Shown in pieces: positions 1-31,838 of a stretch of 31,838 bases of DNA (its first letter is position 1; every line of letters begins with the position of its first letter). The notes under the pieces were generated by a model. The model did no database searches and had not been told where the DNA came from. It saw only the letters and a list, made by a program, of their open reading frames with translations. The DNA lies in the IMG/VR virus record IMGVR_UViG_3300042356_000868, positions 1-31,838 of that record; one strand, 5' to 3'. The translations under genes were made by a program, and so were the position numbers. The DNA is from a virus.

Positions 1-221
1 AAGCAATGGAAGTACACGTGAACGCCCAATACACCGCAAAGAAACTCGACCTGTCGAGGGTTAGCCGTTTCGATATTCTGAACCACCGCCTCCAACGTTT
101 GTATCGGTTGCGCTCCCAGTGCATCGAACACAAAGACTTTTTTAAGGCACTCCAAGCCATGCACCTAATCAATCGTGTAGGCTTTGAACTTTCAAAAACA
201 TACAACTACACTGCCCTATGA
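1..221 (+). CDS. Small conserved phage protein, 5' end cut by window edge
   Basis: The visible part is 71 residues from the ATG at 6, but the second copy of this gene (30740-31012) has 19 further codons upstream and its codon before this Met (Ala, gca) is also present at 3-5, so the true start lies outside the window. The protein is basic and helical, with a motif LNHRLQRLYRLRSQCIEHKD. Only one residue differs between the visible part and the second copy (Phe/Tyr), yet the DNA is identical only to base 127 and then shows many silent changes. The next gene starts 4 bases before its stop. Function not recognised; its place in a cluster of small early genes is the only context. Confidence 0.7.
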   Translation, partial: AMEVHVNAQYTAKKLDLSRVSRFDILNHRLQRLYRLRSQCIEHKDFFKALQAMHLINRVGFELSKTYNYTAL

Positions 222-580
222 ATTACCCCGACCCAACCAAAGAACAATTAGCGATTACCCGAGCGGTGGTATTGATGCAAGCCCTTGCGGAAACCTTGGA
301 CGACCTAAAACGCACCAAGGCCTACCGCCAATCCTTAAAGAATCGATTGAACCTTTTAGAGCAAGATTTGTCAGTTTACCTCAATACGTTATCCGTAGCG
401 TTTTGGGGTGAGGATGAGGAGTTAATGATGCAAATAAGCCGAGGGATTGATGCGGTTACAGGTGCGCTCGCTACGTGGCATCCTGCACAAATGGCGGTCC
501 TTGAAGACGTACTTAATCAAATCGAAGAACAATTTAAACAAACACAAAATGAAATATCAGAAACCACAATCGAAGGATGA
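218..580 (+). CDS. Hypothetical small helical phage protein
   Basis: This 120-residue protein starts at an ATG that overlaps the stop of the previous gene (ATGA), which supports the start. It is predicted to be largely helical and has a diverged homologue of 113 residues at 31009-31350. Both contain the stretch YRQS.KNRLNLLE and the block SRGID.VT.ALATWHP. The last 20 residues differ: this copy ends in ISETTIEG and runs into the next gene, whereas the other ends in EDGNKD beside an inserted AP2-like gene. No known domain recognised. The conserved tryptophan and proline residues suggest a real folded protein rather than a chance ORF. Confidence 0.65.
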   Translation: MNYPDPTKEQLAITRAVVLMQALAETLDDLKRTKAYRQSLKNRLNLLEQDLSVYLNTLSVAFWGEDEELMMQISRGIDAVTGALATWHPAQMAVLEDVLNQIEEQFKQTQNEISETTIEG

Positions 581-758
581 AATTGAAGGCCTTAAATGGA
601 AAATGAGCCACTTGGAAAACCAATTAACGGGCCAACTATGCGATGAAGAAATGCAACTGCGTCAGGAGATCAGCGAGATTAAGCAACTGCTTCGCTCGGT
701 TGAATACCCCGAACGTCCAACCGATTCAAACTTTGAATGTTTTGGTTGTGGATCGTAA
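549..758 (+). CDS. Small protein with C-terminal FECFGCGS motif
   Basis: Sixty-nine residues starting at the ATG at 549, overlapping the previous gene by 32 bases. I prefer this start to the upstream in-frame ATG at 447 because the homologue at 31553-31765 begins at the equivalent place. The two proteins share GLKWKMSHLENQLTG near residues 13-27 and an identical end, DSNFECFGCGS, with two closely spaced cysteines that might bind a metal or form a redox pair. The middle is a short charged helix (EEMQLRQEISEIKQLL). Function unknown; conservation of the cysteine tail across diverged copies argues that it matters. Confidence 0.65.
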   Translation: MKYQKPQSKDEIEGLKWKMSHLENQLTGQLCDEEMQLRQEISEIKQLLRSVEYPERPTDSNFECFGCGS

Positions 759-765
759 CAATATA

Positions 766-918
766 TTGCTTACTGATGATTTCATTAGAAAAATAGCTGA
801 TGAATATGCTAATCAATATTACAACAAAGATGCTAATCCAATCAGTCACGAATCATTAACTGAGCCGTTTATTGATGGCTTTAAAAAGGCGATGGAGCTT
901 CTTAGCAATGACCGCTAA
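766..918 (+). CDS. Hypothetical 50-aa protein, probable TTG start
   Basis: An open frame continues upstream to an ATG at 643, but the part before 766 lies inside the conserved previous gene and is probably not translated in this frame. The first usable codon after that gene's stop is TTG at 766, giving 50 residues beginning (M)LTDDFIRKIADEYANQYY. The sequence is AT-rich and acidic compared with its neighbours. Its stop codon (916-918) lies inside the first arm of an attC-like repeat, as is typical of integron cassette genes, although no matching cassette 5' end is visible. The first 66 bases recur identically at the window end. Function unknown. Confidence 0.4.
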   Translation: MLTDDFIRKIADEYANQYYNKDANPISHESLTEPFIDGFKKAMELLSNDR

Positions 919-1047
919 CGTTCTGCCAGCTTTGCGTTCGTGCTGGCATTTGGAAAACGAACGCTCACAATTTAATCTAAAGTTCAAATGAGTACAGAAG
1001 TTCAAAACACAACGTCCAGCCAGCATGACGCAAAACTGCTGTTATGC
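912..1047 (+). other. attC-like recombination site A (integron type)
   Basis: The left arm (912-947) contains CGCTAACG followed by CAGCTTTGCGTTCGTGCTGG; the right arm (1017-1047) is its imperfect reverse complement and ends GCTGTTATGC. The inner stem pairs about 20 bases with one unpaired base and a few mismatches, and the outer boxes resemble integron R'' (ending AAC) and R' (GTTATGC). The arms enclose a 69-base loop. The base asymmetry and the GTT at the right boundary are hallmarks of attC sites. The right boundary also complements the end of the following cassette (see site B). No integrase gene is in the window. Confidence 0.55.
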
Positions 1048-1431
1048 GAGGGGCTTAATAAGTCTGCTCAAATTATTTTCCAAAACAACAAGGCAAAAGG
1101 TTTTTGGGATAACGAAAGAAATGTAGGCGAATTGCTTATGCTTGTTACAAGTGAGTTAGGTGAAGCAATGGAAGCACACAGGAAAGGTAGATTTGCAAAA
1201 CTTGAAAGACTTGAATTTCAATTAAGCCCGACAAGCGAATTGCCATACGAAAGACATTATGCTGCAAAATTTGAAAGCCATGTAAAAGACACTTTTGAAG
1301 ATGAAATTGCCGATGCTGTAATTCGCCTACTTGATTTGTCGGCAGGTTTGGGAATTGATTTGGAAAAGCATATCAACGCAAAGGTCAAGTACAATGAAAC
1401 ACGTCCAAAGTTACACGGGAAGCTGTATTAG
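988..1431 (+). CDS. MazG-like nucleotide pyrophosphohydrolase
   Basis: All-alpha MazG-type NTP pyrophosphohydrolases cleave (d)NTPs or alarmones to the monophosphate and pyrophosphate using Mg2+ bound by acidic residues. Here the expected pattern is visible: ELGEAMEA at residues 56-63 and DEIADAVIRLLDL at 105-117. The MazG-like part begins near residue 22 (LNKSAQIIFQNNKAKGFWD); the first ~20 residues are encoded by the right half of attC-like site A, so the start at 988 may be a fusion produced by cassette insertion. No other in-frame ATG precedes the domain. Phage MazG proteins are thought to alter nucleotide or ppGpp pools during infection. The stop at 1429-1431 abuts the next attC-like site, the normal geometry for an integron cassette gene. 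Confidence 0.8.
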   Translation: MSTEVQNTTSSQHDAKLLLCEGLNKSAQIIFQNNKAKGFWDNERNVGELLMLVTSELGEAMEAHRKGRFAKLERLEFQLSPTSELPYERHYAAKFESHVKDTFEDEIADAVIRLLDLSAGLGIDLEKHINAKVKYNETRPKLHGKLY

Positions 1432-1530
1432 CCTCTCGCATAACGTCCTGCGGCTTGTGGTTCGTTAGCGAAGCAAAGCCTTGTGTGGTCGGGCTAATGA
1501 CCACAAACCGCTGTTATGTGCTGGGCGGTT
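1432..1530 (+). other. attC-like recombination site B (integron type)
   Basis: Left arm: GCATAAC at 1438-1444, a 6-base spacer, then CGGCTTGTGGT. Right arm: ACCACAAACCG, then GTTATGTG at 1513-1520. The arms are complementary apart from one mismatch and a longer spacer on the left, the usual asymmetry of attC sites. The loop contains a further short stem (GTTAGC with GCTAAT). The bases just before the site (GCCTCTCGCATAAC, 1431-1444) are the near-perfect reverse complement of GTTATGCGAGGGGC at 1041-1054. That is the signature of one cassette's two ends, because those ends pair as R'/R'' when the cassette is circular. Confidence 0.6.
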
Positions 1531-1560
1531 TATCGGCACTAAATTTAATTTGAAAACGAA

Positions 1561-1725
1561 ATGACAGTACAAGAATTGATTAATGCACTTGAAAAACTAC
1601 CGAAAGATAAAATCGTAGTTTTGACCGAACCTGATGGAATTGGTTGGGATAATATTGGACAAGTAATTGAAGAAGGTAGCACGGTTAAAATTACAATGGA
1701 CGGAAATCATCCATTCGAGGACTAA
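1561..1725 (+). CDS. Small cassette-borne protein of unknown function
   Basis: Fifty-four residues from ATG 1561, beginning MTVQELINALEKLPKDKIVV, with a conserved-looking EPDGIGWDNI segment and an acidic end. The N-terminal pattern (a short helix with E-L-I-x-x-L followed by LP and a beta strand) resembles small proteins often found in Bacteroidota accessory regions, but I cannot assign a family. It sits inside the second integron-like cassette: attC-like site B lies upstream and a CATAAC half-site follows 10 bases after its stop. The A-rich leader resembles the one before 988. Confidence 0.6.
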   Translation: MTVQELINALEKLPKDKIVVLTEPDGIGWDNIGQVIEEGSTVKITMDGNHPFED

Positions 1726-1728
1726 TGT

Positions 1729-1743
1729 AGCCTTGCACATAAC
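1729..1743 (+). other. attC-like half site (end of second cassette)
   Basis: TAGCCTTGCACATAAC ends here, at 1743. Its GCACATAAC end is the reverse complement of GTTATGTGC at 1513-1521, the start of the same cassette. The right arm that would complete an attC site is not visible downstream, so this looks like a truncated or fused site at the border between cassettes and the replication genes. Confidence 0.4.
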
Positions 1744-1764
1744 TAATTTATTGGCGCACATTTA

Positions 1765-1796
1765 TTTCGCTTATTCAAAAAATAGTGTTATATTTG
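1765..1796 (+). promoter_or_regulatory. Probable Bacteroidota-type promoter for replication genes
   Basis: TATATTTG at 1789-1796 matches the -7 consensus TAnnTTTG used by the Bacteroidota primary sigma factor. The upstream box is weak (TTTC at 1765-1768, 20 bases away). It lies about 100 bases before the replication-initiator-like gene, leaving a leader with hairpins. Confidence 0.45.
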
Positions 1797-1810
1797 AAGC
1801 AGATTAAAAC

Positions 1811-1897
1811 ACCGACGGGACAGGTCGGTTCTAACAACATAAAACCCTCTATTTGGTTTGCACTGTCCCTGCATTCCATTTAGGGGGTAATTTTTTT
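1811..1897 (+). promoter_or_regulatory. Structured leader or attenuator before replication gene
   Basis: Two inverted repeats occupy the untranslated leader. ACCGAC (1811-1816) pairs perfectly with GTCGGT (1824-1829) around a 7-base loop. ACCCTCT (1844-1850) pairs with AGGGGGT (1882-1888), allowing one G-T pair, and is followed by seven T (1891-1897) immediately before the ATG at 1898. The second resembles an intrinsic terminator with a long loop, and could control expression of the initiator or be part of an origin. This is inference from sequence symmetry only. Confidence 0.35.
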
Positions 1898-2710
1898 ATG
1901 AACCTAATCGATTACAATTTTCGCCTTAATTCGATCATTAAGGAAGGCATATTAACGACAAACGAAATCGCTTTGATGTTTGTTATTATCAACCTACAAA
2001 ACACGCTTAGATCGGATTTATTTGGTTTGCCTACCCGAACAACCTCGGCACATTTGAACCTATCCCATCCAACCTATTACCGTACACTTGAAGGCCTGCA
2101 AATAAAGGGATTGATTGCAATTTTAGAGCAGGGAAAGAAGAACCAAGCACCCATTATTCGAATCACATTCGATAAAAAAATTTTAGCGAATCCGTTTAGC
2201 ATTTCACAATTCGAAACGAATGCGATAAAAGAAAACGAACAAATGCTATTAAAAAATTTTAGCGAATCCGTGCACATAAGTAATAAAGAAGAAAGAAGAA
2301 AGAATAAAAAAGAAAGTACTAATAATAATAAGCTTCTTTTTTCTTCAAAAGAAAGTAAGATTCAACACCCGAAATCAACCATGGAACCAGTGGAGAAAAT
2401 CAACCTCGAAACCATGGGCGATTACCTAACCGAACAGATCACCGAGAACTATTACCTACTCAAACAAGCGACGGGATACGAAACGGAAAAGCTAATCCGT
2501 TCAATCCAACCGTTCATCCTTCACCAACAACTTCAACAAACCAAGTACCTATTCCGCACCGACGTCTACAAACACTTCGCCCGATGGATTCGTACCTTTG
2601 ACGTGGATAGAGAACAACCAAACCAACCAACCAAAAAAGCAGGCGAAATGACTGCCGATGAAATAGCCAAATGGGTATCAAACCAAATACATAAAAACCA
2701 TGATCATTAA
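1898..2710 (+). CDS. Replication initiator-like winged-helix protein
   Basis: I place the start at ATG 1898 (270 residues), because the frame open back to 1853 would cross the leader hairpin and lacks an ATG. Residues ~15-92 look like a winged helix-turn-helix (TTNEIALMF, then TTSAHLNLSHPTYYRTLEGL, then a strand IIRITF). Residues ~128-160 form a Lys/Asn/Ser-rich linker, and ~165-265 form a second helical domain ending KAGEMTADEIAKWVSNQIHK. A DNA-binding winged helix, linker and C-terminal helical domain is the build of phage replication initiators of the DnaD or lambda-O kind, which load the host helicase at the phage origin. No phage helicase or polymerase is seen, so the host replisome is presumably recruited. 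The next gene overlaps by 11 bases. Confidence 0.55.
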   Translation: MNLIDYNFRLNSIIKEGILTTNEIALMFVIINLQNTLRSDLFGLPTRTTSAHLNLSHPTYYRTLEGLQIKGLIAILEQGKKNQAPIIRITFDKKILANPFSISQFETNAIKENEQMLLKNFSESVHISNKEERRKNKKESTNNNKLLFSSKESKIQHPKSTMEPVEKINLETMGDYLTEQITENYYLLKQATGYETEKLIRSIQPFILHQQLQQTKYLFRTDVYKHFARWIRTFDVDREQPNQPTKKAGEMTADEIAKWVSNQIHKNHDH

Positions 2711-3449
2711 ACAAATGCAACCAAACGAGCGTACCCAGTACCTCACCGCACAACTCATTAAGTTGTACGCCTACTTCGGTAACAACGTAGCACTCGATGA
2801 AACGTTTACAAGGCAAATTGAAACCCTCGAAGAGGAAATGGAACTATACCACACCCTCACCAAAGAGCAGTTTGAATCAGCACTCAAAATCGGTAGGCGT
2901 GAATCAGTCGATACGTTCAAACCTTCCATTCGTACAATCATGCAATGGCTAACGACCTACATGATCAGGTACAACAAGTCCGAGCAGAAGATAGCGAGCA
3001 GTGGCGTTGAGTTTTCACGCACCTACCCAATCGAGCAAAGGAAAGCGTGGATCGTTTCTTCCTACCGCCAATATCACGAAAACGAGCGGGATATGGCGAA
3101 GTTCTTCGACTTCGGTCAACCAACGTACAAAGCAATCTACAAACACTGCGGATTCTCTTTAACCGACGACCAGTATAACTGGTGTATTGAAATGGGTAAG
3201 CGTTTGAACCTATCGCAGATGTTCAACCCGTTCATCGCAAAGGATGCGGAAGGGATGGAAGGAAACGCTACGGCATCGGCTTACGCCTGCAAATTGTTCT
3301 TCGATCAGTTTCCAAATGAGGAAACTTTAAGGGACGCAATCAGCTATTACGATAATGTTTCCAAGGATCATTACGTAGCCAGTTACGAAAAAACACCGCA
3401 GTTGGTGGCATACCACCGAAAGAAAAACGAAACAAATCACGGACTTTAA
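2700..3449 (+). CDS. Replication-associated protein, possible helicase loader
   Basis: A 249-residue soluble, helix-rich protein translated from ATG 2700, overlapping the initiator-like gene by 11 bases and so probably translationally coupled. Residues 1-100 are acidic and helical (ETLEEEMELYHTLTKEQFES). The second half contains many aromatic residues (FFDFGQPTYKAIYKHCGF, DQYNWCIEMGKRLNL). I see no Walker motif, so it is not an AAA+ loader of the DnaC type. Position next to the initiator is the only reason to suggest a replication role. Otherwise unknown. Confidence 0.6.
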   Translation: MIIKQMQPNERTQYLTAQLIKLYAYFGNNVALDETFTRQIETLEEEMELYHTLTKEQFESALKIGRRESVDTFKPSIRTIMQWLTTYMIRYNKSEQKIASSGVEFSRTYPIEQRKAWIVSSYRQYHENERDMAKFFDFGQPTYKAIYKHCGFSLTDDQYNWCIEMGKRLNLSQMFNPFIAKDAEGMEGNATASAYACKLFFDQFPNEETLRDAISYYDNVSKDHYVASYEKTPQLVAYHRKKNETNHGL

Positions 3450-3457
3450 AAAAAAAC

Positions 3458-3488
3458 TTGCACAATTAAATTTTATTTAGTTACTTTG
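3458..3488 (+). promoter_or_regulatory. Bacteroidota-type promoter
   Basis: TTG at 3458-3460, a 20-base spacer, then TTACTTTG at 3481-3488 (one mismatch to TAnnTTTG). The upstream box and following bases TTGCACAATTAAATTT are identical to those of the promoter at 29284, suggesting a duplicated promoter module. An A-rich leader follows to the ATG at 3508. Confidence 0.65.
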
Positions 3489-3507
3489 AAGCATAAACCA
3501 AAACAAA

Positions 3508-3744
3508 ATGTACTTACGAGAAGAAATCACCATTGAAGTTGAAGCGGGAGAAATCGAGTTCAACTATTCCCTAACCACCGAGGACGGTGAGTGGGAAATC
3601 CTAACCGAAACCATCACACTCAACGGAGCACCCTATTCACCGACAATCGAGGAATGGGCGATCATGCAGGAGGAAACCGAAGAGCAAGCCAAAGAAGCCT
3701 TGGAGCAATACGAGGAAGAACGGTTAGATAGTTGGGAGGATTGA
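3508..3744 (+). CDS. Small acidic hypothetical protein
   Basis: Seventy-eight residues, strongly acidic (about one residue in three is Glu or Asp). It begins with alternating strands (EITIEVEAGEIEFNYSLTTE) and ends in a charged helix (EEQAKEALEQYEEERLDSWED). It is the first gene after a host-type promoter, so probably expressed early. Small, very acidic early phage proteins are often DNA mimics or host-protein inhibitors, but nothing specific shows that here. No family recognised. Confidence 0.6.
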   Translation: MYLREEITIEVEAGEIEFNYSLTTEDGEWEILTETITLNGAPYSPTIEEWAIMQEETEEQAKEALEQYEEERLDSWED

Positions 3745-3746
3745 TT

Positions 3747-3887
3747 ATGTTTGTTTATACCATTGACGATATTATTGCAGTTTCAATTTTTGCGCTAATT
3801 TTATTCGTAGCTATTTTATTCGGAATTGCTTTATTGGTTGCAAGGTTAATAAACTGGATATCCGATAAAAGGGACAAAAGCCAATGA
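3747..3887 (+). CDS. Single-span small membrane protein
   Basis: Forty-six residues from ATG 3747, two bases after the previous stop. Residues ~9-34 (IIAVSIFALILFVAILFG and following LLVAR) form one long transmembrane helix, followed by a basic tail WISDKRDKSQ that should stay cytoplasmic. The size and build suit a small phage membrane protein; a role in lysis or superinfection exclusion is possible but not shown. Start supported by tight spacing. Confidence 0.5.
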   Translation: MFVYTIDDIIAVSIFALILFVAILFGIALLVARLINWISDKRDKSQ

Positions 3888-4036
3888 TTCAATCCTTTTA
3901 AAGACCAGTTAAGACATTGCGCTCGAAGTACAAGAGATCGTAGTTCCTCAACCTCTGTGATTAAGTTGAGCGGGATCGTAAGCCCGATAGGTTGGCAACT
4001 GACCTACTGACCCTTGATAGGCAATAGTTGCAACAT
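3888..4036 (+). other. Gene-free structured region upstream of tRNA-like element 1
   Basis: No credible ORF is present. Three hairpins follow one another: CTCAAC (3947-3952) with GTTGAG (3965-3970); CGGG (3971-3974) with CCCG (3983-3986); and TAGGT with ACCTA around a 9-base loop starting at 3988. A palindrome GTTGCAAC lies at 4027-4034. The chain of compact stems directly before a tRNA-like element suggests a structured transcript or RNA leader of unknown type. I could not fold it into a normal tRNA because no TTCRANY T loop is present. Confidence 0.35.
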
Positions 4037-4159
4037 AGTCAGGTGGCGGAATGGTAGACGCTATAGCAAGTAACTGAATCCTGTGGAAATGTACAATCCA
4101 AATGGCAGTAAGTGAAACTATACCAGACGTGGTTACAGGTTCGAGCCCTACCCTGACTA
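4037..4159 (+). ncRNA. tRNA-like element 1 with expanded anticodon arm
   Basis: Acceptor arms AGTCAGG (4037-4043) and CCTGACT (4152-4158) pair over seven bases. A leucine-type D arm follows (GCGGAATGGTAGACGC), and a T loop TTCGAGC at 4140-4146, though the two outer T-stem pairs are mismatched. A class II-like variable arm (CCAGACGTGG) is present. Where a 7-base anticodon loop should be, TATAG and CTATA enclose 51 bases, so no anticodon can be assigned. CCA is not encoded. It may be a decayed tRNA, a tRNA interrupted by a short insertion, or a tRNA-mimicking RNA. The sequence shows the mismatches and insertion; the function is unknown. Confidence 0.55.
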
Positions 4160-4253
4160 CTTTGGGTTGGTTAGTACTATACGTTTTCGGGCTTTGTGTC
4201 CGTGCCGTTATAGAAGCACAAAATTTCAATTAACAACTAAAATTAAATAAAAG

Positions 4254-4505
4254 ATGAAAAGGTCAATTAAAGCACTAAAGCAGGCATGGCACAAAACCCG
4301 TGTTATACGCAGGCATTTTCATTTACATTGGTTTAGCAAGTATTGGTGGCAATATTTACTTGAAAAACCAAAGAATAAAGAATGGTGTAATTGGTGGGAA
4401 AGATTTTGGTGTAGAGCATCAAGTCATCCAGATGGAGTTTGGTATTATTCAAGTGGGAGTTGTCCAGATATGAGGTGTAAAAGGTGTGGTGACGACTTGG
4501 GATAA
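4254..4505 (+). CDS. Small zinc-ribbon-like phage protein
   Basis: Eighty-three residues, basic at the N terminus (MKRSIKALKQAWHKTRVIRR), rich in tryptophan in the middle (KYWWQYLLEKP, EWCNWWERFWCRASSHP). It ends with SCPDMRCKRCGDDLG, where C-x4-C-x2-C and nearby cysteines suggest zinc binding. The closing pattern HPxGVxYYSSG...PDMxCKxCGxDLG is one I associate with a widespread family of uncharacterised phage proteins. It lies between two tRNA-like elements that share arm sequences, so it might act on or travel with them, but this is speculation. Start supported by the A-rich leader AAATTAAATAAAAG. Confidence 0.65.
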   Translation: MKRSIKALKQAWHKTRVIRRHFHLHWFSKYWWQYLLEKPKNKEWCNWWERFWCRASSHPDGVWYYSSGSCPDMRCKRCGDDLG

Positions 4506-4541
4506 TGCTTGCGTATAACAACGAATAGAGGAAGTACAAAT

Positions 4542-4668
4542 AGTCAGGTGGCGGAATGGTAGACGCAAATGCCACTCGGAGAAGAAGGAACTACGCCAAC
4601 ATCTCCTTGCAAGTGGTAGGGTATCCTAAAGAGTAAATCCCATACAGGTTCGAGTCCTGTCCTGACTG
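4542..4668 (+). ncRNA. tRNA-like element 2 with expanded anticodon arm
   Basis: AGTCAGG (4542-4548) pairs with CCTGACT (4661-4667). The D arm is identical to element 1, and the T arm is perfect: ACAGG, loop TTCGAGT, CCTGT (4644-4660). Discriminator G at 4668; CCA not encoded. The anticodon stem CCACT/AGTGG (extendable by two pairs) encloses 35 bases instead of 7; inside, GGAGA can pair with TCTCC or AAGGA with TCCTT. The variable region is 25-27 bases with GGG/CCC ends. An intact acceptor/T domain with an abnormal anticodon domain suggests selection on the half recognised by EF-Tu and RNase P rather than on decoding. Confidence 0.6.
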
Positions 4669-4680
4669 CAAATTCAAACG

Positions 4681-5001
4681 ATGCTAAAAAGACCAAAATA
4701 CAACAACAAGAAAACAAACGTCAACGGCATTCTATTCGATAGCAAGAAGGAAGCCGATAGATACGTTTTTCTGACCCGTAGAGCGACGAACGGAGAGGTG
4801 CTTGACCTACACCTCCAAGTGCCTTTCGTTTTCGCCTTAGAAGGCAAAAAAATGTTCACGTACAAAGCCGATTTCGTTTACTACGACAAAACGCTAAGCA
4901 AGACGATAATCGAGGACGTTAAAGGTATGCGCACACCGTTGTATAAACTGAAAAAGAAACTAATCGAAAACCAACACCAAATCACAATCACGGAAACATG
5001 A
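4681..5001 (+). CDS. DUF1064 family nuclease-like protein
   Basis: The 106-residue protein opens with KYNNKKTNVNGILFDSKKEA (residues 6-25), the typical start of phage DUF1064 proteins (S-K-x-E-A near residue 23). It continues with a strand-rich core, FTYKADFVYYD and IIEDVKGMRTPLYKLKKKL. The arrangement E24, D65, E78-D79-V-K81 fits the PD-(D/E)xK nuclease fold, and members are often discussed as Holliday-junction or structure-specific endonucleases. That role is known from fold comparison, not shown here. The next gene starts at ATGA of its stop codon. Confidence 0.75.
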   Translation: MLKRPKYNNKKTNVNGILFDSKKEADRYVFLTRRATNGEVLDLHLQVPFVFALEGKKMFTYKADFVYYDKTLSKTIIEDVKGMRTPLYKLKKKLIENQHQITITET

Positions 5002-5207
5002 AGCCAGTTTTTAGAATAATTGAAAAAAATGGTAAATATGCCGTTGAATATTTGCACGTAACAAAACGATTTTTAATACCTGATAAAAAAGAATGGAAAC
5101 CTTATGTCACTTATTCGGGGATTCCTGATAAAATATTTTGGCATAGTGATATTGAAAATTTGAAATTTAATTTGATTCTTGAAGTTATATCAAACGAAAA
5201 TTATTGA
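4998..5207 (+). CDS. Hypothetical 69-aa protein
   Basis: Overlaps the previous stop by four bases (ATGA), supporting translation. Sequence rich in Lys, Ile and aromatic residues with likely beta strands (FRIIEKNGKYAVEYLHVTKR, YSGIPDKIFWHSD). Clearly more AT-rich than the flanking genes, like the genes at 5819 and 28549, suggesting separate acquisition. No family recognised. Confidence 0.6.
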   Translation: MKPVFRIIEKNGKYAVEYLHVTKRFLIPDKKEWKPYVTYSGIPDKIFWHSDIENLKFNLILEVISNENY

Positions 5208-5210
5208 ACT

Positions 5211-5582
5211 ATGACACACCCATTTGACAAATACAAGTACAATCGTTTCGGCTTTGAAGTAGGGCAGGAACTGGAATGGTTTGAGTGGTTGCACAACTAC
5301 CGTGCATCGCTTAAAGAATACCGAAACCAACTGAAAAACGAACGCTTTGAAGATGAGGAAATTTTAAAGCGGTTTATTGAAATCAAAGAGGAACTAATCC
5401 AAATATCGCAAACCATCCACACCTTTGCATCCAAGATAGCATTCAGACCTTACCACAAAGCTTTTTTGAAATCCACAAAAATAGACAGGGCTGAACTATT
5501 GAAGTTCAAAAGTATCCTAATAAAAAACTATGAAGAGAGCGAAAGTAAAGACGCAAAGTATTATCTTTCAATCATCAAATAA
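5211..5582 (+). CDS. Hypothetical helical protein
   Basis: A 123-residue protein starting four bases after the previous gene. Mostly charged helices (FEWLHNYRASLKEYRNQLKN, EEILKRFIEIKEELIQISQT), so possibly a coiled-coil dimer. No catalytic motif or metal site is visible. It belongs to a run of small genes of one polarity between the tRNA-like elements and the metallophosphoesterase, probably co-transcribed. Unknown function. Confidence 0.6.
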   Translation: MTHPFDKYKYNRFGFEVGQELEWFEWLHNYRASLKEYRNQLKNERFEDEEILKRFIEIKEELIQISQTIHTFASKIAFRPYHKAFLKSTKIDRAELLKFKSILIKNYEESESKDAKYYLSIIK

Positions 5583-5624
5583 ACTGAACGACAAACAATT
5601 CATTAACCCATAAAAACCAAAATT

Positions 5625-5816
5625 ATGAATGAAACAATCACAATTACCGTTGCAATCGCAACAAACGAGGACACCACAACAATCAACGTGGAGTTTCCGT
5701 ACACTGGAACGATTAAAGACCTCGAATCGTTTATTTCACACAGCCACCTTTTAGCCTACCGGTTAGGCTATGCCGATCAGACGGTAGACGAGGTGAAGCA
5801 AAGAATAAGACTCTAA
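5625..5816 (+). CDS. Hypothetical small beta-rich protein
   Basis: Sixty-three residues beginning MNETITITVAIATNEDTTTI, a beta hairpin pattern, followed by a helical segment (KDLESFISHSHLLAYRLGYA). The A-rich leader AAACCAAAATT before the ATG matches other well-supported starts in this phage. No family recognised; the next gene follows by two bases. Confidence 0.55.
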   Translation: MNETITITVAIATNEDTTTINVEFPYTGTIKDLESFISHSHLLAYRLGYADQTVDEVKQRIRL

Positions 5817-5818
5817 CC

Positions 5819-6088
5819 ATGGAAAAAGTAGTAACAATATCTTTGGAAACAAATAGTGAACAAAGAACCGAATGTTATTCAAATAATTTTGACTTTGATA
5901 GTGATAATTTCTGCATTCAAGATATACTTACTATCACTTGTGAAAATTTAAAAAAAGCGTTTGGAATAAACGATGACGATGTTATTAAATTGCTTGGTTC
6001 ATCCAAGGAATTTTATGAATTAAAGCGTAAAGCAGAACATGAAGAGAATTACCCTTCAATGTTAAGACATAAACCCAAAGGTAATTAA
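5819..6088 (+). CDS. Hypothetical 89-aa AT-rich protein
   Basis: Starts at ACCATGG two bases after the previous stop and ends two bases before the next ACCATGG start, so it sits tightly in an operon. Acidic first half (FDFDSDNFCIQDILTI), helical second half (ENLKKAFGINDDDVIKLLG) ending in a basic tail. Lower GC than its neighbours. No recognisable domain. Confidence 0.6.
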   Translation: MEKVVTISLETNSEQRTECYSNNFDFDSDNFCIQDILTITCENLKKAFGINDDDVIKLLGSSKEFYELKRKAEHEENYPSMLRHKPKGN

Positions 6089-6090
6089 CC

Positions 6091-6969
6091 ATGGAAACAA
6101 CCAAGCACGGACGTAACATCGTTTCAATTCGATGCAAAGACGGAGACCAGTTCTTACTGCTATCCGACCTTCACTTCGATCACCCGAAATGTCGACGTGA
6201 CCTACTCCAAGATCACATCGAGAAAGCCATTAACCTGGGAGCGAAAATCCTAATCAATGGTGACTTCTTTTGTATCATGCAAGGAAAGTACGACAAACGT
6301 GCGAGCAAAGACGATATTCGCCCCGAGCATCAAGGCGGGAATTACTTTGACTTGGTTGTTAACGAAGCTGTTGAATGGTGGGCAAAATATGCCGACCATT
6401 TACTTTTTGTAGGGTACGGTAACCATGAAACGGCAGTAAGCAAGCGCCACGAAATAGACCTAACAGAGCGGTTTGTTTCTTTGCTGAATTACAAGACGGG
6501 ATCGAAGGTTCTGAATGGTGGGTATGCAGGTTGGATTGTGTTTAACGTGTATCGAAGAGACGATGCCAAAACATACCTTAACTTCAAAGTGAAATACCAC
6601 CATGGCCACGGAGGCGGTGGAGTGGTAACGAAGGGAGTAATCCAACACCAACGGATGGGCGCACAAGTTGACGGTGCCGATGTTCTTTGGATGGGTCACG
6701 TGCACGAATTGTACCACCACATCAATATCAAAGAAGCATTGGGAGGAGTTGCGCCTTACGAAATTAAACAGCGAATCCAACACGATATTAGAACGTCAAC
6801 CTACAAAGACGAGTTTACGGACGGAGCTTTTGGTTGGCATATCGAACGGGGTGCGTATGGTAAACCAATCGGAGGGTATTTAATGCGGTTAAATTACGTT
6901 CGTGATAGGAAGGAGAAAGAGCGTAATTATATCAACCCCGATTTTCAAGCGATTTATTCAAACATTTAA
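6091..6969 (+). CDS. Calcineurin-like metallophosphoesterase
   Basis: The 292-residue protein shows the ordered metal-binding motifs of the family: DLHFD (residues 26-30), NGDFF (56-60), GNHE (110-113), YHHGHG (169-174) and MGHVHELY (201-208). These bind two metal ions and hydrolyse phosphomono- or diesters. Phage members may act on nucleic acid ends, cyclic nucleotides or protein phosphates; the substrate cannot be read from sequence. Active-site residues are all present, so it should be active. It overlaps no neighbour and precedes the candidate single-strand-binding gene by four bases, hinting at a role in DNA metabolism. Confidence 0.85.
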   Translation: METTKHGRNIVSIRCKDGDQFLLLSDLHFDHPKCRRDLLQDHIEKAINLGAKILINGDFFCIMQGKYDKRASKDDIRPEHQGGNYFDLVVNEAVEWWAKYADHLLFVGYGNHETAVSKRHEIDLTERFVSLLNYKTGSKVLNGGYAGWIVFNVYRRDDAKTYLNFKVKYHHGHGGGGVVTKGVIQHQRMGAQVDGADVLWMGHVHELYHHINIKEALGGVAPYEIKQRIQHDIRTSTYKDEFTDGAFGWHIERGAYGKPIGGYLMRLNYVRDRKEKERNYINPDFQAIYSNI

Positions 6970-6973
6970 AAAT

Positions 6974-7255
6974 ATGGAAAACGAAAAGTATGTAGGCAAA
7001 GGTTGGGCGAACCAGTACGGTGTGAAGGTTCAACTGAAAAAACAAGATTTGCTCGATTTACCCACCAACCAATACGGCGATATTGAAGTGTTTGTAGGTC
7101 AACGCAAAGAGCAAGACCAAAAGAGCAAAGCAACCCATTGGGTGAAATGGAAGGCCAAGGACGGAGAGCAACCAAGGAAAGCACCGAGCGAAATTAACCC
7201 TGCACTCGAAAAGCATGGGTACAAGCAGGACGAGTTCGACGGGTTACCATTTTAA
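6974..7255 (+). CDS. Candidate single-stranded DNA-binding protein (SSB-like tail)
   Basis: I choose ATG 6974 (93 residues), since the frame open to 6902 overlaps the metallophosphoesterase. The body is small, basic and beta-rich (YVGKGWANQYGVKVQLKKQD, GDIEVFVGQRK, ATHWVKWKAKDG). It ends QDEFDGLPF, very like the acidic C-terminal tip of bacterial SSB proteins (DDDIPF or DDLPF) that docks repair and replication partners. The combination suggests a phage ssDNA-binding protein. I cannot identify a canonical OB-fold sequence, so the call rests on size, charge, tail and DNA-metabolism neighbours. Confidence 0.45.
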   Translation: MENEKYVGKGWANQYGVKVQLKKQDLLDLPTNQYGDIEVFVGQRKEQDQKSKATHWVKWKAKDGEQPRKAPSEINPALEKHGYKQDEFDGLPF

Positions 7256-7277
7256 AAAATCCCATTAAATAAGTATG
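7244..7277 (+). promoter_or_regulatory. Phage-specific promoter-like motif, copy 1
   Basis: TTACCATTTT (7244-7253), seven bases, then CCCATTAAATAAGTATG (7261-7277), ending with the start codon of the sigma-like gene. The same two-part motif recurs before 12414, 19197 and 21405. Its upstream part overlaps the end of the preceding gene. If it is read by the phage sigma-like factor, this copy would allow autoregulation. Confidence 0.6.
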
Positions 7278-7787
7278 CATCCACTCATTCACGACGTACT
7301 CCAACATCAAAGTTATCGCAAGGCGTGTTACGACTTGGTGCGGGGTACGTTTGAGGATGGGGAAGACCTTTACCAAGAAATGTTATTGGCACTACTTGAA
7401 AAGGGCGATAAAAAGTTGTGGGAGGTGTGGCACTCGGGTGGGCATCGTTGGTACGTCCTTGGGTTGATTTATCGGCTGTTCCTCGGCAAAGGTTCTTTGT
7501 GGGATCAGAAGTACCGTGATAGGTTGGTTCGTGTTGACTTCGATTGGGAGCGTGCGCAGGTGGTTGCGGAAATCTACGACCATGAGCAAGACCAACGGGA
7601 AAGCTACAACACGGAGCGGATTCAAGAAGCCTTGGAGGAGTTGCACTGGTACGATAAAAACCTATTCATGGTTTACGTTGAAAGCAAGAACATGAGAAGG
7701 ATAAGCACGACCACGACCATTCCATACAACTCGGTGAGGCTTACAATCAACAAAGTGAAAAACAAGTTAAAAGGAAAGTTAAGATGA
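7275..7787 (+). CDS. Sigma-70-like RNA polymerase sigma factor
   Basis: A 170-residue protein with the plan of a small sigma factor: residues ~16-42 (KACYDLVRGTFEDGEDLYQE plus LLAL) resemble region 2, and 115-165 resemble region 4. The latter has a helix-turn-helix in which SKNMRRISTTTTIPYNSVRL replaces the usual recognition helix pattern, followed by a basic end KVKNKLKGKLR. Such proteins redirect host RNA polymerase to phage promoters. The gene is preceded by copy 1 of a repeated motif that also precedes structural modules, consistent with control of middle or late genes. The next gene overlaps by ATGA. Region 2 is short and divergent, so the call is probable rather than certain. Confidence 0.65.
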   Translation: MHPLIHDVLQHQSYRKACYDLVRGTFEDGEDLYQEMLLALLEKGDKKLWEVWHSGGHRWYVLGLIYRLFLGKGSLWDQKYRDRLVRVDFDWERAQVVAEIYDHEQDQRESYNTERIQEALEELHWYDKNLFMVYVESKNMRRISTTTTIPYNSVRLTINKVKNKLKGKLR

Positions 7788-8035
7788 TTCAATTGATTAT
7801 AGCATCCGTAATGGGTGCGAGTTTAGGGGTAACGATTACCAAGTTAACGGGCATCGGTGATAAGGTAGGGTTCAAGCCGTTCAACTGCTTCGTATGTTTG
7901 TCGTTTTGGAGTGGGGTATTGTTTTACGTTATTGGACAAGATTTGTCCATTTACCAAACATACGTGTATTCGGTTGGTGCAGGGTTCACGGCTTCCATCT
8001 TTGCGTACTTTTTGATTGATAGGATTTACCGATGA
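7784..8035 (+). CDS. Small membrane protein with three hydrophobic segments
   Basis: Eighty-three residues overlapping the sigma-like gene by four bases. Hydrophobic spans at about 1-20 (MIQLIIASVMGASLGVTITK), 40-52 (SFWSGVLFYVIG) and 60-80 (VGAGFTASIFAYFLIDRI). Between the first two is KPFNCFVCLSFW, whose CxxC-like pair in a KPFNCxxCLSFW context recurs in small phage membrane proteins. It is far from the probable holins, so a lysis role is unlikely. Function unknown. Confidence 0.6.
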   Translation: MIQLIIASVMGASLGVTITKLTGIGDKVGFKPFNCFVCLSFWSGVLFYVIGQDLSIYQTYVYSVGAGFTASIFAYFLIDRIYR

Positions 8036-8226
8036 CTACCCCAAGCCACTATCAAAAGAAGGTGCAACCGATTGACCTGATCGAAGCGTTTGATTTGAAC
8101 TTCAACCTCGGAAACGTGGTTAAGTACGTTAGCAGGGCGGGGAAAAAGGGGGATGCGTACCAAGATTTAGAAAAAGCGTTTTACTATCTAAAAAGAGAAA
8201 TGGAAAAATATGAAACTGATAAATAA
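8032..8226 (+). CDS. DUF3310 family protein (SaV-like)
   Basis: Sixty-four residues with the clear DUF3310 signature: SHYQKKVQPIDLIEAFDLN (5-23), then FNLGNVVKYVSRAGKKG (24-40) and DLEKAFYYLKREMEKY (45-60). Members are common in phages and are often annotated as nucleotide kinase-like or SaV-like proteins, although the biochemical role is not established. Starts by ATGA overlap with the membrane protein; the next gene overlaps its end by 17 bases. Confidence 0.85.
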   Translation: MTTPSHYQKKVQPIDLIEAFDLNFNLGNVVKYVSRAGKKGDAYQDLEKAFYYLKREMEKYETDK

Positions 8227-8536
8227 CATAACCGACGAACAGATTAAGCGGTTAGAACCGTTGTACCCAAAATGGGTGCAGTTCAAGAATGAAAAGACTT
8301 TGCGCCTTGTACCCGACCAAGTTGCTATCATGGGGCAGGTATGGAGCGAGGTGATGAATAAGCGATGGGCTGGCGGTTGTCAAGCGTGCACGGTCAACGC
8401 ATTCAGTCAAGTGATGAGTTTGTACGATGCGGAACTAGACCGACGTTTTAAAGCGCAACACGAACCAAAGGAAGAACCAATTAAACAAACCACCGATGCC
8501 ACTACCAAAAAGAGAACAAGACGAATCAAAGGTTGA
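8210..8536 (+). CDS. Hypothetical protein
   Basis: The 108-residue protein has a helical N-terminal half (NITDEQIKRLEPLYPKWVQF), a middle segment WAGGCQACTVNAFSQVMS with a CxxC, and a long basic Lys/Arg/Thr tail (TTDATTKKRTRRIKG). Its tail is encoded by DNA that also starts the next gene in another frame (41-base overlap), so the tail may be less constrained. No known domain. Confidence 0.6.
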   Translation: MKLINNITDEQIKRLEPLYPKWVQFKNEKTLRLVPDQVAIMGQVWSEVMNKRWAGGCQACTVNAFSQVMSLYDAELDRRFKAQHEPKEEPIKQTTDATTKKRTRRIKG

Positions 8537-8948
8537 TTTCCTCGATCGTTGTATGAGCAACACGGTTATGAAATCGGAGTACCCCGATAGCATCCAGCGT
8601 TTGGCGGTGTGCAATGCTTTGAACCGAAAGGAAAGCTACCAAAAGTTTGAAAGCTACAACGACTACCCGAAGGCGGTTAGCAATAACGCAAAGCGTGGTA
8701 TTGAACTAAACGAAAAAGAGGGTAACAAATGTGCGACCCAAGTCGGTAAGGTTAGGGCGCAACAACTGGCAAATGGTGAGCCGTTAAGCGTTTCCACGAT
8801 TAAACGGATGTACTCGTATTTGAGCCGTGCGAAACCGTATTATGAAACGGGTACGCCTTCCGATTGCGGTTATATTTCCTACCTTCTTTGGGGTGGTTTA
8901 GCGGGGTTACGTTGGAGCGAATCAAAGTTGAAGGAGTTAGGATTATGA
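8496..8948 (+). CDS. Conserved phage protein, probable capsid- or packaging-associated
   Basis: A 150-residue protein of two parts. Residues 1-48 (PLPKREQDESKVDFLDRCMS, then a cluster ending AVCNALNRK) resemble a short domain seen in phage head-region proteins. Residues ~55-150 (YPKAVSNNAKRGIELNEKEG, CATQVGKVRAQQLANGEPLS, VSTIKRMYSYLSRAKPYY, GGLAGLRWSESKLKELGL) resemble a repeatedly observed domain attached to phage prohead proteases or head proteins in Bacteroidota phages. I recognise these patterns but no proven function. Its position three genes before the terminases fits a DNA-packaging or head role. Confidence 0.55.
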   Translation: MPLPKREQDESKVDFLDRCMSNTVMKSEYPDSIQRLAVCNALNRKESYQKFESYNDYPKAVSNNAKRGIELNEKEGNKCATQVGKVRAQQLANGEPLSVSTIKRMYSYLSRAKPYYETGTPSDCGYISYLLWGGLAGLRWSESKLKELGL

Positions 8949-9133
8949 GCGATCAACCCAACGTAATTGATGAAGCCATTGGGGCGGTTCAGTTGTACAG
9001 CGAAATCGCAGGTTTGCTGATTGATATTTTGCACACGGCCGATGCGGTAAGCGTTGGTGGTTCTGCTGATTATGAATTGAAGTTGATGTGCATCACCAAA
9101 TTGAAGGCAATCGTTGAAAAAATTGAAGTGTAA
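8945..9133 (+). CDS. Hypothetical 62-aa protein
   Basis: ATG 8945 overlaps the previous stop by ATGA, and the stop overlaps the next ATG (TAATG), so translation is well supported; the longer frame to 8864 is inside the previous gene. Helical throughout (DEAIGAVQLYSEIAGLLIDI, ELKLMCITKLKAIVEKIEV). No family recognised. Confidence 0.6.
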   Translation: MSDQPNVIDEAIGAVQLYSEIAGLLIDILHTADAVSVGGSADYELKLMCITKLKAIVEKIEV

Positions 9134-9582
9134 TGCCACGGGGAGAGAATTTCAAAAATAAAGAGGTAGCAAAGAAGCACGGCTTTGGAGCGCACCCCGA
9201 AAACATCAACCGCAATGGAAGACCACGGGCGTTGAGAAACGTTATCAAAGACGTTTTCATGGAAGAGTTTGACATTACGCTTTCAGCAAGTCAAGCCAAT
9301 GATATGATTATGGCAATGCTTTGCATGACTGAAAAACAAGTTAGCGATTTGGGCGAACGTGAGGACGTTCCCTTTTGGTTGAAGATGATTTCAAAGAAAA
9401 TGGAGCGTGATATGAGCCGAGGTTCTGTTCACTTGATGGAAGTTCTTTTCGATAGGGTTTACGGAAAGCCGAAGGAAACGGTTGACACTACCGTATCCAT
9501 GCCACAAGCTGAAATCAAAGTGGGCGTGATTAAAAGCGATGTTGGTTTAGCTGATTCCGAGGATGCAATAATTTTGGATTGA
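9133..9582 (+). CDS. terS: Probable terminase small subunit
   Basis: The 149-residue protein lies directly before the large terminase, with the stop and next start overlapping as TGATG. The N-terminal segment has the GRPRALRNVIKD arrangement (residues 29-40) often seen in small terminases of Bacteroidota phages. A central helical part (LSASQANDMIMAMLCMTEKQ) is followed by RGSVHLMEVLFDRVYGKPKE near 96-116. It would recognise phage DNA and regulate the large subunit ATPase/nuclease. Assignment depends on position and the general pattern rather than a catalytic motif. Confidence 0.65.
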   Translation: MPRGENFKNKEVAKKHGFGAHPENINRNGRPRALRNVIKDVFMEEFDITLSASQANDMIMAMLCMTEKQVSDLGEREDVPFWLKMISKKMERDMSRGSVHLMEVLFDRVYGKPKETVDTTVSMPQAEIKVGVIKSDVGLADSEDAIILD

Positions 9583-9941
9583 TGTTTCAGACTTCGGTAA
9601 TATTTGAGCGCAATTACAATTCAATTGCCGAGGTGGTGGTGAACCAAGGGGGGACTTCTTGTTTCCACCCTGATACAATGATTGTAACAAAAGATGGTAA
9701 TAAACTAATTTCACAAATTCAAAATGGTGATATTGTTTTATCGTACAATGAAACAACGAAAGAGAATGAATGGAAGGTAGTTACTGATACGTTTAAATAT
9801 CTAAACACAAAACCAACTATTCGTATAAAATTAAAGAATGGTAAAGAAATAATTTGCACGGAAGATCATAAGTTTTTTTTCAAGGGGGGTTGGGTTTCTG
9901 TAAAACATATCGTATCTTGTATACATGAAACAAATCCCTAA
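9582..9941 (+). CDS. terL: Large terminase N-extein with N-half of split intein
   Basis: Starts at ATG 9582 (overlapping the small terminase stop); TTG 9579 also opens the frame. Residues 1-26 are the terminase N terminus ending NQGGTS. Residues 27-119 are the N half of an intein: block A CFHPDTMIVTKDGNKLISQI with catalytic Cys27 (9660-9662), GDIVLSYNE, and block B CTEDHKFF with the T-x-x-H motif (93-96). The frame ends at 9939-9941. The intein breaks the Walker A motif exactly: GGTS here joins SGKT in the gene at 10425. Splicing, in trans or after frameshifting, is required to make an ATPase. The intein DNA is more AT-rich than the terminase. Confidence 0.85.
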   Translation: MFQTSVIFERNYNSIAEVVVNQGGTSCFHPDTMIVTKDGNKLISQIQNGDIVLSYNETTKENEWKVVTDTFKYLNTKPTIRIKLKNGKEIICTEDHKFFFKGGWVSVKHIVSCIHETNP

Positions 9942-10440
9942 ATTCTCTCGTTATTGCCTAGATGAGCAAGGAAACATTTATTCTACCAATTACAAAAACA
10001 CTGGTAAGATTAAGATTTTAAAGCCAGCACCTCAAAAAGATGGTTATCTAAAAACCATGATTTTGGGTGATGATGGTAAGTATTTAAGCAAGTCAATTCA
10101 TAAGTTGATGGCTAATACATATTTTGGGGAACATAAAGGACTCCAAGTCAATCATAAAAATGGCATTAAAACAGATAATTCGTTAAGCAACCTTGAATTA
10201 TGTACTGCAAGTGATAATATAAAACACGCTTTTCGAAATGGTTTAATGAAGCCAAAAAGAGGTGAGTTAAACGGAATGAGTAAACTAACCAAAGAACAAG
10301 TTAAAGAAATTAGGGATTATGTAGCTAATTTCCAAGGAAGGTATTACGGGCGTAAGGCATTGGCTGAAAAGTATGGTATTAGTGAAGCGCATTTAAAAGA
10401 TATTGTAAACAGACGCAGGGATATATGGATGGAGTGTTGA
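9925..10440 (+). CDS. HNH homing endonuclease between intein halves
   Basis: A 171-residue protein in a different frame, overlapping the N-half ORF by 17 bases and the C-half ORF by 16. Residues 8-70 (YCLDEQGNIYSTNYKNTGKI) resemble a NUMOD-type DNA-binding segment. 75-105 form the HNH_3 core, with VNHKNG (75-80) and NSLSNLELCTASDNIKHAF. 116-168 hold a helix-turn-helix (LTKEQVKEIRDYV, RKALAEKYGISEAHLKDIVN). Such enzymes cut intein-free alleles and spread the element by repair. Encoding it as a separate gene between split intein halves is the 'fractured gene' layout described for some phages. No Shine-Dalgarno is seen before its ATG. Confidence 0.85.
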   Translation: MKQIPKFSRYCLDEQGNIYSTNYKNTGKIKILKPAPQKDGYLKTMILGDDGKYLSKSIHKLMANTYFGEHKGLQVNHKNGIKTDNSLSNLELCTASDNIKHAFRNGLMKPKRGELNGMSKLTKEQVKEIRDYVANFQGRYYGRKALAEKYGISEAHLKDIVNRRRDIWMEC

Positions 10441-11636
10441 ATATAGAAGACATTGAAAGTTGGGAGTACGTAGAATGTGATTATGTACACGATTTTACCG
10501 TACAAGACAATCATTGTTACTATATTCATGCAGGAAAGGATATTTTAGTCCATAATTCTGGTAAAACTTACTCGATCCTCCAAGTCCTTTGCTTGAAAGC
10601 CATTGAACAACCCGACCAAGTTATTAGCGTGGTAGGTCAGGACGTGCCGAACTTGAAGAGCGGTGCGCTCCGAGATATGCAGTCAATCGTTGCGAGTTCT
10701 ACGGATATTCAGAGTTGGATAAAAGGGTACAATGCGAGCGATCGTATCTTTACATTCCACAACGGGTCAATCATTGAGTTTAAAAGCTACCAAGATTCCC
10801 AAGATGCAAAGAGCGGAAAGCGTGACTACTTCTTCCTGAATGAAGCGAACGGGATAAGCTTTGAGATTTATTCCGAACTTGCAATGCGTACCAAGAAGAA
10901 GGTGTACATTGATTACAACCCGAATGCTCGTTTTTGGGTGCATGATAAGTTGATAGGCAAAGAGGGAACGGAGTTGATTATTTCAGACCACCGACACAAC
11001 CCATTCCTTCCCGAGATCATTCGCAAAAAGATCGAAGCGTTACGTGAGGACGACGAAGAACTTTGGAAGGTTTACGCCCGTGGGGTAACTGGTAAAATTG
11101 AAGGGTTGATTTACCGCAATTGGGGAACGATTGGCACGATACCAACGGAAGCGCAATTGATTGGCATGGGGTTAGACTTTGGATTTACCAACGATCCAAC
11201 CGCCTGCGTGATGGTGTACCGATACAATGGTGAGTTAATTATTGACGAACTTTTATACCTTAAAGGGTACACAAATCAGGATATTGGCCAATTCTTTACC
11301 CAATCGGGTATAAATAAGAGCGTTTCAATTATTGCCGATTCAGCAGAACCCAAGTCAATCGAGGAACTTAGGCGCATGGGTTGGAGAGTTGAGGGTGCCA
11401 ATAAAGGGAAAGATAGCATACTAAATGGCATCGATATATTGAAACGATTTAGGTTTAGCGTAACGAGTAGGAGCTCGAACCTAATCAAAGAATTGAACGC
11501 CTACAAGTGGAAGGAAAAAGATGGGAACGCTACCAACGTACCCATTGACTCATTCAACCACGGGATGGATGCTTTGAGGTATTTAGCATTGAATAAATTA
11601 GCAGAAAAAAACAGAGGTATTTATGGCATCAAATAA
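10425..11636 (+). CDS. terL: C-half of split intein fused to large terminase ATPase/nuclease
   Basis: Residues 1-44 are the intein C half, with block F (VHDFTVQDNHCYYIHAGKD) and terminal HN (43-44); Ser45 is the +1 splice residue. Then comes the terminase: SGKT (45-48, rest of Walker A), Walker B YFFLNEA (135-141), and the RNase H-like nuclease with acidic residues D251 (LDFGFT), D305 (ADSAEP) and D382 (FNHGMDALRY). All catalytic residues are present, so after splicing the motor should be functional. The reading frame is the same as that of the N half (both start at positions divisible by three), with the endonuclease gene inserted between. The next gene overlaps by 14 bases. Confidence 0.9.
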   Translation: MDGVLNIEDIESWEYVECDYVHDFTVQDNHCYYIHAGKDILVHNSGKTYSILQVLCLKAIEQPDQVISVVGQDVPNLKSGALRDMQSIVASSTDIQSWIKGYNASDRIFTFHNGSIIEFKSYQDSQDAKSGKRDYFFLNEANGISFEIYSELAMRTKKKVYIDYNPNARFWVHDKLIGKEGTELIISDHRHNPFLPEIIRKKIEALREDDEELWKVYARGVTGKIEGLIYRNWGTIGTIPTEAQLIGMGLDFGFTNDPTACVMVYRYNGELIIDELLYLKGYTNQDIGQFFTQSGINKSVSIIADSAEPKSIEELRRMGWRVEGANKGKDSILNGIDILKRFRFSVTSRSSNLIKELNAYKWKEKDGNATNVPIDSFNHGMDALRYLALNKLAEKNRGIYGIK

Positions 11637-12237
11637 CATTTGGAAGAAACTAACGGTAAGGCAATACCAACTTTTGATCAATCTAACTCACTTGGATGGT
11701 TGGGAGTATATGCGCTCCGTTGTTGCTATCGTGGAAAATAACGGGTTCGATGCGGTTGACAATTACACACCGATTGAACTACGTAACCGATACGAAGCGA
11801 TTGCAAAGCAGTTGAACACCGAACCTTACAAACCATTCAAGAACTTTGTTAAGGTGAACGGAAAGCGTTATTATGTAACCCGTTTCTTTGATGAAATCAC
11901 CACGGCTCAATACGTTGAGTTAGGCGAATGGACAAAGGACAAAGAAAAGAGCATTGATAACTTGCACCTTTGCGTTGCATCGCTTTTGCGTGAGTGCCGA
12001 TTCGGTTGGTTCGCAAAGAAGTACGATGGTAAGTTACACGCTAAAAGGGCGAAGGACGTACAGGAAAAGATGTTAGCAGTTGAGGCACTTGGTTTGTCCG
12101 CTTTTTTTTTGGGCAGTTGGTTGAGGTTACTCGAAGATTTACCAACCTATTTGGACAAGCAGTTGAGGGAGTTGACGAAGGAGATGGAAGACCTGACCTC
12201 GGCACGGGATTTACCGAACGCTACGGATGGATCGTAG
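11623..12237 (+). CDS. Probable tail assembly chaperone (zero-frame product)
   Basis: The 204-residue protein starts 14 bases before the terminase stop. It is helix-rich (KKLTVRQYQLLINLTHL, PIELRNRYEAIAKQL) and ends DLPNATDGS. Near residue 160 it passes through FFL coded by nine T (12102-12110), where a second ORF in the -1 frame begins. In many siphoviruses a G-like chaperone and a longer GT-like fusion are made from such a slippery site and wrap the tape measure during tail assembly. Here the tape measure is four genes downstream rather than adjacent, which weakens the match. The frameshift itself is inferred. Confidence 0.5.
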   Translation: MASNNIWKKLTVRQYQLLINLTHLDGWEYMRSVVAIVENNGFDAVDNYTPIELRNRYEAIAKQLNTEPYKPFKNFVKVNGKRYYVTRFFDEITTAQYVELGEWTKDKEKSIDNLHLCVASLLRECRFGWFAKKYDGKLHAKRAKDVQEKMLAVEALGLSAFFLGSWLRLLEDLPTYLDKQLRELTKEMEDLTSARDLPNATDGS

Positions 12238-12386
12238 TTGTTGATAGGCTTGCAGGAAACGACGTGTTGAAATGGGATGCGATTTTTGAACTGCCAGCGA
12301 TCGAGTTCCTGAATTATGCGAGTTACCAAGTAGAGAAAAGCAAGCATGAAGCGTTTGAGGTAAAACGGCAATCGAAGTTAAGGTAA
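12102..12386 (+). CDS. -1 frame extension of the tail chaperone
   Basis: This frame has no good start of its own (only TTG at 12117) but stays open across the T9 run and ends 149 bases beyond the zero-frame stop. Slipping back one base at the T run would join it to the first ~160 residues, giving a fusion of about 250. The extension ends with RYGWIVVVDRLAGNDVLKWD and FLNYASYQVEKSKHEAFEVK, a typical conserved C-terminal tail-chaperone-like segment. Its protein-like composition downstream of the zero-frame stop supports real translation. Confidence 0.5.
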   Translation, partial: FFFGQLVEVTRRFTNLFGQAVEGVDEGDGRPDLGTGFTERYGWIVVVDRLAGNDVLKWDAIFELPAIEFLNYASYQVEKSKHEAFEVKRQSKLR

Positions 12387-12416
12387 CATTTTGCAATTGC
12401 CCATTTAATAAGTATG
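12384..12416 (+). promoter_or_regulatory. Phage-specific promoter-like motif, copy 2
   Basis: TAACATTTT (12384-12392), seven bases, then CCCATTTAATAAGTATG (12400-12416), overlapping the start codon of the tail completion gene at 12414. It begins at the end of the chaperone frameshift ORF and precedes the tail block. Confidence 0.6.
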
Positions 12417-12983
12417 GCATTTATCGAGTTTCAAGATGTTAGCGGATCATTCAAAGCAGGCATTGAAGACATTGGCACTGGCAATGTTGATCTTGCGTTT
12501 GAGGGCGTTGAGAAAGAAATCGTTGATTGGTGCAATGAGCAAATCAAATTATTCAGAGACAAGATAGATTCCAACAAAAGCCGTGCGACTGGTAACCTTC
12601 AACAGGGTTTAGTGGTTGCACCTATTAAGCGTTTCGGCAAAGATTACGCAGTTGAAATCGAAGCACCGACTTATTGGAAGCTATTGGAGTACGGACAAAA
12701 GGGAACGCAGGAAAGCACGAAAGCACCGAACAGTCCATTCACGGTAAAGGAATACCCAAGGTTGGAGGATATGGTTAAGTGGGTTCAGTTCAAAGCACTT
12801 GCAAGCGGAAAGAAGGATGTTTACTCGTTTGCTTCACGGGTTAGGCGTTCCATCTACAAGAAGGGTACTTACGCCCATCCATTCGTACAACCAACACTTA
12901 CAGAAAACAGATTAAATGATTTAACGCAACGGGTAGCAGAAATGACCGCCCAAGCGTTTACGGCAGTTTTACTCCCTGATTGA
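12414..12983 (+). CDS. HK97 gp10-like tail completion protein
   Basis: A 189-residue protein of the gp10/tail-completion type. It has an early stretch NKSRATGNLQQGLVVAPIKR (residues ~59-78), VEIEAPTYWKLLEYGQKGTQ (the Y-W-x-x-LEYGtxG pattern, ~82-101), and YAHPFVQPTLTENRLNDLTQ near the C terminus (the PF.qPal motif). These proteins cap or join the tail tube at the head side. The start codon forms the end of a repeated promoter-like motif. Two bases separate it from the next gene. Confidence 0.6.
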   Translation: MAFIEFQDVSGSFKAGIEDIGTGNVDLAFEGVEKEIVDWCNEQIKLFRDKIDSNKSRATGNLQQGLVVAPIKRFGKDYAVEIEAPTYWKLLEYGQKGTQESTKAPNSPFTVKEYPRLEDMVKWVQFKALASGKKDVYSFASRVRRSIYKKGTYAHPFVQPTLTENRLNDLTQRVAEMTAQAFTAVLLPD

Positions 12984-12984
12984 T

Positions 12985-14307
12985 ATGGCAATAACAATAT
13001 TACAACAACCAACTGATTACACCCCTGCGGGAAACTTTATTGTGTTTATCGTTGGTTCTGATAACACGACCGAACCGAATTTTAAGTACGTCGCAAATGT
13101 TTCTATAAATGGAAACATGATAGCAAAGTTGAAAGCATTTCCCAACCCATCGAACTCTGATAGGGCGGTGTTTAACGTTCAAGAATTGGTGCGCAATTTC
13201 TTCGATGTAATTCCGAGAATTGGCGATGGCATTGCATTTAATGCCGATACGTTCGCTTGCGATTCTCAAATAGCATCGTTGCAAGTTGAGTTTGTGGAAG
13301 AGTACACGGGTGCGCCTGCGAACTCCGAGGAAAGCAATGTTATTACGCTTTGGAATGGTGCGTTTGATGTGATGCAGTTTGCGCAATGGGAAAACGTTTA
13401 TTATTTAAAATACAGAATTGAAACAAACATTCTAAGCGCATTTTTGACTTTACCATTAACCAACCGCCCAGAATCGGTTCGAGCGATTAGCACACCAACG
13501 TATAAGCAAAGCGGTAACATCTATTTCAATTGCAAAAGTGAAACAACCTCTAATTACGATTGGACGTTCTATACTTATTACACCGCTGACCAAAGTCCTT
13601 ACAGGCAGTTCGCTATTAAAACTCCGAATTGGGCACCACATAACAGCACACCTCCCGAATTAAACGACGCTCAAATGATTGGTGCGCCTTTCATGCCGTT
13701 TGATGTTTACAACATTTCTTCGAGTATTACAAGTGACGGAAACGCAGGGTCAGATAGTTTCCCCGAAAATGGCGGTTACTATTCAGTTAGCGCAACCGAA
13801 AGCGATGAGGGAGGATTTAAGTCAATTGATTACTTTGTTTACTTGAACGAAGATTGCTCACGCTTTGAACCTACGGAAATCCACTTTGAAAACCAACTCG
13901 GGGCAGTTGATAGTTATGTATTTACCAAAACAAATCGGGAGGTGCAAACGATTGAACGGGTGCAAGCGAGTAAACCGTATTTGAACTTTAACGAAACGGG
14001 AATGTTTACGCAATACGGAACACCAACCAACTATTCAAGGTTCAACGCTCAGGTGGATTTTACCCGTCAATACACGGCTTCGAGTGATTGGTTAACCGAT
14101 GCGGAATTTCAATGGTTGCAAGAGTTGGTGCGTTCACCCCGTGTTTGGCTAAGGAAGGCTTTTGAAACCGATGAGGGCGTGCGGGAGTACTTAGTGCCTA
14201 TATTGATTACCGACACGAATTACAACGTTTACAAGCGAGATATCGACCAATTAAAGACGCTATCGGTAACGTATCGTTTCACCTTTGATGAAGCCACGCC
14301 ACTATGA
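12985..14307 (+). CDS. Probable distal tail/baseplate protein
   Basis: A 440-residue beta-rich protein without transmembrane segments or catalytic motifs. The N-terminal ~90 residues (ITILQQPTDYTPAGNFIVFI, NVQELVRNFF) and the C-terminal ~80 residues (WLTDAEFQWLQELVRSPRVW, then YLVPILITDTNYNVYKRDID) are the recognisable parts. The latter resembles a segment often found in tail and baseplate proteins of Bacteroidota phages. It overlaps the next, larger tail gene by ATGA. Placement between tail completion and hub proteins supports a structural tail role; a precise identity is not possible. Confidence 0.55.
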   Translation: MAITILQQPTDYTPAGNFIVFIVGSDNTTEPNFKYVANVSINGNMIAKLKAFPNPSNSDRAVFNVQELVRNFFDVIPRIGDGIAFNADTFACDSQIASLQVEFVEEYTGAPANSEESNVITLWNGAFDVMQFAQWENVYYLKYRIETNILSAFLTLPLTNRPESVRAISTPTYKQSGNIYFNCKSETTSNYDWTFYTYYTADQSPYRQFAIKTPNWAPHNSTPPELNDAQMIGAPFMPFDVYNISSSITSDGNAGSDSFPENGGYYSVSATESDEGGFKSIDYFVYLNEDCSRFEPTEIHFENQLGAVDSYVFTKTNREVQTIERVQASKPYLNFNETGMFTQYGTPTNYSRFNAQVDFTRQYTASSDWLTDAEFQWLQELVRSPRVWLRKAFETDEGVREYLVPILITDTNYNVYKRDIDQLKTLSVTYRFTFDEATPL

Positions 14308-16499
14308 TAACCGAGTTATACATTGACGGAAAACGCCTTGACTTATTCGATGATATTGATATTCGTTTAACCTATTCAGTAACGGACATCGAAAACCCGA
14401 TCGAGCGTAAAAGTTCGGTGAGTCGTACCATTGAAATCCCTAAGACACCAAACAACGACCAAGTTTTCGGGAGCATTTACCGATTTGATCAATGGATTGT
14501 TTCATTCGATCCGAGCGTGCGAGCCAGTGCCAACGTTATGCAGAACGGGGTACAAGTGTTTGAGGGAATCGCTCAGTTGTTGGCGGTTAAGGATAACGGC
14601 ACGAGTGGTACGTATGAAGTAGGGTTGTACGGTGAAACGACCAACCTATTCAAACAACTTGGGGATGCTGAATTAACCGATTTAGATTTCAGCGAATTGA
14701 ATCACGAATGGGATGCGAGCAACGTAGTTGATTCGTGGACTAACTCGGTAGGAAGTACGGGGAACGATTATTACTACCCTGCGATCGATTACGGGCAAGC
14801 GGGTTTTCAACGTGCTACAACGCCAGCACCTTACGTTGATTCATTCAACACCGAGGATTTTTACCCTGCGATTGCGGTTAAGAAGTACGTCGATAAGATT
14901 TTCGCTAGTGCGGGGTTCACGTATGAAAGTAGCTTTTTTACGTCGCAGTGGTTTAAGCAGTTGATAGTACCGTATGGCATTAGTGGCGTTCCGTACATTA
15001 CCGACGAGAAAGCGCAAACGAACCTTTTTTGGATTCGCTCAAATAACGATGTAACTTATACAAATGTTACTTCGGTTGCACAAACTTTATATTTATTTGG
15101 AACAAATACTCCCGATCCATTTTTTAATGGCGGTGCGTACAATACAAGTACTTACAAATTCACCGCTCCATCTGATAGAACTTTTAACTTTCAAATTCAA
15201 GTAAACGCTTCGGCTTCGTTTGTAAGTGGGGTTGGTAGGTTTGTTAGATTACGAACTAATGTAAGAAAAAACGGAGTTGTAATAAGTCCAAACTTTGATT
15301 TAACTTTTGGGGTTAGTGGTACAAAATCACAAAACTTTTTCTATCAAGATACCGCAACGGCAGGCGATCAATACGACGTAGTCTATACCGCATTTTGCCC
15401 CGTTCTTTTTAACTTAACCGTTGATAGCAGTTGCTTTTGGCTTAATCAAATTTCAGGAACGCCACAAATGGCACCTGGGGATTCTTGGGATATGAACCAA
15501 ACCATCGTGCCAAAGGTTAAGCAGTCAGAGTTTTTAATGTACTTGGTGCGAATGTTCAACTTGTTTATCATGCCTGACAAGTACAACCCTAAGAAATTGT
15601 ACGTTGAACCATTCGCGGATTTTTACGATAGTGCGAACGCCTTAGATTGGACAAATAAATGGGACGTTGAGAAAGGTTACGAAGTCGTGCCATGTGGTTA
15701 CATGAACCCAAAGACGTACAAGTTTGGGTACAAAGACGGGGGCGGTTACTTCGAGAAACGCTACCAACAAGCCTATGGCGAAGGCTACGGCTCACGTAAG
15801 TACATTTCATCGAACGAGTTTTCAAATGGTGAGCAATCGGAGGACGTTGGTTTTTCCAATAGCGTAATGGTTGGATTTCAGATTTCCCCGAGGATTTACG
15901 CACGGTACTACGACATCGACAACAAAGGAACTGCGAGCGGTGGAGATGTGGCTTTGAACGTTAAGCCAGTAACGCCAAACCTCCGCATTCTTTACCACGA
16001 GTACATCGAGTTTCCGAGCGATACCGAGTTCGTTTTTGAGGGTAACGAATACTTATCTTACCCATACGCAGGAACGTTGGATAATCCGTACAACCCTACC
16101 ACCGATTTATGCTTTGGAATCCCAAGGGAATTGTACTACCAATCGAATGAAACCACGGGTGCGATTTTCAGGTACACCAACAACAACCTATTCAACCGCT
16201 TTTGGTTGGATTACGTAAAGTTGTACACGGATAAAGACGCAAAGAAAGTAAAGTTGTTCATGCAATTAACGCCCGTTGACATTACCAACTTGGATTTCAG
16301 GAAATTGATTTACATTAACGGGGTATTGTTTTACCTATTGGCGGTTAACGATTACGATGCGAACAGCGATGAGAGTACCTCCGTTGAGTTGCTCAAAGTA
16401 TTAGATTTAGAAGGATTTGTACCTACCGTGTTTGAACTTACGAGCGGTACCGGTGCGAGTATTAGTGATGAACCAACACCTCAAATAATAACTGAATAA
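14304..16499 (+). CDS. Probable tail hub / minor tail protein
   Basis: A 731-residue protein. It starts MITELYIDGKRLDLFDDIDI and has KSSVSRTIEIPKTPNNDQVF at ~35-54, then a long beta-rich body. The stretch KKLYVEPFADFYDSANALDW (~432-451) is similar to hub-like tail proteins of Bacteroidota phages, where a D-W-T context follows. Residues ~242-382 look like an inserted jelly-roll type domain (KFTAPSDRTFNFQIQVNAS, RKNGVVISPNFDLTFGV), and their DNA is distinctly more AT-rich. This suggests a swapped surface or receptor-binding module. It overlaps the previous gene by ATGA and the next by TAATG, so it belongs to one tail operon. Confidence 0.6.
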   Translation: MITELYIDGKRLDLFDDIDIRLTYSVTDIENPIERKSSVSRTIEIPKTPNNDQVFGSIYRFDQWIVSFDPSVRASANVMQNGVQVFEGIAQLLAVKDNGTSGTYEVGLYGETTNLFKQLGDAELTDLDFSELNHEWDASNVVDSWTNSVGSTGNDYYYPAIDYGQAGFQRATTPAPYVDSFNTEDFYPAIAVKKYVDKIFASAGFTYESSFFTSQWFKQLIVPYGISGVPYITDEKAQTNLFWIRSNNDVTYTNVTSVAQTLYLFGTNTPDPFFNGGAYNTSTYKFTAPSDRTFNFQIQVNASASFVSGVGRFVRLRTNVRKNGVVISPNFDLTFGVSGTKSQNFFYQDTATAGDQYDVVYTAFCPVLFNLTVDSSCFWLNQISGTPQMAPGDSWDMNQTIVPKVKQSEFLMYLVRMFNLFIMPDKYNPKKLYVEPFADFYDSANALDWTNKWDVEKGYEVVPCGYMNPKTYKFGYKDGGGYFEKRYQQAYGEGYGSRKYISSNEFSNGEQSEDVGFSNSVMVGFQISPRIYARYYDIDNKGTASGGDVALNVKPVTPNLRILYHEYIEFPSDTEFVFEGNEYLSYPYAGTLDNPYNPTTDLCFGIPRELYYQSNETTGAIFRYTNNNLFNRFWLDYVKLYTDKDAKKVKLFMQLTPVDITNLDFRKLIYINGVLFYLLAVNDYDANSDESTSVELLKVLDLEGFVPTVFELTSGTGASISDEPTPQIITE

Positions 16500-18559
16500 T
16501 GGCAGATACTACTAAGGATATTTTACTCCGAGTAAAATCGGAAACTGATGACGCTCAAAAAGATTTTAAGTCATTAAAACATGAATTAAGAGAAATTGAG
16601 TTAGCATTGAATAAAATGGCGGAAGCTGGTAAAGCGGGTTCTGCTGATTTTAAAACATTACAAAAAAGAGCGGGGGAAGTAAAAGACCAAATCAACGACA
16701 CCAAGGGAGCGATCAAAGCTTTGTCTTCCGATACGTTTCGATTGGATGCGTTCACTCAGGCAGCACAAGGAATTGCGGGCGGGTTCGCAGCTGCCCAAGG
16801 TGCGATGGCGTTGTTTGGTAGCGAGAACCAAGCCGTTGAACAAGCGATTAAAAAGACTCAGGGCGCAATGGCTTTGCTTCAAGGGGTAACTGCTATCACC
16901 AACATCCTCCAAAAGGAAACGGCGTTCTCACAGTTGTTTTTATCCAAGGCTCAAAAGGAGGGAGCGGTTTCAACCGAGGTGGCTACAAAAGCAACCAAAG
17001 GTTTTGGAATGGCTTTGAAAGGTTTGGGAATTGGTTTATTGATTGGTGCATTAACGTACCTAATTGCAAACTTTGAGGACGTTAAGAAGGTAGTAAATAA
17101 TTTGCTCAAACCCTTCGATGGAATCATTGCTAAGGTTCGTGATTTTCTTCACACCATTTCTTTCGGGTTAATTGACGATGCCAGCACAGCAAAGACCAAG
17201 GAGAATGCCGAGGAATCTTTGAAGGCGATTGAAAAGGTAGCGAACTATAATAAGAGCGTGGAAAAGCAGTTGCAACGTAACATCGACCTTGCAAAGGCTA
17301 AGGGTAAAACCGACAAAGAAATACTACAACTTGAAAAGGAGTTGCTTGACTTCCGTTTGAAAAATAACTATGCAGAACAGGACGCTATCAAAAGAAAGAT
17401 GGCGTTGGGAACTGCAACCGATGAAGAGAAAAAGAAGTTGTTTGAACTTGTTGAGAGCGCACGTGATTTGGTAAAAGACCGTGAAACGTTAGATATCAAT
17501 TACCAAAAAGGCGTTAAAAAGCGCAATGAGGAATCAAAAGAACAAGCAAAAAAGGATGCAAAGGAACAAAGGGATTTTGAAGATAAAGAAAGGCAGTTAT
17601 CATTAGACGCTGATAAAAAATATCTAGACGATTCGCTTGCAAGTGATAGATTAAGCCTTGATAAAAAGCTTGATTTAAACAAGGAATATTTTTTAAATGG
17701 CACAATTAGCGAAAAGGAATACCTTGACAATATCAATAGATTAAAAAAGGAACAAGCTGATAAGGAAGCGAAGGCCTCAGAAGATGCAAAAGATGCTGCC
17801 ACTGAACAAAGAGAATTTGAAGACAAAGAGCGTCAAATGTCTTTGGATGCTGATTTGAAATACTTAAATGATTCTTTGGAAAGCACACGATTAAGCCTTG
17901 AAAAGAAAAAGGAATTATTAAAAGAGTCTTATTTGAGTGGCATTATTTCGCAAAAAGAATATAACGAAGCAATCCAAAAATTAGAATTAACCTCTGCTCA
18001 AAAAAGAAAAGAAATATTTGATTTTATTGTTAGAACAAGTCAGCAAACTTTCTCAAACATTTTGGCTTTCCGTGAAAACCAAATGAATCAGGAATTGCAA
18101 ATGGCTAAGGGCAATGAAAAGGAGCAGGAAAAAATACGCAAAGAATATTTTGAAAGAAACAAAAAAGTACAAATTGCGGAGGCTATAATTCAAGCCATTG
18201 CAGGGGCGCAAGGGGCATTTACTCAAACTGCAAAAAGTCCTATTACTTCGGTATTCCCAGGTGCGCCATATATAGCTGCGGCTTCGGCTCTTGCAACTGG
18301 TTTGGCGAACGTTCAAAAAATTAGGCAATCGCAATACCAAGGCGGTTCAGCGTCTTCAAGTTCAAGCAACGCACCTAATTTAAGTCCATCTAACCAAGCT
18401 ACCCAAACAAGCGGACTTGATTCCACCCAACTGCAATTGGATGCCCAAGGTAACTTGATGCAACAAAAAAGCGTACGTACCTACGTACTCGAAACGGATA
18501 TTTCAGCAAAGCAACAACGATCAAAAAGACTTCAACAAACAGCAACATTAGGAAAATAA
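16499..18559 (+). CDS. Tape measure protein
   Basis: A 686-residue alpha-helical protein. Residues 1-80 form a coiled coil (FKSLKHELREIELALNKMAE) and 85-135 are Ala/Gly-rich helices. 171-191 (MALKGLGIGLLIGALTYLIA) form a hydrophobic helix, as in most tape measures. Residues ~250-590 are highly charged coiled coil, including an 80-residue tandem repeat (356 and 436). The end is Ser/Gln-rich. This protein sets tail length and exits with the DNA. At 0.15 nm per residue of helix, 686 residues would fit a tail of about 100 nm (general knowledge, not measured). It unusually lies downstream of the hub-like gene. Confidence 0.75.
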   Translation: MADTTKDILLRVKSETDDAQKDFKSLKHELREIELALNKMAEAGKAGSADFKTLQKRAGEVKDQINDTKGAIKALSSDTFRLDAFTQAAQGIAGGFAAAQGAMALFGSENQAVEQAIKKTQGAMALLQGVTAITNILQKETAFSQLFLSKAQKEGAVSTEVATKATKGFGMALKGLGIGLLIGALTYLIANFEDVKKVVNNLLKPFDGIIAKVRDFLHTISFGLIDDASTAKTKENAEESLKAIEKVANYNKSVEKQLQRNIDLAKAKGKTDKEILQLEKELLDFRLKNNYAEQDAIKRKMALGTATDEEKKKLFELVESARDLVKDRETLDINYQKGVKKRNEESKEQAKKDAKEQRDFEDKERQLSLDADKKYLDDSLASDRLSLDKKLDLNKEYFLNGTISEKEYLDNINRLKKEQADKEAKASEDAKDAATEQREFEDKERQMSLDADLKYLNDSLESTRLSLEKKKELLKESYLSGIISQKEYNEAIQKLELTSAQKRKEIFDFIVRTSQQTFSNILAFRENQMNQELQMAKGNEKEQEKIRKEYFERNKKVQIAEAIIQAIAGAQGAFTQTAKSPITSVFPGAPYIAAASALATGLANVQKIRQSQYQGGSASSSSSNAPNLSPSNQATQTSGLDSTQLQLDAQGNLMQQKSVRTYVLETDISAKQQRSKRLQQTATLGK
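17564..17985 (+). repeat. Tandem 240-bp repeat in tape measure gene
   Basis: Two units start at 17564 and 17804, exactly 240 bases (80 codons) apart. Both encode EQR-D/E-FEDKERQ, SLDAD, KYL, DS, RLSL and then (L)SG or NG-x-IS-x-KEY. The DNA has diverged, so the duplication is not recent. An in-frame repeat of this length would change tail length by a fixed step. Confidence 0.7.
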
Positions 18560-18560
18560 T

Positions 18561-19142
18561 ATGAATACTTACAACGATTTACCCGTTTATCAATTAGTGA
18601 TAAACGAAACAGACGAAACGGGCGTGGATTACGTAGCACTCGTAAACACCCCAGCGATTGAACGCAACTTCCACGCCTTCAACAACCGACAACAATTTTC
18701 AGCTGATTCAGCACGCCGAATTATTACGGGTGCGCTAATGATTCCAAATCAACTGATCTACCGACGTGATGAAAAGATGGGCGAGTACTATGTAACCTAC
18801 GACAAACCAACGGTAGAAAAGATTGCGCTCAAATTCATGGCGAACCAGTACAGCACGAACGTGAACGTGGAACATAAAACCCCGATCGAGGGCGTGTTTA
18901 TGTTCGAGTCCTTTATTACCGATTCATCCCGTGGTATCAACGCTCCCAAAGGCTTTGAGGACTGCGTAGAAGGCACGTGGTTTGGTTCGTACAAAGTAGA
19001 TAACGAGGATGCTTGGAAAGAAGTTGAGGCGGGTAACTTCCGAGGATTCTCGGTTGAGGGTGATTTCATTCACGCTCCGTACAAAGCGAGCAAACACGAT
19101 TTGGAACTTACATTGATTGACGAAATTTTGGCGTTGCTATAA
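18561..19142 (+). CDS. Prohead protease (XkdF-like serine protease)
   Basis: A 193-residue protein resembling the XkdF/prohead protease family that matures capsids. VDYVALVNTPAIERNF lies near 22-37 (self-cleavage or strand region), NVNVEHKTPIEGVFMFESFI at 100-119 with a candidate catalytic His105, and EGTWFGSYKVDNEDAWKEVE at 137-156. NFRGFSVEGDF at 159-169 contains a candidate catalytic Ser. Order and spacing (His, then Ser ~58 residues later) match herpes-protease-fold prohead proteases. Position directly before a scaffold-like and the capsid gene agrees. The product would cleave the scaffold inside the procapsid. Confidence 0.75.
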   Translation: MNTYNDLPVYQLVINETDETGVDYVALVNTPAIERNFHAFNNRQQFSADSARRIITGALMIPNQLIYRRDEKMGEYYVTYDKPTVEKIALKFMANQYSTNVNVEHKTPIEGVFMFESFITDSSRGINAPKGFEDCVEGTWFGSYKVDNEDAWKEVEAGNFRGFSVEGDFIHAPYKASKHDLELTLIDEILALL

Positions 19143-19151
19143 AATTTTCTG

Positions 19152-19185
19152 TCACTTTTTTAGGCGTTCCCATTTCATAAGTATA
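19152..19185 (+). promoter_or_regulatory. Phage-specific promoter-like motif, copy 3
   Basis: TCACTTTTT (19152-19160), eight bases, then CCCATTTCATAAGTATA (19169-19185). Here the ATG at 19197 follows 11 bases after the motif, unlike the other three copies where the motif ends in ATG. This shows that the conserved element is not simply a start codon context. It precedes the scaffold and capsid genes. Confidence 0.6.
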
Positions 19186-19196
19186 AACTTTTACAC

Positions 19197-19775
19197 ATGG
19201 ATATTAAAGCTGAACTTTTAAAGATTAAGAGTTACTTGATGTCTTCCGAAAGTCCCGTAGAACCAACACCCCAAGCGTTCGCAATGTACGACTTGGAAGG
19301 TGGCGGTCAAGTTAGCATTAACGGCGAAATCGCAGTTGGTGTTGATGTTATGGTAATTGACGGAGACGGTAACGAAGTACCTGCACCTGACGGCGAACAC
19401 GTTTTGGTTGGCGTTGCTAAAATCAAAACCGAGGGCGGTAAGATTATGGAAATCATGCCAATCGAAGAAGAACCATCGATCGAAGTAGAAATCGAAGCGG
19501 GCGAAGAAATGGCTGAGGCTGAACCGATGCCAGACCACGCAATGGAAATGGAATCAATGAGCGAGCGTATCACCAAATTGGAAGGTATGTTAGCCGATTT
19601 GATGACTCGGATGGATGGAATGGGTAAAGCAACCGAAGCGATGACTGCCGTGGTTGAAGTGATTGCAAGCGCACCGACTGCGGAAGTGAGCAAGCCTGCT
19701 TCATTTACCTACATCAACCCCAAAACCTCGCAAGAGAAAAAATTTGAAAATCTTTTAAACGCATTAAATAAATAA
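19197..19775 (+). CDS. Probable capsid scaffold / assembly protein
   Basis: The 192-residue, very acidic protein lies between protease and capsid, the classic scaffold place. Residues 1-90 are beta-rich (AMYDLEGGGQVSINGEIAVG, VLVGVAKIKTEGGKIMEIMP), followed by a Glu-rich stretch (IEEEPSIEVEIEAGEEMAEA) and a Met-rich coiled coil (MESMSERITKLEGMLADLMT). The basic C terminus (YINPKTSQEKKFENLLNALNK) could bind the capsid. Scaffolds of this kind are degraded by the prohead protease. Confidence 0.65.
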   Translation: MDIKAELLKIKSYLMSSESPVEPTPQAFAMYDLEGGGQVSINGEIAVGVDVMVIDGDGNEVPAPDGEHVLVGVAKIKTEGGKIMEIMPIEEEPSIEVEIEAGEEMAEAEPMPDHAMEMESMSERITKLEGMLADLMTRMDGMGKATEAMTAVVEVIASAPTAEVSKPASFTYINPKTSQEKKFENLLNALNK

Positions 19776-19778
19776 AAA

Positions 19779-20747
19779 ATGAGTTACAATTTAGCTGGGT
19801 TAAGTACTTATACTAATCAACAAACCCTACCCCTAATCACCAAGTCGTTATTCGACGCTCGCACCGTTTCTTTGATCACAAAGCAAGTAGGTGTTAAGTA
19901 TGTTTCTGCTTTGAACTTGATGGATACCACAACTGCCTTTACCTATGGCAATACTTGTGGATTCAACGGATCAGGAAACACCACCGATTTCACACAGCGT
20001 TCTTTGACTGCGGTTCACACCAAGGTTCATGAAGCTATTTGTCCTAAGGCTTTGGAGCAGTACTGGATGCAAACGCAATTGACTGCGGGTTCAATGCCTA
20101 CCACCATCCCATTCGAGCAGGCGTATGCTGAGCAGAAAGTTAAGTCAATCCAAAAATCTTTGGAAACTGCGGTTTGGCAAGGAACAGGATCAGGAAGTTC
20201 AATCACTGGATTTGCTCAAATTTTTGCTGATGCTGCGACTGCTGCACCAACGACTGCTTGTATTGATTTGAATGATGCTGCTTATGGATGGTCAACCGAT
20301 TTAACTTTTGCTACTCTTCAATCAACTGCTTCAAACGCTATCAAGTTGTTGAACACGTTTGAAACTTACCTTCCTGCGGATATCAAAGGTTACGACGATG
20401 TTGTAATTTTCTGCGGTATCGACGTATTCACTGCTATCAAACAAGGTTTGGTTGCTCAAAACTACTTCAACATTTCTTATTTGAATGGAGTTGAAAACTA
20501 CGAATTGACTTTACCAGGTTCTAACATCAAATTGATTGGTGTTAACGGATTGAATACGCAATACGATTTGTACGCAGGTCGTTTGGCTCACTTCATTTTC
20601 GGTACTGACTTGTTGAACGAAGAAGAGCGTTTTGAAATTTTCTACGCTAAGGAAGCTGACGAAGTTCGTTTCGTGTGTGAGTTCAAGGCAGGTGTTCAAA
20701 TCGCCTTTCCTGATCAAACCCGTCGTTTCATGATGGCTGCATCTTAA
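19779..20747 (+). CDS. Major capsid protein
   Basis: The 322-residue protein follows the scaffold by three bases and is followed by a strong terminator. It contains an N-terminal arm (TLPLITKSLFDARTVSLITK), a middle region ALEQYWMQTQLTAGSMPTTI and PFEQAYAEQKVKSIQKSLET (long spine-helix candidate), VWQGTGSGSSITGFAQIFAD, and a C-terminal beta region DEVRFVCEFKAGVQIAFPDQ. These fit an HK97-fold capsid of Bacteroidota phages. Its very regular codon use, with many common codons, is consistent with high expression. Confidence 0.75.
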   Translation: MSYNLAGLSTYTNQQTLPLITKSLFDARTVSLITKQVGVKYVSALNLMDTTTAFTYGNTCGFNGSGNTTDFTQRSLTAVHTKVHEAICPKALEQYWMQTQLTAGSMPTTIPFEQAYAEQKVKSIQKSLETAVWQGTGSGSSITGFAQIFADAATAAPTTACIDLNDAAYGWSTDLTFATLQSTASNAIKLLNTFETYLPADIKGYDDVVIFCGIDVFTAIKQGLVAQNYFNISYLNGVENYELTLPGSNIKLIGVNGLNTQYDLYAGRLAHFIFGTDLLNEEERFEIFYAKEADEVRFVCEFKAGVQIAFPDQTRRFMMAAS

Positions 20748-20772
20748 TCAACTGATTGAACTATTAACCAAC

Positions 20773-20802
20773 GGGTGGGTATCAACGCCCACCCTTTTTT
20801 TT
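20773..20802 (+). terminator. Intrinsic terminator after major capsid gene
   Basis: GGGTGGG (20773-20779), loop TATCAACG, CCCACCC (20788-20794), then eight T (20795-20802). Perfect seven-pair GC stem and poly-T make this a strong candidate. It separates the capsid gene from the downstream tail-tube-like gene and probably limits read-through. Confidence 0.85.
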
Positions 20803-20824
20803 GAACAAATAAAAAAATAAAGAT

Positions 20825-21316
20825 ATGGCATGCGCATTAACCGCAGGATACACACTCGCTTGTAAAGATAGCGTGGGTGGATTAAAAAAGGTTTACATCG
20901 ATAACTTCGAAGATGTGGACTATGGGACTGAAACCGCAGGAGTAATTTCGACCGCTACGGGTGGATTTTTCGAGTATGAATTGCCAATGAACACTGCACA
21001 ATTCACCGAGACGGTAACATCTTCAATCGAAAACGGCACAACGTTTTACCAAACAGAACTTTCAATCGTTCTTCCTAAATTGACCGCAACCATGCGCAAT
21101 CAATTGAAACTTTTGGCTCAGGCGAAATTGGCAGTGATTGCCGAAGATCGCAACGGAGCGAAATGGGTAATGGGATTGGAAAACGGAGCGTATCTAACCA
21201 CTGGCACTTCCGCTACGGGAACGGCCATGGGTGATTTGAACGGAATGACTTTGACGTTCACATCAATGGAGAAATCCCCCGTTGTTGAGTTTTCAGGTAC
21301 TGTACCTTTGGATTAA
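20825..21316 (+). CDS. Probable major tail tube protein
   Basis: The 163-residue beta-rich protein begins MACALTAGYTLACKDSVGGL KKVY and ends EKSPVVEFSGTVPLD. An alternation of strands and no helix-rich part fit tail tube subunits; a similar opening ('L-x-x-G-x-x-x-x-C-K-D-S-x-G-G-x-K') is common in tail tube-like proteins of Bacteroidota phages. It is flanked by two terminators, as expected for an abundantly and separately expressed structural gene. A capsid decoration protein is the alternative. Confidence 0.5.
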   Translation: MACALTAGYTLACKDSVGGLKKVYIDNFEDVDYGTETAGVISTATGGFFEYELPMNTAQFTETVTSSIENGTTFYQTELSIVLPKLTATMRNQLKLLAQAKLAVIAEDRNGAKWVMGLENGAYLTTGTSATGTAMGDLNGMTLTFTSMEKSPVVEFSGTVPLD

Positions 21317-21340
21317 ACCTACCTACTTTCCATAATGAGA

Positions 21341-21368
21341 GGGGTGCGAGCGATCGCCCCCTTTTTTT
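21341..21368 (+). terminator. Intrinsic terminator after tail-tube-like gene
   Basis: GGGG-T-GCGA, loop GCGA, TCGC-CCCC (21341-21360), one C, then seven T to 21368. One bulged T in an otherwise perfect GC-rich stem. The promoter-like motif copy 4 starts six bases later, so one transcription unit ends and another probably begins here. Confidence 0.8.
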
Positions 21369-21373
21369 ATTCG

Positions 21374-21407
21374 TTACATTTTTGGATTTGCCCATTATAT
21401 AAGTATG
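21374..21407 (+). promoter_or_regulatory. Phage-specific promoter-like motif, copy 4
   Basis: TTACATTTT (21374-21382), eight bases, then CCCATTATATAAGTATG (21391-21407), again including the ATG of the next gene. It directly follows an intrinsic terminator, which is the best contextual evidence in the window that this motif starts transcription. Confidence 0.7.
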
Positions 21408-21776
21408 CAATTACTAACTGCAAACGCCACGAACAGATTGTTTTTCACCGCTACCGAGAACATGGTTAGCGGTTTATGGTGTTATTTGAACATCCACCAT
21501 GTTTCGACAAATACAGATTTCTTTTATGCTTTTGAAAAGGCTTCCAATCTTAGTGCATTTACTAACCGTGTTGACTGTTGGGATGTTGCTATTGGTGATA
21601 TACCCAGCGGTCAATGCCTATATACTATTTACGAAGGCAATGCAGGAGCGCAAAGCAAAACAGATGAGGAAATTTTGAGGGTTTTGGAAGTTGGATTGTA
21701 CGAAGTTTTAGCGTCCGAAGTTGCTGATATTGTTTTCAGTGCTAACGATGTTACCTATATAGAACCGAATTTATGA
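21405..21776 (+). CDS. Hypothetical head or tail protein
   Basis: A 123-residue protein that opens the portal transcription unit. Beta-rich N-terminal part (LLTANATNRLFFTATENMVS, GLWCYLNIHHVSTNTDFFYA) and an acidic C-terminal half (DEEILRVLEVGLYEVLASE). No known domain. It overlaps the portal gene by ATGA, suggesting translational coupling; a role in head completion or tail is plausible from location. Confidence 0.6.
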   Translation: MQLLTANATNRLFFTATENMVSGLWCYLNIHHVSTNTDFFYAFEKASNLSAFTNRVDCWDVAIGDIPSGQCLYTIYEGNAGAQSKTDEEILRVLEVGLYEVLASEVADIVFSANDVTYIEPNL

Positions 21777-23623
21777 CGGCAAGAAGAGAAAAAAAGAAGT
21801 ACGGATTACCGAAAGACGGGATTGTTTTTAAACAAGATTTTGAAAGCAAATTACCCGAGTACAAGGTAGTGAACGGAAAAGACTATGTGATGTACGGGGA
21901 GAATAACCGCTACCCCGATTACCTTTTGGAAATGTACCAACGTTCCGCAAAGCATAACGCTATTGTTAACGGAAAGGTGAACTACATCACTGGAAAAGGG
22001 TTTACCTACGATGCTACGAAAGTACAAGGTGAGCAGTTGGCTGAATTGAACAAGCTAATGGATAACCCCAACCCTTACGATGATTTGAATGATATCCTTT
22101 ACAAGACCACGTTGGATTTCGAAATATTCAACGGGTTTGCCTTGGAAATCGTTTGGAACTTGCAAGGTCGTATTTCACAAATTGCGCATAAGAATTTCGG
22201 TAATATCAGACGTTCACCCGAGGGCGATAAGTTTTGGTATGCGGATGAGTGGAAGGAATTTGGAGAACCCGAGGGGTTAACCACTTACGAGCCATTCAAT
22301 CCTGAAAAGAGGTTAGGCAAGCAACTTTATTACTATTGCAGTTACGCTCCGAGCGTTCGATATTACCCCGTTCCTGAATACCTTGGAGCGTTGGCGTACA
22401 TTGAAACAGATGCACGCATTGCAAATTACCACGTGAACAACCTACGAAACGGGTTCTTAGGTGGTTTCCTTTTCAACTTCAACAACGGAGTACCTTCCGA
22501 CGAAGAGCAAAGGGATATTAAACGGCAGTTATTGCGCCAAATGAAGGGCGACGACGGCGAAAGAATCGTGGTGAACTTCAACGATACGCAGGACACTGGC
22601 TTAAAAATCGAGCCGTTGAACGCTAACGACTTGGATAAGCAGTTCAATATCTTGAATGAAACCATCCAAACAGAAATTTTTGTGGCGCACCGTGTTACAT
22701 CACCGATGCTTTTCGGGGTTCGTGTTAGCGGTCAACTTGGTGGGCGTGGTGAACTGATTGAAGCATACGAACTATTCAAAGCCGTTTACGTTAACGATCG
22801 AGTGCAAAAGTTGGAGCGAGTGTTTAACTACTTGTTTTCCTTCAATGGTTTGGCTGTTTTGGAAATCGAACCGACCGATCCAATCACCGAGCGTTTGAGC
22901 GAAGATTCGTTAGTGCAAATCATGACTAAAAACGAACTGCGAGAAAAAGCGGGATTACCACCCATCGAAGAAATCGACCCTGCAAAGGAAGCGCAAAATT
23001 TTAACCACGTTGAATTTCGCAAAGAGAAACAAGAGTTAGAACTATTCCAAAAGTTCGGTGTTGATAGCGGTTCATTCGTTGAATTGAAAGCACGCCCGAT
23101 GCGTTACGGGTTTGAATTAATGGAGCAGGATTTTGCGAGTGAGTACGCTGAATTGGATGCGGAAATCTTGAAGTTAATCGAGAAAGATCCCGCCATTACC
23201 TCGGATAAAATCGCTGAAAAAACGAAGCAGTCAATAGACCTAATTTCAAGCCGTATAAGCGCACTTATCGAAGCAAAGGCTATCAACATTCGTGGGGCGT
23301 TAAAAGAGCTTGGTGAGTCTGCAAAGGACTTTATTAAGCCACGAAACCCCGACAACGTGCCGTTGGTTCAAGTGATGTACAAATACGACGTACTTCCCGA
23401 ATATGGTCCACAAAAGTTGATCAGCGGAAGCCGTGAATTTTGCGTGAAAATGATTGACCTTGCAAGGTATTACACCCGTGAGGACATCAACCAAATTTCC
23501 CAAATCATGGGATATAGCGTTTGGGAGCGAAAAGGTGGTTGGTACACCAAACCTGGCACTGAACAACACTACCCTTCCTGCCGTCACACTTGGATGCAAG
23601 TACTTGTAAAACCGAAAGCATGA
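21773..23623 (+). CDS. Portal protein with C-terminal extension
   Basis: The 616-residue protein has portal features. YVMYGENNRYPDYLLEMYQR (38-57) is followed by HNAIVNGKVNYITGKGF (61-77), then a long helical/beta body. THE stretch VTSPMLFGVRVSGQLGGRGE (~317-336) matches the portal 'P-x-x-L-G-x-x-x-x-G' region in Bacteroidota phages, and YELFKAVYVNDRVQKLERVF follows as the crown-side helix. Residues ~440-616 are extra: DASEYAELDAEIL-like helices, then SREFCVKMIDLARYYT and YPSCRHTWMQ. These recall head-morphogenesis (MuF-like) modules usually found as separate genes. The portal forms the ring at the packaging vertex and binds the terminase. Confidence 0.75.
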   Translation: MTARREKKKYGLPKDGIVFKQDFESKLPEYKVVNGKDYVMYGENNRYPDYLLEMYQRSAKHNAIVNGKVNYITGKGFTYDATKVQGEQLAELNKLMDNPNPYDDLNDILYKTTLDFEIFNGFALEIVWNLQGRISQIAHKNFGNIRRSPEGDKFWYADEWKEFGEPEGLTTYEPFNPEKRLGKQLYYYCSYAPSVRYYPVPEYLGALAYIETDARIANYHVNNLRNGFLGGFLFNFNNGVPSDEEQRDIKRQLLRQMKGDDGERIVVNFNDTQDTGLKIEPLNANDLDKQFNILNETIQTEIFVAHRVTSPMLFGVRVSGQLGGRGELIEAYELFKAVYVNDRVQKLERVFNYLFSFNGLAVLEIEPTDPITERLSEDSLVQIMTKNELREKAGLPPIEEIDPAKEAQNFNHVEFRKEKQELELFQKFGVDSGSFVELKARPMRYGFELMEQDFASEYAELDAEILKLIEKDPAITSDKIAEKTKQSIDLISSRISALIEAKAINIRGALKELGESAKDFIKPRNPDNVPLVQVMYKYDVLPEYGPQKLISGSREFCVKMIDLARYYTREDINQISQIMGYSVWERKGGWYTKPGTEQHYPSCRHTWMQVLVKPKA

Positions 23624-24201
23624 GCCAAAAAGCATTATTCATAACCGAGAAACAACTCAAAGACGCTTCGTTGATTAACGAGAACGTGAGCATGGTCAAA
23701 TTACGTCCGACCGTAATCATGTGCCAAGAAATGCACATTCAACCGATTATCGGAAGTGACCTTTATAAAGAATTACAAACGCAAATTATTGGTAATTCAC
23801 TAACCCAAGAGAATGAGGACTTGTTGAGCGATTACATTCAGCCATGCTTGCAGATGTACGTTCAAATGGAGTTTCCTATGGCGTTCGGTTTCCAACTGCG
23901 AAACAAAAACGTGGAGCGTGGCACTGACCAAAACAGCACCCAAGCGAGCGCTGGTGAGTTGCAAAGGTTGATTGATTACTACCGAGGAAAATCGGAGTGG
24001 TACGCTGAAAGAATCACCCGTTTTATTTTGGCGAACTTAAACGATTACCCCGCCTATCAAACACCTACCTCCGACATCGATACCATTTACCCAAACCGAC
24101 GTAACTATACTTCGGGATTGGTGCTGAATAACAACCGTTGTTGTGGTGATTACGCCAAACGTTACCAAGCGGATTTTAACAGAGATTGCGATTGCTATTA
24201 A
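23620..24201 (+). CDS. DUF6712-like head-tail connector protein
   Basis: Start at ATG 23620, overlapping the portal stop by ATGA (193 residues); the frame is open to 23590 but that part lies inside the portal gene. It has ALFITEKQLKDASLINENVS (5-24), RPTVIMCQEMHIQPIIGSDL (~29-48) and YKELQTQ, a pattern I associate with DUF6712, a family found next to portal or capsid genes in Bacteroidota phages and likely an adaptor. The end contains CCGDYAK and CDCY, a cysteine cluster of unclear role. Confidence 0.6.
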   Translation: MSQKALFITEKQLKDASLINENVSMVKLRPTVIMCQEMHIQPIIGSDLYKELQTQIIGNSLTQENEDLLSDYIQPCLQMYVQMEFPMAFGFQLRNKNVERGTDQNSTQASAGELQRLIDYYRGKSEWYAERITRFILANLNDYPAYQTPTSDIDTIYPNRRNYTSGLVLNNNRCCGDYAKRYQADFNRDCDCY

Positions 24202-24203
24202 AT

Positions 24204-24320
24204 ATGAGCGCACATAAAAAGAATCAAGAGAAATTACGGGTTTATTTAGAGAAAAATGCAAAGTTGGAACACGATAAAAAGAAGCCTTCGGGAGTTCGCC
24301 GAAACGCACCCACTCGTTAA
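24204..24320 (+). CDS. Very small basic protein
   Basis: Thirty-eight residues from ATG 24204, two bases after the previous stop: MSAHKKNQEKLRVYLEKNAK then KKKPSGVRRNAPTR. Strongly basic and helical. It overlaps the next gene by 65 bases. Overlap and small size make it uncertain, but the good spacing and charged, protein-like composition support it. Confidence 0.35.
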   Translation: MSAHKKNQEKLRVYLEKNAKLEHDKKKPSGVRRNAPTR

Positions 24321-25071
24321 CTCGTTTGGGACGGGAAACATCCTTGACCCCGATAGCGCAAACATTACCAACTTCGTAAGTCCTGCGGTTGACCGCATTT
24401 ATTACCCGTTGGTGTTTGCAACGTTGGAAGGTTCACGATTCGCCACAAACTCTGTTCAGTTCAGCGTTGGCTTAGTGTTCATGGATAAGGTCGAGGAATC
24501 GCAAAAGGTAGCAGACCGCCCAACTGGTTCGGACGCCTTGGACTTTCAGACGTTGCAACCCGATGAGGTGATGAGCGACATGACTCAGCTTGCAGGGGAT
24601 TTCATGATTAAATACCAACGCACCTTTGGCAATGATTTCGATATTACTGCCGATGCTAACGTTGATTACTTCGTTGATAGGTTTGGGGATCGGGTGGCGG
24701 GATGCCGTGCGGTGCTTACGTTTAACGTTCCTTTGGCGTTATCCATTTGCGAAATACCAACGCAGGCTAACCCCGACATTTGTTATTACGGAGCGGTTGA
24801 AGCGACCATTGATATTGACCTTTACGATGGGAGTGAGCAAGCCGTTGCACCCAACCAACCGTTTCAGTTGGTGTTCGATGGTGGGGCGGTTAGCAATATG
24901 TTTTTATGGTTTGCCGTTCCTTCGGCTTATAGCCTTTCGCACTGGTTTAGAAGTGCGTTTGACCAAGGAAACTTCCTCGATTTATTTGAGGTTTACGATA
25001 CCCAAGACGGATACACTATTTATGTAACAAGGTGGCAAACGGAAGCCACCGCACCAATGACTTTGCAATGA
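24256..25071 (+). CDS. Tail terminator-like protein with appendage-like C terminus
   Basis: A 271-residue protein of two parts. Residues 1-165 (SLREFAETHPLVNSFGTGNI, YYPLVFATLEGSRFATNSVQ, then strands) look like a tail terminator or head-tail joining protein. Residues ~170-270 (SNMFLWFAVPSAYSLSHWFR, then GNFLDLFEVYDTQDGYTIYV) resemble the C-terminal beta domain of phage fibre or appendage proteins. It would be a fusion of two modules. The next gene overlaps by ATGA. Confidence 0.45.
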   Translation: MQSWNTIKRSLREFAETHPLVNSFGTGNILDPDSANITNFVSPAVDRIYYPLVFATLEGSRFATNSVQFSVGLVFMDKVEESQKVADRPTGSDALDFQTLQPDEVMSDMTQLAGDFMIKYQRTFGNDFDITADANVDYFVDRFGDRVAGCRAVLTFNVPLALSICEIPTQANPDICYYGAVEATIDIDLYDGSEQAVAPNQPFQLVFDGGAVSNMFLWFAVPSAYSLSHWFRSAFDQGNFLDLFEVYDTQDGYTIYVTRWQTEATAPMTLQ

Positions 25072-26588
25072 TTAGATTAAGCGATAATTTAGAAGTAAAC
25101 AAGCCAGCACCCGTTGACGATAGACTAGGTGTTTTTAGTTCAACCGCTAATGCTTTGGCGTACATTGCCGAGGATAGGCGTTATATTGGCTTAACGTTGA
25201 TTGTTGACACTGGTAGCGGAGCGGAAGAGTATTGGTTTGAAAGTGGCGTTGAGAATGCCGATTTAGTTGCCAAGTCCACGGGTGGAGGTGGTGCTTCTTG
25301 GGGAACTATTACGGGAACGTTAAGCAGTCAAACCGATTTGCAGAACGCCTTGGATGCGAAAGTTCCTTACACGGGAGCGACGCAAAACGTTGATCTTGGA
25401 ACGTACAACATAACTGCCGATCAAGTCAATTTGAACGTAACACCTACGGGAACGTTAGCCGTTGGTGGAACGCAATGGAATAACACGATTGGAAGTTCAG
25501 AAACACTTTTGAAAGGTGGTTCAGTTACGTTGAAGAATGGCGTTGATTTAGTCGCACGGGTGGTGAATAAGGTAAACCCAAACACCACACTAACCAAGGC
25601 ATCCTATCAGGTTGTGAAGGTAGCGGGTGCGCAAGGTCAACGATTAGCGGTTGAGTTAGCCAGAGCAAACAACGACCTTAATTCAGCCGATACGCTCGGG
25701 ATGGTTATTGAAACGATTGCACCAAACCAAGAAGGATTTATTCTAACCGTTGGACAAATTGAGAACATCAACACCACGGGAAGCTTGCAAGGGGAAACGT
25801 GGGCGGATGGGGACGTTTTATACCTAAGTCCAACAACTGCGGGAGTTATTACGAATGTGAAGCCAAACGGGTTGACGGGGCACATCGTGGTAATCGGTTA
25901 CGTTGAATACGCTCACGCCAACAACGGAAAGATCTACGTAAAAATCATGAACGGGTGGGAGTTAGCGGAACTTCACGACGTGTATATTAACCCCGCCACG
26001 TTAGCCAATAACGATGCGTTGATTTACGATAGCACCGCAGAACTTTGGGAAAACACACCACTAACCAAATCACTCGTTGGACTTGGAAACGTTGATAATA
26101 CAAGCGATGCAAACAAGCCTATTAGCACCGCAACACAAACGGCACTCGACCGCATTACAACGCTATTCCAAAACGTTAGCCAGTTAACCACTACTTCAAC
26201 AACTGCGGTAACTTTAACCACGTTCACGGTAGCTTCTTCAATTATTCCCGTTGGTGGTGTTATTCGAATTTCGGGGTTGATTGAGAGAACGGCAGGGACG
26301 GGTAACACAACCGTTGGAATCAACGTAAATTCAGGCGGTGCAAGATACTTGCAATCGGCAGGAACTAACTCACAATTTGAAATCCTAATTTGTAAAACCA
26401 CATCTACAAACGTGAGGTATGGTTTGGGCGCATCCAACACAACGGGAAACTCTTTTACGGGGCATAACTCCACATCGATTTCCGTTGCTCAGGATGGAAG
26501 CGGAAACTTTGTGATTTCCTTCCTTGGTTTAGTTGGAACTACGGGCGCAACGTTAACCCTTCAATTTGTAAAAGGCAATCTATTATGA
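25068..26588 (+). CDS. Probable tail fibre / appendage protein
   Basis: Start at ATG 25068, overlapping the previous stop; the ORF open from 25032 lies inside that gene. 506 residues, rich in Gly, Thr, Asn and Val. After an N-terminal domain (SSTANALAYIAEDRRYIGLT, DTGSGAEEYWFESG) come low-complexity beta repeats, GTITGTLSSQTDLQNALDAK and KSLVGLGNVDNTSDANKPIS, both classic fibre linker motifs. The C-terminal ~130 residues form a beta-rich tip (GGVIRISGLIERTAGTGNTT, GATLTLQFVKGNLL) that likely contacts the host surface. Confidence 0.7.
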   Translation: MIRLSDNLEVNKPAPVDDRLGVFSSTANALAYIAEDRRYIGLTLIVDTGSGAEEYWFESGVENADLVAKSTGGGGASWGTITGTLSSQTDLQNALDAKVPYTGATQNVDLGTYNITADQVNLNVTPTGTLAVGGTQWNNTIGSSETLLKGGSVTLKNGVDLVARVVNKVNPNTTLTKASYQVVKVAGAQGQRLAVELARANNDLNSADTLGMVIETIAPNQEGFILTVGQIENINTTGSLQGETWADGDVLYLSPTTAGVITNVKPNGLTGHIVVIGYVEYAHANNGKIYVKIMNGWELAELHDVYINPATLANNDALIYDSTAELWENTPLTKSLVGLGNVDNTSDANKPISTATQTALDRITTLFQNVSQLTTTSTTAVTLTTFTVASSIIPVGGVIRISGLIERTAGTGNTTVGINVNSGGARYLQSAGTNSQFEILICKTTSTNVRYGLGASNTTGNSFTGHNSTSISVAQDGSGNFVISFLGLVGTTGATLTLQFVKGNLL

Positions 26589-26722
26589 AGTACTTAGTTA
26601 TTTACGATAACACCAACCACTTCTTTGATGACTTAGACACCGCAAAATCGGAACACGAAGCACACGGAGGTTTATTTTTAGAAGAAAAAGCACCAAATGT
26701 TTATGAAGCAGTTACTCCATGA
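26585..26722 (+). CDS. Small hypothetical protein after the fibre gene
   Basis: Forty-five residues starting at ATGA on the fibre stop: MKYLVIYDNTNHFFDDLDTA followed by KSEHEAHGGLFLEEKAPNVY. Beta hairpin then a short helix. It overlaps the holin-like gene by 26 bases. Tight coupling supports translation; a fibre chaperone would be a plausible guess but is not shown. Confidence 0.5.
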   Translation: MKYLVIYDNTNHFFDDLDTAKSEHEAHGGLFLEEKAPNVYEAVTP

Positions 26723-27014
26723 TTTAGGCATTAACCTCGGCTTGTCGTTCGCAGGCTTTGCAGGTTCGCTCGTTATGATCGGAAAGAAGGACTTTTCGTG
26801 GAAGAAGGCGTTGGTGAGTATTCCGAGCGGTGTTTTTTCTGCTAACTACCTCACGCCTTTGGTAGTGGATGCCTTGGGAATGAATGGCGGTTCTGCGGAG
26901 TACGGCATCGCTTTTATCATGGGTTACTTGGGACTTAAAGGAACTGAAATTTTTGCAACTAAATTTATAAGCAATGAAAAATTTGAAAAATCTTCTACCG
27001 AAAAAGGCAAATGA
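26697..27014 (+). CDS. Holin-like membrane protein
   Basis: A 105-residue protein (alternative start at ATG 26703). Hydrophobic spans at ~12-28 (GLSFAGFAGSLVMIGKK preceded by GIN) and ~40-60 (LVSIPSGVFSANYLTPLVVD), then GIAFIMGYLGLKGTEIFATK. The basic C terminus ends STEKGK. Two or three membrane helices, small size and basic tail fit a class of phage holins; it lies at the end of the late region. The endolysin is not next door but 2 kb downstream in another transcription unit. Confidence 0.5.
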   Translation: MFMKQLLHDLGINLGLSFAGFAGSLVMIGKKDFSWKKALVSIPSGVFSANYLTPLVVDALGMNGGSAEYGIAFIMGYLGLKGTEIFATKFISNEKFEKSSTEKGK

Positions 27015-27225
27015 AATGGATTTGTTGGAAAGAGCGAAAGCTCCAACTCCTCCGTTCTTTGCTAAGTTACGCACTATTGGTATTGTCGTGGGTGTTGTTG
27101 GCGGTGCTTTGGCTACTGCCCCCGTAGCTTTGCCAGTGGCGTTGGTTAGTTTGAGCACGTATTTAATCACGGCAGGAACAATCATTACAACTATTTCACA
27201 AATAACTGTTGACGAGGGTAAATAA
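26974..27225 (+). CDS. Small membrane protein, possible second holin or spanin-like
   Basis: Eighty-three residues overlapping the previous gene by 41 bases. Basic N terminus (MKNLKNLLPKKANEMDLLER), then hydrophobic ~33-70 (TIGIVVGVVGGALATAPVAL, VALVSLSTYLITAGTIITTI). Two closely spaced membrane segments are likely. Its pairing with the holin-like gene and the terminator just after it suggest a lysis-associated role (inference). Confidence 0.5.
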   Translation: MKNLKNLLPKKANEMDLLERAKAPTPPFFAKLRTIGIVVGVVGGALATAPVALPVALVSLSTYLITAGTIITTISQITVDEGK

Positions 27226-27278
27226 TTCGTAACTTTACGGTTGTTAGGTTGTTTTCATCCTAGTTTAATTTTGGTTTG

Positions 27279-27304
27279 ACCCTTCGGAAACGGAGGGTTT
27301 TTTT
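27279..27304 (+). terminator. Intrinsic terminator at end of late genes
   Basis: ACCCTTCG, GAAA tetraloop, CGGAGGGT (27279-27298), with one T-G pair, followed by T to 27304. It separates the late structural and lysis genes from the early operon starting at the 27345 promoter. Confidence 0.85.
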
Positions 27305-27344
27305 ATGCCTTCAAAAAATAATTTCATTTTTTTTTCTGAAAAAG

Positions 27345-27375
27345 TTTGCATAATTAGTTTTCGCTTGTATCTTTG
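27345..27375 (+). promoter_or_regulatory. Bacteroidota-type promoter
   Basis: TTTG at 27345-27348, exactly 19 bases, then TATCTTTG at 27368-27375: a full match to the consensus (TTTG, N19, TAnnTTTG). The start codon follows at 27396 after an A-rich leader. Probably read by host RNA polymerase early in infection. Confidence 0.8.
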
Positions 27376-27395
27376 TAATACCAAAGAGAAACACA

Positions 27396-27749
27396 ATGAT
27401 TGAATTAATCACAACCGAAGAAAAAATCGCTTACTTAAAAGCAAATCGTGCAACAATTATTGATTTTATGTACGATGATATTCAAAACCACTTCACATGG
27501 GTAAAGCCAACAAAATCTGAAATCAATGTACACATCGGAAAATTTATGCAACTGATTGTTGAAAAATGGGATGGGAGGTCGCTTCGTGCTATGTATGTAG
27601 CATCAGATGTGTTTAGCAAAAATTTATCGTTGTTTTCAAATCTTTGCGACACTTGTTTTTCAAAGCAAGCAAATGCTGGTGCTGATATGCAATACGAAGC
27701 AAATGAAAGAAACGACCGCCGTAATGCTCAAATGCTACGTTCACTTTAA
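27396..27749 (+). CDS. Hypothetical early protein
   Basis: A 117-residue, helix-rich protein (TTEEKIAYLKANRATIIDFM, FSNLCDTCFSKQANAGADMQ) with a C-terminal Arg/Asn-rich stretch. It is the first gene behind a perfect host-type promoter, so probably immediate-early. No family recognised. Confidence 0.6.
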   Translation: MIELITTEEKIAYLKANRATIIDFMYDDIQNHFTWVKPTKSEINVHIGKFMQLIVEKWDGRSLRAMYVASDVFSKNLSLFSNLCDTCFSKQANAGADMQYEANERNDRRNAQMLRSL

Positions 27750-27773
27750 TTAATAACCAAAAAAAATAAAATT

Positions 27774-27953
27774 ATGAAAACAGTAACAATCACCACAATG
27801 GCAACTGGAAGCAAAAAAGAAGTAGAATTTGCAACCGAGAAAGAAGCACGCAGTTACTTCCACGAAAAGTGCGACCTTGAAAACATCGACTACCAAATGG
27901 GCGATACTTGCGCAGGTGGAATCGGACATGACTATCGAATTGAACTAAACTAA
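27774..27953 (+). CDS. Small hypothetical protein
   Basis: Fifty-nine residues from ATG 27774: MKTVTITTMATGSKKEVEFA then TEKEARSYFHEKCDLENIDY. A beta strand-helix-strand plan. Preceded by the A-rich leader AAAAAATAAAATT typical of starts in this phage. No known domain. Confidence 0.6.
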   Translation: MKTVTITTMATGSKKEVEFATEKEARSYFHEKCDLENIDYQMGDTCAGGIGHDYRIELN

Positions 27954-27968
27954 TAAACCAAAAACAAA

Positions 27969-28340
27969 ATGAGAACAATCAATTTAAACACGCTCCCCGA
28001 AATGAAGTTGAGCGAAGCGTACGAATCAGGCGCATGGAATATTCTGATAAGCCACAACCGTACAGACATCCCGTGCGAGCCAGTGAACCACCACGCATTC
28101 AAGTACGCCAAAGCAATTTGGAAGGGGTTGAAGTGGCACGTTGCAGATAACCGAGGTACTAACTTTGATTTATCGGTAACCGAACTTTTAAACATGATCA
28201 TTCAAAGCGAACTGCCAAACTCAAACGTTGTGGCATCCGATGGAAGTTACACCGAGCAAATCGGTATCGGTTGCGCAATTAGTTTCAAATTGAACGTGGC
28301 AAATTACGAAAACTACTCAATCATTTTTCACTATCTATGA
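27969..28340 (+). CDS. Hypothetical early protein
   Basis: A 123-residue protein (MRTINLNTLPEMKLSEAYES, then WNILISHNRTDIPCEPVNHH). Mixed strands and helices without a recognisable motif; the run GLKWHVADNRGTNFDLS might form the core. Follows the previous gene by 15 bases of A-rich leader. The next gene overlaps it by ATGA. Unknown function. Confidence 0.6.
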   Translation: MRTINLNTLPEMKLSEAYESGAWNILISHNRTDIPCEPVNHHAFKYAKAIWKGLKWHVADNRGTNFDLSVTELLNMIIQSELPNSNVVASDGSYTEQIGIGCAISFKLNVANYENYSIIFHYL

Positions 28341-28552
28341 GAACAATTAAAGGACTAACAAGGGGGCGCAAACCTGCTACACCCTTAATTTCAGAATCAC
28401 TCGCAACACGTTGGGAGAATTTACGAGCAAAGCACGGGATCACCGTGTTTGAATTACCAGTGAGCGCACCAACCTACCGAAAGGCTATTGTTAGCGGTTT
28501 GGTTGATGGTAACACGTTACGAAAGCTAACCCAATTTTTTGAAGGATTATGA
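28337..28552 (+). CDS. Small helix-turn-helix-like protein
   Basis: The 71-residue protein has a basic start (MRTIKGLTRGRKPATPLISE), then a probable helix-turn-helix. HGITVFELPVSAPTYRKAIV (~34-53) resembles Cro/XRE-type domains with T-Y-R-K in the recognition helix, and DGNTLRKLTQFFEGL closes the fold. It could be a small transcription regulator of the early operon. Overlaps both neighbours by ATGA. No evidence for lysogeny elsewhere in the window. Confidence 0.5.
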   Translation: MRTIKGLTRGRKPATPLISESLATRWENLRAKHGITVFELPVSAPTYRKAIVSGLVDGNTLRKLTQFFEGL

Positions 28553-28809
28553 ACTTAACGAACAACTTAAATAATTACGCAACGCCCGAATCTTGTTTAG
28601 CAAGTGTTAGCAGTAGTTTTATTGATTATTTAAAAACACTACCTGAGAATTCTGGTCAATTAGTAGATTTAAAACATTCAAACGGTATAATACGTTGTCG
28701 TTTTATTTGGTTTTATACCGATGATATAATAGATTTAATACCAATTAACAACATAAACATAATAACCGTACATAAGCGCGATTTTGACAATATACTGCCA
28801 GTCTTTTGA
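28549..28809 (+). CDS. Hypothetical AT-rich protein
   Basis: Eighty-six residues starting at ATGA overlap. Helical start (NLTNNLNNYATPESCLASVS), aromatic core (CRFIWFYTDDIIDLIPINNI) and a short end. Marked AT richness compared with neighbours suggests separate origin. No family recognised. Confidence 0.55.
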   Translation: MNLTNNLNNYATPESCLASVSSSFIDYLKTLPENSGQLVDLKHSNGIIRCRFIWFYTDDIIDLIPINNINIITVHKRDFDNILPVF

Positions 28810-28816
28810 AATTACT

Positions 28817-29269
28817 ATGAAACTAACCAAGAACTTAACGCTCCAAGAAGCGACCAAAAGCAACACGGCTACACGTTTAGGGATTGATAACACACCCAAC
28901 CAAGCGACAATCGAAACCATGATTGAAACGGCTGAAAAGATATTCCAACCATTACGGGATAAATTAGGAGCAATCCGTGTTTCTTCCTTCTACCGATCAC
29001 CCGACCTTAACCGAGCCATTGGCGGGAGTAAGTCAAGTCAGCACTGCAAAGGTGAGGCGATTGATATGCAAGGTATTTTAACCACCAATAAAGAACTATT
29101 TGAGGAAGCCTGCAAGTTAGATGTGTTCGATCAAATCATTTGGGAGTTTGGCACGTTGGAAGAACCTGACTGGGTGCACGTTTCTTACTCACCAACAAAC
29201 AACCGTAAGCAGATTTTGCGAGCAACCAAGATCGGAAAGCGAACCGCCTACGTACCGTATCGAAAATAA
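28817..29269 (+). CDS. Peptidase M15-like endolysin (D-Ala-D-Ala carboxypeptidase type)
   Basis: Start at ATG 28817 (150 residues); the frame is open to 28784 but that part is inside the previous gene. It carries VSSFYRSPDLNRAIGGSKSS, SSQHCKGEAID (73-83, zinc-binding His76 and Asp83) and DWVHVS (118-123, third ligand His121). This is the M15 Zn-peptidase pattern (S-x-H-x-x-G-x-A-x-D plus HVS). Such enzymes cut peptide cross-bridges of peptidoglycan; the protein would release progeny or aid entry. Unusually it lies in the early-promoter half of the genome, 1.6 kb from the holin-like genes. Confidence 0.85.
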   Translation: MKLTKNLTLQEATKSNTATRLGIDNTPNQATIETMIETAEKIFQPLRDKLGAIRVSSFYRSPDLNRAIGGSKSSQHCKGEAIDMQGILTTNKELFEEACKLDVFDQIIWEFGTLEEPDWVHVSYSPTNNRKQILRATKIGKRTAYVPYRK

Positions 29270-29282
29270 TTTACGCAAAAAA

Positions 29283-29313
29283 GTTGCACAATTAAATTTA
29301 CTTTGTATCTTTG
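29283..29313 (+). promoter_or_regulatory. Bacteroidota-type promoter
   Basis: GTTG at 29283-29286, 19 bases, then TATCTTTG at 29306-29313, a full match to the -7 consensus. It shares TTGCACAATTAAATTT with the promoter at 3458. The ERF gene starts at ATG 29334, after an A-rich leader. Confidence 0.8.
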
Positions 29314-29333
29314 AAAACCAAAACAAAATAAAT

Positions 29334-29942
29334 ATGGAAACAATTAAGAACCTGGCGAAGGCTTTGGTAAAAGCAACCGCCCAAATTGAGGGAGCATCTA
29401 AGGACTCGACCAACCCACATTTCCGCAACCGATACGCAGACCTTGCGAGCGTTACGGATGCGATAAAAAAACCGCTAAATGAGAACGGGTTAACCTACTC
29501 ACAAGTCATTCACCGCTTAGAAGGTGGCGTGGGTGTTGAAACACTTATCATTCACGAAAGCGGGGAAACAATGAGCAACGGTATTACGTTTGTTCCTGCG
29601 CCTAAAAACGATCCACACGGGTACGGAAGCGCATTGACCTACGCCCGTCGTTATAGCCTTTCTGCTTGCTTCGGTGTTATTCAGGAAGACGACGATGCCA
29701 ATGGTGCGAGTAACAAGTTACCCATGCAAGTACCCAACAAGCCAGTAACCAAACCGAGCGCACCGCAAACCAAGCAAGTTGAGGTTAAGCAGTTGCAACC
29801 ATTCACGGAGGAGAAATACCAAAAGCTTCTTGAACTCCACGAAACCGATCCTCAATTATGTAGTAAATTGGAAGATCACTACCGAATTACCCAAGAATGG
29901 AAAGAGCGTTTTTACAAAGACACTAACAAGATTTGGAAGTGA
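29334..29942 (+). CDS. ERF-family single-strand annealing protein
   Basis: Start ATG 29334, 202 residues. The ERF signature is clear: STNPHFRNRYADLASVTDAI (25-44), KPLNENGLTYSQ (46-57), GSALTYARRYSLSACFGV (98-115) and QEDDDAN (117-123). The C-terminal half is a linker followed by a charged helical end. These proteins form rings on ssDNA and anneal complementary strands, promoting phage recombination, end repair or circularisation. Immediately downstream of a strong host-type promoter, so probably early. The next gene overlaps its stop by one base. Confidence 0.85.
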   Translation: METIKNLAKALVKATAQIEGASKDSTNPHFRNRYADLASVTDAIKKPLNENGLTYSQVIHRLEGGVGVETLIIHESGETMSNGITFVPAPKNDPHGYGSALTYARRYSLSACFGVIQEDDDANGASNKLPMQVPNKPVTKPSAPQTKQVEVKQLQPFTEEKYQKLLELHETDPQLCSKLEDHYRITQEWKERFYKDTNKIWK

Positions 29943-30286
29943 TGGAAAGGCACAAAGGTTCAAGATTTACGGAGGGGCAAAAGGAGCTTATTTTTAAGCT
30001 CCACCCCGTACTTTCAAACAAAGAAATTGCCGAAATTTTGGGAGTGAGTAAGGGTTCGATTGAGCAGTTTGCTTTCAAAAACGGAATGATCAAAGCAAGG
30101 AACGAGGGTATTATTACGCCTGCAATCGTTGAACGTGGAAGGCATCACCGTTACATCGTTTCACAAACGCCTTACTGGGAGTTGGTAAAGCAATACAAAG
30201 AGGAAACGCCAATACGTCGATTCAACCACCCATTTTTTGAAGCAACCAAAAAAATCTATAAACAAAACCAAAATGGAACTGATTAA
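29942..30286 (+). CDS. Helix-turn-helix protein
   Basis: Start at ATG 29942 (114 residues); the TTG at 29933 is less likely. The motif FTEGQKELIFKLHPVLSNKE IAEILGVSKGSIEQFA is a helix-turn-helix in which VSKGSIEQF would be the recognition helix. The C-terminal half (HHRYIVSQTPYWELVKQYKE) is basic. It may regulate transcription or guide DNA metabolism, coupled to the ERF gene. A homing-associated DNA-binding protein is possible but no nuclease motif is visible. Confidence 0.55.
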   Translation: MERHKGSRFTEGQKELIFKLHPVLSNKEIAEILGVSKGSIEQFAFKNGMIKARNEGIITPAIVERGRHHRYIVSQTPYWELVKQYKEETPIRRFNHPFFEATKKIYKQNQNGTD

Positions 30287-30743
30287 CCAAACAGAACAAT
30301 TATTACAAGGGGTTACGGGGAAACTCCAAGTGCGAGCGTTAACCGAGGGATTTACCACCCAAATCGAGGAAGGCTACACCAACCCGTTAGAATTTGCCAT
30401 TCGTGCTAAGATGCTAATTAAAGCTTTGGAGGAAACGTTGAGCAACACCAAGGACTTAGCCCTAACCGAGCAAGCAAAGCACGGGAGAACGGCTGAAATG
30501 TTTGGAGCGGTAGCTGAAATCTTTGAGGCTGGCACCAAGTACGATTACGCTTCTTGCAACGACGTGGAATGGGTGATATTGAAGGAGAATGTAGAACGTG
30601 CAAACGAGATGCTGAAAGCACGGGAGAAGTGGTTGAGATCACTCACCAAACCCGAAAACTTAGTGGATGGGAATGGTGAAATTGTAATCGTTACTCCACC
30701 CATCAAATCAAGTTCAACAACGTTAAAAGTTACCATCAAATGA
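30273..30743 (+). CDS. Hypothetical helical protein
   Basis: Start at ATG 30273 (156 residues), overlapping the previous gene by 14 bases. Long charged helices (FAIRAKMLIKALEETLSNTK, ENVERANEMLKAREKWLRSL) point to a coiled-coil. The tail GEIVIVTPPIKSSSTTLKVTIK is strand-like. Such proteins accompany ERF genes in many phages but the function is unknown. Confidence 0.6.
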   Translation: MELINQTEQLLQGVTGKLQVRALTEGFTTQIEEGYTNPLEFAIRAKMLIKALEETLSNTKDLALTEQAKHGRTAEMFGAVAEIFEAGTKYDYASCNDVEWVILKENVERANEMLKAREKWLRSLTKPENLVDGNGEIVIVTPPIKSSSTTLKVTIK

Positions 30744-31012
30744 AACCACACCCACAACAACTAATAGACTTTATCCAAGGCGTAAAACTTAAAGCAATGG
30801 AAGTACACGTGAACGCCCAATACACCGCAAAGAAACTCGACCTGTCGAGGGTTAGCCGTTTCGATATTCTGAACCACCGCCTCCAACGTTTGTATCGGTT
30901 GCGCTCCCAGTGCATCGAGCATAAAGACTTTTACAAGGCGTTGCAAGCCATGCATCTGATTAACCGAGTAGGGTTTGAACTTTCGAAAACATATAACTAC
31001 ACCGCACTATGA
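30740..31012 (+). CDS. Small conserved phage protein, full-length copy
   Basis: The complete 90-residue version of the gene truncated at the window start: MKPHPQQLIDFIQGVKLKAM followed by the shared part. DNA is identical to copy 1 for 127 bases (30792-30918) and then differs at many silent sites, with a single amino-acid change over the shared 71 residues. Overlaps the previous gene by ATGA and the next by the same. Function unknown. Confidence 0.7.
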   Translation: MKPHPQQLIDFIQGVKLKAMEVHVNAQYTAKKLDLSRVSRFDILNHRLQRLYRLRSQCIEHKDFYKALQAMHLINRVGFELSKTYNYTAL

Positions 31013-31350
31013 GTACCGTACAACAACAACTAACTTTATTCCGCAGTGTTTGCTTAATGCAGGCACTTGCGGAAAACATCGACGAACTGAAAAACACGCC
31101 CGTTTATCGGCAGTCAATGAAGAACCGATTGAATCTTTTGGAAACCGATTTACGTTTGTACCTCAATACGCTATCGGCTTTGTTTTGGCATGAAGACGAA
31201 GAAATAATGATGTTGATTAGCCGAGGCATTGACAAGGTAACTGAGGCGTTGGCTACTTGGCACCCATCGCAGTTGGCGGTGTTGGAAGACGCATTGAATC
31301 AGATCGAAGAACAATTTAAACAAGCAATGGAAGATGGCAATAAAGATTAA
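31009..31350 (+). CDS. Hypothetical small helical phage protein, second copy
   Basis: The 113-residue homologue of 218-580. It shares YRQSMKNRLNLLETDLRLYL and ISRGIDKVTEALATWHPSQL with it, but its ending is different (FKQAMEDGNKD), because an AP2-like gene follows and overlaps by 17 bases. Differences at many positions show that the two copies are not a recent duplicate. Confidence 0.65.
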   Translation: MSTVQQQLTLFRSVCLMQALAENIDELKNTPVYRQSMKNRLNLLETDLRLYLNTLSALFWHEDEEIMMLISRGIDKVTEALATWHPSQLAVLEDALNQIEEQFKQAMEDGNKD

Positions 31351-31552
31351 ACCACCTAAGTCAGCATTCAAATACGTTACAGTTGCTCATTCATCGAATG
31401 CGTGGTATTACGTAGCATCCATTCAAATTGATGGCAAATTGGTAAGAAAGTATTTTGATAATGAACGGGATGCGGGAAAGTGTGTTGACCTGAATTTAAT
31501 TGCCCGTGGCTTACAACCGATAAACGTATTAAAAAAACTAAACAAACAATAA
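31334..31552 (+). CDS. AP2/ERF-like DNA-binding domain protein
   Basis: Seventy-two residues. The body matches the AP2-like pattern found in phage homing and accessory proteins: KYVTVAHSSNAWYYVASIQI (14-33), DGKLVRKYFDNERDAGKCVD (34-53), then LNLIARGLQPINVLKKLNKQ. That is three strands (W...V-x-I, GK...K-x-F) and one helix containing the E-x-x-A-like segment. AP2 domains bind DNA. It has no counterpart in the copy at the window start, so it is a 216-base insertion or deletion between alleles. No nuclease domain is attached. Confidence 0.55.
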   Translation: MAIKIKPPKSAFKYVTVAHSSNAWYYVASIQIDGKLVRKYFDNERDAGKCVDLNLIARGLQPINVLKKLNKQ

Positions 31553-31765
31553 ATGAACAAGTACTCGAAACCTCAGAACCAGCAGGACGTGGAAGCGTTG
31601 AAGTGGAAAATGTCGCACCTTGAAAACCAATTAACGGGTGAAATGGATGACTACCAATTTGAAATCAGGCAGGAAATTTACGAAATCAAACAACTGATTG
31701 GAAAGGTTGAAACACCGCCAAAACCCGATGATTCCAACTTCGAATGTTTTGGTTGTGGATCGTAA
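31553..31765 (+). CDS. Small protein with C-terminal FECFGCGS motif, second copy
   Basis: Seventy residues, homologue of 549-758: both share LKWKMSHLENQLTG and the end DSNFECFGCGS, while the middle differs (DDYQFEIRQEIYEIKQLIGK). The start codon directly follows the AP2-like gene stop. From 31742 on the DNA is identical to 735 onward. Confidence 0.65.
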   Translation: MNKYSKPQNQQDVEALKWKMSHLENQLTGEMDDYQFEIRQEIYEIKQLIGKVETPPKPDDSNFECFGCGS

Positions 31766-31772
31766 CAATATA

Positions 31773-31838
31773 TTGCTTACTGATGATTTCATTAGAAAAA
31801 TAGCTGATGAATATGCTAATCAATATTACAACAAAGAT
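31773..31838 (+). CDS. Start of hypothetical 50-aa gene (cut by window end)
   Basis: First 22 codons of the gene at 766-918, identical in DNA, starting with the probable TTG. The rest lies beyond the window or, if the map is circular, is the copy at 766. Confidence 0.35.
   Translation, partial: MLTDDFIRKIADEYANQYYNKD

What the first reader, a model, noticed from the sequence alone, without database searches (positions are those of the whole stretch)
9582..11636. Terminase large subunit split inside its Walker A motif by a split intein with an HNH gene in between
The sequence shows GGTS followed directly by an intein N half (Cys27, block A, TxxH), then an independent HNH homing endonuclease ORF. 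A 44-residue intein C half follows, ending HN, and then SGKT. Joining the exteins recreates GGTSSGKT, an intact Walker A. The three ORFs overlap by 17 and 16 bases and the two halves share a frame. Fractured genes with split inteins and free-standing endonucleases are known, and atypical split inteins in terminases have been described. This split gives about 93 and 44 residues, unlike the very short N-half type. An essential ATPase is thus hostage to the element.
Basis: partly seen in the sequence, partly recalled or inferred. Interest (0 to 1): 0.85.

Follow-up and report, generated by a model that had tools for sequence, protein, structure and literature searches.

The report
Mobile split intein in phage terminase
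A virus of bacteria has its DNA-packaging motor gene broken in two by a mobile element made of two intein halves, which should splice the motor protein back together, and a DNA-cutting enzyme gene between them that spreads the element; it is one of a family of such elements that sit in the ATP-binding loop of phage motor genes.

Summary
Joining the exteins gives GGTSSGKT, the uninterrupted sequence of related TerLs without the element; the nearest is 99% identical in protein and 92% in DNA. It is not an assembly error: the same three-gene layout recurs in 27 loci (19 clusters at 95% HNH identity, window included), in the Walker A motif of divergent TerLs and of DnaB-type helicases. In 18 of 19 clusters the C-half start codon is nested on one conserved Trp codon of the HNH gene. 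The HNH is I-HmuI-like (profile E 5e-17) and under strong purifying selection. In several pairs of relatives the element is nearly identical while the host gene beside it has diverged, the mark of recent homing. Rival readings (frameshifted continuous intein, group I intron, pseudogene) fail. The general arrangement ('fractured gene': split intein plus free-standing endonuclease) is known; the I-HmuI-type nuclease, the nested start, the P-loop-wide family and the nuclease-loss and re-fused stages make it a new variant. Trans-splicing and cleavage are inferred, not shown.

The parts
9582..9659 (+). TerL N-extein, 26 aa, ending ...NQGGTS
   Evidence: 70-96% identical to residues 1-27 of element-free TerLs
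9660..9938 (+). Intein N half, 93 aa: Cys1, block A, block B TxxH (CTEDH)
   Evidence: TIGR01445 E 2.5e-12; best solved relative by profile is gp41-1 intein 6riz, E 7e-10
9925..10440 (+). Free-standing HNH homing-type endonuclease, 171 aa, I-HmuI-like, with a helical C-terminal part
   Evidence: PF13392 E 3e-9; family profile to I-HmuI 1u3e E 5e-17; AF2 model to 1u3e Foldseek E 3.5e-8; dN/dS 0.077
10425..10556 (+). Intein C half, 44 aa, ending ILVHN
10425..10428 (+). ATGG: C-half start codon nested on the HNH gene's conserved Trp codon (A|TGG)
10557..11636 (+). TerL C-extein, 359 aa, starting SGKT (Ser+1)
   Evidence: TIGR01547, PF04466, PF17288
9659..10557 (+). Insertion junctions (last base of N-extein, first base of C-extein); element-free relatives read GGTS|SGKT without gap

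Best explanation
This is a mobile 'fractured gene' element. Two class-1 split-intein halves sit on two separate TerL gene fragments. The halves associate after translation and should trans-splice, joining GGTS to SGKT and so restoring an unscarred Walker A. Between them lies a separately translated I-HmuI-type HNH homing endonuclease. It presumably nicks or cuts element-free TerL alleles at the P-loop DNA of co-infecting phages; repair from the element-bearing copy then spreads the whole 897-nt block. The C-half start codon is nested in the end of the HNH gene, so the C half is probably translated by coupling or reinitiation from the HNH gene. Shown here: anatomy, recurrence, element-free alleles, purifying selection, horizontal spread in relatives. 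Inferred: trans-splicing, cleavage, translational coupling.
For: Splicing residues are present and conserved across the family: Cys1, TxxH, terminal HN, Ser+1. Element-free alleles join exactly at GGTS|SGKT; the window's TerL groups with an element-free one at 99% identity. The three-ORF layout recurs in 27 loci, 19 clusters. HNH dN/dS is 0.04-0.11. Homing mark: element dS 0.00-0.05 against TerL dS 0.57 (L211/L222); 0.09-0.16 against 1.14 (L228/L234); L207/L219 element 98.2% identical beside helicase DNA at 80-85%. HNH is I-HmuI-like by profile and by fold. A continuous relative at the same site models as a HINT/intein fold (gp41-1, Npu DnaE, Ssp DnaB). The element is 30-36% GC against 42-46% for its flanks.
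Against: No biochemistry. In the window lineage itself, element and TerL are equally diverged from the only close element-bearing relative (L062; HNH dS 1.8, TerL dS 1.6), so recent gain of this particular copy is not shown; old presence with losses is possible. The homing marks come from other family members.
Confidence: 0.9

Rival explanations
1. One continuous intein with an internal HNH domain, made by programmed frameshifting or appearing broken through sequencing error.
For: Neighbouring ORFs overlap; a shift-prone CCC-TAA occurs at the N-half stop in the window, and T8/G6 homopolymers lie just upstream.
Against: Independent contigs share the layout. N-to-HNH junctions vary from a long overlap to a 6-nt gap and use all three frames. 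CCC-TAA is not shared by L062. The HNH gene starts with its own ATG across the family. L213 keeps the split without any HNH gene.
Confidence: 0.04
2. A group I or II intron carrying an HNH gene, spliced at RNA level.
For: I-HmuI, the nearest solved HNH relative, is an intron-encoded enzyme (own knowledge).
Against: No Rfam match at E up to 1 over 9000-11000. Both flanks of the HNH gene encode intein halves with conserved catalytic residues and start or stop codons.
Confidence: 0.01
3. A decaying element: an HNH gene has disrupted an intein and TerL is now a broken gene.
For: HEGs do decay in the family: the L224 HNH is truncated to 145 aa and L213 has lost it.
Against: C-extein and HNH both have dN/dS about 0.08; catalytic residues are intact; no second TerL was noticed in the contig.
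Confidence: 0.03
4. Genes-in-pieces TerL: the two fragments work as separate non-ligated subunits.
For: A phage ribonucleotide reductase split by a homing endonuclease gene is reported to work as two peptides (PMC10448857).
Against: The break is inside the catalytic Walker A motif and both fragments carry conserved intein halves with intact splicing residues.
Confidence: 0.02

Closest known systems
'Fractured genes' with split inteins and free-standing endonucleases (Dassa et al. 2009, NAR 37:2560; paper not held, content from own knowledge and citations)
   Same: Conserved enzyme gene broken by a split intein, with a separate endonuclease gene between the halves; the window IntN profile hits gp41-1 intein best among solved structures
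   Different: Endonuclease there is of a Vsr-like family (own knowledge); here an I-HmuI-type HNH. Here the C-half start is nested in the nuclease gene and the site is Walker A.
Pseudomonas phage MIJ3 DNA polymerase B split intein with ORF154 (PMC6892783; LR588166)
   Same: Three-gene layout: polB N part, endonuclease, polB C part
   Different: Host gene is PolB. Its 560-aa endonuclease is called HNH but matches no Pfam HNH model and is not similar to the window's HNH. Overlaps are 8 and 0 nt.
Mycobacteriophage TerL P-loop inteins TerL1-a and -b (PMC5050341)
   Same: Inteins in the Walker A motif of TerL; splicing and endonuclease activity tested for -b
   Different: Continuous inteins in Terminase_1, not split genes
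I-HmuI, HNH homing endonuclease (PDB 1u3e)
   Same: Homology and fold of the nuclease over nearly full length
   Different: Intron-encoded (own knowledge); here paired with a split intein
Atypical split inteins of terminases (AceL-TerL, GOS-TerL)
   Same: Naturally split inteins in terminase genes
   Different: Very short N half there (own knowledge); 93 aa here

Membership tests
Class 1 split intein | N-terminal Cys1 nucleophile and block A | tested here: met
   Cys at residue 27, TIGR01445 E 2.5e-12; Cys1 invariant in 18 aligned members
Class 1 split intein | Block B TxxH | tested here: met
   CTEDH in the window; T-x-x-H in all 18
Class 1 split intein | C-terminal His-Asn and a Cys/Ser/Thr at +1 | tested here: met
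   ILVHN|S in the window and relatives
Class 1 split intein | Halves encoded on separate ORFs | tested here: met
   same in relatives
Class 1 split intein | HINT fold | tested here: inconclusive
   Modelled for a continuous relative at the same site (L231), not for the window's own two halves
Class 1 split intein | Trans-splicing activity | not testable with these tools
   needs an experiment
Fractured gene (Dassa 2009) | Conserved gene broken by a split intein with a free-standing endonuclease between the halves | tested here: met
Fractured gene (Dassa 2009) | Vsr-like endonuclease (own knowledge of that family) | tested here: not met
   Nuclease is HNH_3 / I-HmuI-like. It is filed under the arrangement, not under that endonuclease family.
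I-HmuI-type HNH homing endonuclease | Sequence and fold homology over nearly full length | tested here: met
   E 5e-17; Foldseek E 3.5e-8
I-HmuI-type HNH homing endonuclease | Residence in a group I intron | tested here: not met
   no Rfam match; so it is I-HmuI-like, not an intron enzyme
I-HmuI-type HNH homing endonuclease | Site-specific nicking of the element-free allele | not testable with these tools
   needs an experiment
Atypical (short N half) TerL split intein | N half of about 25 residues | tested here: not met
   93 residues

The most novel reading that the evidence does not exclude
One lineage of I-HmuI-type nuclease has been locked to a split intein through a C-half start codon nested in the nuclease gene, and this unit spreads by cutting Walker A DNA, which let it cross between terminases and DnaB-type replicative helicases; after loss of the nuclease the split persists (L213) or the halves re-fuse into a continuous mini-intein (L220). 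That would be a full life cycle between split and continuous inteins.
Probability: 0.5. Interest if true: 0.68.

Novelty: new variant of a known kind. Interest (0 to 1): 0.57.

Why it matters
It gives a natural series (element-free, split with nuclease, split without nuclease, continuous) at one gene site, which makes the open question of how split inteins arise and are lost directly testable. The same element type occurs in two different phage motor genes, so the role of conserved P-loop DNA as a homing target can be tested. It also offers many new natural split inteins with N halves of about 87-105 residues, C halves of about 43-48 residues, and Ser+1.

Tried and rejected
Frameshift or assembly error: rejected by recurrence and by variable junctions. 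Group I/II intron: no Rfam match. Bacterial genomes: an HNH alignment scan found none; the pattern ILVHN|SGK in genome contigs gave 17 matches, none with a recognisable intein C half. Cultured phages: the window's IntC found no match and a helicase-type IntC only weak matches to RNR inteins, so no cultured carrier was found. A TAnnTTTG promoter-like motif 12 nt before many HNH starts: the window's copy is degenerate and the motif is not enriched in the window (29 against 34.7 expected), so it is not part of the claim. MIJ3 as a precedent for an HNH-bearing split intein: its nuclease matches no Pfam HNH model and is unrelated to this one.

Full report
Observation. The three ORFs, overlaps and motifs are exactly as described. 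The N ORF carries 26 TerL residues and then a 93-residue intein N half (TIGR01445 E 2.5e-12). The middle ORF is an HNH_3 endonuclease. The third ORF has 44 residues ending ILVHN and then TerL from SGKT on. Frame 0 between the halves is full of stops.

Element-free alleles. A search of IMG/VR with the two TerL parts found about 60 loci, nearly all uninterrupted. Aligning the joined flanks gives alignments that run across the junction without a gap there, up to 92% DNA identity, with GGTS|SGKT. In a TerL tree of 56 rows, 44 of them element-free, the window groups with element-free L002 (99% protein identity), and the only close carrier (L062, called L200 in later calls) is nested in a different supported group of element-free phages. 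Whether this is two gains or repeated loss cannot be decided for this pair, because both element and host are near saturation (HNH dS 1.8, TerL dS 1.6).

Recurrence. L062 and L063 have the identical layout with 171-aa HNH genes and the same 16-nt HNH/C-half overlap. HNH- and intein-based searches and the pattern for ILVHN|SGK raised this to 27 loci with a full-length HNH gene, 19 clusters at 95% HNH DNA identity, window included. Hosts are divergent TerLs (down to about 20% identity) and DnaB-type or Toprim-containing helicase genes (the C-exteins of L215 and L232 have no Pfam match and are called helicase type by their Walker A context and intein clade). In 18 of 19 clusters the C-half ATG begins with the A just before the HNH gene's conserved Trp codon TGG, which fixes the overlap at 16 nt (TerL) or 19 nt (helicase). 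The N/HNH junction by contrast is loose. This fixed nesting fits inheritance of HNH and C half as a unit and suggests coupled translation (inference).

Mobility. HNH dN/dS is 0.04-0.11, so the nuclease is maintained. In L211/L222 the element has dS 0.00-0.05 while TerL has 0.57; in L228/L234 0.09-0.16 against 1.14; in L207/L199 0.04-0.43 against 1.79. For L207/L219 element identity is 98.2% while adjoining DNA is at 80-85%. A tree of IntN+HNH+IntC puts the helicase elements on one side of a branch (98/97), and groups the TerL elements L211, L202 and L228 with them against the window's clade (100/100); one switch of host gene suffices. The root is not known, so the direction is not shown.

Nuclease. 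The 14-row HNH family matches I-HmuI by profile (E 5.4e-17), and the model (pLDDT 87) by fold (E 3.5e-8; TM about 0.54 with a large rmsd, so the parts are probably placed differently). Several members also match NUMOD4; the window's copy does not at the cut-off used.

Intein. The window IntN profile hits gp41-1 intein best. Continuous inteins at the same P-loop site exist (L203, L214, L220, L231), and L231 models as a HINT fold close to gp41-1, Npu DnaE and Ssp DnaB inteins. L220 retains Met-Glu-Ala at the position of the C-half start of split relatives, as expected if the HNH gene was lost and the halves re-fused; L213 has no HNH gene but stays split. The reverse order, with L220-like inteins ancestral, is not excluded.

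Known or new. The arrangement is the known fractured gene. MIJ3 PolB is a published phage case with a nuclease called HNH, but that protein matches no Pfam HNH model and is unrelated to this one. P-loop inteins in TerL are known as continuous inteins. I found no description of I-HmuI-type nucleases between split-intein halves in the papers held; the key 2009 paper and most of the intein literature are not held, so this is weak evidence of absence. Verdict: real, mobile, new variant of a known kind.

Noticed in passing
L220:8151-8588; L213 (reverse complement, about 8673-9110): L220 is a continuous mini-intein that keeps Met-Glu-Ala where the C half begins in split relatives; L213 is split but has no HNH gene. 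They look like re-fused and nuclease-loss stages.
   Followed up: partly
just upstream of the HNH start in many family members, e.g. L211:441-452: TATCTTTG-like motif (resembling the Bacteroidota TAnnTTTG -7 element) at a fixed -12 position before the HNH ATG, with a CAAAGAT...ATCTTTG dyad in the helicase clade; coding constraint may explain it, and the window's copy is degenerate.
   Followed up: partly
L217:3179-3847: HNH protein with an extra N-terminal segment of about 50 residues, possibly a further DNA-binding domain.
   Followed up: no
L224 (HNH 4509-4946 of the match strand): HNH gene truncated to 145 aa although both intein halves are present: a decaying nuclease or a sequencing error.
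   Followed up: no
L209: Split intein in TerL with an unrelated 66-aa ORF in place of the HNH gene.
   Followed up: no
L112:2912-5799: DnaB-like helicase broken by a split intein with a 346-aa restriction-endonuclease-like protein (weak MTES_1575 match) between the halves: resembles the classical fractured-gene type.
   Followed up: partly
L195:2440-6750: DNA polymerase gene with one large continuous intein and apparently a second, split intein with only a short gap between its halves.
   Followed up: no
LR588166 MIJ3_00154 (L254:2471-4153): Annotated HNH homing endonuclease III but has no Pfam HNH match; the published 'HNH' label may be wrong.
   Followed up: partly
window 9936-9941: The N-half ends CCC-TAA, a shift-prone context that would lead into the HNH frame; not shared by L062.
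   Followed up: partly
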